Part shown: one piece after another, positions 1-64,000 of the stretch | Layout of the letters: every line of letters begins with the position of its first letter | Numbering within the stretch: the stretch's first letter is position 1 | Assembly: GCF_027920545.1 (NCBI RefSeq) | Contig: NZ_CP115859.1 | Span: forward strand, 1,854,001 to 1,918,000 | Length of the DNA: 64,000 nt | Source of the DNA: Chryseobacterium camelliae | Lineage (GTDB): Bacteria; Bacteroidota; Bacteroidia; Flavobacteriales; Weeksellaceae | Reading direction: 5' to 3' | The notes under the pieces: generated by a model | Told to the model about the DNA's origin: nothing | Database searches by the model: none | Seen by the model: the letters and a program-made list of their open reading frames with translations, nothing else | Translations under genes and position numbers: made by a program

Positions 1-555
1 CCAGATCAATCCGTTTTCGTTTTTAGAGTAAAATAATGGTTTCAATCCTACCCTGTCTCTCCCGAGAATAATTTTTTGCTTTTCCAGATCAACAATACAA
101 ATGGAAAACATTCCGTCGAGCTTTGCAAACATGGAAGTTCCCCATTCTATATACGATTTGAGAATAACTTCCGTATCGGAATGGCTTTCAAACTGATAGC
201 TTAAAGCCTTAAGCTCTTCTCTGAGTTTTTTAAAATTATAAATTTCCCCGTTGAAAGTAATGACGATTTTTTCATCTTTAGCAAGCATCGGTTGATGTCC
301 TTTTTCAGAAAGATCAAGAATCGAAAGCCTTCTGAAACCTAAAGCAATTTTTGAGTTTTTTTCCTGTAAAATAGGGAATTGTGCTTTAATCTTTTCCGTA
401 GAATCATTTCCCGAAAAATTCCTTCCTTCAAAACCATCAGACAGCCAGAATCCTTCATCATCGGGACCGCGATGTCTGATCGACTGATTCATCTCTGTAA
501 TATTTTTAGATGAAATATTTTTATGAAATGAATAATAACCGCAAATTCCGCACAT
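1..555 (-). CDS. asnB: Asparagine synthase (glutamine-hydrolysing), N-terminal part
   Basis: The reading frame starts at ATG (555) and stays open to the window edge, so only about 185 N-terminal residues are seen. The protein begins MCGICGYY, which places the catalytic Cys2 of a class II glutamine amidotransferase directly after the start Met. RHRGPDDEG and the FNGEIYN motif follow, as in AsnB. The enzyme would transfer amide nitrogen from glutamine to aspartate. The ATP-binding synthetase half lies outside. The gene heads a polysaccharide group (flippase and glycosyltransferase downstream in sequence coordinates, same strand), so it may be a cluster-associated AsnB modifying a sugar or peptide acid rather than the housekeeping enzyme. 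That last point is inference from context. Confidence 0.9.
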   Translation of the reverse strand, partial: MCGICGYYSFHKNISSKNITEMNQSIRHRGPDDEGFWLSDGFEGRNFSGNDSTEKIKAQFPILQEKNSKIALGFRRLSILDLSEKGHQPMLAKDEKIVITFNGEIYNFKKLREELKALSYQFESHSDTEVILKSYIEWGTSMFAKLDGMFSICIVDLEKQKIILGRDRVGLKPLFYSKNENGLIW

Positions 556-618
556 AATTCTGATTTTGAAAAGTAAAAATAAGCAAAAGCCTTGATTTTC
601 TAAAAATTGAATGGTGAT

Positions 619-1872
619 TTACTTCTTTATCAATTTTTCTTTAGCTAAACGAATATCTTCTCTGGTAATCAGATAATCCTGAATTCTGAAATCTGTAGAA
701 CGGTAAAATTTCAGGAACAGAAGCAAAGCAGAGACCGAATACGATAAAGCAGTCACCATACAAGCTCCGAAAATTCCGTATTTCGGGATCAGCAAGAAAG
801 AAAAAGCAAGAGTTACCATCAATCCGACTATCGATTTTATATTCAAAATTTTTAATTCTTTAATTGCCGAAAAATAATAGCCTATCATATCACTGATGGC
901 AATGGCAAAAATCCCCGGAGATAAAAGCAACATAATCTCTTTTGTTCCCCTGAACGCTTTTCCGAAAATCATTTCATAAACCGAACCCGGAATGATAATA
1001 ATTCCCAATAAAAAAATCAGCATCAACATAAATGAAAGCTTCAATGAAGATTTTGTTTTAAGGATTGATTCTTCCCTGCTTTTGCTGTTAACGACATCTG
1101 AGTATAGAATTACGGCAATACTTCTTGTAATCATCCAAATGGCTTCTGAAAAGGTAATTCCTATTGAAAAAATACCTACACTTCCGATTCCTTCAAAATG
1201 TTCAAGGAAGTAAAAGGAAAGCCTGTAATTCAAAAACTGAACAAAAGCACTGAGCTGGGTTTTCCAGCCATACTCGAACATGCTTTTAAATACTTTTTTT
1301 GACAAAGAAATCTCGGAAATTTTACATTTTCTGATCACCTGGAAAAAACTCGTAAAAAACAGAAACACCAGACAACAAATCTGTGCCCCAAAATACACTG
1401 AGACCTCTTTCAGCTTTAGAATATAAATAAAGATCACGATGAAAATAATGTGTACAAGCTGTTGCAAAACCGTATACACATTAAATAATCTAATATTTTG
1501 AGTTCCGACAAAAAGATTGACATTGACGGATAACAATGCTGAAAAAACTGAAATCCCGATCAAATAAACCAAATAATCCGCCTGAATATCTGCAAAACTG
1601 AACACAACAGGAATTAGAATTCCCATAACGACAGACCAGATATAAGAATATACTAAAATCTGCTCTGTCTTAAATTTTGAAGCGAAATAAGAAGTACTGC
1701 TTCCTGCGAAAATACTGCTGAAAAAGCTTACGATTGCTGCATTGGCGATCACAATCGAAATCGTTCCTTTTCCTTCACTTCCCCACATATTGGTAGAAAA
1801 AATCACCAATCCGAAACTTAGAATCAGAATGAGAAAACGTGAAATAAAAGTTTTGACAACAGTGAGTTGCAT
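619..1872 (-). CDS. Polysaccharide flippase-like membrane protein (Wzx/MATE-type)
   Basis: This is a 417-residue, strongly hydrophobic protein with about 12 predicted membrane segments spread along its whole length and an N-terminal MQLTVVKTFISRF segment. Size and layout match polysaccharide biosynthesis exporters (Wzx/PST) that flip undecaprenyl-linked oligosaccharides across the inner membrane. Only 5 nt separate it from the upstream glycosyltransferase on the same strand, and asnB lies just beyond it, supporting a surface-glycan role. There is no strict catalytic motif to confirm; the call rests on topology, length and neighbours. Confidence 0.75.
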   Translation of the reverse strand: MQLTVVKTFISRFLILILSFGLVIFSTNMWGSEGKGTISIVIANAAIVSFFSSIFAGSSTSYFASKFKTEQILVYSYIWSVVMGILIPVVFSFADIQADYLVYLIGISVFSALLSVNVNLFVGTQNIRLFNVYTVLQQLVHIIFIVIFIYILKLKEVSVYFGAQICCLVFLFFTSFFQVIRKCKISEISLSKKVFKSMFEYGWKTQLSAFVQFLNYRLSFYFLEHFEGIGSVGIFSIGITFSEAIWMITRSIAVILYSDVVNSKSREESILKTKSSLKLSFMLMLIFLLGIIIIPGSVYEMIFGKAFRGTKEIMLLLSPGIFAIAISDMIGYYFSAIKELKILNIKSIVGLMVTLAFSFLLIPKYGIFGACMVTALSYSVSALLLFLKFYRSTDFRIQDYLITREDIRLAKEKLIKK

Positions 1873-1877
1873 GGTAG

Positions 1878-3008
1878 TTATTTAATAGATTTTTTCACAA
1901 AATCAACGAAAGAATTCCGGATTACTTTCCAATTGTATTTTTCTTCAAATGCTTTTCGGGCATTGATCGCATGCGCGTAATAATGTTCCGGATTCCGGAT
2001 GTAATTTACGATTAAATCAGAAATAATTTCAGCATTTCGGGGATCAACAAGTTCTCCAAATTTGGAAACATCCATATGCTCACGAATTCCTTTAAGGTTT
2101 GAATAGATCACCGGTTTCCCGGCTCCGGTATAATAGAACAATTTTATCGGCAGGGAATGGTTGTTTTCAAAATTGAGTTCCCGAAGATCAAAACAGATAT
2201 CCGCATCGGCAAAAGCCTCTGTAAAATGTTCAAATGAGGTAGGTTTCCGTATCTCGGTATTGTCAAATTGATATTGAGAAAGCAGGTTTTTGAAATAATT
2301 TTCGTCACTTTCTTTTCTCGCAGCACCGACGATGAGAAGTTTGATCTTAGTTTCGGGTACTTTTCCTCTTAAAAGATCAACCGCTTTGAAAAAATTTCCA
2401 ATTCCTTTATCTTGTGAAATGGCTCCGGTATAGCAGAGTGTTATTTCATTTGGAGTAAGTCTTTTAGTATTCGACACAACATATTTTTCATCCGGGTAAT
2501 AAGGGAGAATCATATTTTTCTTTAACGGAAAAAAATAAGCCAGAGGAAATTTCTTGGTGCTTTCACCGAAAATAAAACGGGTACTTAAAAAGCCTGCATA
2601 CAATTGAATTAGAAAAAACTTTATCGCATGAATTATTTTCGCAGGATAAGCATAATTTTCAAGCATGGACATGGCAGGATACCATTCCGTGATATCATAA
2701 ATAATACTTGTTTTTTTATTTTTCTGATATTGTCTTGCTGCAAAAACGGCAACAGGTTCTGAACAGATAATACTATCCGGCTGAAACGAGCTGCAAACCT
2801 TTTTAAAAGTCTCAGTTTTTTCCTTTACCGATTTTTCTAAAATGGAATATGATTCGATCTGAATTCCATCCACATCTCCCTGAATATCTGAACAAAGGCT
2901 GCTTATTTTAACTTCAAACCCTTCTTCAGCAAGCGTTTTTGCCTGATGAAAAAAAATCCTGTCATCATAGGAATGGTGAGCAGTCGTTAAAAAAAGTACT
3001 TTTTGCAT
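1878..3008 (-). CDS. Glycosyltransferase, GT-B fold (family 4-like)
   Basis: A 376-residue protein. The N-terminal half starts MQKVLFLTTAHHSYDDRI, a typical first beta strand and acceptor-domain loop. The second half has CYTGAISQDKG and, near the C-terminus, LPIKLFYYTGAGKPVIYSN followed by LVDPRN, as in the nucleotide-sugar binding domain of retaining GT4 enzymes. It should add a sugar to a lipid-linked oligosaccharide at the inner face of the membrane. It is followed after 5 nt by the flippase gene, so the two are probably co-transcribed. Donor and acceptor cannot be told from sequence. Confidence 0.85.
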   Translation of the reverse strand: MQKVLFLTTAHHSYDDRIFFHQAKTLAEEGFEVKISSLCSDIQGDVDGIQIESYSILEKSVKEKTETFKKVCSSFQPDSIICSEPVAVFAARQYQKNKKTSIIYDITEWYPAMSMLENYAYPAKIIHAIKFFLIQLYAGFLSTRFIFGESTKKFPLAYFFPLKKNMILPYYPDEKYVVSNTKRLTPNEITLCYTGAISQDKGIGNFFKAVDLLRGKVPETKIKLLIVGAARKESDENYFKNLLSQYQFDNTEIRKPTSFEHFTEAFADADICFDLRELNFENNHSLPIKLFYYTGAGKPVIYSNLKGIREHMDVSKFGELVDPRNAEIISDLIVNYIRNPEHYYAHAINARKAFEEKYNWKVIRNSFVDFVKKSIK

Positions 3009-3030
3009 TCAGATAGCTATTACTAAGAAA

Positions 3031-3074
3031 ATTTCCTCAGAAGTTTCAAAACAAAAAGAAACCTCGGAGGAAAT
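3031..3074 (-). terminator. Hairpin, probable terminator
   Basis: The arms ATTTCCTC (3031-3038) and GAGGAAAT (3067-3074) extend inward through GA/TC and GTTTC/GAAAC with two mismatches. On the minus strand the hairpin is followed by ATTTTCTT. It lies 3' of the gene ending at 3094 and just before the glycosyltransferase start, so it separates the two genes. Confidence 0.55.
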
Positions 3075-3093
3075 CCAAATATATTTAAAAAAA

Positions 3094-3582
3094 TTATTTT
3101 ATAGAAGCTGCCCAACTTTTTTCAAGTGGTAACAAAAAGTGGCTTAAAAAATCAAGATAGGTGTTCTTAGAGAAATCAAAAACCTGGATGTCTTTAGAAA
3201 TCTCGTTATTTCTAAGCTTCGATTTAAAATCCATCAGCTTCAACGTTTTTACTTCTCCGTTTTCAACAAAGCTTGCTTTCATCCTGTCGAACAGCCCCAA
3301 TTGATATTCTTCATCAATCTCTCTCATAATCTTCCCTAAAGCATCGATACTACATCCTGAAGCCATTTCTTTTTCTTCATCCACGCAGATGATGATAAAC
3401 TGGTTTTTTTCAATTTTAAAAGATGAAGAAAGAGGTTTTCCGTGCGCCGCCCAGGTTGCCAGAAAATCGTATAGTTTTTCTGTAATTGTTTTAGCTTCTT
3501 TGGTTGTAAATGGTCTTGATGCCGGATATATAATAACTCTATAGTCGCTGGTTTCTACGATATTAGATTCTTCAATTTTCAT
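3094..3582 (-). CDS. Conserved Bacteroidota protein often mislabelled 'ABC transporter ATPase'
   Basis: A 162-residue soluble protein. I recognise the family from its motifs WAAHGKPL (about residues 44-51) and ASGCSIDALG (about 88-97) and the C-terminal LEKSWA. Flavobacterial homologues carry these motifs and are commonly labelled ABC transporter ATPase. No Walker A (GxxxxGKS/T), Walker B or ABC signature is present, so the label is not supported. It has no signal peptide or membrane segment and is probably cytoplasmic. Function is unknown. It lies 23 nt from the GT-C-like membrane gene ending at 3606, so the two may be one transcript. Confidence 0.8.
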   Translation of the reverse strand: MKIEESNIVETSDYRVIIYPASRPFTTKEAKTITEKLYDFLATWAAHGKPLSSSFKIEKNQFIIICVDEEKEMASGCSIDALGKIMREIDEEYQLGLFDRMKASFVENGEVKTLKLMDFKSKLRNNEISKDIQVFDFSKNTYLDFLSHFLLPLEKSWAASIK

Positions 3583-3605
3583 TTCAATACATTTAAAGAG
3601 TAAAA

Positions 3606-4766
3606 TTACGCAATTTTCCCGAGTTGAAAACTTTTATACTTTTTGCTTACTGCATACAACATCATCAACAAAAGTAAAATAATAAAGGATATATAGAACC
3701 TTAGCTCGGCAGACTGAGGGAAAAACACGAATTTTATATAGATATTGACAAAAATAAATGCCGAAATCATTCTTATATACAGATCTTTTGAAAGATAGTA
3801 GATCACAAAAAGCATGCTTACAGAAGCTAGTGTTACTTTTTTAAAATACAGCAATTTAGAGAAAAGGATTTCAAAATATTTACCCACGGTAAAATCAGCA
3901 ACCTCTGCGCTAATAAATGGTCTTCTGTATATAAACGTATCATAGAACAGTGCCTTCCATCCCGGATAATTATAATACTTCATGATTATAACATAAAGGA
4001 TTAACAACAAAACCGTCTGTAAACAATATGAAAGTTTTATTTTCTTTTCTTTATAAAAATCATAAAGAAGCAACGTAAAAAGGTAAGTAAGGGTAAATGT
4101 AATATAATCCGGTCTTACAAAAGTAATGAGGAACAAAATCAAAAACATATTCCAATCACTCCATTTACGCAGAAATCCCAGCATAAAGACCAGCATAAAC
4201 TGGAAAACAAACATATCGGGTGTAGATATTCTGGAGATAAATGCAACCGGAGGAAGCAAACAAATAATGATACTTAAAAAACCACTTATGAAAGGTTTAT
4301 CCGGAAATATGTTTTTCAGTACAAAAAACAACAATACTCCGGAAATAAAGTAAGAAATAATGCTGAGCATTGTTACCGACATCGGACCGGTAAAACCCAG
4401 TTTATATAAGGATAATAAAGCTAGATTGTATCCTACCTTAATTTGGAAATAAGGAAGCTGCTCTGTAAAAGACTGGGTATTGTTAGTAAAATACTGTCTT
4501 GTTCTGTCAAACTTTTTTACCCCGATAATATCTTTGTATTCGTAATCCGGTGCTTCTTTTTTTATTTCTTCATAAATAAGATGATGCACCTTTTCAGGAT
4601 TATCGGGCATAATCATCGTATAAAAACATCCCATATAACCGGGCATATCCCAGTCGTACATTCTGTTTTTATAATTCCATATGCTTAAGAGAAAAACAAG
4701 AATCAAGGTAATCAGGAAAGAAATTTTCCATTTAAAATTTACACTTTTCTCTCCTAAAAACCCCAC
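3606..4766 (-). CDS. Polytopic membrane protein, GT-C glycosyltransferase-like
   Basis: A 386-residue protein with about 9-10 predicted membrane segments. After the first segment comes an extracytoplasmic stretch with DWDMPGY (about residues 38-44), and a later loop holds VRPDY. Acidic residues in the first periplasmic loop plus multiple membrane segments are typical of GT-C transferases that use polyprenyl-phosphate sugars, though no family-specific motif proves it. The gene sits between the small conserved protein and the Fe-S gene, near the polysaccharide genes. It could also be an unrelated conserved membrane protein. Confidence 0.6.
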   Translation of the reverse strand: MGFLGEKSVNFKWKISFLITLILVFLLSIWNYKNRMYDWDMPGYMGCFYTMIMPDNPEKVHHLIYEEIKKEAPDYEYKDIIGVKKFDRTRQYFTNNTQSFTEQLPYFQIKVGYNLALLSLYKLGFTGPMSVTMLSIISYFISGVLLFFVLKNIFPDKPFISGFLSIIICLLPPVAFISRISTPDMFVFQFMLVFMLGFLRKWSDWNMFLILFLITFVRPDYITFTLTYLFTLLLYDFYKEKKIKLSYCLQTVLLLILYVIIMKYYNYPGWKALFYDTFIYRRPFISAEVADFTVGKYFEILFSKLLYFKKVTLASVSMLFVIYYLSKDLYIRMISAFIFVNIYIKFVFFPQSAELRFYISFIILLLLMMLYAVSKKYKSFQLGKIA

Positions 4767-4780
4767 TTAAATTGTATTAA

Positions 4781-5566
4781 TTAAAGATCTTCCGCTTCAG
4801 CAAGAAGTTCTACAATATCTTTAACGGCAACTTCTTCGTTTTTATTGAAGTGCTTTACTCCGTCAGTCATCATGGTATTACAGAAAGGACAACCTGTTGC
4901 AATTACTTTTGGTGAAGATGCCAAAGCTTCTTCCGTTCTTTCGATATTGATATCTTTATTACCCTTTTCAGGCTCTTTAAACATCTGTGCTCCTCCTGCT
5001 CCACAGCATAATCCGTTGGTTCTGCAACGCTTCATTTCTACAAGCTCTGCATCCAACTTTTCCAAAAGCATTCTCGGTGCTTCATATTCGTCATTTGCTC
5101 TTCCTAAATAGCAAGGATCATGGAACGTAATCTTCTTTCCTTTGAAAGCTCCTCCCTCAATCTTTAAACGACCTTCTTCCATTAATGTTTTAAGGAACTG
5201 CGTGTGGTGCACCACCTCATAATTTCCTCCTAGACTCGGATATTCATTTTTCAAAGTATTGAAACAATGCGGACAAGCCGTTACAATTTTCTTTACTTCA
5301 TAAGCATTCAGAACTTCGATATTCGTTAACGCCATCATCTGAAAGATAAACTCATTCCCGGCACGTTTTGCAGGATCACCCGTACAGCTTTCCTCCTGTC
5401 CTAAAACCGCAAACTCTACTCCTATTTTATTTAGGATTTTACAGAATGCTTTTGTTATTTTTTTGGCTCTGTCATCAAAACTTCCGGCACATCCTACCCA
5501 GAAAAGAACTTCCGGAGATTTGCCTTCCATTGCGTATTCGGCCATTGTTTTTATTGTGAAATCCAT
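4781..5566 (-). CDS. Fe-S oxidoreductase with CCG domains (HdrB/GlpC/LutA-like)
   Basis: A 261-residue protein starting MDFTIKTMAEYA; an upstream in-frame ATG at 5599 exists but lies in low-complexity intergenic DNA, so 5566 is preferred. It contains the cysteine-rich CCG pattern twice: FWVGCAGSFDD near residue 20 and HDPCYLGR, with GLCCGAGGA (about residues 190-198). TGCPFCNTM lies near the C-terminus. Such domains bind non-cubane or 4Fe-4S clusters and pass electrons in heterodisulfide reductase-like, glycolate or lactate oxidase complexes. It lies 91 nt downstream of the membrane-bound 4Fe-4S gene and is very probably its partner. The substrate is unknown. Confidence 0.85.
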   Translation of the reverse strand: MDFTIKTMAEYAMEGKSPEVLFWVGCAGSFDDRAKKITKAFCKILNKIGVEFAVLGQEESCTGDPAKRAGNEFIFQMMALTNIEVLNAYEVKKIVTACPHCFNTLKNEYPSLGGNYEVVHHTQFLKTLMEEGRLKIEGGAFKGKKITFHDPCYLGRANDEYEAPRMLLEKLDAELVEMKRCRTNGLCCGAGGAQMFKEPEKGNKDINIERTEEALASSPKVIATGCPFCNTMMTDGVKHFNKNEEVAVKDIVELLAEAEDL

Positions 5567-5609
5567 AGTAGTTTCAAATTTATCAATATAACAGTGCAAC
5601 AGTTTACCA

Positions 5610-5657
5610 ATGATTGTTACATCGTTACATTTTTACATTTTTACATTGTTAAATTAA
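5610..5657. repeat. Low-complexity T-rich intergenic repeat
   Basis: Short runs of TTACATTTT occur in tandem (gttacat, gttacat, tttacat, tttacat, ttacattg) between the two Fe-S genes. This looks like slippage-prone intergenic sequence; no protein or RNA role is visible. Confidence 0.5.
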
Positions 5658-6971
5658 TTAATCATTTGCCCAGTTCAGACGATCTGCCTGATTGTATTGC
5701 CAAGGAGCTGCATTGTTTTCTACATTCGTCATCATCAGGTTTAATTCCTGTGGCGCTGCAGATTGTTCCATTACCAAGAATCTTCTCATCTCAAAAATAA
5801 TGGAAAGCGGATCTAATAACACCGGACAAGCTTCTGTGCAGGCATTACATGTAGTACAAGCCCAAAGCTCTTCTTTGGTAATATAATCGTTCAACAATTT
5901 TTTACCATCGTCTACAAAGCTTCCGTTCTTATCAATATTTCTTCCGACTTCTTCCAAACGGTCCCTGGTCTTCATTAATATCAGTCTCGGAGATAATTTT
6001 TTACCTGTAATGTTTGCAGGACAAACTGAGGTACAACGACCACATTCCGTACAAGAATAGGCATTCAATAGCTGAACCTGATTTAAATCAAAAACATCTT
6101 CTGCTCCAAATTTTGAAGGAACTTCTGCTTCTCCTTCAGCCGGAGCTGCATATGGGTCTGCGTTCGGGTCCATCATTAATTTAATTTCCTTCGTAACAGA
6201 TTCCAGATTATTGAACTTCCCTTTCTTCTCTAAGTTTGCATACCAAGTGCTTGGGAATGCTAAAATAATATGCAGATGCTTAGAATAATAAAGATAGTTC
6301 ATGAAGAATAAAATTCCTACAAAGTGAAACCACCATGCAGATTTTTCTATAATATGAAGTGTTTCATCACTAAAACTTTCAAAAAAAGGAAATATAGTCT
6401 GTGAAATAGGAAAATTGTAGGTGAATTTTTCTGGAGCAGTATAAAAATCTGCACCATTCATCATAAAAAATGCTACCATTAAAGCAAATTCTATAATCAA
6501 AATCCAGTTAGCGTCATTTTTTGGCCATCCAAATAGTTCTTTCATCGTTAGTCTTTTCACACCGTAAAAATTTCTACGAATAAAGAAAACTACTACCCCA
6601 ATAACTACAAGAATTGCCAAAATTTCAAGAGTGAAAGTAAAAACACTGTAAAATTTCTCTCCAAAAATTGTCATTAAAAAACGATGAGTCCCGAATAACC
6701 CATCAACAATAATCTCTATAAGTTCAATATTAATAATGACAAAACCGACATACACAAAAAGGTGTAAAATACCCGCAACAGGACGTTTTACCATTTTACT
6801 CTGTCCCATTGCCACACGAGCCATGGTTTCCCAGCGTTCTCCTTTTCGGTCGCTTCTGTTGATCTCTTTTCCTAATCTGATGTTTCTATATATCTTTTGC
6901 AGACTTTTCGCAAACAGTCCGAAACCTGCAATTAATAAAATCAGAAAAATAATATTATCGATATATTGCAT
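5658..6971 (-). CDS. Membrane-anchored 4Fe-4S oxidoreductase (HdrC/NarI-like fusion)
   Basis: A 437-residue protein. The N-terminal 240 residues hold about five membrane segments of the respiratory gamma-subunit type, with histidines that could bind haem b. The soluble C-terminal part has two ferredoxin-like clusters: CTECGRCTSVCP (about residues 306-317) and CTTCNACTEACP (about 370-381). This is the usual flavobacterial fusion of a quinone-facing anchor with an HdrC-like module. With the downstream CCG-domain gene it should form an inner-membrane electron-transfer complex linked to the quinone pool. The electron donor is not evident. MlaD-like gene stop lies 10 nt upstream of its start. Confidence 0.85.
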   Translation of the reverse strand: MQYIDNIIFLILLIAGFGLFAKSLQKIYRNIRLGKEINRSDRKGERWETMARVAMGQSKMVKRPVAGILHLFVYVGFVIINIELIEIIVDGLFGTHRFLMTIFGEKFYSVFTFTLEILAILVVIGVVVFFIRRNFYGVKRLTMKELFGWPKNDANWILIIEFALMVAFFMMNGADFYTAPEKFTYNFPISQTIFPFFESFSDETLHIIEKSAWWFHFVGILFFMNYLYYSKHLHIILAFPSTWYANLEKKGKFNNLESVTKEIKLMMDPNADPYAAPAEGEAEVPSKFGAEDVFDLNQVQLLNAYSCTECGRCTSVCPANITGKKLSPRLILMKTRDRLEEVGRNIDKNGSFVDDGKKLLNDYITKEELWACTTCNACTEACPVLLDPLSIIFEMRRFLVMEQSAAPQELNLMMTNVENNAAPWQYNQADRLNWAND

Positions 6972-6981
6972 GGCTTAAGTT

Positions 6982-7932
6982 TTAGTTTTTATTATTCTTT
7001 CCGAAAACAGAGAAGTTAATATATCTTTTCGGATTTGCTTTCATGTCTTCAATTAAAGAATTCAGGTTGGTAGAGGCAGAGTTCAGATTGTTGTACAGCT
7101 GCTCGTCTTTCATCAGCTTCCCTAAGCTTCCCTGTCCTTTATCAATACCGCCGATTACCTGGTTCAACTGTCCCACAGTAGCATCCAGACTTGCAATCGT
7201 TGCATTCAGTTTTTTAGTATCGATACTTTCCGCAAGGTTTCCGTATTTATCTAAAGTCGTTTTACCACTTTTCATGGTAACGCTTGCTTCATCTAATACT
7301 TTCTGAAGTTTCGGATCGTTGTTTCCTACCAGAGTATTTACGCTTCCTGCTGTTGTTTGAAGTGCACCAACCGTTTTATTAAGGTTTGCCAATAATGCTC
7401 TGATTTCGGCTCTGTTTTGGTCGTCAACAATTTTATTCGCATTGGCCATTAGAGAATCAACCCTGTACAAAACAGTCTGCAGCTGATCTTTTACAGGTCC
7501 TACCTGAGAAGAAAGGCTTCCCATCATTCCTAATTTGAAAGCTCCTTTTAAGGTGTCTCCGTCTTTTGCAGTAGGTCCACCGTACATCAGATTCACTCTC
7601 ATCTCCTTTCCTGACATTAACCCCGGTTCAAAAATCTCCAGCGTTGAATTTTTTGAAAATTCAAAATTATTATCAACTGTAATTTTAACGATGAAATTAA
7701 TCTGTCCTGTTTTTGAGGTCTGCGGAATGATCTTATCGACCTGCCCTACTTTCAACCCATTAATAGAAACCGGTGAAGATTGAGCCAAACCTTCTACATT
7801 ATCATATTTTGCGTAAAATATATTATCGGTAGTAAAAAGACTTCTGCCTTTCATGAATTGAAATAGTACGACAAAGCCTACGATAGCTAAAAGCGCGATA
7901 ACACCTGCTTTTATTTCTTTACTGAACTTCAC
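6982..7932 (-). CDS. MCE/MlaD family lipid-binding protein
   Basis: A 316-residue protein with an N-terminal membrane anchor (about residues 8-26) followed by an MCE domain (about 38-115: AKYDNVEGLAQSSPV and NGLKVGQV are typical). The C-terminal half is helical and probably oligomeric. MlaD proteins form hexameric rings that bind phospholipid and work with MlaE/MlaF in transport between inner and outer membranes. An mlaE-mlaF pair lies 17 kb away at 24247-25814, so this is a plausible substrate-binding partner. It lies between the PpiD-like gene and the Fe-S genes and probably shares the transcript with the latter (10-nt gap). Confidence 0.88.
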   Translation of the reverse strand: MKFSKEIKAGVIALLAIVGFVVLFQFMKGRSLFTTDNIFYAKYDNVEGLAQSSPVSINGLKVGQVDKIIPQTSKTGQINFIVKITVDNNFEFSKNSTLEIFEPGLMSGKEMRVNLMYGGPTAKDGDTLKGAFKLGMMGSLSSQVGPVKDQLQTVLYRVDSLMANANKIVDDQNRAEIRALLANLNKTVGALQTTAGSVNTLVGNNDPKLQKVLDEASVTMKSGKTTLDKYGNLAESIDTKKLNATIASLDATVGQLNQVIGGIDKGQGSLGKLMKDEQLYNNLNSASTNLNSLIEDMKANPKRYINFSVFGKNNKN

Positions 7933-8012
7933 TTGCTAATTTTTTCTAATGAGCAAATATACTACATTTTAAATTAATCTTTTCGTTTATTGCTCTGTGT
8001 TAAATACAAAAA

Positions 8013-8037
8013 AAAGACGACAATAACTGCCGTCTTT
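8013..8037 (-). terminator. Rho-independent terminator of the PpiD-like gene
   Basis: The arms AAAGACG and CGTCTTT (8013-8019 and 8031-8037) form a stem that on the minus strand runs into a T8 tract. It lies 25 nt after the stop codon at 8062. Confidence 0.75.
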
Positions 8038-8061
8038 ATATTTTTCTTATTGAGGAAAATC

Positions 8062-10203
8062 CTATTGCTGGGTTCCTACTTTATTCCAGATCTCAATTCT
8101 GTAATCTTCGATATCTGCATTATCCTGCAAGCTTTTCATCCAAGCCTGACCAAACATTCCTGCATTTCTTTGAGTTACAGATTCAGTGAACTGCTTCACA
8201 TCTCCAGGCTGTTTGTTTACTGTTTCGTTCTTTTTAATCAAAACATAAACTCCCGTTCCTCCTTCAATTGGATTAGAGATTTTTCCTTTTGCAACACCAA
8301 ACGCAGCTCCTGCAACTTTAGGCTCCATAGCTCCTGCAACAGAAGGGTTTAAAAGGTTTACCTGAGCAGACTGTTTTGTCGTTCCGAATTGTTTAGCAAT
8401 CTGGTCTAAATTACCTGCTTTACCGATTTTTTCAGCAATTTGTTTTGCAGCCAATTTGTTTTTAACAACCACTTCGATCTGATCTCTTACCGATTCAGGA
8501 TCAGCAAGACCTTTTTCCTGTTTTCCGTTTAGGTAAGCTACGATTTTATCTCCTGTTCCATCTACTGTAAAGAACTCAGTATCTCCTTTTTCCCTTTTCT
8601 TATCAAAAGCCCAAGCCAAGATTTCCGGATCTTTCTCTGTTCCTAATCCCTGAAGCTGACCGTCAAATCTTTTCGCTTGTTTTGGATTAGAGAATTGATA
8701 GTTTCCTTTCTTAGCAATGTTCACAAAATCATTGAAAGACTTCCCTTGAACTTGCTGAATGAATCTTCTTGCTTTTTTATCTGTTTCAGCTTCTGTAGCA
8801 TCAGAAGGTTTGATAGCTTTTACTAAATGAGCTACTTTATACCCCATTGCTCCCGATTTTTTATCATCTACTTTTATAATATGATATCCAAAAGAAGTTT
8901 CAGCCAATCCAATCTCTCCCTTTTGATGAGATGCTAAAAAGCTTAAATATCCTGGAGCAAATGGAGACGATGGCGTTGTCCAACCTACGCTTCCTCCTCT
9001 TTCAGCCGCTCCCGGTTCGTCAGATTGTTTTAGATTTTCTACAAATTTCGCAGGATTAGCTTTTACCTCTGCCATAATTTTATCGGCAATACTTTTCGCT
9101 TCCTCTTTAGATCTTGTAGCCGTAGATCTTTCCGCTCCTTTATAAGCAATCAAGATATGACTAGACGACGTAGAATCTGAAGCTTTTTTATCTAAAAGTT
9201 TAGACGCTACATATACATTCTGCTCTTTGTATGGTCCGAAAGTCTGCCCGACAGCAGCCGTTTCTATTTGCCCTTGAAGAGCTTGTGGTAACTGATTTGC
9301 CGGTACATATTGATTGTTGAACGGCATATCAGAGTTTGCCATTACAAACATAGAGTCATTCTTCGTATTCTGGAAGTTTTCAGTTCCTCCGCTTGCATCA
9401 GTACCTGCCGAGAATAATTTGGTAATTTCTTTCTGAACAGCCGCATCATCAGCCGCACTTGGCTGTGAAGGGAAATACACAACCCCTAAGTTTCTGCTAG
9501 GTTCAGCTTTGAACATTACAGGGTGTTGTTTGATATAATTCGCAAGATCTTCCGTACTTACGTTAATTTTAGTTTTTTGAAGATATGCAGCATAATCAAC
9601 CTTTACAAAATCAATATCTGCAAGCTGATCTCTTTCCTTCATCAATTCTTCCGCTTCTTTTTTACCTGTAGTAATTCCTGCAGAAACATTTGCGAAGACT
9701 TGTCTGGCCATTAGTCTGTATTCAATCGATTTTCTTGTTTTCAACCATTGATTATAACCTTCCGGACTCATGTTTTTCATGTCCTCTATTTGTTTTTTAA
9801 GCTCCTGAGTCTTAAAATTACCTTTCTCATCAAAGAATTGTTGATTTTGAGCAAACATTTGATCATACTGAAGCTGATTCCAGAAATAATCTTCCGTCAT
9901 CGTGAACCCTAGCTTCTCAAATTGCTGTTTAATCAGTTTAGACTGAACCAACAATTGCCAAGCCTGCTCTTCAAGACCATTTTTCGGCTGACCTTGTTGT
10001 TCTGCTTGCTGCTGTAATACAAAAAGCTGGTCGTTAAACTCTTCACGAGTAATTTTTTCACCATTTACTTTTCCTAAAACATCCGGATTTTTACCAAACA
10101 CCTTATCAATACTGTCCGGGTTTACCAAGAACGCCAAAAGCGCCAATGCAATTACTCCCATCAAAAGCCAAGGTCTACTCCTAATCTGTCCTAAAATTGC
10201 CAT
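8062..10203 (-). CDS. Peptidyl-prolyl cis-trans isomerase, PpiD/SurA-like periplasmic foldase
   Basis: A 713-residue protein with one N-terminal membrane segment (about residues 13-27) and then a SurA_N-type domain starting VLGKVNGEKITREEF. A parvulin domain is centred at about residues 350-450 (SSSHILIAYKG, then GGSVGWTTP and TSFGYHIIKVDDKK). The rest is a long helical chaperone region. This is the PpiD layout: inner-membrane anchored, facing the periplasm and helping outer-membrane or secreted proteins fold. It is transcribed away from lon across a 259-nt divergent spacer. Length is slightly above E. coli PpiD (about 620). Confidence 0.88.
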   Translation of the reverse strand: MAILGQIRSRPWLLMGVIALALLAFLVNPDSIDKVFGKNPDVLGKVNGEKITREEFNDQLFVLQQQAEQQGQPKNGLEEQAWQLLVQSKLIKQQFEKLGFTMTEDYFWNQLQYDQMFAQNQQFFDEKGNFKTQELKKQIEDMKNMSPEGYNQWLKTRKSIEYRLMARQVFANVSAGITTGKKEAEELMKERDQLADIDFVKVDYAAYLQKTKINVSTEDLANYIKQHPVMFKAEPSRNLGVVYFPSQPSAADDAAVQKEITKLFSAGTDASGGTENFQNTKNDSMFVMANSDMPFNNQYVPANQLPQALQGQIETAAVGQTFGPYKEQNVYVASKLLDKKASDSTSSSHILIAYKGAERSTATRSKEEAKSIADKIMAEVKANPAKFVENLKQSDEPGAAERGGSVGWTTPSSPFAPGYLSFLASHQKGEIGLAETSFGYHIIKVDDKKSGAMGYKVAHLVKAIKPSDATEAETDKKARRFIQQVQGKSFNDFVNIAKKGNYQFSNPKQAKRFDGQLQGLGTEKDPEILAWAFDKKREKGDTEFFTVDGTGDKIVAYLNGKQEKGLADPESVRDQIEVVVKNKLAAKQIAEKIGKAGNLDQIAKQFGTTKQSAQVNLLNPSVAGAMEPKVAGAAFGVAKGKISNPIEGGTGVYVLIKKNETVNKQPGDVKQFTESVTQRNAGMFGQAWMKSLQDNADIEDYRIEIWNKVGTQQ

Positions 10204-10435
10204 TTTATATATTATAGTTTTTTATCAGTTTGCGAAAATACACATTTTTAAGAAATTACAGAAATCTAAGTCCTTTTTTTAATTTTTAAAATGAAAATTT
10301 TATAAAAAAGGAAATTTTGACCGCATTTTTTCACAAAAAACAAATGGCATAAGTATTGTGCCTTTTATGGTAACATCCTATATTATAAGTTTTCAAAGCA
10401 TATTACAGGATATTAGTTTAACGATTTAACATAAC

Positions 10436-10452
10436 AATGACAATTTGTCATT
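10436..10452. promoter_or_regulatory. 17-nt inverted repeat upstream of lon (possible operator)
   Basis: AATGACAA and TTGTCATT form perfect 8-nt arms around a single central T, ending 10 nt before the lon ATG at 10463. A repressor could bind here to control lon, whose expression is often heat-regulated. The regulator is not known from this sequence. The TTG at 10445 lies inside the repeat and is an unlikely start. Confidence 0.5.
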
Positions 10453-10462
10453 CAATATAATT

Positions 10463-12868
10463 ATGACAGAATTCGAAGATATGAGTTTAGAAGAAATGAT
10501 CGGTGACGGGTTTGATATTGTAGCTGAAGAGATCAATCTTTCTGATCTTTCTGAGACGGAAAAAAATTCCGGGCAAAAAATATTCCCTATACTTCCCGTA
10601 AGAAACATGGTGATGTTCCCCAATGTTGTAATTCCTATTACAGCAGGAAGAAAAACATCTATACAGCTTCTTGAAGAAGCGCAGAAAAACGGAGATTTTA
10701 TCGGGATTGTAAGCCAGAAAAATTCGGAACTTGAGTCACCGACTGAAAAGGATTTTTATCATACAGGTACCTTAGCAAAAATCATTAAAATCATAAAGCT
10801 TCCCGAAGGTAACATTACAGCTATTACTAAGGGATTCCACAGATTTAAAATCAAAAAAATGATTGAGGCTCAACCTTATTTTAAAGCTGAAATTTCCAAA
10901 TTAAAGGATTCCAAACCTAAAAACAAGGAAGAATACGAAGCTTTGCTGGAGAACGTTAAAGATCTGGCTTTAAAAATCATTGAGCTGGATCCGAACATTC
11001 CGAATGCAGCAAATTTTGCGATAAAAAACATTGGAAACAATGATGATCTGTTAAATTTCATTTGCACGAACGCCAGTTTCCCATCTGTTGAAAAGCAAAA
11101 ACTGCTTGAAGAGAAAAACCTGATGGCAAGAGCCAACAAGTGCTATGAATTGATGCATGAAGATTTCAGAAAGCTGGAATTGAGAAATCAGATTCACCAG
11201 AAAACCTCAAAGGATCTCGACAAACAACAGAGAGAATATTTTCTAAACCAACAGATCAGAACCATTCAGGAAGAGTTGGGTGGTGGTCCGGAAAGCGACG
11301 TTGAAGATCTTATTGCCAAAGCAAGAAAGAAAACATGGAATACGGAAGTTGAAGAGCATTTCCAAAAGGAAATCAGCCGATTACAGCGCCAAAACCCTAA
11401 TTCTCCGGATTATAATGTTCAGAGAAACTATTTGGATTTCTTTACAGATCTTCCTTGGGAAACGTATACCAAAGATGTTTTTGATATTGCCAAAGCCGAG
11501 AAAATTTTAGATAAAGCACATTTCGGATTAGAGGATATCAAAAAGAGAATTTTGGAGCACATGGCTGTTTTAAAACTGAAAAACAACATGAAATCTCCTA
11601 TTCTGCTGTTGGTAGGTCCTCCGGGAGTAGGTAAAACTTCTTTAGGAAAATCAATTGCAGATGCATTGGGAAGAAAATATGTAAGACTTTCTCTGGGTGG
11701 GCTTCACGACGAAAGTGAAATCCGCGGACACAGAAAAACCTATATCGGCGCGATGGCGGGAAGAATTCTTCAATCCATCAAAAAATCAGGAACTTCCAAC
11801 CCTGTAATTGTGTTGGACGAGATGGACAAAATCGGGCAAGGTTTACATGGTGACCCAAGCTCAGCACTTTTAGAGGTACTTGATCCTGAACAAAATAAGT
11901 CTTTCTATGATAATTTCTTAGAAATGGGCTATGATTTGTCTAAAGTCATGTTCATTGCAACAGCCAACACGCTATCAACCATTCAGACGCCACTATTGGA
12001 CAGAACTGAAATCATTCAGATTGCCGGGTATACTTTAGAGGAAAAAATTGAGATTGCCAAAAGACATTTAATTAAAAAACAGCAGGACGAAAATGGTTTG
12101 GATTCAAAATCATTCAAACTTGGAAATGCTGAATTAAAGCACATTATAGAAGCTCACACCTCAGAAAGCGGTGTAAGAACTTTAGAAAAAAGAATAGCTT
12201 CCATTGCACGCTGGGTAGCTTTACAAACTGCTTTGGCAAAAGAATACGACACTAAAATCTCTCTTGAGAAAGTAGACGAAATTTTAGGGGTACCAAGACC
12301 CAAAAGCTTATCCGAAATTACCGGAGTTCCGGGAGTTGTAACAGGATTAGCATGGACAAGTGTTGGAGGAGATATTTTATTCATTGAAAGTATTTTAAGC
12401 AACGGAAAAGGGGCTTTAACCATGACGGGAAACTTAGGAACGGTCATGAAAGAATCTGCTACGATTGCTTTGGAATATATTAAGGCAAAACATGACGAAT
12501 TAGGAATTTCTCAGGAAGACATTGAAAAGCACAACATTCACGTTCACGTTCCGGAAGGTGCCACTCCAAAAGACGGACCTTCTGCCGGTATCGCGATGCT
12601 GACTTCAATGGTCTCTTCATTTAAAAATAAAAAAGTGAAACCTCATCTTGCCATGACCGGTGAAATTACTTTAAGAGGAAAAGTACTTCCTGTAGGAGGA
12701 ATTAAAGAAAAACTTCTTGCCGCAACAAGAGCGGGAATTAAAGAGGTGATTCTTTGTGAAGCCAACAGAAAAGACGTTGAGGAAATCAAAAAAGATTACC
12801 TGAAAAACCTTAAAGTACACTACGTCAACAGAATGGAAGAGGTAATCGATATTGCGATCGAAAAATAA
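10463..12868 (+). CDS. lon: ATP-dependent protease Lon
   Basis: An 801-residue protein from ATG 10463. It has the N-terminal substrate-binding domain (about residues 40-240: [16 protein letters not shown]). An AAA+ module follows with Walker [10 protein letters not shown] (about 384-392) and VLDEMDKIG. The C-terminal protease domain carries the Ser-Lys dyad: Ser707 in KDGPSAG and Lys750 in GGIKEKL. It degrades misfolded and regulatory proteins in the cytoplasm. The gene stands alone, with a divergent spacer and an inverted repeat in front and a strong terminator behind. Confidence 0.98.
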
Positions 12869-12900
12869 TCAATATACCTATTAACATTCTCAATAAAAAG

Positions 12901-12934
12901 AAAACACGTTTCAGATTTTCCGAAACGTGTTTTT
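12901..12934 (+). terminator. Rho-independent terminator of lon
   Basis: A perfect 12-bp stem AAAACACGTTTC/GAAACGTGTTTT (12901-12912 with 12922-12933) and a 9-nt loop, starting 32 nt after the lon stop. The A/T flanks could make it work in both directions. Confidence 0.85.
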
Positions 12935-13000
12935 GATTTATATACACATCGTTCATTATTCAAAGTGTTTTCTTAACTTTATGCAGCAGATTTTGAAATT

Positions 13001-14107
13001 ATGAACTTTCTCAGGCTTCCATTCCTTATTAAATTCACTCTTGTAATCATTTCCCTTATCGGGATCGGTTATATTTTGGCTTTAGGACAAAGCATTTTAG
13101 CTCCGTTTTTTTTAGCGTTTCTAATGGCTATGTTATTTTTGCCTTTTGCCACTTTTTTAGAAAGAAAGCTCAGGTTTCCAAGATCACTTTCCACCATGAC
13201 TTCAGTATTCATCATGCTGATTTTCTTAAGTGGAATGATTTATTTTTTCGGATCACAGTTATCCACCTTTAGTAAAGACATCCCTCACCTCAGAGATCAG
13301 TTCATCAGTGTTTTCGACAATCTTCAACATTGGGTTTCAAGAACTTTTAATATCAAAATCAATGATCAGCTCGATTATATTGATCAGGGATTGAATAAGC
13401 TTCTTTCTTCTTCAGGATTGATTTTAGGATTCACGCTGAGTGTATTCTCAACAGGATTTGCTTTTATTCTCTTCTTCGTTTTGTTCTTTATTTTTATTTT
13501 GAACTACAGAAGAATTTTAAACAATTTCATCGTAGCCGTTTTTAGTGAAAAGCACAAAACAAGTGTTCAGGAAGTGGTAACACAGGTAAGAATAATGACA
13601 AAAAAATATATTATCGGGCTTTGTCTTCAGGTATTTATTGTCTCCATTCTCACTTCCGTTGTCCTTGCTGTTTTAGGTGTAAAATATGCGGTTCTTCTTG
13701 CTGTTCTTACGGGATTGCTCAATGTAATTCCTTATCTGGGAATTTGCATTTCGTTGGTAATTTCCTGTTTCATTGCATTTGCAACCGGTACACCATCTAC
13801 CTGTATTTACGTAATCATTGGCTATGTTGCCGTACATATTATTGACGGAAATATTGTTTTGCCGTTTGTAGTGGGCTCAAAAGTTAAGATCAATGCCCTA
13901 TTTTCATTTTTGGGAATTATTATCGGGGAGCATCTTTGGGGAATTGCCGGAATGTTTTTGTGCATTCCTGCCATCGCTATCATAAAAATAATTTTTGAAC
14001 GAGTGGAAGGACTTCAACCTTGGGGAAAACTGCTCGGAGAAGAACAAAGACCACACAAAAAGAAGTATAAAATTTCGAAGAATATTACTCTGGAAGAAAA
14101 AGATTGA
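13001..14107 (+). CDS. AI-2E family transporter (PerM/TqsA-like)
   Basis: A 368-residue integral membrane protein with about eight predicted segments. An N-terminal pair of helices (LAPFFLAFLMAMLF) is followed by a soluble loop. The conserved C-terminal half has GLLNVIPYLGI and DGNIVLPFVVGSKVKI, typical of the AI-2E transporter family. Members export small molecules or act as ion antiporters; the substrate here is unknown. The start ATG at 13001 gives a normal family length. It is separated from lon by a terminator and is probably monocistronic. Confidence 0.9.
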   Translation: MNFLRLPFLIKFTLVIISLIGIGYILALGQSILAPFFLAFLMAMLFLPFATFLERKLRFPRSLSTMTSVFIMLIFLSGMIYFFGSQLSTFSKDIPHLRDQFISVFDNLQHWVSRTFNIKINDQLDYIDQGLNKLLSSSGLILGFTLSVFSTGFAFILFFVLFFIFILNYRRILNNFIVAVFSEKHKTSVQEVVTQVRIMTKKYIIGLCLQVFIVSILTSVVLAVLGVKYAVLLAVLTGLLNVIPYLGICISLVISCFIAFATGTPSTCIYVIIGYVAVHIIDGNIVLPFVVGSKVKINALFSFLGIIIGEHLWGIAGMFLCIPAIAIIKIIFERVEGLQPWGKLLGEEQRPHKKKYKISKNITLEEKD

Positions 14108-14165
14108 CCTGTCATGAGTAATGGGCAATCGGTAATGAGTAATCAGCCGAACTCCTTAATGATTT
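14108..14165. repeat. Degenerate GAGTAAT intergenic repeat
   Basis: Three imperfect copies of an ATGAGTAAT/GGTAATGAGTAAT motif follow the transporter gene. This is non-coding, low-complexity sequence of a kind frequent in flavobacterial intergenic regions. Confidence 0.4.
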
Positions 14166-14241
14166 AGCATTCTGTTTAAAAATTATCTTGTTTTTAATCA
14201 ACGGATTACAATTTTATTTAACTTTAATAAAAATAAAAACT

Positions 14242-14619
14242 ATGAAAGTTATAAAATTCATTCTGTCTTTACTTTTCGGATTGATGTTCATTAATGCCGG
14301 ATTAAACAAGTTCTTCAATTATATACCCATGGAAAAACCGACTCCCGAGCAAATGAAACTGTTTGCCGCATTCGGAGAGATTCATTGGCTGATGCCATTA
14401 GTAGGATTGGTAGAAGTTGTTGGGGGATTATTATTTATATTTCCAAAAACAAGAGCTTTAGGCGCAATCGTCATACTCCCTGTAATGGTAGGAATCGTTG
14501 TTCACGTTTTCACAATAGACAAATCTCCAATGGGAATGTCCATTGCCGGAGCTCTTTTCCTGATCAATCTTTGGATGATTATTGACAACAAAGAAAAATA
14601 TAAAGCTTTAGTAAGCTGA
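14242..14619 (+). CDS. DoxX-like small membrane protein
   Basis: A 125-residue protein from ATG 14242; a TTG at 14188 would add an implausible lysine/leucine-rich leader. It has four predicted membrane helices, a first-helix FINAGLNKFFNYIP region with the characteristic GxNKF motif, and GLVEVVGGLLF in the second helix, as in DoxX/DoxD-like proteins. These are inner-membrane proteins, sometimes linked to thiol or quinone redox stress. No specific reaction can be assigned. It appears monocistronic. Confidence 0.8.
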   Translation: MKVIKFILSLLFGLMFINAGLNKFFNYIPMEKPTPEQMKLFAAFGEIHWLMPLVGLVEVVGGLLFIFPKTRALGAIVILPVMVGIVVHVFTIDKSPMGMSIAGALFLINLWMIIDNKEKYKALVS

Positions 14620-14629
14620 TAAAAAAGTG

Positions 14630-14703
14630 AATGGTCAATTCTGAATTCGCTTTGCTTGTCAATTTTTAAATTCACTTGCGTAGCAAATTGACAATTGACC
14701 ATT
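14630..14703. repeat. Nested inverted repeat between doxX and the acyl-CoA dehydrogenase gene
   Basis: AATGGTCAATT (14630-14640) is the exact reverse complement of AATTGACCATT (14693-14703). Inside lies a second inverted pair, TGTCAATTT with AAATTGACA. It lies between convergent genes and could act as a long terminator or be a dispersed repeat. Confidence 0.6.
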
Positions 14704-14713
14704 GACAATACTA

Positions 14714-16072
14714 TCATACAAATGCGCTGAAGCCTGTAATCGACCTTCCTACAATCAGTGAATTGATTTCTTTTGTTCCTTCATAGGAATAAATTGCTTC
14801 TGCATCGGCAACAAATCTTGCGACGTCATATTCAAGCAGGATTCCGTTTCCGCCCATTACTTCCCGGGCTCTGGAAACAACATCCCTAGTTCTCAGTGTA
14901 CAGAAAACTTTGGCCAAGGAAGCGTGTTCATCTTTTAAAATTCCTTCGTCCTGCATTTCAGAAAGCCTGAAAACCATAGTCTGCATTGCCGTCAAATTCG
15001 ACAGCATTTCCACCAAATGTCCCTGAATCATCTGAAAAGAAGCGATCGGTTTCCCAAACTGTTCTCTTTTTCTGGTATAATCTAAAGCGCTTTCATAGGC
15101 TCCTCTCGCACAACCTGTCGCCATCCAGGCAACTCCCGCTCTTGTCATTCTCAATACTTTTGCCGTATCTTTGAAGGAATTTGCGTTTTGCAAACGGTTT
15201 TCTTCTGTTACTAAACAGTCTTTCAATGTGATTAACCCGTTCTGAACAATTCTCAGCGCCATTTTTCCTTTAATTTTCTCAACAGAATAACCGGGATTAT
15301 CTTTTTCAACAATAAAACCTTTCACTTCTCCATCATCCAGATCTCTTGCCCAGATAATAATTACATCAGCAAATGTTGCGTTTCCGATCCATTTTTTCTG
15401 ACCATTAAGAATCCAGCCTTCAGGTGTTTTTTTACACGTTACCGTTAAACCTCCTGCTGCTCCGGAACCCACTTCAGGTTCTGTAAGACCAAAAGCTCCT
15501 ATTTTTTCAAACTTTTGCATCTGGGGAAGCCATTTCTGTTTTTGCTCTTCCGAACCGCAAATGTAAATGGAACCCATTGATAATCCTGACTGTACTCCAA
15601 AAAAGGTAGCAATTGAAGCATCAACCCGCGCCATTTCCATAGCCAAAACTCCTTCCATTAAAAAAGGCATTCCGGGGCAGCCATACCCTTCATACGTTAC
15701 TCCGCAGATATTTAATTTTTGAAATTTCGGAATCAGTTCAAATGGAAATTCATCTCGCAGCCAATAATGATTCACCAGCGGTTTTACTTCTTTTTCCATG
15801 AAAGCTCTTACCTGAAGCTGAACTTCCCGTTGTTCCGGGCTCAGCGTATGGTAAATATCATAGAAATCCCCATCAATTGGAGGCAACTCTTTCTTCTTTT
15901 TATTCGGATCGAGCATTTTCATCAAACCTCCAAGCTGTTTATCATCGAGTTTTGAGAAATTCTGCATCAGCTTGGGCAGGTCAACCTTTTGCGAAATGGC
16001 ACTCAACTGATCAAAGTCTATAGCTCTGAATAATTCTATCGCGTTTCTGATTTTGGAAAAAGTATTTGACAT
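14714..16072 (-). CDS. Acyl-CoA dehydrogenase, glutaryl-CoA dehydrogenase-like
   Basis: A 452-residue flavoenzyme with a 60-residue N-terminal extension beyond the usual 390. The family order is intact: ACAD N-terminal helices, FGLTEPEVGSGA beta domain, KREQFGKPIASFQ and GGNGILLEYDVAR in the FAD-binding C-terminal domain. The probable catalytic base is Glu431 in SYEGTKEIN. VDASIATFFGVQSGL resembles the glutaryl-CoA dehydrogenase branch. It would oxidise an acyl-CoA to enoyl-CoA, passing electrons to ETF. Substrate remains inferred. No fatty-acid genes adjoin it. Confidence 0.88.
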   Translation of the reverse strand: MSNTFSKIRNAIELFRAIDFDQLSAISQKVDLPKLMQNFSKLDDKQLGGLMKMLDPNKKKKELPPIDGDFYDIYHTLSPEQREVQLQVRAFMEKEVKPLVNHYWLRDEFPFELIPKFQKLNICGVTYEGYGCPGMPFLMEGVLAMEMARVDASIATFFGVQSGLSMGSIYICGSEEQKQKWLPQMQKFEKIGAFGLTEPEVGSGAAGGLTVTCKKTPEGWILNGQKKWIGNATFADVIIIWARDLDDGEVKGFIVEKDNPGYSVEKIKGKMALRIVQNGLITLKDCLVTEENRLQNANSFKDTAKVLRMTRAGVAWMATGCARGAYESALDYTRKREQFGKPIASFQMIQGHLVEMLSNLTAMQTMVFRLSEMQDEGILKDEHASLAKVFCTLRTRDVVSRAREVMGGNGILLEYDVARFVADAEAIYSYEGTKEINSLIVGRSITGFSAFV

Positions 16073-16278
16073 AGTAATTGATGTGTGTTTGATTTGTAAA
16101 AGTTAAGCAAAAATTACTCCGAAAACAAGACTCTTCTTTCGAATTTATTTTACAAAAGTCTGATTTTTAAATATTTAAAAATCATTTTCTCTTTACAAAG
16201 TTTTTACCCTCAATTTTCAAACATTACAAATAATTCCGTCTGAACTTTGGGATAAGCAAAACATTAAAAATCAACGTT

Positions 16279-17187
16279 ATGAAAACCACTTACATCAGAT
16301 TATCTATCGCTACAGCGCTTTTATTAGGAATTTATTCATGCAAAAAAGGAGAAGCCACTGCTTCTGATTTAGAAGCTTATGCTACAACAGATTCTGCAGC
16401 AACAATTGTTTCAGACAGTATTTCTTCTGCTGCTACCATGAAAGTAAAAGATAAGCAGTTCATTAAAACGGCAGATGTGAATATGGAAGTAAAGGACGTT
16501 TATGATGCTACCATTTCCATTGAAAAATCGGTTCAGGAACTGGGAGGGTTTGTCACTCACAGCGATCTGAAAAGCAATGTTATTTCGGAAGACACTTACA
16601 ATACTTCGAATGAAGAAGCGATGCTGGTAAAAAAATACCAATCGGAAAACAGGATGCAAGTGAGAGTTCCAACTGCCAAACTGGGAGAGTTTTTAAGCCT
16701 GATGAATGATAAAAAACTGTTTCTGAATTCAAGATCCATTAACGCGGAAGATGTGACTTCAAGCATAAAATATGCGGAGCTTGAAGGAAAAAGAATTAAA
16801 AAAACTGGTGAAAATATTTCCCAGCTGAAGACCAATAAAGACAAAGTAAAACTGGATGATGAAAATATATCTGAAAGCAACCAGCAGCAATTGGCAAATA
16901 TGGATATGACTGACAATTTAAAATACAGCACCGTTGACATTTACATTAAAGAACCCAAGATAAGAGTTGCAGAAATCGCCATTACAAACACCAAAAGTAT
17001 TGATGATAAATATAAATTCAGTTTCATCTACAGCGCAAAATCAGCTTTTGTGGAAGGATATTATTTAATTCAAAGAATTATTGTCGGATTAATCACGATC
17101 TGGCCAATATTATTGATCGGGGCCGCTGTTTTATTTCTTTACAAAAAAAGAAAATCGGCAAAACCTCAACAAAATATTTCAAAGTAA
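16279..17187 (+). CDS. DUF4349 lipoprotein
   Basis: A 302-residue protein with a lipoprotein signal ending in GIYSC (Cys21). The DUF4349 domain starts with the typical KDKQFIKTADVNMEVKDV (about residues 56-73) and contains MQVRVPTAKLGEFL. A C-terminal membrane helix (about 268-286) is followed by a basic tail. Function is unknown. The family is thought to be an envelope protein, possibly stress-related. The gene is flanked by its own terminator and is read towards traB/gumN. Confidence 0.88.
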   Translation: MKTTYIRLSIATALLLGIYSCKKGEATASDLEAYATTDSAATIVSDSISSAATMKVKDKQFIKTADVNMEVKDVYDATISIEKSVQELGGFVTHSDLKSNVISEDTYNTSNEEAMLVKKYQSENRMQVRVPTAKLGEFLSLMNDKKLFLNSRSINAEDVTSSIKYAELEGKRIKKTGENISQLKTNKDKVKLDDENISESNQQQLANMDMTDNLKYSTVDIYIKEPKIRVAEIAITNTKSIDDKYKFSFIYSAKSAFVEGYYLIQRIIVGLITIWPILLIGAAVLFLYKKRKSAKPQQNISK

Positions 17188-17234
17188 AGCTTTCCTAATC
17201 ATTATGATTATCTACATATTTTTAAATTTTACTG

Positions 17235-17259
17235 ACCTTCGGATTTCCGGAGGTTTTTT
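17235..17259 (+). terminator. Rho-independent terminator after the DUF4349 gene
   Basis: Stem ACCTTCGGA/TCCGGAGGT (one T-G pair) with a TT loop, followed by TTTTTTATTTTTTT. It ends the DUF4349 transcript 48 nt after its stop. Confidence 0.8.
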
Positions 17260-17345
17260 ATTTTTTTCAAAAAAAACTGTAACGATTGCAACGGCACCTT
17301 TACCTACTGTTTAAAAGAATAAAAAATCAATTAAAAAATAACCGT

Positions 17346-18221
17346 ATGAAAAATTTAGTAAAACTAGGATTCGCTGCATTAATGACAATTGCTTCTATCA
17401 ATGTAACTGCTCAAAATAAAAATGAAGATCGTGAAAACAGCATTCTTTGGGAAGTGACAGGAAACGGACTTTCAAAACCTTCTTATATCACAGGAACCTG
17501 CCACATTATGTGCAGCAAAGATTTTGAAATAAAACCCAAAGTATTTAAAGCTCTTGAAAAATCTGAAAGCTTTGTGATGGAAATTAATTATATGGATCCT
17601 ACGGAAATGACTGCATTACAGAAAATGTTTCAAACCAATAAGAAAATATCGGATCAACTTACGCCACAGGAAGCAAAAGAGCTTGATCAAATTCTTACAG
17701 AGTATGGAACCAATCTGAAAAACATGGATACCTCCTCTTCTCAGGCTTTGTACGCATTAATTTCTATGAAAGCTGTTCCATGTCCTCAAACTGAAATAAA
17801 GTCTTACGAGATAGAGCTTATGCAGGCTGCGCTTAAACAGAAAAAGAATATTAACGGGCTTGAAAAAGTAGAAGACCAACTAATCTCTATCAATAAAGCA
17901 TACGATCTGAAGGAGGTCATCAAACAGCTAAAAATGGGTAAAGAATACGAGTCTCTTCTTCAGAGAATGGTGAATGCATTTAAAAAAGAAGATGTAGAGT
18001 CTGTTTATAATCTTTTTAAAAATGATAAATTTATGAACGACAAACAGGAAAAAGCCATGCTTACCGACCGAAATAAAAACTGGGCAGAGAAAATGCCGGA
18101 AATGATGAAAAAAGAAAGTTCGCTTTTTGCCGTTGGAGGCGCTCATCTTATGGGAGAAAACGGAATCATCAAATTATTGAGATCAAAAGGATATACTGTA
18201 AAGCCAATAAGCAGCCTGTAA
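17346..18221 (+). CDS. TraB/GumN family protein
   Basis: A 291-residue protein from ATG 17346; the in-frame upstream ATG at 17286 would place a lysine-rich leader before the signal peptide. The signal peptide ends about residue 22 (NVTAQ). The TraB/GumN domain carries the paired motifs SYITGTCHIMC (about 44-54) and AVGGAHLMGENG (about 262-273), whose histidines and acidic residues resemble the Tiki/EreA metalloprotease-like fold. Likely periplasmic or surface located. The exact activity is unproven. A sigma factor gene starts 19 nt after it, so they may be co-transcribed. Confidence 0.85.
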   Translation: MKNLVKLGFAALMTIASINVTAQNKNEDRENSILWEVTGNGLSKPSYITGTCHIMCSKDFEIKPKVFKALEKSESFVMEINYMDPTEMTALQKMFQTNKKISDQLTPQEAKELDQILTEYGTNLKNMDTSSSQALYALISMKAVPCPQTEIKSYEIELMQAALKQKKNINGLEKVEDQLISINKAYDLKEVIKQLKMGKEYESLLQRMVNAFKKEDVESVYNLFKNDKFMNDKQEKAMLTDRNKNWAEKMPEMMKKESSLFAVGGAHLMGENGIIKLLRSKGYTVKPISSL

Positions 18222-18240
18222 TCAAAACCGTGAAAACATT

Positions 18241-18750
18241 GTGAGCAATTCAACCGAAGCTACTTTCTTACAACTCATCAATCAGCATAAAGGTATTTTG
18301 TATAAAGCCTCCCGTATTTATGCCGATTCCACAGAAGACCGGGAAGATCTGCAACAGGAAATCCTGATCCAATTGTGGAAATCCTACCAGAATTTCAAAG
18401 GAAACAGTGAGTTTTCTACATGGATGTACCGTGTAGCCATCAATACAGCGATTACCTTTTTAAAAAAGGAAAAACAAAGAGCAAATCAACACACAGACAG
18501 TCCGCATCATTTCGAATTTCAAAACGAGGAGTATAATCCTTCTAAAGACAGACAGCTTGAGGTTTTTTATAAAGCCGTACAGGAATTAAAACCTCTTGAA
18601 AAAGCCATCATCTTCTATTTTATGGAGGGGCTCTCTCACAAAGAAATCGGAAACAATATGGGATTGAGTGAAGGCAATGCGCGTGTAAAACTGAACAGAA
18701 CCAAAGAAAAAATACAACACATCATAAAAAAATCAGGTTATGAATTTTGA
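18241..18750 (+). CDS. ECF-type RNA polymerase sigma factor (GTG start)
   Basis: A 169-residue sigma-70 family protein. Region 2 includes DREDLQQEILIQLWKSY and STWMYRVAINTA. Region 4 has LKPLEKAIIFYFMEGLSHKEI with a helix-turn-helix near residues 125-155. It should direct polymerase to a small regulon. The start GTG at 18241 gives a standard ECF length; no upstream ATG in frame is available. The last 11 nt overlap the start of the next membrane-protein gene, which is the usual position of an anti-sigma factor. Confidence 0.93.
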   Translation: MSNSTEATFLQLINQHKGILYKASRIYADSTEDREDLQQEILIQLWKSYQNFKGNSEFSTWMYRVAINTAITFLKKEKQRANQHTDSPHHFEFQNEEYNPSKDRQLEVFYKAVQELKPLEKAIIFYFMEGLSHKEIGNNMGLSEGNARVKLNRTKEKIQHIIKKSGYEF

Positions 18751-19345
18751 TCAATTAAAATCAGAATGGAATAAAGAAAATACAGACATCAATATTCCGG
18801 ACACAATACATCAGCTTAAAGAAAGCAAACATCCGATCGAACGGATTCAGAAAAATATGAAAAAGGAATTTGTAATGCAGATCATCGCCATTATTTTAAT
18901 TGCATTTTTCCCCCTGCAATTTAAATTTCCTTCTTCACAGTATATCATTTACTATACCTCTTATGTAATGTTAGTCGTTATCTCTTCGTACTATCTCTTC
19001 GGCTTTTATAAATTCTACAGACAAACCGAATTTTATACAGGGAATACTAAAAACAGCTTATGGAAAATCTATCATGAATTAAAGCTGAATCTGGAACGTT
19101 ACCAGTCTTTCGGATTTCTTCTGTTACCGCATTTTTTATTAACAATCGGTCTGGTTATTTACAATACCCTTTTAGAAACCGGAAAAACATTCTCCGATCT
19201 CACCAATAAACATGTTACAGCATTAATTATAACTGTTTTAATAGGAACAATAGCTGTTGTAGCAAGTATCGTCCTGTGGACGAAATATCTCTACGGACGT
19301 GACGCCAAAAAACTTGAAAACATCCTTAATGATATGGAGGAATAA
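18740..19345 (+). CDS. Membrane protein overlapping the sigma factor gene (candidate anti-sigma)
   Basis: A 201-residue protein starting MNFDQLKSEWNKEN. It has a short charged N-terminal domain (about 1-50) and then four predicted membrane segments (about 50-65, 72-90, 128-146, 160-185). It lacks the ZAS HxxxCxxC motif of classical anti-sigma factors. An 11-nt overlap with the sigma gene implies translational coupling, and the cytoplasmic N-terminus could bind the sigma factor. This role is inference from position. A terminator follows at once. Confidence 0.75.
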   Translation: MNFDQLKSEWNKENTDINIPDTIHQLKESKHPIERIQKNMKKEFVMQIIAIILIAFFPLQFKFPSSQYIIYYTSYVMLVVISSYYLFGFYKFYRQTEFYTGNTKNSLWKIYHELKLNLERYQSFGFLLLPHFLLTIGLVIYNTLLETGKTFSDLTNKHVTALIITVLIGTIAVVASIVLWTKYLYGRDAKKLENILNDMEE

Positions 19346-19365
19346 CACAACTCACCAAAAAAAAC

Positions 19366-19397
19366 AAAGCCTTAAATTTCTATTTTAAGGCTTTTTT
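19366..19397 (+). terminator. Rho-independent terminator of the traB-sigma-membrane protein unit
   Basis: Stem AAAGCCTTAAA/TTTAAGGCTTT with a short loop and a T6 tract, 21 nt after the stop of the membrane protein gene. Confidence 0.85.
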
Positions 19398-19432
19398 GTT
19401 AAAAAATTATTATTTACAGTTCTCAAATTCAT

Positions 19433-19458
19433 TTGAATTTTTATTTTCCGTAAATTTG
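19433..19458 (+). promoter_or_regulatory. Bacteroidota-type promoter for pgi
   Basis: TAAATTTG (19451-19458) matches the Bacteroidota -7 consensus TAnnTTTG. A TTG at 19433-19435 serves as the -33 box with a 15-nt spacing, a little shorter than usual. A second TAATTTTG lies at 19467-19474. Confidence 0.45.
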
Positions 19459-19538
19459 CAAATCAATAATTTTGCATAAGGATATGGCATTCAACAATCC
19501 TAAGTCCAAATCCTTAAAACCTTAATTTCTGAATACAT

Positions 19539-21179
19539 ATGCTATCAAAAATAAATCCTTTACATACGGAAAGCTGGAAAGCTCTATATGATCATTTCGG
19601 TGACAATGACTTTGACTTAAGGGATCTTTTTCATGAAAATTCCAATCGTTTTGAGGAATTTTCTTTACAAAGAGAGAATTTTCTTTTCGATTATTCAAAA
19701 AACCTGATTGATTCAAGAACAAAAGAACTTTTATTGAGTCTTGCAGAAGAGTGTCAGTTGAAAGACGCTATCTCTAAAATGTTTTCCGGAGATAAAATCA
19801 ACGAAACGGAAGGAAGAGCTGTTTTGCATACCGCTTTAAGAGATTTTTCCGATAAAGAAATTTTGGTAGACGGAGAGAATATCAAGCCTCAGATCAAAAG
19901 GGTTTTGGATCACATGAAATCTTTTTCCGAAAGTATTATTTCAGGAAATCATAAAGGTTTCAGCGGAAAGGAAATTACGGATATTGTGAATATCGGAATC
20001 GGAGGTTCAGATTTGGGACCCGTGATGGTAGTTTCAGCTTTAAAACATTTTAAAACCAGATTAAACGTTCACTTTGTTTCTAATGTGGATGGAAATCATA
20101 TTGCAGAGGTTGTCAAGAATTTAAACCCTGAAACAACTTTATTCATTATTGCTTCCAAAACATTTACCACCCAGGAAACAATGACGAATGCCAATTCAGC
20201 AAAAGACTGGTTCTTACAGGCTGGAAAACAGGAAGATGTGGCCAAACATTTTGTAGCTTTATCCACTAACGTTCAAGCAGTTAAAAACTTCGGAATTGCA
20301 GAAGAAAACATCTTCGAATTCTGGGATTGGGTTGGCGGAAGATATTCATTGTGGAGCGCGATCGGCTTGAGTATCGTCCTTGCAGTAGGTTATGAAAACT
20401 TCGAGCAATTACTAAAAGGAGCTTTTGATACGGATCAGCATTTCCAGACAGCAGAATTCTCTGAAAATGCCCCTGTTTTGATGGGACTTTTAGGAATTTG
20501 GTATCGTAATTTCTATGCTGCAACAAGCTATGCTATCCTTCCCTATTCTCAGTATTTAGACAGGTTTGCAGCCTATCTTCAGCAAGGAGATATGGAAAGT
20601 AACGGAAAATGTGTAGACAGAAACGGTGAATTTGTAGACTATGAAACCGGGCCTATTATTTGGGGAGAACCGGGCACAAACGGACAACATGCGTTTTATC
20701 AATTGATCCACCAGGGAACTGAATTGATTCCGGCAGATTTTATCGCGTATGCAAAAAGCCCGAACAAAGTTTCTGATCATCAGGATAAATTATTAGCCAA
20801 CTTTTTCGCTCAGACTGAGGCACTTGCCTTCGGAAAAACAGAAGTTGAAGTTGAAGAAGAATTGAAAAATTCCGGACAATCTGATCAAGAAATCGACTTC
20901 TTATTAAATTATAAGGTCTTCCACGGAAACACCCCAACTAACTCCATACTATTCAAGGAATTAACCCCTTTTTCACTAGGACAGTTAATTGCAATGTATG
21001 AGCATAAAATTTTCGTTCAGGGAGTCATCTGGAATATTTTCAGTTTCGACCAGTTCGGAGTGGAATTAGGAAAAGTTTTGGCCAACAAAATCCTGCCGGA
21101 ACTTGAAAGCAATGAGACGATTAGCTCTCACGACAGCTCAACAAACGGGCTGATTAATTATTATAAAGGAAATAAGTAA
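19539..21179 (+). CDS. pgi: Glucose-6-phosphate isomerase
   Basis: A 546-residue cytoplasmic enzyme interconverting glucose 6-phosphate and fructose 6-phosphate. Signature stretches are all present: [14 protein letters not shown] (about residues 150-163), [11 protein letters not shown] and [17 protein letters not shown] in the C-terminal half, which carries the catalytic Glu/His region. Length equals the common PGI form (about 550). folD starts 31 nt after it and queE overlaps folD's end region, so a short operon is likely. A TAnnTTTG promoter lies upstream. Confidence 0.97.
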
Positions 21180-21210
21180 AAGAAAGTAAATTATCTAATA
21201 AAAGTAAAAA

Positions 21211-22095
21211 ATGGCAGAAATTCTTGACGGATTAAAAGTATCCAAAGAAATAAAACAGGAAATCAAGGCGGAAGTTGAAAAAATTGTTGCCGGAAAAAGA
21301 AGAGCCCCGCATTTGGTTGCTATTCTTGTTGGAAACAACGGAGCAAGTAAAGCTTATGTAAATGCTAAAGTGAAAGACTGTGAAGAAGTAGGCTTTCAGT
21401 CGAGCTTAGTTAAATTCCCAAGTACAGTTTCTGAGTCTGAATTATTGGAAAAAATTGATGAATTGAACAAATCTAAAGCAGTTGACGGATTTATCGTTCA
21501 GTTGCCTTTACCTGACCAAATCGATCAGGAGAAAATCATCAATGCGATTGATCCAAGAAAAGATGTAGATGGTTTCCACCCGGAAAACTTCGGAAAAATG
21601 GCGTTGGAAATGGATACTTTCCTACCTGCAACCCCGTTCGGAATCTTGACATTACTGGAAAGATATAATATTGAAACAAAAGGTAAAGATTGTGTAATCA
21701 TCGGAAGAAGTAAAATCGTTGGAAGACCAATGAGTATCTTGATGGGAAGAAAAGATTTCCCGGGGAATTCTACGGTAACGCTTACACACTCTTATACAAA
21801 AGATATCGAAGAATATACTAAAAAAGCAGACATCGTAATCACGGCTTTAGGTGATCCGCATTTCTTAAAAGGGGAAATGATTAAAGACGGAGCTGTGATT
21901 GTTGACGTAGGAATTACAAGAGTAGACAACGATTCTCCAAAAGGTTATTATTTGGCAGGTGACGTAGACTTTGACAGCTGTGCTGCAAAAGCAAGCTGGA
22001 TTACACCTGTACCGGGTGGGGTTGGACCTATGACAAGAGCGATGTTGATGAAAAATACCATCATTGCTTACAAAACTTCGGTCTATAACGACTAA
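21211..22095 (+). CDS. folD: Bifunctional methylenetetrahydrofolate dehydrogenase/cyclohydrolase FolD
   Basis: A 294-residue enzyme of one-carbon metabolism (5,10-methylene-THF to 10-formyl-THF, NADP-dependent). Family motifs are intact: AYVNAKVKDCEEVGF with the catalytic Lys, the FIVQLPLPDQID signature, CVIIGRSKIVGRPMS for dinucleotide binding, and TPVPGGVGPMTRAML at the C-terminus. Length is normal. The stop lies 8 nt before the queE start codon at 22103, implying co-transcription. Confidence 0.97.
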   Translation: MAEILDGLKVSKEIKQEIKAEVEKIVAGKRRAPHLVAILVGNNGASKAYVNAKVKDCEEVGFQSSLVKFPSTVSESELLEKIDELNKSKAVDGFIVQLPLPDQIDQEKIINAIDPRKDVDGFHPENFGKMALEMDTFLPATPFGILTLLERYNIETKGKDCVIIGRSKIVGRPMSILMGRKDFPGNSTVTLTHSYTKDIEEYTKKADIVITALGDPHFLKGEMIKDGAVIVDVGITRVDNDSPKGYYLAGDVDFDSCAAKASWITPVPGGVGPMTRAMLMKNTIIAYKTSVYND

Positions 22096-22102
22096 TTTTA
22101 AA

Positions 22103-22732
22103 ATGAATAAAGAAGAAGATATTTTATTAAAAGAAGGTAAAATGCTCCCTGTGATGGAGCATTTTTACACTCTTCAGGGAGAAGGAGCGCACACCGGAAA
22201 AGCAGCCTATTTCATCAGATTAGGAGGTTGCGATGTCGGTTGCCACTGGTGTGATGTAAAGGAAAGCTGGGATCCGAATTTACATCCATTAATGAATGCG
22301 GAAGAAATTGCTGAAACAGCAGCCAGACACTGTAAAACTATAGTTTTAACAGGCGGTGAGCCTTTGATGTGGAATCTTGATATTTTAACCTCTAAATTAA
22401 AAGAATTAGGATGCACCGTTCACATTGAAACTTCTGGAGCCTATCCGATGAGCGGACATATCGACTGGATTACCCTTTCACCAAAGAAAACAGGGCTTCC
22501 AAAAGAGGAAATTTATGCCAAAGCTCACGAACTTAAAGTGATTGTTTTCAATAACAATGATTTTAAATTTGCTCAGGAACAAGCTGCAAAAGTATCGGAA
22601 AACTGCACCTTATATCTTCAGAGTGAATGGAGCAAGCGCGATGAAATGTATCCGAAAATTACAGATTTCATTCTGGAAAATCCTGAATGGCGCGCATCAG
22701 TTCAAACCCATAAGTATCTGAATATTCCATAA
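22103..22732 (+). CDS. queE: 7-carboxy-7-deazaguanine synthase QueE
   Basis: A 209-residue radical SAM enzyme that rearranges 6-carboxytetrahydropterin to 7-carboxy-7-deazaguanine in queuosine biosynthesis. The cluster ligands are Cys43, Cys47 and Cys50 in GGCDVGCHWC, a CxxxCxxC pattern. FYTLQGEGAHTG near the N-terminus and VLTGGEPL fit QueE. Start: the upstream TTG at 22064 lies inside folD and is unlikely; ATG 22103 is chosen. Other queuosine genes are not in the window. Confidence 0.94.
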   Translation: MNKEEDILLKEGKMLPVMEHFYTLQGEGAHTGKAAYFIRLGGCDVGCHWCDVKESWDPNLHPLMNAEEIAETAARHCKTIVLTGGEPLMWNLDILTSKLKELGCTVHIETSGAYPMSGHIDWITLSPKKTGLPKEEIYAKAHELKVIVFNNNDFKFAQEQAAKVSENCTLYLQSEWSKRDEMYPKITDFILENPEWRASVQTHKYLNIP

Positions 22733-22768
22733 ATTGCTTATCTTAGCCTTTCAGTTATTCTGTGACCC

Positions 22769-24139
22769 ATGCAGAGAATAAGATACTCCAGATATTTAAA
22801 ATCTATTATCATTTTGCTTGACCTTTTGGTTATTGCAAGCGTATTCATATTCTTTTTTATCAACGGAAATGCAGACCTGATCCATGACAAAGATATCTGG
22901 TATCAAAACTCATTTCCCCTGCTGCTGCTTATTTCCTTTTGGATTTTACTAAGCGGAAGAACCCGGATTTACAATATCCGGAGAAACATAACGTATACTG
23001 TTTTTATAGAGCGGATCATCACTCATTTTATATTATTTGTCATTGGATTGGTACTGATACGAAAAGTAAGCAATAATCAGTTTTTCAGCTCCGAACTATC
23101 ATGGCTTTCTCTTTACCTGTTCTTTTTCATTGTTTTGACAAGATCCATTATTTATTTCATCATTAAATATTTGCGTTCTTTGGGAATTAATAACAGAAAT
23201 GTCATGTTTCTCAATGAGAACAGCTCTACGATTGTTCTTAAAAACATCTTGAAAGAGAGAAAAGACTATGGCTACAAAATTTTTGAATTTCCGCATGAAA
23301 CCATTGCTATTGACGAGCTTCAACTTTTTTGGAAAAAAAACGGCATACACACCTTGTTTTTACCTTTAGAAACAACATTTGATAAAAAAACGGAAGACGA
23401 TATTTTCAGGCTTGCAGAAGCCAGTAAAATTCATATCTCACTTATTCCCAATATCTCACAAAGTGATTTATTCATGTATGATCTGGGATACATTCAGACG
23501 CAGCCGGTTTTAGATCAGACGACATATCCTTTAGATAATTATTCAAATTTTTTATTGAAAAGAACATTTGACATTCTTTTTTCAATGATAGTTTTGGTCG
23601 GTATTTGTTCGTGGCTTTTCCCTATTATTGCCATTATCATTAAAACAACCTCAAAAGGACCGGTTTTCTTTGTACAGCGAAGATATGGTTTCCATGAAGA
23701 AGTTTTTAACTGTCTCAAATTCCGTACAATGGTCGTAAATGACGACTCTGCGACAAAAACCACTGCGGAAAACGATTCCAGAATTACAAGATTTGGAAAA
23801 TTCTTAAGGAAAACAAGCTTGGATGAGATGCCACAATTTTTGAATGTTCTGAAAGGCGAAATGTCTATTGTAGGTCCCCGACCGCATATGCTGTCGGTAG
23901 ATGATTATTATAAGCCCAAAATCGGAAGGTATAGTTTAAGGAGTATGACGAATCCTGGAATCACAGGTTTGGCACAGGTAAACGGCTTAAGAGGAGATTC
24001 TGGAGACATAGAAGTGGAAATGAAAAAACGTGCTTTGGCAGATGCTTATTATGTAAGAAACTGGAGTTTTGTTTTGGATTTGGTCATTATATTAAAAACC
24101 ATCATCCTGATAATAACGGGAGATAAAAAAGCGAATTAA
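22769..24139 (+). CDS. Polyprenyl glycosylphosphotransferase (WcaJ/UndP-sugar transferase type)
   Basis: A 456-residue protein: an N-terminal half with about five membrane helices and a soluble central domain, then the bacterial sugar transferase domain (about residues 265-456). The transferase part has KRTFDILFSMIVLV, the catalytic-region FRTMVVNDDS, FLRKTSLDEMPQFLNVLKGEMSIVGPRPHM and GITGLAQVNGLRG. These enzymes load the first sugar-1-phosphate onto undecaprenyl phosphate to begin exopolysaccharide or capsule synthesis. The gene is alone, far from the polysaccharide genes at the window start. Confidence 0.93.
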   Translation: MQRIRYSRYLKSIIILLDLLVIASVFIFFFINGNADLIHDKDIWYQNSFPLLLLISFWILLSGRTRIYNIRRNITYTVFIERIITHFILFVIGLVLIRKVSNNQFFSSELSWLSLYLFFFIVLTRSIIYFIIKYLRSLGINNRNVMFLNENSSTIVLKNILKERKDYGYKIFEFPHETIAIDELQLFWKKNGIHTLFLPLETTFDKKTEDDIFRLAEASKIHISLIPNISQSDLFMYDLGYIQTQPVLDQTTYPLDNYSNFLLKRTFDILFSMIVLVGICSWLFPIIAIIIKTTSKGPVFFVQRRYGFHEEVFNCLKFRTMVVNDDSATKTTAENDSRITRFGKFLRKTSLDEMPQFLNVLKGEMSIVGPRPHMLSVDDYYKPKIGRYSLRSMTNPGITGLAQVNGLRGDSGDIEVEMKKRALADAYYVRNWSFVLDLVIILKTIILIITGDKKAN

Positions 24140-24194
24140 GGTTTAGTTTAAAAACTAAGATTTGGATAATAAAATATTAACGTTAAACTAAACC
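24140..24194. repeat. 12-bp inverted repeat in the sugar transferase-mlaE spacer
   Basis: GGTTTAGTTTAA (24140-24151) and TTAAACTAAACC (24183-24194) are perfect inverted copies 31 nt apart, starting directly after the stop codon. It might act as an A/T-rich terminator or belong to an intergenic repeat family; a related sequence lies at 47391-47470. Confidence 0.5.
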
Positions 24195-24246
24195 AACCCT
24201 AGCTACAACCTTAAACTAATTAAATAAAAAAGTCTAATTTAGCAGA

Positions 24247-24999
24247 ATGTTAAAAACGTTTTTTACAGCAGTAGGAGAATACATCATCCTTCTAGGTAAA
24301 TCTATCCAGAAACCTCAGAAAATGAGGGTTTTTTGGAAGCTGTTCATGAGAGAGATCAATGATTTGGGAGTCAACTCATTCGGGTTGGTCATCTTTACTT
24401 CTATATTTGTTGGAGCAGTAGTTGCGATTCAGATGTTTAATAACTTTGATGCTTCTTCGTTTCCTATTCCACCTTCATTCGTAGGATATGCAACAAAAGC
24501 AGTTCTGGTATTGGAGTTTTCACCTACCATTATCAGCTTGATTTTAGCAGGAAAAGTAGGCTCATACATTGCTTCAAGTATAGGAACCATGAGGGTTTCT
24601 GAGCAAATTGATGCATTGGACATTATGGGGGTAAACTCTCCAAACTTCCTCATTTTTCCGAAAATAATTGCTTGTGTCATTTTTAACCCGTTATTGATTG
24701 CCATTAGTATTGTTTTTGGAATCGGCGGGGGCTATATTGCAGGAGTTTTAACCGGGAACTGGACTACTAATGATTATATAGTGGGTATTCAAATGTATAT
24801 GCCTAATCTTTTCATTTATTATGCATTTACTAAAACCATAGTTTTTGCTTTCATTATTGCGAGTGTTCCTGCTTATTTTGGATATAACGTAAAAGGCGGT
24901 TCATTGGAAGTCGGCAGAGCAAGTACACAAGCTGTGGTTTGGACGATGGTCTTCATCATTCTTTCCGAATTGCTATTAACCCAATTAATATTAAGCTAA
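24247..24999 (+). CDS. mlaE: MlaE-type ABC transporter permease
   Basis: A 250-residue membrane protein of the MlaE/YrbE permease family: short amphipathic N-terminus, then five to six helices. Conserved stretches are EFSPTIISLILAGKVGSYIASSIGTMRVSEQIDAL (spread over about residues 85-120) and GGSLEVGRASTQAVV near the C-terminus. It forms the inner-membrane part of a phospholipid transporter. Its TAA stop overlaps the ATG of the ATPase gene (TAATG), so the two are translationally coupled. An MCE/MlaD partner lies at 6982-7932. Confidence 0.93.
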   Translation: MLKTFFTAVGEYIILLGKSIQKPQKMRVFWKLFMREINDLGVNSFGLVIFTSIFVGAVVAIQMFNNFDASSFPIPPSFVGYATKAVLVLEFSPTIISLILAGKVGSYIASSIGTMRVSEQIDALDIMGVNSPNFLIFPKIIACVIFNPLLIAISIVFGIGGGYIAGVLTGNWTTNDYIVGIQMYMPNLFIYYAFTKTIVFAFIIASVPAYFGYNVKGGSLEVGRASTQAVVWTMVFIILSELLLTQLILS

Positions 25000-25814
25000 T
25001 GATTGAGGTAAAAAATTTAAAGAAAAGTTTTGATGAAGTTGAAGTACTTAAAGGAATTTCAACCTCTTTTGAAAAAGGAAAAGTTAACTTAATTATTGGG
25101 CAGAGCGGTTCCGGAAAAACGGTGTTCCTCAAAAGTTTATTGAATGTTTATCAGCCTACTTCGGGAGAAATTCTTTTCGACGGAAGAGATATCAATATCA
25201 TGACCCGAGAAGAAAAACAACAGCTCCGTTCGGAAATCGGAACGGTTTTCCAGGGAAGTGCTTTGTTTGACTCTTTAACTGTTGAGGAAAACATCATGTT
25301 CCCATTGGATATGTTCACAAATCTTACTTTCAGAGAGAAAAAGAGAAGAGTTTTCGAAGTTATCGGAAGAGTACATTTGGATAAAGCCAACAGAAAATTT
25401 CCATCTGAAATTTCGGGCGGAATGCAAAAACGTGTGGCCATTGCAAGAGCGATTGTAAACCACCCGAAATATCTTTTCTGTGATGAACCCAACTCCGGCC
25501 TGGATCCTTATACATCAAATGTAATTGATGATCTTTTGCTGGAAATCACAAAGGAATACAACACCACTACCATTATCAATACGCATGATATGAATTCGGT
25601 AATGACGATTGGCGAGAAAATTGTATATCTGAGATTAGGAATCAAAGAATGGGAAGGAAACAAAGACATCTTGATTACTGCAGGCAATAAAAATCTGATC
25701 GATTTCGTTTATTCATCAGAGCTATTTAAAGAATTAAGAGAATATTTATTGGAGAATAATAAAACTATAGATAATACAATCACAAAAATAGACGATAATG
25801 AAGCAAATATTTAG
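24999..25814 (+). CDS. mlaF: MlaF-type ABC transporter ATPase
   Basis: A 271-residue ABC ATPase beginning MIEVKNLKKSFDEV. Walker A is GQSGSGKT (residues 34-41), the Q-loop region is VFQGSALFDSLTVEENI, the signature is ISGGMQKR and Walker B is LFCDEPNSGLDP. This is the class that drives MlaE permeases in lipid transport. The start ATG 24999 overlaps the mlaE stop. The C-terminus overlaps the next gene by 17 nt. The last 30 residues are a polar tail. Confidence 0.94.
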   Translation: MIEVKNLKKSFDEVEVLKGISTSFEKGKVNLIIGQSGSGKTVFLKSLLNVYQPTSGEILFDGRDINIMTREEKQQLRSEIGTVFQGSALFDSLTVEENIMFPLDMFTNLTFREKKRRVFEVIGRVHLDKANRKFPSEISGGMQKRVAIARAIVNHPKYLFCDEPNSGLDPYTSNVIDDLLLEITKEYNTTTIINTHDMNSVMTIGEKIVYLRLGIKEWEGNKDILITAGNKNLIDFVYSSELFKELREYLLENNKTIDNTITKIDDNEANI

Positions 25815-26409
25815 TATCGCATTGATAGGGTTTTCTATGCTCGCTTCAGCACAGATTTCTCTTGCGGGTAAAGCTAACTTGATTTTTCCAACAGGCTCTC
25901 CTTCTTGGGAAAACATAAAAGGAACTGTAAATGAAGCTATAGATGGCGAAGGTAAAAATAATGTAGGATATAATTTTGGACTTTCCTTAAAAATAGGTCT
26001 TCCAACGTCGCTGTATGTAATGCCCGAATTGTATTACACTTCGTTTAAAAATGAATTCACAACAGAAAATACCACATTTGACATTAAAAGTAACCGTATA
26101 GATATGCCTGTACTTTTAGGCTATAATCTTTTAGGGAATACATTGAGTGCTTTTGTAGGTCCGGTTGCAAGCTATAATCTGAGCAAGGAAGATACTTTCA
26201 ATGATTTTAAAGAAAATGCAAGAGATAATTTCACAGTAGGTTATCAGTTTGGAGCTCAGCTTGAAATCAAAAAGCTAATCTTAAATGCGAAATATGAGGG
26301 CGCCTTCAGTAAAGATGAAAGAAAATTTATCAGCAATGTATCAGGAGAGGAAATCAGATATGACAACCGTCCAAATTTATTCATGGTAGGAGTCGGATAC
26401 AAATTCTAA
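25798..26409 (+). CDS. Outer-membrane beta-barrel protein (porin family)
   Basis: A 203-residue protein with a signal peptide (about 1-18, cleavage after ASA). Alternating strands follow, such as YNFGLSLKIGLPTSLYVMPELYYTS and NFTVGYQFGAQLEIKKLILNAKYEG, ending with the aromatic FMVGVGYKF expected for BAM-dependent insertion. It overlaps mlaF by 17 nt, so it is expressed with the Mla ABC genes. It may be their outer-membrane partner, though this is inference; it does not look like MlaA. Confidence 0.8.
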   Translation: MKQIFSIALIGFSMLASAQISLAGKANLIFPTGSPSWENIKGTVNEAIDGEGKNNVGYNFGLSLKIGLPTSLYVMPELYYTSFKNEFTTENTTFDIKSNRIDMPVLLGYNLLGNTLSAFVGPVASYNLSKEDTFNDFKENARDNFTVGYQFGAQLEIKKLILNAKYEGAFSKDERKFISNVSGEEIRYDNRPNLFMVGVGYKF

Positions 26410-26434
26410 ATTCATCGAAAATAACAACTATAAA

Positions 26435-26465
26435 AAAATCCTCAAGTCTTAGATTTGAGGATTTT
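26435..26465. terminator. Bidirectional terminator between convergent genes
   Basis: The arms AAAATCCTCAA and TTGAGGATTTT flank a short loop. It ends the mlaE-mlaF-OMP transcript and, on the minus strand, overlaps the last codons of the small membrane protein gene. Confidence 0.8.
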
Positions 26466-26763
26466 GATTTCCAGAGTGGAGCTCAGCTTCTCGCTTTGCA
26501 ATATCAGCGGCCTGTTTTTCCAGCTCTTCTTTATCTTTTTGTAATTGTTTGAATTCTTTTCTTTTTTGTTCTGCTTTTATTGCACTTCCCTTGCTTAAAT
26601 ATCCCAGTATTCCTCCAATAATTAATCCTATCCCAATACCTCCCAGAATTCCCATGATATGAGACATTTGTAAATCATTCACCGTAAAATTAGGTGATGT
26701 TAAATAAAATAAAAGTACGGATAATGCTAAAAGTATAAGTCCGGTAATAGATAAGCTTTTCAT
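26449..26763 (-). CDS. Small membrane protein with C-terminal coiled coil
   Basis: A 104-residue protein with two predicted membrane helices (about 5-23 and 36-57, the second glycine-rich: GILGGIGIGLIIGGILGY). A charged helical tail (about 64-96, EQKRKEFKQLQKDKEELEKQ) is likely a coiled coil. I do not recognise the family. It is probably an inner-membrane protein with its helix in the cytoplasm. It stands alone between convergent and co-directional neighbours. Confidence 0.7.
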   Translation of the reverse strand: MKSLSITGLILLALSVLLFYLTSPNFTVNDLQMSHIMGILGGIGIGLIIGGILGYLSKGSAIKAEQKRKEFKQLQKDKEELEKQAADIAKREAELHSGNQNPQI

Positions 26764-26856
26764 AGTATTCGTGTATTAAAATAAATCCTGTAAAAAAGTC
26801 TTATCAAATTTACTAAAAATTCAATAAGACTTATCAAGATTAAAATTTCATATTAA

Positions 26857-27663
26857 TTATATTTTTCCTCCTGCAGCTTTATAATATTCTAAAGCCTTTG
26901 GTAAATCCCTATTGATGTCCGAAATCCTTGTCTCAGGGTTCGGGTGAGTAGAAAGAAACTCAGGTTGTCTTGCTCCAGTAGAAGCTGCTTCCATTCTATT
27001 CCAGAAGGGAATTGCTTCTCTCGGGTCATAACCGGCCATACCCATTAGATATAATCCCATTTTATCTGCCTCAGACTCCTGGTTTCTGCCATATTTTAGC
27101 AAAGCAACCTGCGAGCCGATAGGGTAGGCTTTTTCAAAGATACTCGCCCACTGTGCATTAGAAATTGTTGTTCCTAAAATTTGTCCCCCATATTGCGCTA
27201 CCATTGCCTGAGAAATTCTCTCATTTCCGTGTCCTGCCAATGCGTGAGAAACTTCGTGCCCCATCACGACTGCGAGACCATTATCATTTTTAGTCACAGG
27301 CAAAATCCCTGTATAAACAGCTACTTTTCCTCCTGGCATACACCAAGCATTAAGCTCACTGCTTTGCAAAAGATTAAATTCCCAGTTATAATTCGCTAAA
27401 TCGGCACTTCGCCCAATACCTGCATAGTATTTTTCTGCGGCAGCCTTGATTCTTGTTCCTACATTTACCACTTTTTTTGCATCTGCCGTTCCTGTAATTA
27501 CTTTAGACTTGCCTAATGTTGTTTTATATTCCTGTGCAGACATCGTCATGATTTCCGAATTATTTGCTAATTGCAATGATGATCTCCCCGTAATAGGATT
27601 TGTAGTACATGCTATAGCCGACAGAGCAACTGCTCCTATTCCTAATAATTGTGTTATTTTCAT
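26857..27663 (-). CDS. M48 family metalloprotease, lipoprotein (BepA/LoiP-like)
   Basis: A 268-residue protein. The lipoprotein signal ends ALSAIAC (Cys19), and the catalytic zinc site HEVSH is at residues 136-140, with the third ligand Glu198 in ESEADKMG. Start ATG 27663 (MKITQLLG) fits the signal peptide; the more distal ATG at 27687 does not. Such proteases sit in the periplasm on the outer membrane and degrade misfolded outer-membrane proteins. No TPR domain as in BepA. Single gene. Confidence 0.92.
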   Translation of the reverse strand: MKITQLLGIGAVALSAIACTTNPITGRSSLQLANNSEIMTMSAQEYKTTLGKSKVITGTADAKKVVNVGTRIKAAAEKYYAGIGRSADLANYNWEFNLLQSSELNAWCMPGGKVAVYTGILPVTKNDNGLAVVMGHEVSHALAGHGNERISQAMVAQYGGQILGTTISNAQWASIFEKAYPIGSQVALLKYGRNQESEADKMGLYLMGMAGYDPREAIPFWNRMEAASTGARQPEFLSTHPNPETRISDINRDLPKALEYYKAAGGKI

Positions 27664-27725
27664 AGTTTCGAGTGTTAAATAATTCAACCTTTACAATTTC
27701 TATTCCAAAAAGTTCTTAGAAGGAA

Positions 27726-27733
27726 TATATTTG
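27726..27733 (+). promoter_or_regulatory. TAnnTTTG -7 element for the DUF4251 gene
   Basis: TATATTTG lies 42 nt before the ATG at 27775. No clear -33 TTTG is found at the expected distance, so it is a weak assignment. Confidence 0.35.
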
Positions 27734-27774
27734 CATACATTTTGCTATTTAAAATTAATAATTATTTTGCTATC

Positions 27775-28326
27775 ATGAAAAGATATATTTCAATACTCTA
27801 TATATTAGGGTTTTTACTCGCTTTTCAAAGCTGCTCTTCTCAGACGGGAACAGATTCTCAAACCGTGACAGCACTTGTGAATTCTCAGGACTTTTCATTT
27901 CATGCACAGAGAGCTACACCTACAAATTATGATGTAATTAATGTAATGAACTCAATGCCCAATTCTACCTCAACAAGAATTCTTGATCTTTCAGGTGATA
28001 ATTACTCTATCGATTTAAGAAAGGATAAACTGGAAGTGGTTTTGCCTTATTTTGGAAGAGTTTTTAATCCAACTTATGGAAATACAGGTCAAAACAGCTA
28101 CAGATTTACTTCAAAAGATTTTACAGTAAATACAACTCAAGGTAAAAAAGGAAAATCAATTGTAAAAATAAAAGTAAACGACCAAAGTACTGTGGATGAA
28201 ATCACTATCGAAGTTTTCAAAAACGGAAAAGCATTTACATCAATCAGAAGTAATGACAGACAGCCTATTTCTTATGATGGTTACATTTCTAAAAATGAGG
28301 AAACTCAGGAAAAAGAAAAACCTTAA
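27775..28326 (+). CDS. DUF4251 lipoprotein
   Basis: A 183-residue protein from ATG 27775 with a lipoprotein signal ending AFQSC (Cys20). The DUF4251 domain has ALVNSQDFSFHAQRATP, then DLSGDNYSIDLRKDKLEVVLPYFGR, both typical. Members are Bacteroidota envelope proteins of unknown function. It is divergent from the M48 protease gene and convergent with meaB. Confidence 0.85.
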   Translation: MKRYISILYILGFLLAFQSCSSQTGTDSQTVTALVNSQDFSFHAQRATPTNYDVINVMNSMPNSTSTRILDLSGDNYSIDLRKDKLEVVLPYFGRVFNPTYGNTGQNSYRFTSKDFTVNTTQGKKGKSIVKIKVNDQSTVDEITIEVFKNGKAFTSIRSNDRQPISYDGYISKNEETQEKEKP

Positions 28327-28411
28327 TCGAGGTTAGTGATACGAGAGATTTAAATATTGAAAAATATCCTTATTCAATCTTCTCTGAATATTGAAGCCTG
28401 AATCTCGCAAC

Positions 28412-29407
28412 TCAAATATCGGATCTAGATTCCCGTAAAAACTTTTCGACAAATAATTTTGCTTCGGTACTTGGATTTGAAACCATTGCTGAAGCATTTT
28501 TTTTATGCTCTGTATATGCTTCTTCCACAGAATCATCTCTCTTCATCATTGCCAGAATATATTCCTGAACCCAGTATTCAAAACGTTTTTCAGCCTGCTG
28601 AATTCTTACTTCTTCAAATCTGTTGTTTTTCTTTTTCAGGTTTATAAACGCATCAATTTTTTCAAAAATTTCATCTAAACCTTCATTATGTAAAGCCGAC
28701 CCCAAAAGAACCGGAATCTTCCAGTTTTTTTCTTTCGGAGGGATGAAATCCAATGCTCTTTTTAATTCTAATTTGGTATTCTTGGCTTTCTGAAGATTAT
28801 CCGCATCTACTTTATTAATAAAGATCACATCAACCATTTCCATGATTCCGCGCTTGATGCCCTGAAGCTCATCTCCACCCCCTATTATTTTTAAAAATAA
28901 AAAAACATCGGTAATATCTGCGACCAATACTTCAGACTGTCCGACACCTACAGTTTCAATTAAAATATAATCGTAACCCGCCGCCTCGCAGATCATCATC
29001 GTTTCAAAAGTTGTATTGGCAACACCTCCCAAAAACCCGGAACTCGGAGAAGGACGAATGAAAGCATTTTCTTCTTTTGCCAGCTCTTCCATTCTGGTTT
29101 TGTCTCCTAGAATACTTCCTTTATTAATTGCCGAACTCGGATCAATAGCCAGAACAGCCACTTTTTTACCGTTAGCAATAGCCAGCCTTCCGAAATTCTC
29201 TATAAAAGTCGACTTTCCTGCACCCGGAACTCCAGTGACTCCCACTCTGATTGAGTTTCCTGTAAATGGCATTATTTTTTTCAATAATTCTTCCGCCTGT
29301 ACCCTATGTTCAGATTTCTTACTTTCAACCAATGTAATAGCCTTTGCAATCAGGCGTTTATTTCCTGATCGTATTCCGTCAAAAAGCTCTTCTGTAGAAA
29401 ATTTCAT
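28412..29407 (-). CDS. meaB: Methylmalonyl-CoA mutase-associated GTPase MeaB
   Basis: A 331-residue G3E-family GTPase from ATG 29407; the longer frame upstream (to 29494) would add an unlikely hydrophobic leader. P-loop GVPGAGKS is at residues 59-66, AIDPSS follows, ETVGVGQSE is the switch II region, and NKVDADN gives the guanine specificity. MeaB guards adenosylcobalamin loading of methylmalonyl-CoA mutase. The mutase large subunit is 6 kb away at 35642-37759 rather than adjacent. Confidence 0.95.
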   Translation of the reverse strand: MKFSTEELFDGIRSGNKRLIAKAITLVESKKSEHRVQAEELLKKIMPFTGNSIRVGVTGVPGAGKSTFIENFGRLAIANGKKVAVLAIDPSSAINKGSILGDKTRMEELAKEENAFIRPSPSSGFLGGVANTTFETMMICEAAGYDYILIETVGVGQSEVLVADITDVFLFLKIIGGGDELQGIKRGIMEMVDVIFINKVDADNLQKAKNTKLELKRALDFIPPKEKNWKIPVLLGSALHNEGLDEIFEKIDAFINLKKKNNRFEEVRIQQAEKRFEYWVQEYILAMMKRDDSVEEAYTEHKKNASAMVSNPSTEAKLFVEKFLRESRSDI

Positions 29408-29612
29408 CGATTCAAAATTAAGAATTAAAGAGTGAATGATCAATAGCAATTTACTTTGTATATCAAATTTTAATGAACTGATCATTTGATTCAATGGTTG
29501 TGTATTATTCCTGTTATTTCATAATTTTTATTTCTTCTAAATTAAAACTATAAAACTTTTTATCAACCCAAAACGAAATTAATTACATTTGTTATAATTC
29601 AAAGATAAACAT

Positions 29613-29906
29613 ATGAAAAACATCATCGCTGTAGCTTCATTTACAGCTATATTATTGGTTTCCTGCACATCAAAAGCACCCGTTGCTACCGCAGCTCCGG
29701 CAGCCTCTACATCTACACCGGAACAAATTGCTCAGGGGAAAACAATTTTTGAAAACTCTTGCGGAAGATGCCACAAGTTACCAGATCCGGCGTCACACAA
29801 CTCTGTACAATGGGTAGGAATTATGAATTCGATGGCACCAAAAGCGAAGCTTACAGATGATCAGCATCAGTGGGTTTATGATTACATCGTATCTGTGAAG
29901 AAATAG
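29613..29906 (+). CDS. Lipoprotein c-type cytochrome, copy 1
   Basis: A 97-residue protein. The lipobox is LVSC (Cys18), followed by an Ala/Pro/Thr-rich linker (about 19-36) and a class I cytochrome c domain. The haem site is CGRCH (Cys50, Cys53, His54); Met71 or Met74 (GIMNSMAPKAKL) is the likely distal ligand. It should carry electrons at the periplasmic face, tethered by its lipid. It is 22 nt upstream of a paralogous copy, which it matches closely around the haem. Confidence 0.88.
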   Translation: MKNIIAVASFTAILLVSCTSKAPVATAAPAASTSTPEQIAQGKTIFENSCGRCHKLPDPASHNSVQWVGIMNSMAPKAKLTDDQHQWVYDYIVSVKK

Positions 29907-29928
29907 TTCACTTCAAACAAATAGTATT

Positions 29929-30219
29929 ATGAAAAAACTAATTTTGGGTATGATCCTGGCTTCTGCAACGATAGTGATATCGTGCGGACCAAAAAGTGTA
30001 GCCATAACCGGCCCGAAATACACTTCATCTGAACAATTGGCTCAGGGAAAAACCATTTTCGAAAACTCGTGCAACAGGTGCCACAAATTACCTGATCCGA
30101 CAAAACACGACGATCAAGGATGGATAAAAACCTTAAGCAGAATGGCTCCAAAAGCTAAGTTGAGTGATGATCAGCACCAAATGGTTTATGATTATCTAAT
30201 ATCTGCAAATAAAAAATAG
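29929..30219 (+). CDS. Lipoprotein c-type cytochrome, copy 2
   Basis: A 96-residue paralogue of the preceding gene. The lipobox is VISC (Cys19), the haem site CNRCH (Cys48, Cys51, His52) and the likely axial ligand Met72 in RMAPKAKL. The shared block GKTIFENSCxRCHKLPDP shows tandem duplication. The N-termini differ, so the two may associate with different partners or be expressed at different levels. It is co-directional with copy 1 and closed by the bidirectional terminator. Confidence 0.88.
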   Translation: MKKLILGMILASATIVISCGPKSVAITGPKYTSSEQLAQGKTIFENSCNRCHKLPDPTKHDDQGWIKTLSRMAPKAKLSDDQHQMVYDYLISANKK

Positions 30220-30241
30220 GCTTCTTTTGAAGTCTATTTTT
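30212..30241. terminator. Bidirectional terminator, cytochrome/epimerase convergence
   Basis: A 13-bp stem (AAAAATAGGCTTC with GAAGTCTATTTTT, one G-T pair) and a TTTT loop. It overlaps the stop codons of cytochrome copy 2 and of the epimerase gene. Confidence 0.85.
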
Positions 30242-31232
30242 ATTTTAATTCTATTCCAAGTCCCGGTTGTTGGGATAAGATTATTTTACCGTTTTCAACA
30301 AAGCTTCCGCTTGCATAATCATTAGCAATAAGATTTGCTCCGTCCAGATCAACATAATCTACCAATCCCGTTAAGACACATCCCGCAGAAATTCCTACTG
30401 TAGATTCTGTCATGCAACCTATCATAATTTTGTAATTGAACTCCTTTGCTTTTTTTATCATTTCCAAAGCCGGAGTCAGCCCGCCACATTTCATTACTTT
30501 GATATTAATGCTTTTGTAGTAAGGAAGCAGCTCTTCAAGAGCATCGATGTTCTGACAATCTTCATCTGCCATCCAATTCGCAAAACTTTCTTTTTTTAAA
30601 ATATTGTAATTCCCAACCGATCTTGGTTGTTCCAAATAAGAAAACTTTTTAACATCAGGATTTTCCTGCAGCCAGATGCAGTCTTCACCGGTAAAGCTTG
30701 CATTAGAATCTAAAGCGATATTTTGATTGAGTTGTAAAAGTTTTTCAACATTGCTTTTGTTCAGTCCTTTACATTTCACTTTGAATTTATTCCAACTGCT
30801 GTTCTCTATTTTTTTAATTTGATGATAGATATCTCCAACAGAAATAGTGATAGAGCTTTCTACTAGGTTTTCTGACGGAAGGTTATTTAATTCTATGAAA
30901 CTTTTGTTTTCCAGCTTTCCAAAAAGATCCCAATACGCGCAATCCAATGCAGAAAGTAAGAAAGGATGCAGATTTAAATTCAATAAAAATTTAAAAAAAT
31001 CTTGTGGATGAATGATTTTCTGAGCCTCAATCTGGGCTTGAACTTCTTTTAACTTTAAAACAAAACCCTGAAGATTGATTTGATAATAATCAATCGCCAC
31101 ACATTCTCCATAACCTTTACAATGCTGATGAGATAATTCTATCAGTAATGTATCTCTCTTGTCATAATTCCCGTAAGCAATGGAGAATGTTTCTTTTAGA
31201 TAAAGTTGTTTTAGTTCAAACCTTAATTCCAT
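30240..31232 (-). CDS. Dipeptide epimerase (L-Ala-D/L-Glu epimerase-like, enolase superfamily)
   Basis: A 330-residue enzyme. N-terminal capping domain (about 1-115), then a (beta/alpha)7-barrel with the general base pair FKVKCKG (Lys-x-Lys), metal ligands in LDSNAS, YLEQP and ADEDCQN, and the second catalytic Lys in INIKVMKCGG. These match AEE-type enzymes that epimerise murein-derived dipeptides. Slightly shorter than typical (about 340-360). It begins 17 nt after the terminator that ends the TPR gene, so it probably has its own promoter or partial read-through. Confidence 0.9.
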   Translation of the reverse strand: MELRFELKQLYLKETFSIAYGNYDKRDTLLIELSHQHCKGYGECVAIDYYQINLQGFVLKLKEVQAQIEAQKIIHPQDFFKFLLNLNLHPFLLSALDCAYWDLFGKLENKSFIELNNLPSENLVESSITISVGDIYHQIKKIENSSWNKFKVKCKGLNKSNVEKLLQLNQNIALDSNASFTGEDCIWLQENPDVKKFSYLEQPRSVGNYNILKKESFANWMADEDCQNIDALEELLPYYKSINIKVMKCGGLTPALEMIKKAKEFNYKIMIGCMTESTVGISAGCVLTGLVDYVDLDGANLIANDYASGSFVENGKIILSQQPGLGIELK

Positions 31233-31248
31233 AATTAAAGCTACAAAA

Positions 31249-31271
31249 AAGGAGACTTATTTCGTCTCCTT
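31249..31271 (-). terminator. Terminator closing the rtcB-prfH operon
   Basis: Stem AAGGAGAC/GTCTCCTT (31249-31256 with 31264-31271) followed on the minus strand by TTTTTT. It coincides with the stop codon of the TPR gene. Confidence 0.8.
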
Positions 31272-31772
31272 CTTCTTTTTAATTTTGTTTTTCTTCGGCA
31301 TTTTTGATTTGATAAATTTCTTACGATCCTTTATTGCGTTCCAACTGTATTCGGTAAAACAATATTTTTCAGCTTCATCCAGAAATTTTAATGCATTGGC
31401 AAAACTTCCCCGTTTCTCGGAAAGCAGAGATCTGTAAGACCATAATGCAGATTTATCAATCCCTTTGATCTTCAATGAATATCCAATCAGTTTTTCGGCT
31501 TCCTGAAAATCTTCATTATCCAAAAGACATTTTATATAATATTGAGGAACATTCAGGTTTGTCACATCACATAGCATTGCTTCTTCAAAATACAATTTGG
31601 CTTTTTCATAATCACATAACATTTCACTGTAAATTCTTCCCATCAAACACAAGCTGTCTGCATCTTCAGGATCATAAGACAATGCATAATTCAACGCTTC
31701 CAGACAATCCGGCAAGCTGTACGGATAATTGTCTAAAGCCTCAAAGTAATATTTATTTTTAGTTAAGGTCAT
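31257..31772 (-). CDS. TPR-repeat protein, last gene of the rtcB-prfH operon
   Basis: A 171-residue protein with about three or four tetratricopeptide-like units (ALSYDPEDADSLCLMGRIYSE, then ENYEKA-like AKLYFEEA, and LKFLDEAEKY). The C-terminus is a strongly basic KKNKIKKKKE tail. No signal peptide, so likely cytoplasmic. It overlaps prfH by 14 nt, so it is translated with it. TPR repeats serve protein binding; a link to ribosome repair is inferred only from position, since the operon could also carry an unrelated gene. Confidence 0.75.
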   Translation of the reverse strand: MTLTKNKYYFEALDNYPYSLPDCLEALNYALSYDPEDADSLCLMGRIYSEMLCDYEKAKLYFEEAMLCDVTNLNVPQYYIKCLLDNEDFQEAEKLIGYSLKIKGIDKSALWSYRSLLSEKRGSFANALKFLDEAEKYCFTEYSWNAIKDRKKFIKSKMPKKNKIKKKKETK

Positions 31773-32457
31773 TTTTGTATTTTTTTAATTCATTTTTCAG
31801 CTGGTTTCTTTGCTTTTTGAAAGATTTTTCCTGATAATTCCTTTTAAAATCAGTTCCGGAAAATGTACGGACCGGATTTCCTCTCTGCACCTGCAAATGA
31901 TTGTTCCAGGTTTCCTGCATTCTTTTCTGAAGCCGAACAATATTCTGTTCCAATACTTTTTCTTTCAATCTTGTAATGGAAAGCTTCTTATTTTCCAGTT
32001 GCGAACGGGAGTCCTGTACGAAAACACTTTGTCCTGTCGGAATATAAGTAGCACGAACAGCCGTGTTCACTTTATTTACGTTTTGCCCGCCACTTCCCTG
32101 ACTTCTCGTCGTCTGAAACTGAATATCTTTTTCATTAAAATTAATTTTCTCCAAACCTTCCAGCTCAAAAACACCGATGAACCAGTTGCTTCTTTTATGC
32201 AGTTTCCGGAACGTACTTTTACCCGTCCAGCAAATACTTCCTAACCAATTGCTTAAAAACTCATTTACATCTTTTGCTTTTAAAAGTAGGGTTACAGATT
32301 TTAAAGTCAGGTTTTCATCACCATTCTCCCGATGGATGATATCGTAGTCTATTGTATTATCTTTTGCATCCTCAAGAAAAACCTTCAGAACTTTTGCAAC
32401 TACCCATTGACATTCTAAAGGACCTCTTCCCGAGGTTATTTGTATAAGTTTTTCCAT
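31759..32457 (-). CDS. prfH: Peptide chain release factor-like protein PrfH
   Basis: A 232-residue class I release factor homologue. GGQ is at residues 123-125 within [10 protein letters not shown], followed by TAVRATYIPTG and RSQLENKKL. The N-terminal stop-codon recognition domain of RF1/RF2 (PxT or SPF motif) is missing and replaced by a shorter domain. Known PrfH proteins release peptides from ribosomes whose 16S rRNA is cut at the decoding site, as by colicin E3-type toxins, and RtcB then re-ligates the RNA. The gene overlaps the zinc-ribbon gene upstream by 22 nt and the TPR gene by 14 nt. E. coli PrfH is truncated; this copy looks complete. Confidence 0.93.
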   Translation of the reverse strand: MEKLIQITSGRGPLECQWVVAKVLKVFLEDAKDNTIDYDIIHRENGDENLTLKSVTLLLKAKDVNEFLSNWLGSICWTGKSTFRKLHKRSNWFIGVFELEGLEKINFNEKDIQFQTTRSQGSGGQNVNKVNTAVRATYIPTGQSVFVQDSRSQLENKKLSITRLKEKVLEQNIVRLQKRMQETWNNHLQVQRGNPVRTFSGTDFKRNYQEKSFKKQRNQLKNELKKYKNDLN

Positions 32458-33023
32458 TTTTGTAAAATTTTTAAAAGAGCTTCTCTGTTTTTAGCTTCTT
32501 TAATAAATGTTGGCAGCCTTTCTACCATTCGCATCCTATAGGGCAATCTTGTCCTCAGATCAGATGAAACATAGTTTTCCATTTCCAGCAGATGTTCCCT
32601 GTTTTTTGCCCAGAACAATTTTCCTTTAAAATCCGTCTGAAAATAATACGGACAACCGAAAATAGGATCATGAATCAATCCTTCTTCTTTGACGGACGAA
32701 TTCAAATATTTTTCACTTCTTGCCTGGATTTGAAATGAAGATTCACACTCGTCACACTTTACGTTTACATTTTTAGGTTTTTCCTTTAAATTCCCTTGTT
32801 CATAATGAATAGAGTGTGCACAAATCGGACAATTTAGTTTTACAAAAGCCTTATAAACAACTAAATCCAATCCGCTTTTCCGCAAACCACAATGTCTGCA
32901 TTCCAGTGTTGCCTGTTTATAATTATTTTCATTTTTCACAACAGCATCTTCTCCGCAATCCGGACAGACTACGAGAATGTTTTCGTGATAATTAAAATAT
33001 TCCTGTTTATATCTTTTTTTCAT
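32436..33023 (-). CDS. Double zinc-ribbon protein between rtcB and prfH
   Basis: A 195-residue protein with four CxxC knuckles: Cys20/23 (CPDCG), 42/45 (CRHCG), 65/68 (CPICA) and 90/93 (CDECE). They would make two zinc ribbons in the N-terminal half. The C-terminal half (about 100-195) has FGCPYYFQTDFKG and a basic, arginine-rich stretch (LRTRLPYRMRMVERLP). I do not recognise a named family. Zinc ribbons plus basic residues suggest RNA or ribosome binding. Its 22-nt overlap with prfH and position after rtcB imply a role in the same process; this is inference. Confidence 0.8.
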   Translation of the reverse strand: MKKRYKQEYFNYHENILVVCPDCGEDAVVKNENNYKQATLECRHCGLRKSGLDLVVYKAFVKLNCPICAHSIHYEQGNLKEKPKNVNVKCDECESSFQIQARSEKYLNSSVKEEGLIHDPIFGCPYYFQTDFKGKLFWAKNREHLLEMENYVSSDLRTRLPYRMRMVERLPTFIKEAKNREALLKILQKWKNLYK

Positions 33024-33103
33024 TTCCTTCTATTTTGGTATTTCGTTTAATTGTTGAAGGTTGATAGTTGTCAGTCAAAATCCAACAACCATAACCTATC
33101 AAC

Positions 33104-34495
33104 TTATTTATCCATTCTCACAATTCGGGGTTGAAAAGTTCCCAGAATATCAACCAATTCACTCTGTGCACGCATCACTTCGTTGATGTCTTTGTAAGCC
33201 ATTGGTGCTTCTTCTGCATTTCCACCCATCAAAGTGACGTTTTTAAGTTTCAATTCTTTTTTGATGTCATTTTGAGTGAAAAGGCTTCTGCATTCACCTC
33301 TCGAATGCGCTCTGCCCGCTCCGTGAGAAGCTGAGTTCAAAGAATCCGGATTTCCTTTTCCACGAATGATAAAGCCTTTTGCCGTCATTGATCCCGGAAT
33401 CATTCCCAGCTCATTCTCGTTGGCAGGAGTTGCCCCTTTTCTGTGAACAATCACTTCTTTTCCGTTGTGAATTTCCTTCCACGCGAAATTGTGATGGTTT
33501 TCAATTCTTGCTTTTACCCGTCCTCCAACAACTTTCACCAATCTTCTGTGAATATCGTCATGACAAGCCGAAGCATAATCTCCTGCCAAATTCATAGCTG
33601 TCCAATATTCCAATCCGAGATGCGTACTCAAATCCAGCCATGCAAATTGTTGTGCTTCTTTTGGTAACGGACATTGTTCTGCCGCCACTCTCGAATAATA
33701 TTGAGCGATTTCAGCACCCAATCCACGGGAGCCACTATGTGAAAGAATTCCAAGGTATTTTCCTGTCGGAAGTCCGATTTGTTTGTCTTCTTCCGTAATT
33801 TCAACTTCTCCAAATTCCACAAAATGATTTCCGCCTCCGGAACTTCCCATTTGTTTAATGGCTTTCCCTTTTAGTCTTCTCAAAACCGGAATCATGTCAA
33901 ACGTATCTCTGTCGAAAATTTCGTGTTCGACGTGAGATTTATGCGTTTCATACATCCCGAATTTCGTATGCTCGGCAAGAGCTTTCTCGTATTTATCTCT
34001 TGCTCCGTCAAGATATGAAACAGGGGTATCCAAAATACTCAGGCTCATTCTGCAACCGATATCCATACCGACTCCATAAGGAATTACGGCATTTTCTACG
34101 GCAAGAACTCCTCCGATCGGAAGCCCGTAACCGCTGTGTGCATCGGGCATTAAAGCGCCCTGCGTTGAAATTGGAAGTTTCAAAGCCGTGTACAGCTGGT
34201 TTTTTGCCTCCTCAGAAATATTGTCTCCGAAAATCTGAAAAGAAGCACGATTGGTGTTCAGCATTCTTTTTTCGGTTTTCTTCGATGAAAGCAAAGCTTC
34301 TGCAATCTGTCCGAAAGTCAGATCTTTTTCAAAATTTTCCGGATTTTGCAGAATTTCTTTTAAAAGAGATTTCACATGATGAATGTTTTTCGTTGCAAAA
34401 TTTCTTTTCATGACTTCCAAAGCGATGTTGACACTCTGATTGTTTGGATAGCCTATTTTTAATATATCTTTTCCTTTAATTTTTAAATTTCCCAT
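33104..34495 (-). CDS. rtcB: RNA-splicing ligase RtcB
   Basis: A 463-residue RtcB ligase joining 2',3'-cyclic phosphate or 3'-phosphate ends to 5'-OH ends, using GTP and manganese. Metal-site motifs are present: MPDAHSGYG (about 116-124), DIGCRM with Cys148, GGGNHFVEFG (220-229), HSGSRGLG, and His391 in HGAGRAHSR, the guanylylated residue. The size fits RtcB types linked to prfH. It is the first gene of the operon rtcB-zinc ribbon-prfH-TPR, 80 nt before the zinc-ribbon gene. Confidence 0.96.
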   Translation of the reverse strand: MGNLKIKGKDILKIGYPNNQSVNIALEVMKRNFATKNIHHVKSLLKEILQNPENFEKDLTFGQIAEALLSSKKTEKRMLNTNRASFQIFGDNISEEAKNQLYTALKLPISTQGALMPDAHSGYGLPIGGVLAVENAVIPYGVGMDIGCRMSLSILDTPVSYLDGARDKYEKALAEHTKFGMYETHKSHVEHEIFDRDTFDMIPVLRRLKGKAIKQMGSSGGGNHFVEFGEVEITEEDKQIGLPTGKYLGILSHSGSRGLGAEIAQYYSRVAAEQCPLPKEAQQFAWLDLSTHLGLEYWTAMNLAGDYASACHDDIHRRLVKVVGGRVKARIENHHNFAWKEIHNGKEVIVHRKGATPANENELGMIPGSMTAKGFIIRGKGNPDSLNSASHGAGRAHSRGECRSLFTQNDIKKELKLKNVTLMGGNAEEAPMAYKDINEVMRAQSELVDILGTFQPRIVRMDK

Positions 34496-34592
34496 TGTTT
34501 TCTTAATAAGATGTTAGATATTAGAAGCTAAGTGTTAGACACTTCAGCATCAATATTTTTCCAACTAGAATTTTAGTTGATTTGTTTTGTTC

Positions 34593-34625
34593 AAACCTTA
34601 TAGGTTTTAAAAACCTATAAGGTTT
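34593..34625. repeat. 16-bp perfect palindrome upstream of rtcB
   Basis: AAACCTTATAGGTTTT (34593-34608) and its inverted copy (34610-34625) flank one A. It resembles AAACCTTATAGG palindromes that I associate with Chryseobacterium intergenic regions; no copy can be tested here. Confidence 0.6.
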
Positions 34626-34626
34626 A

Positions 34627-34740
34627 TTAGAGCTGTGCTTATTACCAGCCCCGATTGCAGCGACATCCTTTTTTGTTGCGGCCGCAGCGAAGCGGAGGCC
34701 GTAATGAAAAAGATACAGCGGAAAGCGGGATAAAGCTCCT
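34627..34740. repeat. GC-rich REP-like dispersed repeat
   Basis: A locally GC-rich block (contrasting with the AT-rich surroundings) with an inner hairpin at about 34679-34701 (CGGCC and GGCCG arms around AGCGAAGC). Partly complementary outer arms surround it: AGCCCCGATTGC and GACATCCTTTTT on the left, AAAAAGATACAGC and GCGGGATAAAGCT on the right. I recall similar CAGCCCCGAT...GACATCC elements between genes in Chryseobacterium, so this is probably a REP-type repeat. Confidence 0.6.
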
Positions 34741-34792
34741 AAAAATTTTATAAAAAAGATTTCGGGGAAACTGATTCGAGTTTGAAATATTG

Positions 34793-34830
34793 CGCAATAA
34801 AAAACCCGAAATCTTACGGCTCCGGGTTTT
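34793..34830 (-). terminator. Terminator of the candidate RNA
   Basis: The arms AAAACCCG (34801-34808) and CGGGTTTT (34823-34830) form a stem with a 14-nt loop. On the minus strand it runs into TTTTTTATT. Confidence 0.75.
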
Positions 34831-34969
34831 GATATTTCATTGTACTGTTATTCTAAGAGTGTACCAAACCACGAAGCCTCGCCTTTACAAAAGGCAATCC
34901 TACTGTTGAATGTAAGTTGAATCTGAACATTGCTTCGTTGTTTTTTTAAATGGTTTAACTTGATTTTCA
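34795..34969 (-). ncRNA. Candidate structured RNA upstream of the rtcB operon
   Basis: About 175 nt without an open reading frame, with a promoter at 34974-35002 and a terminator at 34793-34830. On the minus strand, stem ACGAAGC/GCTTCGT closes a multiloop holding an AATGT/ACATT hairpin and a GCCTTT-TGT-AAAGGC hairpin. A TTGGTAC/GTACAA hairpin (one bulged G) follows, then the AAAACCCG/CGGGTTTT terminator. All pairs were read directly from the sequence. It starts about 470 nt and ends about 300 nt upstream of rtcB, on the same strand. It may be a stand-alone small RNA, or be similar to a known Bacteroidota motif such as Flavo-1; I cannot tell which. Confidence 0.65.
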
Positions 34970-34973
34970 GATG

Positions 34974-35002
34974 CAAAGATATACTAATTTTTGAATAATC
35001 AA
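34974..35002 (-). promoter_or_regulatory. Bacteroidota-type promoter of the candidate RNA
   Basis: On the minus strand TATCTTTG (34981-34974) matches TAnnTTTG exactly, and TTG (35002-35000) lies 18 nt upstream, within the usual -33/-7 spacing. Transcription should start near 34969. Confidence 0.7.
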
Positions 35003-35039
35003 TTTTTTATTTAATATTTTTTGCGGAATTCATAAAAAA

Positions 35040-35062
35040 GTCTGAATAGAAACTATCCAGAC
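35040..35062 (-). terminator. Terminator of the 35078 gene
   Basis: A 10-bp stem (GTCTGGATAG/CTATTCAGAC on the minus strand, one G-T pair, TTT loop) followed by TTTTTT. It lies 16 nt after the stop and insulates the candidate RNA promoter. Confidence 0.8.
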
Positions 35063-35077
35063 CTGATTCTTATAATG

Positions 35078-35572
35078 TTAATCTTTTGAACCCAAATCGT
35101 CCATCGGATCATCCATTCCTTTGATGATATTGGAATGATAAACCCTTTCCGATCCGAGAAAATAGATATTGTGCCTTGCTTTCGCAATAATTCCGTTGTA
35201 TTCTTCCTCAGTCATGCCATCCGGAATATCTTTCCGGTTTTCCGATTGTTTTCTATAAACTTGCAAAGCTCCATTTCTATTCAAAATAGATTTTGCGGAT
35301 ATTGCCTGTTCAAGATCATCGGTGTACACAACTACATTATTTCTTCCGATACTGTGTTTACGATATGCCTCTAACATTTCTGCATCGTGAGCGAAAACAT
35401 AATCGAAAAAGCCTTTCGTCTGCTCATCCTCCTGATAATCATTGAGGCCGGTCTCTACGTTCGACTTTGAAACAATAATATTTGCTTCGTCAAAACCATT
35501 CTCTTTTAAGTCTCTTTCAATTTCCTCTGTATCTATAGTCACAGGAAATACTGAAACTACTGTATAAGCCAT
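35078..35572 (-). CDS. Conserved cytoplasmic protein, stress-protein-like, unknown function
   Basis: A 164-residue protein from ATG 35572 (MAYTVVSVFPVTID); the ATG at 35617 would add a poorly conserved 15-residue leader. Alternating strands and helices (VVSVFPV, GFDEANIIVSKS, NNVVVYTDDLEQAISAKSIL) suggest an alpha/beta fold like heat-induced stress proteins of the YflT type. A flexible acidic C-terminus (DDPMDDLGSKD) follows. I do not assign a family with confidence. It has its own terminator. It is separate from the scpA gene, 69 nt upstream on the same strand. Confidence 0.65.
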   Translation of the reverse strand: MAYTVVSVFPVTIDTEEIERDLKENGFDEANIIVSKSNVETGLNDYQEDEQTKGFFDYVFAHDAEMLEAYRKHSIGRNNVVVYTDDLEQAISAKSILNRNGALQVYRKQSENRKDIPDGMTEEEYNGIIAKARHNIYFLGSERVYHSNIIKGMDDPMDDLGSKD

Positions 35573-35641
35573 AATATTTTGTTTTTGGTTATGGATTACA
35601 GTACAAATGCTGTGCAATTTATCCTTTGGAAAAGGTTAATA

Positions 35642-37759
<2,118 letters not shown>

Positions 37760-37830
37760 ACTTTCAGATTTATTACCGGCTAAAATTACGGATTTTTGAA
37801 ATAATAATTTTGTCTTAATCTTTAAAGTAA

Positions 37831-37864
37831 AAAGGCGATTTTACAGTACTGCAAAATCGCCTTT
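37831..37864 (-). terminator. Terminator of the prolyl oligopeptidase gene
   Basis: A 12-bp perfect stem AAAGGCGATTTT/AAAATCGCCTTT around a 10-nt loop, followed on the minus strand by TTTTTACTTT. It lies 19 nt after the stop at 37883. Confidence 0.85.
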
Positions 37865-37882
37865 ATTTTTTATAAATCTTAA

Positions 37883-39994
37883 TTATTTTCCAAGCTTCTT
37901 AATTCCCATTTCATACAATGCGAACGAAATCAAATCTGCATTTTCACCAATTACCTGCTCTGTGGAACGACCGGCTCCATGACCTGCATTTTTTTCAATT
38001 CTTAATAAAATAGGATTTTTACACGCCTGCTTTTCCTGCAATTCCGCTCCAAACTTGAAAGAATGCGCCGGAACTACCCTGTCATCGTGATCACTTGTAA
38101 TAATCATCGTTGAAGGATAACAAGTTCCTGCTTTTACATTGTGAACAGGTGAGTACGATTTTAAGTATTCAAACATTTCTTTATTGTCTTCCGCTGTTCC
38201 GTAATCGTAAGACCATCCTGCTCCTGCCGTGAATTTATCATATCTCAACATATCCAATACTCCAACTCCCGGGAAAGCAACTCTAGCTAGGTCAGGACGC
38301 ATCGTCATGGTTGCTCCTACCAGCAAACCTCCGTTTGATCTTCCTGAAAGCGCCATAAATTCTTTTGAAGTATAGCCTTTAGCTTGTAAATATTCTCCCG
38401 CTGCAATGAAGTCTTCGAAAACATTTTTCTTTTGCTGCTTCGTTCCCGCATCATGCCATTTTTTTCCGTATTCTCCACCGCCGCGAATGTTTGGTACCGC
38501 ATAAATTCCGCCGTTTTCCATCCAGATGGCATTAACTACAGAGAAGGCTGGCTGTAAACTGATATTGAAACCTCCGTAAGAGTAAAGAATCGTCGGGTTT
38601 TTACCATCAAGCTTCGTTCCTTTTTTATAATTAATCATCATCGGGATTTTCGTTCCGTCTTTTGAGGTGTAGAACACTTGTTCGGAAACATAGTCTTCCG
38701 GATTGAATTTTACTTTCGGCTTCTGATAGATTTCAGAGGTACCTGAATCTGCATTAAATTTGTAGGTAGTTCCCGGAGTGATGTAGTTGCTGAATGAATA
38801 ATATAATTCTTTTTCTTCTTTCTTACCCCCGAAACCTCCAACATTTCCTTTTCCCGGTAAAGTAATTTCCCTGATCAGTTTTCCTGTTTTATCAAACTGC
38901 TTTACCTGATCAATAGCATCAACCATATACGTTGCAAAGAAATAGCCTCCGCCTGAAGAAATTCCTAATACATTTTCTGTTTGCGGAATAATGTCTGTCC
39001 ATGTTTCCGGAGAAGGATTTTTGATGGTCGTTTTCACCAAACGCATATTCGGAGCGTCTTTATCTGTGAAAATAAAAAGATCGTCTCCTTGAGTATCTAC
39101 AATACTTACATTGATATCGAATCCTTTATTAATCTGTACAAAATCGCCTCCTTTTTTCAAATCTTTGATGTATAATTCGTTTCCGTTCGTTGCATTGGCC
39201 GCAGAAATAATCAGATATCTCTGGTCTTCAGAAACTCCTGCTCCCAAATATCTTCTCGGTGTTTTATCGCCTCCGAAAATGAGTTTATCTGCAGATTGTT
39301 TTGTCCCTAATTTATGGAAATACACTTTGTGCTTATCTGTCATTCCGGAAAGCACGGTTCCTTCTTTCGGCTTGTCGTAACTTGAATAGTAAAAGCCTTC
39401 GTCTCCCTGCCATGAAATCCCACTGAATTTTACATCAATCAAGGTTTCATCAATCTGTTTTTTGGTAATGGCATCAATAATAATGATTTTATTCCAGTCG
39501 CTTCCTCCTTCTGAAATTGAATAGGCTGCTAAGTTTCCTTTTTTGTTGAAAGACAACTGAGCCAGAGATGTTGTTCCTTTTTCTGAAAATTTATTCGGAT
39601 CTAAAAAAACTTCTGTTGATTTCGTCTTATTGTTGGTTCTGTACAATACCGATTGTGCCTGAAGCCCATCGTTTTTATAATAGTAGGTATAATCTCCTTC
39701 TTTGAAGGGTGCTGAAATTTTTTCATAATTCCAGATGTCTCTCAGCTGATCTTTAATCTGATCTCTGAAAGGAATTTTTGAAAGATAATTCTGGCTGTGT
39801 GCGACTTCTTCATCCACCCATTTTTTCGTTGCTTCAGAATCATTTTCCAGGTCTCTGAAAGGATCTGTCACTGCGGTTCCGAAATATGTATCTGTCTGAT
39901 TTCCTTTTAATGCTTTTGGATAAATCATTTTTTGAGAATAAAATGTTGCTGAAAATAAAACTCCAGCTGTTAGTAAAATAGGTTTAAAATTCAT
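37883..39994 (-). CDS. Prolyl oligopeptidase family serine peptidase (S9A)
   Basis: A 703-residue secreted protein with an N-terminal signal peptide (about 1-19). A seven-bladed propeller gate is followed by an alpha/beta hydrolase. Catalytic residues: Ser553 in SGRSNGG, Asp in SDHDDRVVP and His in KNAGHGAGR, in the usual order. It cleaves proline-containing oligopeptides, probably in the periplasm. A YPKALKGNQTDTYFGTAVTDPFR start resembles bacterial periplasmic POPs. Single gene with its own terminator. Confidence 0.95.
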   Translation of the reverse strand: MNFKPILLTAGVLFSATFYSQKMIYPKALKGNQTDTYFGTAVTDPFRDLENDSEATKKWVDEEVAHSQNYLSKIPFRDQIKDQLRDIWNYEKISAPFKEGDYTYYYKNDGLQAQSVLYRTNNKTKSTEVFLDPNKFSEKGTTSLAQLSFNKKGNLAAYSISEGGSDWNKIIIIDAITKKQIDETLIDVKFSGISWQGDEGFYYSSYDKPKEGTVLSGMTDKHKVYFHKLGTKQSADKLIFGGDKTPRRYLGAGVSEDQRYLIISAANATNGNELYIKDLKKGGDFVQINKGFDINVSIVDTQGDDLFIFTDKDAPNMRLVKTTIKNPSPETWTDIIPQTENVLGISSGGGYFFATYMVDAIDQVKQFDKTGKLIREITLPGKGNVGGFGGKKEEKELYYSFSNYITPGTTYKFNADSGTSEIYQKPKVKFNPEDYVSEQVFYTSKDGTKIPMMINYKKGTKLDGKNPTILYSYGGFNISLQPAFSVVNAIWMENGGIYAVPNIRGGGEYGKKWHDAGTKQQKKNVFEDFIAAGEYLQAKGYTSKEFMALSGRSNGGLLVGATMTMRPDLARVAFPGVGVLDMLRYDKFTAGAGWSYDYGTAEDNKEMFEYLKSYSPVHNVKAGTCYPSTMIITSDHDDRVVPAHSFKFGAELQEKQACKNPILLRIEKNAGHGAGRSTEQVIGENADLISFALYEMGIKKLGK

Positions 39995-40036
39995 TGTGAA
40001 GGTTTTCTCAAAAATACGGAATGTGTTTCAAATAAA

Positions 40037-40063
40037 AAAAGTTCCGTTAGAAACGGAACTTTT
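40037..40063 (-). terminator. Terminator of the 40089 gene
   Basis: AAAAGTTCCGTT and AACGGAACTTTT form a 12-bp stem with a 3-nt loop, followed on the minus strand by TTTTTTTATTTG. Confidence 0.85.
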
Positions 40064-40088
40064 ATGATATAACTTTATTATGGTCGAT

Positions 40089-40766
40089 TTATTCATTTGA
40101 CCCGAAACTTCCAAAATAAAAGTCGGTAAGATTGGAAACAATTTCGTCTGGACCTCCGTTCCAATAATATATCTTATTTTCCTGCTTAAGTTCGTACAAG
40201 CTAAACTCCTGTTCAATCTGTACTGTTTTATCTGCATTTTTAAAATCCTGAACAGCCTGAACCAAATACTTTTTAAGCTCGTCAGCCTTTACTTTCTGAG
40301 TATCTCCTTCGGGCCCCGTTACTAGTTTTGAAGGCACTTTAAAGCTAACGACATACTTTATTTGGGCAATTTTCTCATCCTTAATATATTCGTTAGGAAC
40401 TATTTTCACATTTTTGATTGCAAGTTTCGCTTTTTTAAAATTTCCCAACATGGCTACAAAATAATCTTTTGCTTCATTTTTGCAGGCAGATGCGGTAGCC
40501 TTAGAAAAAGCTGAAAGAAAATTTTCCACACTGGAATTCAACATTTCTTCTGAAGTCTCTTTAAAATCTACCTGATAGGCATTCTGACCTTCTACCGTTG
40601 GTTTTAAGTAATCATTCAGCTTATTTAAAGCAGCATCGTCATTGTTCACGAAGGTTCCAAAGTACATATCAAATACTTCAGCCGGTTTTTTCACTTCGGT
40701 TTGAGCGATAACTTGCTGCCCTAGCATTGTAAAGAACAGCAATAAAAAAATTCTGTAGTTTTTCAT
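40089..40766 (-). CDS. Hypothetical exported protein
   Basis: A 225-residue protein with a signal peptide (about 1-21, cleavage after VIA). The mature part starts TEVKKPAEVFDMYFGTFVNN, resembling NTF2-like or DUF4878-type cone domains, and has several charged helices. No catalytic motif is recognised. It is probably periplasmic or outer-membrane associated. Flanked by terminators on both sides, it is a single-gene unit. Confidence 0.7.
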   Translation of the reverse strand: MKNYRIFLLLFFTMLGQQVIAQTEVKKPAEVFDMYFGTFVNNDDAALNKLNDYLKPTVEGQNAYQVDFKETSEEMLNSSVENFLSAFSKATASACKNEAKDYFVAMLGNFKKAKLAIKNVKIVPNEYIKDEKIAQIKYVVSFKVPSKLVTGPEGDTQKVKADELKKYLVQAVQDFKNADKTVQIEQEFSLYELKQENKIYYWNGGPDEIVSNLTDFYFGSFGSNE

Positions 40767-40817
40767 AATAAATATTTAGTGTGCTTATTTTTGGATTTAA
40801 TTCTTTGAAAAAGAAAA

Positions 40818-40835
40818 CCCCTGAAAAATCAGGGG
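40818..40835 (-). terminator. Terminator of prfA
   Basis: Stem CCCCTGA/TCAGGGG (40818-40824 with 40829-40835) with a TTTTC-rich tail on the minus strand. It lies 24 nt past the prfA stop. Confidence 0.75.
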
Positions 40836-40858
40836 CTTATTTTGTATTTTTATAATTA

Positions 40859-41944
40859 TTAATAATTTTCTTCCTCCCCTTTCATCTTCTCTGCATTTTC
40901 TGCCATGATTACCGCATCGATCATTTCAGAAATATCACCATTCATATATGCATCAAGATTGTACATGGATTTATTGATTCTGTGATCGGTAACTCTTCCC
41001 TGCGGGTAGTTGTACGTTTTAATCTTTGCAGAACGGTCTCCTGTAGAAACCATTGATTTACGCTGTGCGGCAATATCTCCCTGTACTTTTTGCAATTCGA
41101 TATCGTATAATTTGGTACGAAGCATTTCCATTGCCAGTTCGCGGTTGGCCAACTGAGAACGTGCCTGCTGACAAACAACCACCAAACCTGAAGGCTTGTG
41201 CGTCAGCTGTACTTTAGTTTCAACCTTGTTTACGTTCTGACCTCCTGCTCCTCCTGAACGCGAAGTCTGCATTTCAATATCTGCAGGATTCAGTTCAAAA
41301 TCCACTTCTTCAGCTTCCGGTAAAACCGCAATTGTGATGGCAGAAGTGTGAACTCTTCCCTGAGATTCTGTTTCCGGAACGCGCTGTACACGGTGAACTC
41401 CGGATTCGAATTTCATAATTCCGTAAACGCCTTCCCCTTCCACCTTCATGATCAATTCTTTGTAGCCTTTTGCTGCCTCATTAGAATCAGTTACTTCATG
41501 TCTCCATCCTTTTGTTTTAAAATACATGGTGTACATTCTGTAAACATCTTCTACAAAAATCGCTGCTTCATCTCCTCCGGTTCCGGCACGAAGTTCCACA
41601 ATTACGTTTTTGTCATCCGCAGGATCTTTAGGAATCAAGAGAACTTTAAGCTCTTCTTCCAGCCCCGGAATTTTTTCTAATGCTTCGTTTTTTTCAATTT
41701 TTGCCAATTCGACAAAATCTTTATCTGAGCCATCTGCAATAATCTCATCAGATTCTTCAATGGTATCCAACGCCCCTTTATATAGATCGTAAACTCTTAC
41801 AATTTTCCCCAAATCACTATATTCTTTGTTTAAAGAAGAATATCTTTTCTGATCTGAAATGACATCAGGCTGAATAATAAGGTCAGCAACCTCATTGTAT
41901 CTTTGTTTTATAGCTTCCAGTTTTGGAATTAAACTTTTAGACAT
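40859..41944 (-). CDS. prfA: Peptide chain release factor 1
   Basis: A 361-residue RF1. The catalytic GGQ is at residues 234-236 in [16 protein letters not shown]. The recognition motif PxT appears as PET (190-192) and so favours RF1 (UAA/UAG) over RF2. Length is normal for RF1. A TATCTTTG promoter with a -33 TTG lies just upstream at 41962-41988. It is monocistronic between two terminators. Together with prfH the window holds two members of this family, but only this one keeps the codon-recognition domain. Confidence 0.98.
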
Positions 41945-41961
41945 AGTGAAAATTTAGTTTG

Positions 41962-41988
41962 CAAAGATACGGAATTGATTACGAACAA
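41962..41988 (-). promoter_or_regulatory. Bacteroidota-type promoter of prfA
   Basis: On the minus strand TATCTTTG (41969-41962) has the TAnnTTTG consensus and TTG (41988-41986) lies 16 nt upstream. The start codon follows 18 nt downstream of the -7 element. Confidence 0.6.
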
Positions 41989-42037
41989 AAAAAGCCCATT
42001 TTGATAAGCTCACTGAATAAGTAATTGGTATAAAAAA

Positions 42038-42063
42038 ACGAAAGACTTAAAAAAGCCTTTCGT
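42038..42063 (-). terminator. Terminator of the T9SS-exported protein gene
   Basis: The arms ACGAAAG and CTTTCGT flank a 12-nt loop, followed on the minus strand by TTTTTTT. It lies 24 nt past the stop. Confidence 0.75.
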
Positions 42064-42086
42064 CTATCAATCTAATATGAACGGAA

Positions 42087-44162
42087 TTAGTTTTTAATCA
42101 CTTTTTTAGAAATGGTCTGTCCGTTTTTTAGTTTTACCTCTACAATGTACATTCCACTTGGAAAGCCGTAAAGGTTAATTTGATTATTAGAGAAGTGAAC
42201 ATTTAATTTTTGACCAATCATGTTTGTAACATTAACCGTATCAATCAATGAATCAACTTTAATGTTCAGAATATCTTTTGTAGGGTTTGGATAAATTCCG
42301 AAATTTATTCTTCTGATATCTGAAGTTCCTAATGCTGACGTTTCTTTTATACATCTTAGCGACTGTCCTTGTCCTCTTGGACCTCCCGAAGCAGCATTCG
42401 CAATTGTTGTACCTATATAAAGATATTTTCCTCCCGAACCTGACACATCAGAGCTCCAGTAATATCCTCTTTGTCCTTCATACGTAAAACTAGCATCAAT
42501 AGGACTTCTGTTTCCTGCTGCGGGAAGTTTAAGCCTGCTGTTAAACGCTGTCGCAGGATTTGAAATCCCTTCTGAACTCACTGCTGTTGTCCAATCTGCC
42601 TGAGTTGGCAATCTCCAACCCTGCCCAATTGCTCTGCATGGATCGGCTCCGACTTCTGAAGTAACGGCAGCAATATTTTCTCCTGACCATTTATCCGTTA
42701 ATGCATTTGAACTCCACCAATAATTACTCGTTCCTGAACCGGTTATGAATGAAGTAATACCTGTTAATCCTGAAGGGTTATTAACCGAAGGCATAGAAAC
42801 AGTGGATGAATTCCTCACTTGATGTCCATCATCCCATCTCCCCCACTGGAAAAGATCTCCATAAGAACTTGCATCTGTTTGTGAAGTTGCCACTTGCGTG
42901 CTTCCTAAATTCTGCTGCAGCCAAATTTTACCATCCTGACCTCTTACTGTGGTATAAGATACAGACTGACCTTTGTATGTAAAACTTACACAGCCTGTAT
43001 CTCCTGGAGTTGGTCCCGGATCTGTATTGTTACAAGCTGGCGTAAGCGAAATTCTCTTTACTCTTACTCCGCTTTGAGAATAAGTAAGAACCAAAGAATT
43101 ATTGAATGCATCATATTGTAAATCATTATACAATGCTGCTCCATCGGACACAAAATCTCCTCCAAAGGTCACCCAATTATTAGTTGCTGCATCAAATTCG
43201 TAAACCGTATTTTTTCCTCCATTAACTGACCAACCGCTTGCAACGACATATAGTTTTCCAGTAGGTGTTACTGCAATAGATACATTATATAAATCATTAG
43301 AAATTCCAAAATTGGTATTTCCGACTTGTTCCCAATCTGTCCCGTTAAACTTTTTTACGTTCAGTTTTCTATTGTTTGCCGCATTTGAAGAATATACCAC
43401 ATACAATGTATTATCTGTACCAATCGCAATGTCTGATGTAGCATTCACTCCTTCTGTGAATGTTGTTCCTACAGAAGTTCCTCCAACAAGATTCCAGGCA
43501 TCCGTTGAAGAAGCTGTTAAAGAGTTTTCCAATACTTTCACTCCGGATGCATTTTGACATACATAGACTTTTCCGTTAATCCCGATCACCATTTCAGCAT
43601 TATAAGGAACTCCTCCAGCAATTCCTGTTGACCCAACCTGCTCCCAAGTTCCGTTTACAAAACGTTTCACTGTCCCGGAATCTACAGATCCATAGGTGAA
43701 AAGAGTATTGTTGGGTGCTACTGCTGATGCCTGATAATTTGTGGTTGCCGTAAATGCGTTTGGAAGCTGACTCCAGGAAGTTCCGTCAAATTTTCTAACT
43801 TCCATTCCTGAATTCGGATATGCCCATTGATTGGTGTAATACAATTTCCCTGAAGAATCTAACGATAATGAACTGTAGGTTGCGCTTCCTGTTGTAATTC
43901 CTGCACTCCCGCCTACATACGACCATGACATCCCATTAAATTTTTGCACCGAACCTTTTCCTATTGCTACATCGTAGTATGAAACATAATAATTCCCCTG
44001 TGCATCAATTACTAAATTATGATAACTTGACGTTCCGGAAGAAAGATTTCCTGACCCTCCGACATCCTGCCATTGTTGAGCAGGTAAATTCCCCGCAGCA
44101 ACGGATAAAATTCCTAAACTTAAACCGATTTTGGCTGTTATAGAATATAATTTTTTAAACAT
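42087..44162 (-). CDS. Secreted beta-propeller/FISUMP protein with T9SS type A sorting domain
   Basis: A 691-residue protein. After a signal peptide (about 1-28) come seven similar repeats (about 29-385), each beginning with a W-x-x-[VL]-G-type strand and ending in a Y-V-x-x-type strand, likely one seven-bladed propeller. A proline-rich linker precedes a FISUMP domain (about 395-610) with GWRLPTQADW and SLRCIKE. The last 75 residues (FGIYPNPTKDILNI ... ISKKVIKN) form the T9SS sorting domain. It should be exported across the outer membrane by T9SS and attached to the surface. Ligand unknown. Confidence 0.88.
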   Translation of the reverse strand: MFKKLYSITAKIGLSLGILSVAAGNLPAQQWQDVGGSGNLSSGTSSYHNLVIDAQGNYYVSYYDVAIGKGSVQKFNGMSWSYVGGSAGITTGSATYSSLSLDSSGKLYYTNQWAYPNSGMEVRKFDGTSWSQLPNAFTATTNYQASAVAPNNTLFTYGSVDSGTVKRFVNGTWEQVGSTGIAGGVPYNAEMVIGINGKVYVCQNASGVKVLENSLTASSTDAWNLVGGTSVGTTFTEGVNATSDIAIGTDNTLYVVYSSNAANNRKLNVKKFNGTDWEQVGNTNFGISNDLYNVSIAVTPTGKLYVVASGWSVNGGKNTVYEFDAATNNWVTFGGDFVSDGAALYNDLQYDAFNNSLVLTYSQSGVRVKRISLTPACNNTDPGPTPGDTGCVSFTYKGQSVSYTTVRGQDGKIWLQQNLGSTQVATSQTDASSYGDLFQWGRWDDGHQVRNSSTVSMPSVNNPSGLTGITSFITGSGTSNYWWSSNALTDKWSGENIAAVTSEVGADPCRAIGQGWRLPTQADWTTAVSSEGISNPATAFNSRLKLPAAGNRSPIDASFTYEGQRGYYWSSDVSGSGGKYLYIGTTIANAASGGPRGQGQSLRCIKETSALGTSDIRRINFGIYPNPTKDILNIKVDSLIDTVNVTNMIGQKLNVHFSNNQINLYGFPSGMYIVEVKLKNGQTISKKVIKN

Positions 44163-44210
44163 TTGAATATTTGTTTTTATTTATTCTAAATTAATTATAC
44201 TAAATTTGCG

Positions 44211-44218
44211 CAAAATTA
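44211..44218 (-). promoter_or_regulatory. TAnnTTTG -7 element of the T9SS gene
   Basis: TAATTTTG on the minus strand, in the divergent spacer to the AraC gene and about 49 nt before the start codon. No good -33 box is seen. Confidence 0.35.
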
Positions 44219-44318
44219 ATTGTATCGAAATAAGTATTGTTATCATTTTCAAACAATTAATAATCATACGAATCATCAAAAAAAGACTGATTTACCAATA
44301 AACTGTTGAAAAGGCCAT

Positions 44319-45188
44319 ATGAAGAATAAAATACAGGAAGGACAAATTTATAATTCGGAGGAAATTTCTATTGTACATCATACAGGCTCCAATAAACAAA
44401 CTTGCTTTGAAACGAATTTTATTGAAAGTAAATCCAGTTTCAACCTTCTCTTTCTTTTAAGTTCTCATATTCATTTGGAAGCAGATGATTGCGAAACTCA
44501 ATTTTTATTTAAAAAAAACGAATATATTCTGCATTATTCTTTTGAAGAAAGCAAAGCGAAATTATGGAGTGATCATCAGGAACTTTTAAAATACCTGCAG
44601 ATACAAATCAAGTATCAATATATTGTTAATCTTTTCAATCCTCAAAAAAATAAAGAGAGTTCCGAAATGCTGGAACAAATGACAAAAAATAATTTCATTT
44701 TCTTACACAAGCAAACCCCTCCGTTAATGACCGTGGAAATGCATATTATCCTGAAAGAAATCATTGAATCTTCAAAAAAAGGGATGATGCAGAAATTGTT
44801 TGTAGAGGCAAAGATTATGAAACTTTTACTATTAATTTTCGAACAATTTGCTGAAAAAGATCATTCTGAAAATCAGTCAAAACTACATATTATTATCAAA
44901 AAATACATTGATGAAAATTACAGCAGAAATCTAAGAATTAATGATCTGAGCAGAGAACTGGGAATTAATGAAAATAAAATCAGGAAAGAATTTAAAAAGT
45001 ATTATCACTCAACAATTGTTGATTATGTCTCGGAGCTTAGAATGTTGAAAGCAAAAAAACTGGTTGTCAATAAAGACATCATGATAAAAGAAATAGCCAT
45101 AGACTGTGGATATGACTACGTCCAAAATTTCTCCAGAGCATTCAAAAAAAGATTTGGGCTATCTCCCGAAAAACTCAGAAATGCTTAA
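44319..45188 (+). CDS. AraC family transcriptional regulator
   Basis: A 289-residue protein with a C-terminal AraC HTH domain (about 190-289). First HTH: NLRINDLSRELGINENKIRKEFK. Second HTH: MIKEIAIDCGYDYVQNFSRAFKKRFGLSPEKLR, matching the family signature. The N-terminal half (about 1-185) has no recognised sensor fold and lacks the cupin. It is divergent from the T9SS-exported protein gene and could regulate it; this is inference from arrangement. A terminator follows. Confidence 0.92.
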   Translation: MKNKIQEGQIYNSEEISIVHHTGSNKQTCFETNFIESKSSFNLLFLLSSHIHLEADDCETQFLFKKNEYILHYSFEESKAKLWSDHQELLKYLQIQIKYQYIVNLFNPQKNKESSEMLEQMTKNNFIFLHKQTPPLMTVEMHIILKEIIESSKKGMMQKLFVEAKIMKLLLLIFEQFAEKDHSENQSKLHIIIKKYIDENYSRNLRINDLSRELGINENKIRKEFKKYYHSTIVDYVSELRMLKAKKLVVNKDIMIKEIAIDCGYDYVQNFSRAFKKRFGLSPEKLRNA

Positions 45189-45195
45189 AATAAAA

Positions 45196-45219
45196 AAACC
45201 ACTAATAAATTAGTGGTTT
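45196..45219. terminator. Terminator after the AraC gene
   Basis: A 10-bp stem AAACCACTAA/TTAGTGGTTT with a 4-nt loop. It is A/T-flanked on both sides, so it could stop the plus-strand AraC transcript and the minus-strand transcript of 45286. Confidence 0.8.
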
Positions 45220-45285
45220 AATATATGTTGTTTTGCTTTGATATTGCTTTTTCAGAATTCAGGTGAAAAAGCAATGACATACAAA

Positions 45286-45564
45286 TTAATGATGTCCGTG
45301 ACTATCATGAATAAAAGGACCGTGACCTTTAGGTGAGTTATAAATAACTTCTACACCTTCTTGCTCGTAAATCATTTTGCTTCTAATTTCTTCCGGATCA
45401 AAAGGAGCTACTTTACCAAAGTATTCTTTCAAACCTTCAGTCAACCACATTGGAATCACCAATCCGAAAAACATAAAAATACACCAGAACCCTACCAAGA
45501 ACATGGTAATGAAATACACTGTCCAAAGGAACTGATAAAACGGCCAAAATGCTGATAACATCAT
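45286..45564 (-). CDS. Small membrane protein with His-rich C-terminus
   Basis: A 92-residue protein from ATG 45564 (MMLSAFWPFYQF); a TTG at 45585 would add seven residues. It has one or two membrane helices (about 5-45, aromatic and methionine rich). The soluble tail has DPEEIRSKMIYEQEGVEVIYN and ends in GPFIHDSHGHH, which could bind metal. I do not recognise the family. It lies between AraC and fumarase genes and may be co-transcribed with the fumarase gene upstream (93 nt gap). Confidence 0.7.
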   Translation of the reverse strand: MMLSAFWPFYQFLWTVYFITMFLVGFWCIFMFFGLVIPMWLTEGLKEYFGKVAPFDPEEIRSKMIYEQEGVEVIYNSPKGHGPFIHDSHGHH

Positions 45565-45657
45565 TTTACTTAATATTTTAGGCAAAAATAGAACTTTTTT
45601 CCTTTTTACACAAAAGATAAACGTCCTATTTTTTTATTTATTTTGATTTTAAACTAA

Positions 45658-47265
45658 TTAATGAGCTAGTGCTGCAAAGAAATCATTGCCTTTATCATCG
45701 GTAATGATGAATGCAGGGAAATCTTTCACTTCAATTTTTCTTACTGCTTCCATTCCTAATTCCGGGAAATCTACTACCTCGACAGACAGAATATTGTCTT
45801 TTGCCAAAATTGCAGCAGGACCTCCGATAGAACCTAAATAGAAACCTCCATATTTTCCGCAAGCATTGGTTACATCTGCTGTTCTGTTCCCTTTTGCCAA
45901 CATTACCATGCTTCCGCCATGACTTTGGAATTCGTCTACATACACATCCATTCTTCCCGCAGTCGTAGGACCAAAACTTCCTGATGCCATTCCTTCCGGA
46001 GTTTTTGCCGGACCGGCATAATAAATCGGGTGATTTTTGAAATATTCAGGCATCGGTTTCCCGCTGTCTAGAATTTCTTTGATTTTTGCGTGGGCGATAT
46101 CTCTTGCAACAATCAATGTTCCGTTTAGTTTTAATCTTGTTTTGATTGGATACTTTGAAAGCTCAGCCAAAATTTCCGGCATTGGCTTATTTAGATTAAT
46201 CTCAACCGCCTCTTCCAAATGTGGTGGCGTAGCTGGCAAAAATCTTTTAGGATCCTGTTCAAGCTGCTCTAAGAAAATACCTTCTTTGGTAATTTTTCCT
46301 TTAATGTTTCTGTCCGCAGAACAAGAAACTCCCATTCCAACCGGGCAAGATGCTGCGTGGCGAGGAAGTCTGATCACTCTAACGTCGTGCGTTAAATATT
46401 TCCCTCCAAACTGAGCTCCGATTTCACTTTCCTGGCAAATTTTCTGCACTTTTGCTTCCCATTCCAGATCTCTGAAAGCCTGACCTGCTTCATTTCCTTC
46501 AGTAGGAAGGTTATCGTAGTATTTTGCAGAAGCTTTTTTCACTGCGGCTAAATTCGCTTCAGCAGAAGTACCGCCGATAACTAAAGCCAAGTGGTAAGGA
46601 GGACAAGCAGCAGTTCCTAAGTCTGAAATTCTTTCTTTAACGAAAGCTTCCAAAGATTTTTCGTTTAGTAAAGATTTTGTCTTTTGGTATAAGAAAGTTT
46701 TGTTGGCAGAACCTCCTCCTTTCGTTAAGAATAAAAACTCATAGTAATCTCCTTTTTTCGCATAAATATCAATTTGTGCCGGAAGGTTCGATCCTGAGTT
46801 TTTCTCATCAAACATCGTTAAAGGAACAACCTGAGAATATCTTAAGTTTCTTTTTTGATATGTATTATAAATTCCTTTGCTTAAATATTCACCGTCATCA
46901 ACCCCGGTATAAACATTTTCTCCTTTTTTACCCATCACAATCGCCGTTCCTGTATCCTGGCAAGAAGGTAAAGCGCCTTCTACCGCAACAGCCGCATTTT
47001 GCAATAAGTTATACGCAACGAATCTATCGTTATCAGTAGCTTCAGGATCATCGATGATTCTTCTCAAACTTTCCAAATGTGAAGAACGAAGCATGAACGA
47101 AACATCTGCCATTGCCTCTTCAGCCAATAATTCTAAACCTTTCGGATCTATTGTTAAAATTTCTCTGTCTCCTAATTTTTCAACTTTTACGTAGTCTGAT
47201 GTAAGCTTCTTATACACCGTATCATCTTTCTGAATCGGATACGGATCCTGATATCTAAATTCCAT
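45658..47265 (-). CDS. Fumarate hydratase, class I (iron-sulfur)
   Basis: A 535-residue class I fumarase. Both domains are in one chain: the alpha part has [17 protein letters not shown] (cluster cysteine) and [10 protein letters not shown]. The beta part has [16 protein letters not shown] and [12 protein letters not shown]. Such enzymes bind a labile 4Fe-4S cluster and hydrate fumarate to malate in the TCA cycle. Start ATG 47265 fits. It is divergently arranged with fumC over 230 nt, which is unusual in giving both enzyme classes at one locus. Confidence 0.95.
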
Positions 47266-47390
47266 TTCAATTTTTTATTGAGTACAAAAATACGGCTTAC
47301 ATAAAAAAACATGAGTAAAATCAGTGACTTAGATTGATATTTATAATGATTATAAATTGCGAGATTTTTGAGTAATGCCTAATTTTATAA

Positions 47391-47470
47391 TCTAAGGTTG
47401 AGTCTAAGGTTGAGTCTAAGATTCAGTTTAAAATAGTCCTTAAATTAAACCTCAGTCTTAATCTTAAGCT
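47391..47470. repeat. 12-bp tandem repeat with partial inverted copy, fumA-fumC spacer
   Basis: Tctaaggttgag occurs at 47391-47402 and 47403-47414 and imperfectly at 47415-47426. A partial inverted copy (aacctcagtctta) follows at about 47449-47461. Non-coding, resembling the 24140-24194 repeat. Confidence 0.6.
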
Positions 47471-47495
47471 AAACAAAAATAAAATCTCAATCACA

Positions 47496-48890
47496 ATGAA
47501 TTACAGAATAGAAAAAGACACCATGGGTGAAATGCAGGTTCCTGCGGATAAGTTTTGGGGCGCCCAAACCGAACGATCAAGAAATAATTTCAAAATAGGT
47601 CCTGAAGGTTCTATGCCACACGAAATCATTGAAGCTTTCGCCTATTTAAAAAAAGCAGCGGCATTCACCAACACCGACTTGGGAGTTCTTCCTGCTGAAA
47701 AAAGGAATATGATTGCTAAAGTTTGCGACGAGATTCTGGAAGGAAAACTCAATGATCAATTTCCTTTGGTGATCTGGCAGACAGGTTCCGGAACACAGTC
47801 GAATATGAATGTAAATGAGGTTGTTTCGAACAGAGCTCATGTAAATAATGGCGGAACTTTAGGTGAAAAATCAGAAATTCATCCCAATGATGATGTCAAT
47901 AAATCTCAATCTTCAAACGACACTTACCCGACAGCAATGCATATCGCTGCTTACAAAAAAGTAGTCGAAACAACGATTCCCGCCGTTGAAAAACTAAAAA
48001 TTACGTTGAAAGAAAAATCGGAAGCCTTTAAAGACATCGTTAAAATCGGGAGAACGCATTTAATGGATGCGACGCCGCTTACTTTAGGTCAGGAATTTTC
48101 AGGATATGTTGCCCAGCTTGAGTTTGGTTTAAGAGCTTTAAAAAACACTCTTCCTCATCTTTCCGAATTGGCTTTAGGAGGAACCGCAGTAGGAACCGGA
48201 TTAAATACACCTCAAGGGTATGATGTGAAGGTTGCAGAATATATTTCAAAGTTTACGAATCTTCCTTTTGTAACGGCAGAAAATAAATTCGAGGCTCTGG
48301 CTGCTCACGATGCCATTGTAGAATCTCACGGTGCTTTAAAACAATTAGCCGTTTCTTTATATAAAATTGCTCAGGATATCAGACTTTTGGCTTCAGGACC
48401 ACGTTCCGGGATCGGAGAAATTCATATTCCTGAAAATGAACCGGGCTCTTCCATCATGCCCGGAAAGGTGAATCCTACACAAAATGAAGCGATGACGATG
48501 GTTTGCGCTCAGGTTTTAGGGAATGACACTACAATTTCTTTTGCCGGAACTCAGGGAAATTATGAATTAAATGTTTTCAAACCTGTGATGGCTTACAATT
48601 TCTTACAGTCTGCTCAGTTAATTGCTGATACCTGTATTTCATTTAACGATCATTGTGCGGTCGGAATTGAACCTAATCATGAAAGAATCAAAGAACTGGT
48701 AGATAAATCCTTGATGTTAGTCACTGCTTTAAATACCCATATCGGATATGAAAATGCAGCAAAAATTGCAAAAACGGCGCATAAAAACGGAACTACTTTG
48801 AAAGAAGAGGCAATTAATCTAGGACTTTTAACTGCCGAACAGTTTGACGAATGGGTAAAACCGGAAGATATGGTGGGAAGTTTGAAATAA
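47496..48890 (+). CDS. fumC: Fumarate hydratase, class II
   Basis: A 464-residue oxygen-stable fumarase. Signatures: [17 protein letters not shown] near residues 92-108, [17 protein letters not shown] and the catalytic-site [16 protein letters not shown] (about 318-333). No cluster cysteines. It converts fumarate to malate as does the class I enzyme at 45658 on the opposite strand. A redundant pair lets cells switch under iron or oxidative stress, by analogy with E. coli FumA/FumC. A terminator follows. Confidence 0.97.
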
Positions 48891-48927
48891 TATTTTAACA
48901 TTATAACCTGATTAAAATCTCAGTTTA

Positions 48928-48970
48928 AAACAACAACACTCCTCAGAAACCCTGTGGAGTGTTGTTGTTT
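48928..48970 (+). terminator. Rho-independent terminator of fumC
   Basis: A 15-bp stem AAACAACAACACTCC/GGAGTGTTGTTGTTT with a 13-nt loop, 38 nt after the fumC stop. Confidence 0.8.
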
Positions 48971-49110
48971 GTTAATGTGAATGTTGTTATTTTTATCCAT
49001 CAATTCTTATACCAAAGATGAATATTTTGTCATATTATTTTCCCTAAAGCTCTTTACCACTCCTGGAGCGACACCAATAACAAAAGATAGAAAGATTCTG
49101 CCTTTATATT

Positions 49111-50049
49111 TTATCCTGAAAATTCATCCAGCATATTTCTTGTCGGAACAAAGAAAAGAGTTCCTGTAACTGCCGTACTGAAATCTAAAATCCGGTCATA
49201 ATTTCCCGGAGGATCTCCGATAAACATATTCGTCAGCATTTTTTTAGTGGTTGAAAACGTATTGGCATAAGAAATAAAGTAAGTTCCAAACTCACCCATT
49301 GAAGGATTTCCAAAAGGCATATTATCCCTTACAATTTTTAGTTCTTCTCCATCCCCACTTTCAATATTTGCCAATGCAATATGGGAATTTGAAGGTTTCA
49401 CATCGTCTGACATCTCAATATCATTCTCTTTTGATCTCCCGATCACTTTTTCCTGCTCTTCTGTGGAAAGATTTCTCCACGCATTCATGTTATGAAGATA
49501 TTTTTGAGTGAAAAGATAACTTCCCCCTTTATATTGCAAATCTTCATCCCCTACTTTAGCAAAAAGATCACGGTCTTCGTTGTGCGGATTTTCTGTTCCG
49601 TCTACAAAACCGAGAATCGAACGATCATCCCAATATTTAAACCCATGAATTTCCAAAATACTTTCCGCAACAGGAGTCAGTAATTTTGAAATCTCAATTG
49701 CCATATCAAAGATGATGCTTTTATCATCCGCTCTCAGGTGAAAATGCAAATCTCCAGGCGTAGACACTGCAGTATGTTTTTCGCCTTTTATTTCTTCAAA
49801 ATTGGTTAATTCTTTCGGAAGCGGAACTGGAAGTTCAAGAATATTCCAGGCGTTATATCCAATCCCCATCACACAGCTTGCTCTGCTATCCGGAAATCTG
49901 TTGAAAACTGAATTATTAAGATTCAGCACCAAAGCACATAATTGCTGAAAGGTTTCTTTCAGTTTAGGATCATCCACCAGTCTCCAAACCATGAAAATCG
50001 TATTGCTATTCGGATAATCGGTTACATTTTGAGATTCAATATTCGGCAT
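49111..50049 (-). CDS. Dyp-type haem peroxidase
   Basis: A 312-residue dye-decolorising peroxidase. The family motif GFVDGTENP (about residues 167-175) holds the distal Asp of GxxDG. HIALAN and the later IVRDNMPFG region give the proximal haem site. No signal peptide or Tat motif, so cytoplasmic. The C-terminus (RNMLDEFSG) does not look like an encapsulin targeting peptide, and no encapsulin gene is nearby. The gene is downstream of the ABC ATPase/permease pair on the same strand with a 20-nt gap, so co-transcription is possible. Confidence 0.94.
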   Translation of the reverse strand: MPNIESQNVTDYPNSNTIFMVWRLVDDPKLKETFQQLCALVLNLNNSVFNRFPDSRASCVMGIGYNAWNILELPVPLPKELTNFEEIKGEKHTAVSTPGDLHFHLRADDKSIIFDMAIEISKLLTPVAESILEIHGFKYWDDRSILGFVDGTENPHNEDRDLFAKVGDEDLQYKGGSYLFTQKYLHNMNAWRNLSTEEQEKVIGRSKENDIEMSDDVKPSNSHIALANIESGDGEELKIVRDNMPFGNPSMGEFGTYFISYANTFSTTKKMLTNMFIGDPPGNYDRILDFSTAVTGTLFFVPTRNMLDEFSG

Positions 50050-50069
50050 TATTTATTTTTTAAATTAAA

Positions 50070-50792
50070 CTAAATCATTTCAACAGGTTCAGAAACCTGG
50101 TCAGCAAAATATTGTTCAAGATCTCTGAGAGTCTCAGGATTCGTCTGAATATCTTTTACCAGGCTTCCTTTATTCACAACCACAATCCTGTTACAAACTT
50201 CGGTGGTATGCGAAAGATCATGACTTGAAATAAGGAAGGTTACTCCATCCTGTTTTGATAATTCTTTAATTAAATTTTTCAGTTTAATCTGTGTAGAAGG
50301 ATCCAAATTAGCAAAAGGCTCATCCAAAATAATGATTTCAGGATTTCCGATCATCGCTCCTACAATTCCTACTTTTTTCTGGTTTCCTTTTGATAAATCA
50401 CGAACGTACTTCCCGGAATTTAAAATCTCTCCATTAAAAAGATCATGAAACTGCTTTAAAAACTCATCAAGAGAAGCTTTATTCTGCCCTCTCAGTTCTC
50501 CGATGAAATAAAAATATTCTTCAGGAGTAAGATAACCGATAAGAAAGCTCTCATCAACGAATGCCGAAACTTTATTCTTCCATGCTTCAGATTCGTTTAC
50601 TTTAATATCATCTACACTTACAAAACCTGTCGTAGGCTGAATAAGATCAAGCATCAAACTGAAAAGTGTTGTTTTTCCTGCTCCGTTATTTCCTACCAGT
50701 CCGAAGGTTTCTCCACTCAGGATTTCCAAATGTTCGATATTAAGAACGGTAGCTTTGCCATATGTTTTTGATAAATTATGTATTGTGATCAT
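50070..50792 (-). CDS. ABC transporter ATPase (export type)
   Basis: A 240-residue ABC ATPase. Walker A is GNNGAGKTT (34-42), signature LSKGNQKK and Walker B IIILDEPFANLDP, with HDLSHTTE for the H-loop. It starts 1 nt after the stop of the permease gene at 50794, so the two form a transporter. It matches the exporter class paired with DUF5687 membrane proteins; the substrate is unknown. Confidence 0.93.
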   Translation of the reverse strand: MITIHNLSKTYGKATVLNIEHLEILSGETFGLVGNNGAGKTTLFSLMLDLIQPTTGFVSVDDIKVNESEAWKNKVSAFVDESFLIGYLTPEEYFYFIGELRGQNKASLDEFLKQFHDLFNGEILNSGKYVRDLSKGNQKKVGIVGAMIGNPEIIILDEPFANLDPSTQIKLKNLIKELSKQDGVTFLISSHDLSHTTEVCNRIVVVNKGSLVKDIQTNPETLRDLEQYFADQVSEPVEMI

Positions 50793-50793
50793 A

Positions 50794-52260
50794 TCAATCT
50801 TTGTTTTTGAATGCTTCTAATGTGCTGTATTTTTCTACTTTATAATGCTTTACGATAATATCGAAGATTTTTTCTCTGAATAAAAAACCTGCCAATCCCA
50901 TAATGGCTACACTTACAACCCCTGCTTCAATTCCGAAAAAGTGCTGTACTCCTCCAAAAACAGCCATTGGTAAAAACATTTTTGGAATCAATAATAACAA
51001 TGCCTTCAGATTAAAACTGTTTTTTTGTCCGAATCTTTTTTCCTTGGCATTAAGATCAATTTGGGTTTTATTGAAAGCTCCCGCCCAAAGCGTGAATTGC
51101 GAATTGACTCCAATATTATAAATTCCTGCCGCGAAAAAAGTAACATACATTTCCCAGCCAAAATAGGCATATCCCACCGCAAGCACTACAGAAACTGCCG
51201 TCATAATGTTCATCAGCCACCATTTTGCCTTTAAATATTCTTTATACGGAACATTGGAAGTCATCATCAAAGGATAATAAGAACTGTCAAAAGCAGGAAC
51301 CCTCTGTCCAAACATAAACTGGAAACCACCTGTTACAAACAATCCCATGAACATCGTCATTGCTGGAGTTTTATACAATGGGGAAGAAAACATGAGCATC
51401 CCATAGAAAAGAAATAAAAAGCTTCCTAATAGAATTCCTTTAGTCACTTTGTTTCTTCTCAGCATTTTTATGTCGTTATTAATAAAAGTACCAATAGCTC
51501 CGTACTTGTTTAAAAAGGCAATATTTTCTGTTTTTCCGATTGTTTTTTTGGCTTCAAGACCTTCATCCAGATAAAATGCCTTGTGAATATAATTAAAGCT
51601 GGTCTTCCATAAAGTGATAAATAACAGGATTGAAATTACTGCAAAATAAGGTCGTTCATAAAAATTAAAGAAAAACTTTTCCGAATAAGAAAAAACGGGA
51701 ACAATATTATAATATGCTAACCCTGCAATCGCTGCAAAAATACAGCCCACAACAATGGCAACCGTTTCTTTATCATTGAAAAGAATATTGATGAAATTAT
51801 TAATATAAAACAATAAAGAAACCCCGATTAACCAGGACACAACACCCACAAAACCATATCCGTTGAACAATGCAATGGCACTAAACGTGATAAAAAAGAA
51901 TGAATTGAGCCAACTTAAAGGAGTAAAGAATGTTTTAACCAACGTATAGCTCACAACCATTTTCTTCCGAATATTAAGTGTAAGAAACGGCTTGATATTC
52001 TGAGTCGGCATTTCCTGCAACATATATTTGAAGATTAAATCGGCTGCCCAAGCGATAATTAAAAATTTGGAAACAATTTTTAACGGATCTTCATGCATCT
52101 CTTCTTTGATGTAGAAAAACGCAATAAACGCACCTCCTACCAAACAACCCATGAAATAAAGAATTCCGATAAAACGGAAAATCTTCATCGCCAAATTGAT
52201 CCCCAAAGATGTACCACGAAAAAAACTTTTGAACTCTAATCTCAGGAATTTAAAAAACAT
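50794..52260 (-). CDS. DUF5687 membrane permease of an ABC exporter
   Basis: A 488-residue protein with about 11-12 predicted membrane segments and the N-terminal LRLEFKSFFRGTSLGINLAMK characteristic of DUF5687, a Bacteroidota family. It is coupled to the downstream ATPase (1-nt gap). Together they should make a homodimeric-type ABC exporter in the inner membrane. The substrate cannot be predicted. Its promoter lies in the 122-nt gap toward recN. Confidence 0.85.
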   Translation of the reverse strand: MFFKFLRLEFKSFFRGTSLGINLAMKIFRFIGILYFMGCLVGGAFIAFFYIKEEMHEDPLKIVSKFLIIAWAADLIFKYMLQEMPTQNIKPFLTLNIRKKMVVSYTLVKTFFTPLSWLNSFFFITFSAIALFNGYGFVGVVSWLIGVSLLFYINNFINILFNDKETVAIVVGCIFAAIAGLAYYNIVPVFSYSEKFFFNFYERPYFAVISILLFITLWKTSFNYIHKAFYLDEGLEAKKTIGKTENIAFLNKYGAIGTFINNDIKMLRRNKVTKGILLGSFLFLFYGMLMFSSPLYKTPAMTMFMGLFVTGGFQFMFGQRVPAFDSSYYPLMMTSNVPYKEYLKAKWWLMNIMTAVSVVLAVGYAYFGWEMYVTFFAAGIYNIGVNSQFTLWAGAFNKTQIDLNAKEKRFGQKNSFNLKALLLLIPKMFLPMAVFGGVQHFFGIEAGVVSVAIMGLAGFLFREKIFDIIVKHYKVEKYSTLEAFKNKD

Positions 52261-52382
52261 AGTTACTTTTTTACATTAGTAAATATAATGTAAAATATGT
52301 TACAGACTTTTCAATTTGAATCCTATAAATGGGAGGTTGTATGAATAATTAGGTCGCTTCGGCTTCTTGTTCCAAACTAAAA

Positions 52383-54032
52383 TTATCCTATCAATTCTTT
52401 CGCCTGTGTCATGGCGGCTTCCGTTATCTTACTTCCGGAAAGCAATTGGGCAATTTCGTTGAGTTTTTCTTCGTCGCTTAAAGAAACTATAGTAGATTGA
52501 GTTCTACCGGAAACATCCTGTTTTACAACTTTATAATTATTGTTTCCTTTTGCTGCTACCTGCGCCAGGTGAGAAATAACGATCAGCTGCATATCTTCAG
52601 ACATTTCGCGCATCAGATTTCCGATTTCCTCCGCTACTTTTCCTGAAACTCCGGTATCTATCTCGTCTAAAATTAAGGTTGGAAGCTCATCACTTTCTGC
52701 AATAATTTTCTTTACCACCAACATAACACGTGATCTTTCACCGCCGGAAATAGCCGTTTGAATAGGTTTTAACGGAAAGCCCGAGTTGGCCTGGAATAAT
52801 AACTGGATATTCTCTTTTCCGAATTGATTAAAATCCGGGGAATCCTTCAATTCAATATCAACCTTTGCTTTTTCCAAGCCTAACTTTTTAAGCAGGTCTT
52901 CCGCTTTTTTAATGAAAACAGGAATGCTTTTCTTTCTGTTTTTTGAAAGCTTTTCAGCAAGATTTTGAAGCGTTTTTTCTTTTTTAACAATATTTTCAGA
53001 AATCTCAGCAATACCGGCTTCCAGTTCAGAAGCACCTTGTTGTTCGCCCGATAGCTGATCTCTGATTTCCTTAAGTTCCTCCATTCCGGAAACATTATGT
53101 TTCAGAAATAATGAATTAATTTTATTATTCAGTTCAGAAAGTAATGCCAGGTTTTCAGGGTTGATTTCAATTTTTTCGGCTTCATGCTCCAGTTCGGAAA
53201 TAATATCCTTTATCTCAACAAATGATGTTTCAAGTCTTTCATCTAGGTCTGAAAAACTGTTTGAAACTTCTGAAATCTTGGAAAGTTTATTTTTAGCCTC
53301 ATTAAAAAATGAAAGAATTCCCACTTCTTCCTGGTGGAACCTTGACAGAATCTGCACAAGATTTTCAGAAATCATCTCAGCATTTTCCTGTATTGACAAT
53401 TGGTCCTGAAGGTCTTCATAGTCTACATCATCCAATTTCAGCTCTTCAAGTTCGTTCAGTAAAAATTCTTTATAATCACTTTCCTTATTGGTTTCTGCAA
53501 GCTGGGTCTGGAGTTTTTTCAACTGAATTTTTAAACTTTGAAAATCTGAAAATTCAAATTGATATTCCTCCACCATTTTTTTATTTTCAGAAAGCCCGTC
53601 AATAATCTTAAACTGATATTCTGCGGTAAAAAGATTAGAGGTTTCAAACTGTGAATGAATATCAATCAGCTGAGAAGACAGTTCTTTCAAAACATCTAAG
53701 GTCACCGGAACATCATTGATAAAAGCTCTCGATTTGCCGGAGGGAAGAATTTCCCGTCTTATAATCGTCTGCTGATCGTAATCAAGATCATTTTCGATGA
53801 AAAATTTCTTAAACCGGTTATTCAAAAAGAATTCGGTTTCTACAACACTTTTTTCTTCTGTGTTAGAGATCGATTTTACATCTGCTCTTTCTCCCAAAAC
53901 AAGACGGAGCGCTCCCAGAATAATTGATTTACCGGCTCCGGTTTCCCCGGTAATTACCTGTAATCCTTTATTTAACGATACATCAAGCACATCAATAAGC
54001 GCAAAGTTTTTTATATAGATTCTCGAAAGCAT
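52383..54032 (-). CDS. recN: DNA repair protein RecN
   Basis: A 549-residue SMC-like ATPase for recombination repair of double-strand breaks. Walker A GETGAGKS (29-36) is followed by LRLVLGERAD. A long coiled-coil middle (about 155-370) precedes the C-terminal signature SGGERSRVMLVVKKI and Walker B LILDEIDTGVSG, then VISHLAQVAA. All parts are in family order. It follows porD in the bamD-rpoZ-coaBC-porD-recN block, probably with its own weak TATATTTG element at 54062-54069. Confidence 0.96.
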   Translation of the reverse strand: MLSRIYIKNFALIDVLDVSLNKGLQVITGETGAGKSIILGALRLVLGERADVKSISNTEEKSVVETEFFLNNRFKKFFIENDLDYDQQTIIRREILPSGKSRAFINDVPVTLDVLKELSSQLIDIHSQFETSNLFTAEYQFKIIDGLSENKKMVEEYQFEFSDFQSLKIQLKKLQTQLAETNKESDYKEFLLNELEELKLDDVDYEDLQDQLSIQENAEMISENLVQILSRFHQEEVGILSFFNEAKNKLSKISEVSNSFSDLDERLETSFVEIKDIISELEHEAEKIEINPENLALLSELNNKINSLFLKHNVSGMEELKEIRDQLSGEQQGASELEAGIAEISENIVKKEKTLQNLAEKLSKNRKKSIPVFIKKAEDLLKKLGLEKAKVDIELKDSPDFNQFGKENIQLLFQANSGFPLKPIQTAISGGERSRVMLVVKKIIAESDELPTLILDEIDTGVSGKVAEEIGNLMREMSEDMQLIVISHLAQVAAKGNNNYKVVKQDVSGRTQSTIVSLSDEEKLNEIAQLLSGSKITEAAMTQAKELIG

Positions 54033-54102
54033 AAATCAGTGGCAGATTACGATTGTTACTGCAAATATAAAATTTCCAATTCAGAAATGATGAATCAGAT
54101 TT

Positions 54103-55011
54103 TTATTTCCATTTATTCCACTTAGTATCTGTATGCTTCGGAGCGAATGTAATCATAAGCTGTTTTAAATCGCCTAATACGATTCCGCCGTTATTATTCG
54201 AATTGAAAACATTATAAATTTCATCACTTTTTGCTTCAATAAAAAGATTGAATGCATAGTTCTGCTGAAAATTGTTTTCGTAAATCTTTAACTGCATTAA
54301 AGCATCAAAAATAGCCTTTTTAGAAGCGGTCTGATCCTGATTGTAAAGACCATCCAGCCCGATTCTATGGTAGGTATAAAAAGTAGTTCTTAACTGATTC
54401 GTATTAGAATTCAGTAAGGTGCTGATTAAATTTCCTCTTGTTCGGGGACCTTCTGTTCCGAGCTGAGCCCAACCTTCATAGTTCCTGTTTTGAGAATTCT
54501 GGGCAATCTGTTGTGCTTTTGTAAACCACGGTGTTCCTCCCATCGACTGAAAACTATCTGCATCATATCCAAGAATTAAATACACATAAAAGCTGATCAC
54601 ATCAATCAGGTTTTTTCCCGAAAACTGTCTTTCATTGAAAATCAGGTTTTCATTTTCCACATATTCGAATCCGAATTTTGTATCCTGAATATTAATGAGC
54701 GGAGATTCGTAATTGGTACTGAATACGGGACGAACTGCTTGTACAACAATACTTCCTTTATAATTATTCCCGTCTTTCTCGCTGATAATGATGGCAAAAT
54801 TTGATTTAATTTTCTCAAAGTTCTGCAGCTTTTTTCCAGTCCAGCTTGTGTTGTTGATAAAATCCCTGAGACTTTTCTCCAGCGTTTTATAGACCTGCTG
54901 ATTACTTCCTCCCATCTGTTGCGCATTGATCTGAACAGTCGACAGCAACTCTTGAGAGAAACTCAATTGACATAAGAAAAATACAAAAAATATGCTTAAA
55001 ACTTTTTTCAT
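54103..55011 (-). CDS. porD: DUF4835 protein, PorD-like T9SS component
   Basis: A 302-residue protein with a signal peptide (about 1-19, cleavage after LSFSQ). The sequence has QELLSTVQINAQQMGGSNQQVYKTLEKSLRDFINNT across the N-terminus and FSGKNLIDVISFYVYLILGYD in the middle, both typical of DUF4835. Proteins of this family are linked to type IX secretion (PorD). It fits the presence of a T9SS substrate at 42087. It lies 37 nt downstream of coaBC and precedes recN. Confidence 0.82.
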   Translation of the reverse strand: MKKVLSIFFVFFLCQLSFSQELLSTVQINAQQMGGSNQQVYKTLEKSLRDFINNTSWTGKKLQNFEKIKSNFAIIISEKDGNNYKGSIVVQAVRPVFSTNYESPLINIQDTKFGFEYVENENLIFNERQFSGKNLIDVISFYVYLILGYDADSFQSMGGTPWFTKAQQIAQNSQNRNYEGWAQLGTEGPRTRGNLISTLLNSNTNQLRTTFYTYHRIGLDGLYNQDQTASKKAIFDALMQLKIYENNFQQNYAFNLFIEAKSDEIYNVFNSNNNGGIVLGDLKQLMITFAPKHTDTKWNKWK

Positions 55012-55048
55012 TGTTTATTTAAAGATTGAGAACGGAAATTTATAAAAT

Positions 55049-56251
55049 TTATTTTAATAGCTGATTTTCAACAAAATTGAGAATATCTTTAGCCACTTCA
55101 TCTTTAGATTTCAAATTGAACTCGGTTTTCTCTGTTTTTGTGAAAATTTTTATTTTGTTGGTATCGTTTTTAAAACCTGCTCCTTCATCTCTCAAAGAAT
55201 TCAGAACAATCATATCCAGATTTTTCTTTTCTAATTTTCCCTTGGCATTTTCTTCTTCATTCTGGGTTTCCAAAGCAAATCCTACCAAAAACTGATGATT
55301 CTTCCTTTCGCCCATCGTTTTCAGAATATCCGGATTTTTAATGAGCTCTATGGTTAAATTATCATCATTTTTTTTAATCTTCTCAGATGCTACTTCTTTG
55401 GGTGCATAATCTGCAACAGCCGCGCTGGCAATAGCAATATCTGCATTGTCATAAAACTGAAAGACTTTATCAAACATTTCTTTCGCTGAAACAACTCTCA
55501 GAATTTCAATATTTTGAACATTGGTTTTTTCAGCACTCGGTCCGGAAATCAAGATAACTTTAGCTCCTCTTTTAGCCGCCTCTTCCGCTAAAGAAAACCC
55601 CATTTTCCCGGAAGAATGATTCCCGATAAAACGTACCGGATCAATGGCTTCATAAGTTGGCCCTGCAGTAATAAGAACTGTTTTTCCTTCCAATGTTTTA
55701 TTTTGAGCAACATTAAAAAATTCTTCGATGTTTTTTACAATCGTTTCAGGCTCTGCCATTCTTCCCTGTCCTACTAATCCACTTGCAAGCTCTCCGTTTT
55801 CTGCCGGAATGATATGATGTCCGTAACTTTCTGCCCATTCCAGGTTTTTCTTTGTGGAAGGATGCTGGTACATATCCAAATCCATTGCAGGAGCAATAAA
55901 TACGGGACATTTTGCCGACATATAGGTAGCAATCACCAAATTATCGCATATTCCGTGAACCATTTTCGCCAACGTATTGGATGTGCAGGGAGCAACAATC
56001 ATTACATCTGCACATAATGCCAGTTCTACATGGCTGTTCCAGGTTCCGTTGTCTCCGTAGAAATCTGTATAAACCGGTTTTTTTGATAAGGTGGAAATAC
56101 TAAGTTTCGTTACAAAATTTTCTGCATCGGGAGTCATTATGACCTGAACTTCCGCTCCACTTTTAACAAAATCCCTTATTAGGAAATGAATTTTGTAGGC
56201 TGCAATTCCTCCAGAAACGGCTATCAATATCTTTTTGCCGGAAACGCTCAT
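55049..56251 (-). CDS. coaBC: Bifunctional phosphopantothenoylcysteine decarboxylase/synthetase
   Basis: A 400-residue coenzyme A biosynthesis enzyme. The N-terminal CoaC flavoprotein (about 1-180) has SGGIAAYK, APCTSNTLAKMVHGICDN and APAMDLDMYQHP. The CoaB half (about 188-400) has VLITAGPTYEAIDPVRFIGNHSSGKMG and AAVADYAP. It converts phosphopantothenate plus cysteine to phosphopantetheine. Length is normal. It is separated from rpoZ by an attenuator-like hairpin and runs into porD. Confidence 0.97.
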   Translation of the reverse strand: MSVSGKKILIAVSGGIAAYKIHFLIRDFVKSGAEVQVIMTPDAENFVTKLSISTLSKKPVYTDFYGDNGTWNSHVELALCADVMIVAPCTSNTLAKMVHGICDNLVIATYMSAKCPVFIAPAMDLDMYQHPSTKKNLEWAESYGHHIIPAENGELASGLVGQGRMAEPETIVKNIEEFFNVAQNKTLEGKTVLITAGPTYEAIDPVRFIGNHSSGKMGFSLAEEAAKRGAKVILISGPSAEKTNVQNIEILRVVSAKEMFDKVFQFYDNADIAIASAAVADYAPKEVASEKIKKNDDNLTIELIKNPDILKTMGERKNHQFLVGFALETQNEEENAKGKLEKKNLDMIVLNSLRDEGAGFKNDTNKIKIFTKTEKTEFNLKSKDEVAKDILNFVENQLLK

Positions 56252-56315
56252 TGAGTTTTATTTTTTTGAATCACTAATTTACTTATTTTTCCCCTAACTG
56301 CATTATATAAAATAG

Positions 56316-56353
56316 CAAAGGTCATAAAGAAACGAGTTTCCTTATGACCTTTG
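56316..56353 (-). terminator. Hairpin between rpoZ and coaBC (terminator or attenuator)
   Basis: CAAAGGTCATAA (56316-56327) pairs perfectly with TTATGACCTTTG (56342-56353). The T-run after it is short (TATTTTATA), so it may only partly reduce read-through from bamD-rpoZ to coaBC. Confidence 0.65.
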
Positions 56354-56373
56354 TATATTTAAAACACAGATGA

Positions 56374-56697
56374 CTACTTTCTGTCTTCTGTTTTTCTGAA
56401 GTACACATCATCGTTCAACCATTCTTCAATTGCAATTGAAGTTGGCTTTGGAAGCTTTTCATAATGTTTAGAGATTTCTATCTGCTCTCTGTTTTCAAAA
56501 ACTTCTTCCAATGTAGAGTTGTGAACAGCAAATTCGTCTAACTTATTGTGCAATTCTGTACGGATTTCCGCATTGATCTGCTCTGCTCTTTTTCCCATGA
56601 TAACAATAGCTTCATAGATTGAACCTACTTTATCTTCAATCTTATCTTTATCGTAAGTAATCGTATTTACTTCTGCTTTTGTATCTTTTACGCTCAT
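56374..56697 (-). CDS. rpoZ: RNA polymerase omega subunit (Bacteroidota type)
   Basis: A 107-residue protein. SIYEAIVIMGKRAEQINAEIRTEL (about 27-50) is the conserved part of the Bacteroidota omega family. The charged C-terminus and its position directly after bamD and before coaBC agree with its common neighbourhood. It helps assemble and stabilise RNA polymerase. The gap to bamD is 41 nt. Confidence 0.9.
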   Translation of the reverse strand: MSVKDTKAEVNTITYDKDKIEDKVGSIYEAIVIMGKRAEQINAEIRTELHNKLDEFAVHNSTLEEVFENREQIEISKHYEKLPKPTSIAIEEWLNDDVYFRKTEDRK

Positions 56698-56738
56698 TTT
56701 GAGAAATTTATTTAATTTTAAGATGGCAAATTTACGAA

Positions 56739-57734
56739 TTATCTTTGAATTTTGAAAGTCGCTGCAGGCGGAGGTGTTTGAAGCGCTGCACTATCCCTCT
56801 GAATCTGCATTGCTTTCTTCTCAGCAGACACCTGGTCTTTCAGTTGCTGCTCCGTTTTAGCCTTCTCTGCAAGCTTAGCCGCTTCTTTCTTTTGTCTGTC
56901 GGTAAGTACCGCAATTCTTGCTTCCGTTTCTTTCTTTACAACGGCAAAGTTTTTCTTTTCTTTTTCCAGTTTTTGTCTTAAATCCAAAGCTGTTTTTGAA
57001 TATTCTGTATTAGGAAGTTCTTTTTCAACCTGTTTTGTAAAAGAAAGAGCACTTTCAATACGCTCATCCTTCAAATCATATACAGACTTTATCGCCAATT
57101 CGTAACGAGACTTCATGATAAAATCATAAATCTTCGGACGAAGCTTTGTACTCGGGAAATCATCCAAAACATTTTCTAACGCTACATTAGCAGATTTGTA
57201 ATCTCCCATTTTGAAATACTGCCTTGCGTTTTCGTATGCTTTAAATTCTAATTTATAAGAAAGTTCATCAATAAGAGTATTGATATTTTTTGATCTTTCA
57301 GAAGTCGGATAGTTATTCAAGAAATCCTGAAGCTCATTAATGGCCAATTCTGTACTGGACTGATCCAAGTTATAATCCATAGATCCTTCATAGTAACACA
57401 ATGCAGACATATAAGCTGCTTCCTCCGCTCTCGGGTCTTTAGGAAAACTTACTGCAAAATTTTTAAACTGATGTCCTGCAAGCTTATAGTTTTTATCGTA
57501 ATAGTTTGCATACGCCGTATTAAAACCTACATTAGGAAAATCATCCGTACCTGCTACCAGGTTAGTAAGCCTGTCGTAAAGCGCCAAAGCATTTTTCCAC
57601 TTCTTTTTTGCAAAATTTTCGTTTGCAGCCTTTAAAATGAAGTTTTTATCAGCACTTTTCAATGCTCTCTCCTGCTGGCTTACACATGACATAACAACCG
57701 TTAGTGCAAAAAGACCTAAAATATATTTTTTCAT
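56739..57734 (-). CDS. bamD: Outer-membrane assembly lipoprotein BamD
   Basis: A 331-residue lipoprotein with lipobox VVMSC (Cys17), so start ATG 57734 (MKKYILGLF) is preferred over 57746. Five TPR-like units follow (KWKNALALYDRLT, NYKLAGHQFKNFAVSFP). A long charged, helical extension (about 245-320, with EAAKLAEKAKTEQQLKDQ) makes it longer than E. coli BamD (245). It joins BamA at the periplasmic face of the outer membrane to fold barrel proteins. It heads the rpoZ-coaBC-porD-recN block. Confidence 0.92.
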   Translation of the reverse strand: MKKYILGLFALTVVMSCVSQQERALKSADKNFILKAANENFAKKKWKNALALYDRLTNLVAGTDDFPNVGFNTAYANYYDKNYKLAGHQFKNFAVSFPKDPRAEEAAYMSALCYYEGSMDYNLDQSSTELAINELQDFLNNYPTSERSKNINTLIDELSYKLEFKAYENARQYFKMGDYKSANVALENVLDDFPSTKLRPKIYDFIMKSRYELAIKSVYDLKDERIESALSFTKQVEKELPNTEYSKTALDLRQKLEKEKKNFAVVKKETEARIAVLTDRQKKEAAKLAEKAKTEQQLKDQVSAEKKAMQIQRDSAALQTPPPAATFKIQR

Positions 57735-57836
57735 ATAAAAATTCAACAGTTTTCGGATTTTATAGCCGATTTACTAATTTGCAAAAATATAACTTTTTTG
57801 CCAAAACATTTTTTTTTATGATTATTTAACGTAATT

Positions 57837-58466
57837 TTAGTCTGCGGCGTATCCCAAAATAGCAAAAACGCTTAATAAAAGATTCATTCTGATTTTTTTC
57901 TCCGCTTCCTTCACATACGTTTCGTCATTTTTATGCGGAACATAGAGTTCATAAAAATTTCTATTTCTAATCACGAATAAGGTAGATCCTATAATCGTTG
58001 TCAGGATATCTTCCGGTTTCGGTGTAAACGTAAACACTCCTGAAGCCACCCCTTTTTTAATAACTTCATCTATTTTTTTTACAAAAAGCTGGTAGAAATC
58101 CAGCAATTCATCTTTTAAATTCTCTGTATGTCTAAGTTCCTGAGTAACAAAACCGTGGAAATAATTATATTTAAAAAGCTGGGTTACGATAAATTTAATC
58201 ATTTCTTTCATCTGCATTTCCGGCTTTCCGTCTTTAATGGTATCTGCAAATTCCGAAAAATTTTCTCTCGTTTTCAATACTCTGTATTGATAGAGATAAG
58301 ACATCATTTTTTCCTTGGATCCAAAATAATATGAGATCATCGCTACATTGATATTCGCTTTCGAACAAATATCTCTTACAGAAGTTCCTTCATATCCTTT
58401 TTTGGCGATCAGCTCTTCGGCTATATCCAAAATATGAATCTGCTTTTCGGTAAACTTTTTTCTCAT
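57837..58466 (-). CDS. TetR/AcrR family regulator
   Basis: A 209-residue regulator. N-terminal HTH (about 8-55): EELIAKKGYEGTSVRDICSKANINVAMISYYFGSKEKMM. The ligand-binding C-terminal domain is helical with a few aromatic residues. It is divergent from the tatD-tcdA pair and could act on that spacer, but no operator palindrome was confirmed. The target is unknown. Confidence 0.93.
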   Translation of the reverse strand: MRKKFTEKQIHILDIAEELIAKKGYEGTSVRDICSKANINVAMISYYFGSKEKMMSYLYQYRVLKTRENFSEFADTIKDGKPEMQMKEMIKFIVTQLFKYNYFHGFVTQELRHTENLKDELLDFYQLFVKKIDEVIKKGVASGVFTFTPKPEDILTTIIGSTLFVIRNRNFYELYVPHKNDETYVKEAEKKIRMNLLLSVFAILGYAAD

Positions 58467-58562
58467 GAGGATTGAGTTTGAGTAAAGTTAAGAAATTTTT
58501 AACACATTTATAAACGTTTGTTTAGATTTTTATCTGAGACCGAAATAATTGTATTTTTGGCT

Positions 58563-59189
58563 ATGAATTATTTTGATTTTCATCATCATAAGAAAAATCT
58601 CCCTTACGGAATTTATAATATGGAACTTACCGATAAGACTCCGGATTCTTTATATTCCATAGGAATTCACCCTAAAGATATTCTCTATGATGCAATAACA
58701 GACCAGCTTAATTGGCTGATTGAAAATATCACCGGAAACTGCTTTGCAATCGGGGAATGCGGCTTAGACTCTTTTGTTCCTGTTGATCAGAAAATTCAGG
58801 AAGATGTTTTTTTAAAGCAAATAGAAATATCCAATGAGATAAAAAAGCCTATAATCATTCATTGTGTGCGTAAATTCTACGAAGTGATTTCTTTCAGAAA
58901 GAAGGCCAATCAGGCCATGATCATTCATGGATTCAACAAAAAAGAGAACATTGCTCTTGATCTTCTTAAAAATAATTTTTATCTGAGTTTTGGAAAAGCT
59001 GTTTTGTATAATTTATCTTTGCAAAATACTTTGAAAAGTATCCCTTTAAACAAAATCTTTTTGGAAACCGATAATGAAGATTTTGAAATTGCCACATTAT
59101 ATCAAAAAGTTGCAGATATAAGAGGAATTTCTCCGGATACATTGAATGAACAGATTTTAGAAAATTTAGAGACAATACAACATGGATAA
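58563..59189 (+). CDS. TatD family metal-dependent hydrolase (short form)
   Basis: A 208-residue protein from ATG 58563 (MNYFDFHHHKKN). Metal ligands are in FHHHKK, GECGLDS, IIHCVRK, IHGFNK and LETDNEDFE, in the order of TatD barrels. Family members are usually 255-265 residues, so it lacks about 50 and is a short form, but the active-site set looks complete. Likely a DNase or hydrolase in the cytoplasm. The stop overlaps the tcdA start by 8 nt. Confidence 0.85.
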   Translation: MNYFDFHHHKKNLPYGIYNMELTDKTPDSLYSIGIHPKDILYDAITDQLNWLIENITGNCFAIGECGLDSFVPVDQKIQEDVFLKQIEISNEIKKPIIIHCVRKFYEVISFRKKANQAMIIHGFNKKENIALDLLKNNFYLSFGKAVLYNLSLQNTLKSIPLNKIFLETDNEDFEIATLYQKVADIRGISPDTLNEQILENLETIQHG

Positions 59190-59907
59190 ATACTGGTTGG
59201 AAAGAACGGAACTTCTCATCAAAGAGGAAGGATTGGAAAAGCTGAAAAAAGCTAACGTTTTGGTTGTGGGATTGGGCGGAGTAGGTTCTTTTGCCGCAGA
59301 ATTTCTTGCAAGAGCCGGAGTTGGGAACATGACGATCGTAGACGGCGACACCGTAGATATCACCAATATTAACCGGCAGCTTCCCGCGCTTCATTCAACC
59401 GTTGGAAAACATAAAGTGGAAGTGGTTGCAGAAAGACTTTTAGATATTAATCCTCAACTCAATTTAATTAAAATCAATGAGTTTCTGAATCCCGAAAGAA
59501 TGGATCAGGTGCTGGATGAAGGAAAGTTTAATTATATTCTTGACTGTATTGACAGTGTAACTCCCAAACTTAAATTATTGATTGCCGCGAGAAGAAGAAA
59601 GATAAAAGTGGTAAGTTCTATGGGAGCCGGCGGAAAAGTGGATCCGAGCAAAGTGATGGTAAGAGACATCAGCAAAAGCCACAATTGTCATTTGGCAAGA
59701 CAGATCAGAAAAAGATTGAAAAAAGAGAAAATAAACAAAGGAATCCGCTGTGTGTTTTCTAATGAAATCCAAAACGAAGAAAGCTTAAAAATGACCGACG
59801 GAACCAATTACAAAAGATCTTTTTACGGAACAATCAGCTATATTCCTGCCATTTTCGGGTTATATGCTGCGGCGGAAGTCATCAACCATTTGATAAAGAA
59901 AGATTAA
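59182..59907 (+). CDS. tcdA: tRNA threonylcarbamoyladenosine dehydratase TcdA
   Basis: A 241-residue ThiF/E1-like protein. The nucleotide-binding motif is VVGLGGVGSFAAEFLARAGVG (residues 28-48). DGDTVDITNINRQ follows, and NYILDCIDSVTPKLKL and MGAGGKVDPSKV complete the TcdA pattern. It turns t6A into cyclic ct6A at tRNA position 37, with ATP. Overlaps tatD by 8 nt, hence coupled. Confidence 0.93.
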   Translation: MDKYWLERTELLIKEEGLEKLKKANVLVVGLGGVGSFAAEFLARAGVGNMTIVDGDTVDITNINRQLPALHSTVGKHKVEVVAERLLDINPQLNLIKINEFLNPERMDQVLDEGKFNYILDCIDSVTPKLKLLIAARRRKIKVVSSMGAGGKVDPSKVMVRDISKSHNCHLARQIRKRLKKEKINKGIRCVFSNEIQNEESLKMTDGTNYKRSFYGTISYIPAIFGLYAAAEVINHLIKKD

Positions 59908-59951
59908 TTACAATCAAAAAGGGAAAATTCCACTATATTTACATTCCGTAA

Positions 59952-60326
59952 ATGACACATTTCAAATATTCCAAAGCCGAAAAACTTAAAAAAGATACAG
60001 AAATTGCTTTACTTTTTGAAAAAGGTAAATGGAAAACTTGTGGAAATTTAAGAATCATTGTCCTGAAAGAAAAACCGACTGTCCCGATTGAACAAACAAA
60101 ATTCGGAGTTTCAGTTTCTAAACGGTATTTCAAAAAAGCGGTCCACAGAAATCGCATAAAAAGACTTTTAAGAGAAGTTTTTCGTTTAAATAAAGAGATT
60201 TTTAAAGATGCTTTTGGAGAAAAAACGTTTGCCATGTTATTTTGGGTTTCTTCAGAAATACCTGCAAAATTCCAGGATGTAGAGGAACAGTTCTTAAAAC
60301 TTTGCATTTCTCAAAAAGGTAAATAA
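59952..60326 (+). CDS. rnpA: Ribonuclease P protein component
   Basis: A 124-residue basic protein. Start MTHFKYSKAEKLKKDTEI with FEKG. The RNP motif is KFGVSVSKRYFKKAVHRNRIKRLLREVFRLNK (about 49-80), typical for the family. It helps the RNase P RNA mature tRNA 5' ends. rpmH, its usual upstream neighbour elsewhere, is not here, as in many Bacteroidota. Single gene, 44 nt after tcdA. Confidence 0.95.
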   Translation: MTHFKYSKAEKLKKDTEIALLFEKGKWKTCGNLRIIVLKEKPTVPIEQTKFGVSVSKRYFKKAVHRNRIKRLLREVFRLNKEIFKDAFGEKTFAMLFWVSSEIPAKFQDVEEQFLKLCISQKGK

Positions 60327-60379
60327 ACATTTGCCTATTTTTTGTATCTTTAAAAGGAACTATTAATCTGAAAAAGAAA

Positions 60380-60982
60380 ATGTTAGATAATATTCCTTAT
60401 TTCCCTTATATATTAAGTGCTTTTATTGGCATCGGTTTGGCTGCAGCCAGTGGATTTCGGGTTTTTCTCCCTCTTTTTGCGGTAAGCTTAGCCTCATATT
60501 TTCACTGGATTCCTATGAGTGAAAGCTTTGAATGGCTTGCCGGTCTGCCAACACTCATCACCACGGGAGTAGCAACTGTTTTTGAAATTTTAGCGTACTA
60601 TATTCCTTTTTTGGATCATCTATTGGACACCATTTCTATTCCTATGGCTACAATCGCCGGTTCTATTTTATTTGCGTCTCAGTTTGCAGATTTAGGGACA
60701 TTTCCTCAATGGGCTTTAGCTTTGATTGCAGGCGGAGGAACCGCAGCCACAATCAGTACCGGATTTGCAGGAGTTCGTGCTGCATCAACTGCAACCACGG
60801 GAGGATTAGGAAATTCTGTAGTAGGGACTACTGAAACTGCAGGAGCCGGACTTATGTCTGTTTTAGCAATGGCAGCCCCCATCATTGCGGGAATATTAGC
60901 CATTATTCTTATTTTTCTGGCTCTTTCAGTAGGACGAAAAGCCTGGAAAAAACTGAACCGAAGCAAAGACGCAACCCCGTAA
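60380..60982 (+). CDS. DUF4126 membrane protein
   Basis: A 200-residue protein with about four to five membrane helices. Its conserved GIGLAAASGFRVFLPLFAVSLASYF (about 17-41), Gly/Thr-rich ISTGFAGVRAASTATTGGLGNSVV (about 130-153) and basic C-terminus fit DUF4126. Function is unknown; it is an inner-membrane protein. It follows rnpA by 53 nt and is closed by a strong terminator. Confidence 0.85.
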   Translation: MLDNIPYFPYILSAFIGIGLAAASGFRVFLPLFAVSLASYFHWIPMSESFEWLAGLPTLITTGVATVFEILAYYIPFLDHLLDTISIPMATIAGSILFASQFADLGTFPQWALALIAGGGTAATISTGFAGVRAASTATTGGLGNSVVGTTETAGAGLMSVLAMAAPIIAGILAIILIFLALSVGRKAWKKLNRSKDATP

Positions 60983-61013
60983 CTTAAAGTTTTATTTTTC
61001 TTAATATTATTAT

Positions 61014-61055
61014 AAAATGCGGCGGCTGAAAATGAATTTTCAGCCGCCGCATTTT
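61014..61055 (+). terminator. Very stable terminator after the DUF4126 gene
   Basis: AAAATGCGGCGGCTGAAAAT (61014-61033) is the exact reverse complement of ATTTTCAGCCGCCGCATTTT (61036-61055), leaving a 2-nt loop, with a T8 tract after. GC-rich core in an AT-rich region. Confidence 0.9.
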
Positions 61056-61181
61056 TTTATTTTCTTTTGTATAATTTCAAAAAGTCCCCAAAGGACCTAA
61101 TATCGAAAACAGAATAAGCGCCAGATAAGGCAGAATTCTGATTTTATTTAATAATGTTAAAATTGCTACAATGACAGCTAT

Positions 61182-63146
61182 TTAGTTTTTACTTCGGAAA
61201 TCTTTTATTTCCTGAATTTTAGCTTTAAAGTACTCCTCTTTCTCCGGATTCTTTTTAATTAATATTTCAAATGCCTTTATGGCTTTTGTATAAAGCTTTT
61301 GTTCAAAATACAATGTCGCTAATGTTTCGGTCATCAAATGAGAAATATCGTCGTTCTTTTCTTTTACGACATAGGTGCTTTCTTCTCTTAACTGACTAAT
61401 TTTCGGGTTGTTTTCAATAAAGTTTTCAATTGCTTTGGTCTTTATTTCAATCTTTTCCTTCTCAACTTCTTCAGTTCTGTCAATTTTCAGCCAGCTTTGC
61501 CAAGTATTAATAAACCCGGGAACATTACTATCGACAGGATTTGTCTTAGGCGTTTCAATCAAAACCTCCTCTTTCTTTTTATCCTGAATTTCTTCCTGAA
61601 CTTTTTCTTTTTCAGGTTGGGCGATCGTCCAATTTGAGCTGAAGAAAGACACATTCATGACAGGAACATCTTCTTCTTTGGTTTCTTCTACGATTTCCGG
61701 TGCTTCTTCCTCTGTTTTAACTTCTTTGACAGGCTCTTCGACCGGCTCAGTCTGATCTTCAATGACCTCCGCAATTTCTTCTACAGCCTCTTCCTGCTTT
61801 GGAGCTTCTTCTTTAATGGTTTCTACTTTCAGCGGAGGAATTTCCGCAGATTTATCAAGTAAAGAATCAGGAAGATTTGACTCAAAAGACATCGGTCTCC
61901 AAACAGGTTTTGCCTCTTCGGATTCTTGTGCAATTGGTTTTTCTTCAACAACTTCTTTTGGCTGTTCTTCAGTAATTTCAGGCTGAATTTCTGAGATTAC
62001 ACTTTCCGGTTTGACCTCTTCTTCAACCTTCAGTTCGGCAGCTGTCACTTCAAAGCTTTGAGTTTCGGCAAAACTGATTTCGTGATTTATATTTTCCGGT
62101 TCTTCTTCTCTTTTTATTTTTTCGGCAACCGCCTTTTCTTTCATCTTTTTCTCAACCTCCTCTATCAGACGACGCATTTCATCTTCATGTTTGTTCGAAT
62201 GAGACGGAGAAATATCTGTAATAATTTCTTCTGAATTATTAGCCTGGATTTTTACTTCCGGCAAAAAGGATTCCATCCCATGGAAGCTCAGTTCTTCTTT
62301 GCTATGAACGATCTCCTGCTCTTCTTCAGACGAAATTCTATCTTCATTGATGATTTTTTCAGGAGTAAATTCCGAAGTTTCTACGATTTTATTTTCTTCT
62401 TTTGGCTCATCAGAAACAGTTTCCATCTCCTTCACCTCTTCTGTTTCATTAGTGTTAATCTGAACATCCGGAAGGAAAGATTCGGTTTCATGGAAGCTTA
62501 GTTCAGAACCTGCTAAAACGTCTTCTTTTTCTTCTTTATCGTTGATTTTCTCTTCTTCAATAATGGTTTCAGGCTCAAATTCTTCAATTTCTTCAAAAGC
62601 CTCATGGCTTGGAGCAATTAAAGATTCAGCATTAAGTATGATTGTCTGTGGATGTTCTTCCGTAAGGAAGTTTTCTTCTCCTTCAAATAATATTCGGTTC
62701 CTCTCTCCATCTATATAAACATAGGTAACCTCTTGTCCTGTTGATTGTAAAGCGCAAGAAACAGTATCGTTAGTATCAGTAACCTCTTCGCTTTCTCTTC
62801 TCAGAGGAAAACTGCTGCTTTGATAAAAATGGGGTTTAGGAGCATTTTTGAGATCTAGCTCTGTTTTGTTATCCTGAACAACAGGCTGCTGAATCTTTGG
62901 CTTAGGCTTCTGTTCAATTTTACCATTGATAAGCTGATACAGAATCTTTTTATCTGTGGTATATGCAGCGGTAGTTGAAAGCTCTTTCTGATAGTTTTCT
63001 TTTTCATACAGATGCACCCCATACAAATGTAATGCCCTGATGTTTTGAATATAAGGAAAGGCATCAATTTCTCCTTTCAAAAGATGTACATCTTCCGGCT
63101 GAATGTTTTTCGGATTTTTTAATAGCTCTAAAACTCTAGGATTCAT
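61182..63146 (-). CDS. Long acidic repeat protein with TPR-like C-terminus
   Basis: A 654-residue protein. The N-terminus (about 1-75, MNPRVLELLKNPKNIQPEDVHLLKGEID) is a small helical domain found in Bacteroidota. The middle (about 115-600) is Glu/Lys/Pro-rich, probably disordered, and repeats ELSFHETESFLPDVQI and LSFHGMESFLPEVKI, with a weaker ISFAETQSF. The last 50 residues, LYFEQKLYTKAIKAFEILIKKNP, resemble one TPR. No signal peptide. It lies next to lptE, with which it is likely co-transcribed (1-nt gap). Function unknown. Confidence 0.8.
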   Translation of the reverse strand: MNPRVLELLKNPKNIQPEDVHLLKGEIDAFPYIQNIRALHLYGVHLYEKENYQKELSTTAAYTTDKKILYQLINGKIEQKPKPKIQQPVVQDNKTELDLKNAPKPHFYQSSSFPLRRESEEVTDTNDTVSCALQSTGQEVTYVYIDGERNRILFEGEENFLTEEHPQTIILNAESLIAPSHEAFEEIEEFEPETIIEEEKINDKEEKEDVLAGSELSFHETESFLPDVQINTNETEEVKEMETVSDEPKEENKIVETSEFTPEKIINEDRISSEEEQEIVHSKEELSFHGMESFLPEVKIQANNSEEIITDISPSHSNKHEDEMRRLIEEVEKKMKEKAVAEKIKREEEPENINHEISFAETQSFEVTAAELKVEEEVKPESVISEIQPEITEEQPKEVVEEKPIAQESEEAKPVWRPMSFESNLPDSLLDKSAEIPPLKVETIKEEAPKQEEAVEEIAEVIEDQTEPVEEPVKEVKTEEEAPEIVEETKEEDVPVMNVSFFSSNWTIAQPEKEKVQEEIQDKKKEEVLIETPKTNPVDSNVPGFINTWQSWLKIDRTEEVEKEKIEIKTKAIENFIENNPKISQLREESTYVVKEKNDDISHLMTETLATLYFEQKLYTKAIKAFEILIKKNPEKEEYFKAKIQEIKDFRSKN

Positions 63147-63147
63147 C

Positions 63148-63702
63148 TTACCAGTTTGCTACAATATCGTTAAATATTTTATTAATAATTCTTTCGTTAA
63201 CAATTTTTACCTGAGAAGCTTCTATATCACTTTGAGATAAATTACTATTGAAAGTCACTTCATCGGTATAGGTTCTGTCAAAGCTCACTTCCGGATGCAG
63301 TTTGTTTTCATAGTGAACCTTCACCGTTATTGTTAATTTATTCTGAGAATCCTGAATAACTCCTCCTGCATTATTCTGAATGGTGTTCGAACTAATGGTA
63401 GTAGGTGTAATTGCATAATCTGTAATTTCTCCTTCCACTAAAATATCAGGATTTTGCTTTGTTCCTTTCAGAGTGGTTCTCTGTAAAAACCTGTTTTGAA
63501 TCTCTGTAGAAAACTGTTGAGATAAAGCAGGGTTTACCAATGCCGCGTTATTCGGAAATTCATTGATCTGAATGGTTTTCTCATCTTTCAACGAACCGGC
63601 ACCGGTAAAGTTGTAACATGAGTGTAAAACTCCTAAACAAAGAAGCAAAAGCCAAAACATTTTTGGCTGATCAGGTTTGATATTGTTAATTTTAAAATTC
63701 AT
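63148..63702 (-). CDS. lptE: LPS-assembly lipoprotein LptE family
   Basis: A 184-residue protein from ATG 63702 (MNFKINNIK); an upstream ATG at 63780 is inside the preceding gene. The lipoprotein signal ends LHSCYNFTG. LptE-like features include IQINEFPNNAALVNPALSQQFSTEIQNRFLQRTTL and the later YDITD-like EGEITDYAIT. It partners LptD in inserting LPS at the outer membrane. It overlaps the membrane-protein gene upstream by 11 nt. Confidence 0.85.
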   Translation of the reverse strand: MNFKINNIKPDQPKMFWLLLLCLGVLHSCYNFTGAGSLKDEKTIQINEFPNNAALVNPALSQQFSTEIQNRFLQRTTLKGTKQNPDILVEGEITDYAITPTTISSNTIQNNAGGVIQDSQNKLTITVKVHYENKLHPEVSFDRTYTDEVTFNSNLSQSDIEASQVKIVNERIINKIFNDIVANW

Positions 63703-64000
63703 TTTTAGATCCGATTTCAGTAATTTCATCATGTTCAATTTGTTGAATAGCATCTTCATAGGCAAAGTAATTGGCAGCATACATAAACGGCATAGTAAGA
63801 AAAATACCTATAACACATGCTAAAAAACCAATTTGAGATAAAATAGTTACAACAAGAGAGAACAGGAAAATATTCAAAAGGTTGTCTTTAGTCATTACTT
63901 TTGAAATATTCCAAGCTGTTTGTATATCTGTTATTCCCTTAAAGCTAATTAACGGAATAATATAAAAAGCTTTTAATAAGAAATAATAAATTGCTGCAAT
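63692..64000 (-). CDS. Membrane protein, C-terminal part (runs off the window)
   Basis: An open frame from the right window edge to 63692 gives about 102 C-terminal residues. Two or three hydrophobic helices (YYFLLKAFYIIPLIS, then NIFLFSLVVTILSQIGFLACVIGIFL) are followed by a cytoplasmic acidic tail. The N-terminus and start lie outside. The hydrophobic pattern and FLTMPFMYAANYF suggest a conserved DUF-type membrane protein, name not assigned. It overlaps lptE by 11 nt. Confidence 0.7.
   Translation of the reverse strand: MAAIYYFLLKAFYIIPLISFKGITDIQTAWNISKVMTKDNLLNIFLFSLVVTILSQIGFLACVIGIFLTMPFMYAANYFAYEDAIQQIEHDEITEIGSKNEF

Follow-up and report, generated by a model that had tools for sequence, protein, structure and literature searches.

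A probable ribosome-sensing leader in front of the rtcB-prfH operon of Chryseobacterium camelliae

What does the short stretch of DNA in front of the rtcB-prfH operon of Chryseobacterium camelliae do: does it release a small RNA of its own, or does it decide whether the genes behind it are transcribed? The window analysed here, the whole 64,000-nt stretch of contig NZ_CP115859.1, carries on its minus strand rtcB (33104..34495; Pfam PF01139, E 3.1e-80), which is the first gene downstream, followed by genes for a zinc-ribbon-like protein (32436..33023; weak matches), the release factor H-like PrfH (31759..32457; Pfam RF-1 domain, E 1.8e-21) and a TPR-like protein (31257..31772; TPR matches below cut-off). 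Accessory ZnR and TPR genes have both been described in RFH-RtcB operons, and the proposed role of PrfH and RtcB is the rescue of ribosomes that RNA damage has jammed (PMC6514570); the operon of E. coli protects against colicin E3 (PMC9223846, in excerpt). Between the stop of the upstream ORF (35078) and rtcB (34495), inspection of the sequence finds a minus-strand unit of about 200 nt comprising a promoter, a leader and a terminator. The original prediction regarded this unit as a structured small RNA encoding no protein, and most of the parts that it named are present: a TTG at -33 (35000..35002) and, 18 nt away, the -7 element TATCTTTG (34974..34981), within which TAt.TTTG is conserved in the alignment (both as in the Bacteroidota-type promoter consensus), placing the likely transcription start near 34967-34969; a 7-bp stem ACGAAGC/GCTTCGT; an inner hairpin GCCTTT/AAAGGC; and a terminator, AAAACCCG..CGGGTTTT, with a T6 run. 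A further hairpin, TTGGTAC/GTACAA, forms 4 bp in the minimum free energy structure, but is weak, and the consensus fold built on 69 homologues lacks it. The claim that no protein is encoded fails: all 69 distinct homologues from the genus keep a 25-codon ORF (34930-34853) unbroken. With this ORF and a set of mutually exclusive pairings present, to call the stretch a non-coding small RNA would be too simple. The earlier observation is thereby partly confirmed and its interpretation partly supported: this is a promoter-driven, structured and conserved RNA tied to rtcB-prfH, and a regulatory RNA was among the options offered. My reading, set out below, is that the element is very probably a ribosome-sensing, leader-ORF transcription attenuator of the rtcB-prfH operon.

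Comparison and folding identify four regions of the leader that can form three mutually exclusive helices, 1-2, 2-3 and 3-4, all on the minus strand. Region 1 (ACGAAGC, 34932..34938) sits immediately before the leader start codon and has an outer part, ACCA (34951..34954), that pairs with a TGGT (34863-34866) on the 3' margin of region 2; in the consensus fold this outer helix occupies columns 20-23/109-112, where pair 23/109 is A-U in 50, C-G in 11 (both sides changed) and broken in 8 of the 69 sequences. Region 2 (GGCUUCG[U]GGUUU, 34866..34878) has two alternative partners, regions 1 and 3, as judged from duplexes, state folding and covariation, and region 3 (AAACCCGGAGCC, 34818..34829) pairs with region 2 as an antiterminator or with region 4 as the terminator. 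Region 4 and its U-run (GAUUUCGGGUUUUUU, 34799..34813), of which the letters within the helix are GAUUUCGGG, make up the 3' arm of the intrinsic terminator, recognized from sequence, folding and the consensus fold, and the T-run ends at 34799. The internal hairpin GCCTTT/AAAGGC (34881..34895), spanning codons 12-17 of the ORF, is part of the consensus fold and covaries, three of its pairs being preserved through changes on both strands of the stem in 21, 25 and 29 of 69 sequences; it is a candidate pause hairpin. Immediately past the terminator T-run lies a perfect palindrome, ATTGCGCAAT (34789-34798), which is strongly conserved in the genus and some near genera and not conserved further out.

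The minus strand folds better than its shuffles (-37.2 against a mean of -27.7 kcal/mol, z -2.64, with 2 of 200 shuffles as good), and the window's duplexes come to -14.3 kcal/mol for 1-2, -18.8 for 2-3 and -13.5 for 3-4. The best duplex that the ORF stretch makes with region 1 (-15.0 kcal/mol) is reached by 17 of 1000 shuffled stretches, and its best with region 3 (-19.5 kcal/mol) by 2 of 1000. Both the consensus fold of 69 and the exchange of partners between lineages reveal covariation in the stems. Near the window, regions 1/2/3 read ACGAAGC/GCUUCGU/CGAAGUC, while regions 1/2 read ACGAAGACA/UGUCUUCGU in some loci of a Flavobacterium type (the genus name is a guess) and ACGAAGAAAA/UUUUCUUCGU in further lineages; the 2-3 helix contains a bulged U, visible in the Flavobacterium loci, and its second half runs GGUUU/AAACC, GGCUU/AAGCC, GACUU/AAGUC or GAUUAC/GUAAUC by lineage. 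When partners were swapped among 13 lineage representatives, drawn from 68 of 73 distinct triples (those with shorter flanks or other keys being dropped), own 1-2 pairs averaged -11.3 against -9.3 kcal/mol for swapped ones, with 1 of 20,000 permutations as good and the own pair stronger in 122 of 156 comparisons (1 tie), and own 2-3 pairs -14.8 against -12.1 kcal/mol, with 15 of 20,000 permutations as good and the own pair stronger in 114 of 156 (4 ties), figures that are not strict probabilities because the grouping into lineages was manual and leaves some dependence among them. Regions 1-2 and 2-3 thus covary across lineages at the level of sequence comparison.

The leader ORF itself (34853..34930, minus strand) reads MFRFNLHSTVGLPFVKARLRGLVHS in the window and consists of 25 codons followed by TAG in all 69 distinct genus sequences. 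Its substitutions resemble those of a coding sequence: with 90 sequences arranged as 45 nearest-neighbour pairs, the dN/dS-like ratio is 0.44 in frame and the two alternative frames give 0.94 and 0.72, and 4 of 300 column shuffles were equally low in frame. The ratio of amino-acid-changing to silent substitutions is 0.75 over codons 3-13 and 0.32 over codons 14-25, which overlap the RNA helices, a sign that constraint on the first part of the peptide is loose and that the RNA explains part of the coding signal. In other lineages the leader peptide is quite different and takes up 19-29 codons; the ORFs of L125 and L127 stop exactly before region 2. Because the peptides differ in this way and the early codons are loosely constrained, the peptide is probably not the signal; it is probably the position of the ribosome that is read, and the peptide sequence would matter little. 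As for where a ribosome would sit, the core of region 1 begins 7-11 nt before the leader start codon, and 110 of 119 distinct sequences keep a distance of 24 nt from the region 2 core to the end of the stop codon, across ORF lengths of 60-90 nt, with 97 of the 119 having a 78-nt ORF. The stop codon is TAG in 111 of these sequences, TAA in 6 and TGA in 2; a sensor of UAG, and hence of release factor 1, was considered on account of the frequent TAG and rejected, since TAA and TGA also occur.

How these parts could work together is suggested by folding them in defined states. With the start region of the window's leader masked and region 4 still unmade, region 3 folds onto region 2 (P 1.00), and with the footprint of a ribosome at the stop codon masked, region 3 folds onto region 4 (P 1.00). 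Across 18 representatives, a masked ribosome on the first codons, with no region 4 yet, gives 2-3 pairing at P of at least 0.99 in 18 of 18, and a stop-codon footprint over region 2 gives 3-4 pairing at P of at least 0.81 in 17 of 18, the exception being L124 at P 0.02. In the proposed mechanism, transcription from the upstream promoter would yield a leader RNA whose 25-codon ORF would be translated; a ribosome completing the ORF would cover region 2, letting 3-4 form and halting RNA polymerase before rtcB, whereas one that stalls on the opening codons would cover region 1 and leave region 2 free to capture region 3 before region 4 is made, so that no terminator would form and rtcB-prfH would be transcribed. 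With no ribosome and region 4 absent, 17 of 18 representatives have region 3 on region 2 at equilibrium (P >0.5); a leader that is not being translated could therefore be ON instead of OFF, and the 1-2 helix may prevail through kinetics only. Once the leader is complete and region 1 is masked, equilibrium favours the terminator in 12 of 18 representatives, with one of the 12 nearly even, so antitermination has to happen while the RNA is being transcribed. I consider it rather likely that early-codon stalling by damaged ribosomes is the natural signal, and the likely inducers would be ribosomes that initiate without elongating, as when the decoding centre is cut, tRNAs are cleaved or antibiotics act on the ribosome. 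The choice between 1-2 and 2-3 might instead be set by a bound protein, for instance RtcB or PrfH acting in autoregulation, for which the identical RNA pairs would serve and which draws on the expectation from family knowledge that the operon proteins bind RNA or ribosomes; yet such control leaves unexplained why the ORF is open, why the start codon lies beside region 1 (whose core begins 7-11 nt ahead of it) and why region 2 keeps its 24-nt spacing to the stop, and I hold it to be the least probable of the explanations weighed here.

A ribosome-sensing attenuator could also respond to the nascent peptide, and the RLR motif found in 57 of 69 genus peptides raises the possibility that the leader arrests ribosomes together with macrolide-type drugs, much as in the RLR-bearing leader of hflXr, itself an attenuator (PMC6310831). 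In that Listeria system, rli80/hflXr, which like erm-type leaders is a close parallel, a 14-aa ORF and switching RNA structures detect stalled ribosomes and govern a gene for ribosome rescue, with RLR tied to arrest by drugs; here the decisive position would instead be close to the start codon. The motif is lost in other lineages, which have CLRG, ILRG, LLRG, RFG or, in L125 and L127, none of these, and on this anatomy a ribosome arrested at RLR would sit over region 2 and favour the terminator. As the RLR nucleotides fall inside region 2, RNA pairing explains their conservation. I regard arrest by the peptide as improbable, and macrolide sensing of the RLR type (+x+) was set aside on the ground that the motif is conserved no further than the near genera.

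Ribosome-position control of the operon presupposes that polymerase arrives through the leader. Of the 142 loci recovered by pattern, 103 have a promoter of the form TTG-N16..21-TANNTTTG no more than 90 nt ahead of region 1, and none of 138 stretches between the terminator and the first downstream homologue has one; the pattern is strict, with 39 of 142 leaders failing it, and weaker internal promoters could escape. With a promoter upstream of the leader and none seen after the terminator, operon transcription therefore plausibly depends on read-through. Five element-bearing loci (L020, L044, L120, L121 and L149) were missed by the pattern scan and are omitted from pattern-based counts because their cores deviate, and several of the pattern loci duplicate one genome. 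Taken from sequence, a leader ORF, the 1-2, 2-3 and 3-4 pairings and a consensus promoter confined to the stretch ahead of the terminator make up the anatomy of an attenuator that acts in cis on the operon, and the terminated leader RNA of about 170 nt would be its by-product.

If the element acts in cis, it should travel with the operon, and within the genus it does. A DNA search finds it once in its own genome and in 147 of 148 sampled genomes of the genus, the match in G124 being only a 52-nt piece at the edge of a contig; rtcB is found in 145 of the 148. In every one of the 145 that have both, the element precedes rtcB by 188-1605 nt on one strand and one contig, the gap being below 600 nt in 55, 600-1300 nt in 85 and larger in 5. 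G079 has neither. G124 (73% complete) and G147 have the element and no rtcB match; in G147 PrfH gives no match either, and the leader there keeps its ORF and pairing regions although the nearest downstream ORFs point the opposite way, which counts against the attenuator. The spacing classes trace to a basic 249-aa protein with no Pfam match (such as L022:429-1178, minus strand), which in many genomes sits between leader and rtcB and in 55 of 138 pattern loci takes the place of rtcB as first downstream homologue, or, in one genome, to an inserted gene that resembles a transposase; RFH-RtcB operons are described as having positively charged accessory proteins (PMC6514570). Two genomes combine an intact leader ORF with rtcB and prfH that look broken or partial: G040 (L064) has stops inside rtcB and, in two matches, prfH, and G142 (L057) has a cut rtcB and no full PrfH match.

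Beyond the genus, a covariance model matched 204 of 296 genomes of the family at E <= 0.1, chance-level rows included. A second search of 30 of these from other genera gave 30 loci, of which 28 were examined, L129 and L130 (E about 0.012) being set aside; 26 of the 28 have rtcB (24), prfH (1) or the TPR gene (1) downstream, and L126 and L128 (E 1.2e-4 and 8.4e-4), which match in the terminator alone, were taken as chance. In other families of the order the rtcB search listed 21 matches of the window's type and 14 of a second type, of which 21 and 11 were fetched. Among the 21, all 20 with prfH carry the layout (19 by pattern, L149 by eye), and L134, the one that lacks prfH, lacks the layout too. 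It is also absent from all 11 second-type loci, whose fetched stretches contain no prfH. Upstream of rtcB in seven of these (L154, L156-L159, L161 and L162) the eye picks out operator-like sites, TACGCA(or G)-N7-TGCGTA/TGCGCA, that suggest a protein-based control of another kind; L152, L153, L155 and L160 have none, and in L152 and L153 sequences of tRNA-like appearance stand directly before rtcB. In the class Bacteroidia, 22 of 295 genomes have PrfH, and the 14 outside the order were fetched. Five of the 14 (L166-L169 and L171) show a short leader ORF, a terminator and 2-3 complementarity that few mononucleotide shuffles match (0-2 of 100, with several terminators tried per locus). L165 has the ORF with complementarity at chance level (56 of 100), no terminator was detected in L164, and the remaining seven gave nothing convincing, some of them having another gene upstream.

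The rival that the earlier prediction favoured, a stand-alone small RNA of about 170 nt acting in trans, for example as an RtcB substrate, a Y-RNA-like RNA or a ribosomal decoy, has in its favour the element's own promoter and terminator and its persistence in G147. Against it stand the linkage to rtcB on one strand in 145 of 145 genomes and across families, the open ORF with coding-like substitutions and the alternate pairing of region 2 with regions 1 and 3; no evidence for any of these roles was found, and I regard it as improbable. No Rfam family, 6S and Y RNA among them, reaches its gathering score within the element. The one match at gathering score is Flavo-1 (RF01705), which lies beside it at 34643-34736 on the plus strand, between terminator and rtcB; apart from this there are five matches far below their gathering scores (E 0.043 to 2.7), of which BTnc005 (E 0.043) and Trp-leader (E 0.78) were dropped for that reason. 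Of 20 homologous loci scanned, 14 have a Flavo-1 match, downstream of the element and on the opposite strand, and the genome has 10 such matches, 6 over the cut-off. The three outcomes that the earlier prediction named as refuting it, a known RNA family, lack of conservation next to rtcB and lack of covariation, thus all came out in its favour.

The nearest known counterpart is in Pseudomonas aeruginosa, where armZ (PA5471, RtcB-like) and PA5470 (prfH) share a message under a 13-aa leader peptide, PA5471.1, through whose translation the cell senses disrupted ribosomes (PMC3516279). In the model put forward there, complete translation leads to a 3-4 terminator, and placing an amber codon at position 3 raises ArmZ (PMC13041342); a review describes the attenuation as proposed and still to be confirmed (PMC12057347). 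The window's element shares the target genes, the proposed four-segment layout and the logic of early stalling turning the genes on. It differs in its 25-codon leader, its phylum and its TPR-like and zinc-ribbon-like neighbours, and armZ has been studied as a regulator of an efflux pump; the leader peptide of a Pseudomonas sp. relative reads MQQLITPCRTCLV and bears no visible resemblance. The E. coli K-12 homologue ykfJ is reported to be inducible by 4-azaleucine, which interferes with translation (PMC3516279). In E. coli and other proteobacterial loci, a short ORF with a strong Shine-Dalgarno site stands before rtcB2 in 7 of 10 tested, where shuffles lead one to expect 0.20, and L180, L183 and L191 lack it; the set leaves out L178, L181 and L184 as near copies of the E. 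coli locus, L192, which has no rtcB2 match, and L193-L263. Three of the seven were compared for regions 2 and 3, and their changes match (GCAGAC/GUCUGC, GCAGGC/GCCUGC and GCAGGACG/CGUCCUGC). Attenuators of the trp/his type share the 1-2, 2-3, 3-4 logic with ribosome position as signal, but this leader has no run of codons for one amino acid. RtcR also controls an rtcB operon in response to RNA damage, as a protein sensor and not through a leader peptide.

Among open-licence PMC papers the searches listed none on a leader of rtcB-prfH in Bacteroidota, so the element is new for that phylum as far as searched; it could be one of the 64 structured leaders that a transcriptome study of F. psychrophilum tabulates (PMC9723704). 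The review's remark that leader control of an anti-repressor appears unique to MexXY (PMC12057347) may hold for the anti-repressor, yet these data suggest a wider leader control of the rtcB-prfH operon. A bolder reading, about as likely as not, is that leader-ORF attenuators are the general control of rtcB-prfH operons in Bacteroidota and Proteobacteria: damaged ribosomes able to start on the leader but not to elongate would switch on their own repair, and PA5471.1, a clinically studied switch, would be one local re-use of an old or repeatedly invented damage sensor whose peptides and RNAs differ while the four-segment logic stays. The attenuator reading predicts that translation inhibitors induce rtcB-prfH in flavobacteria.
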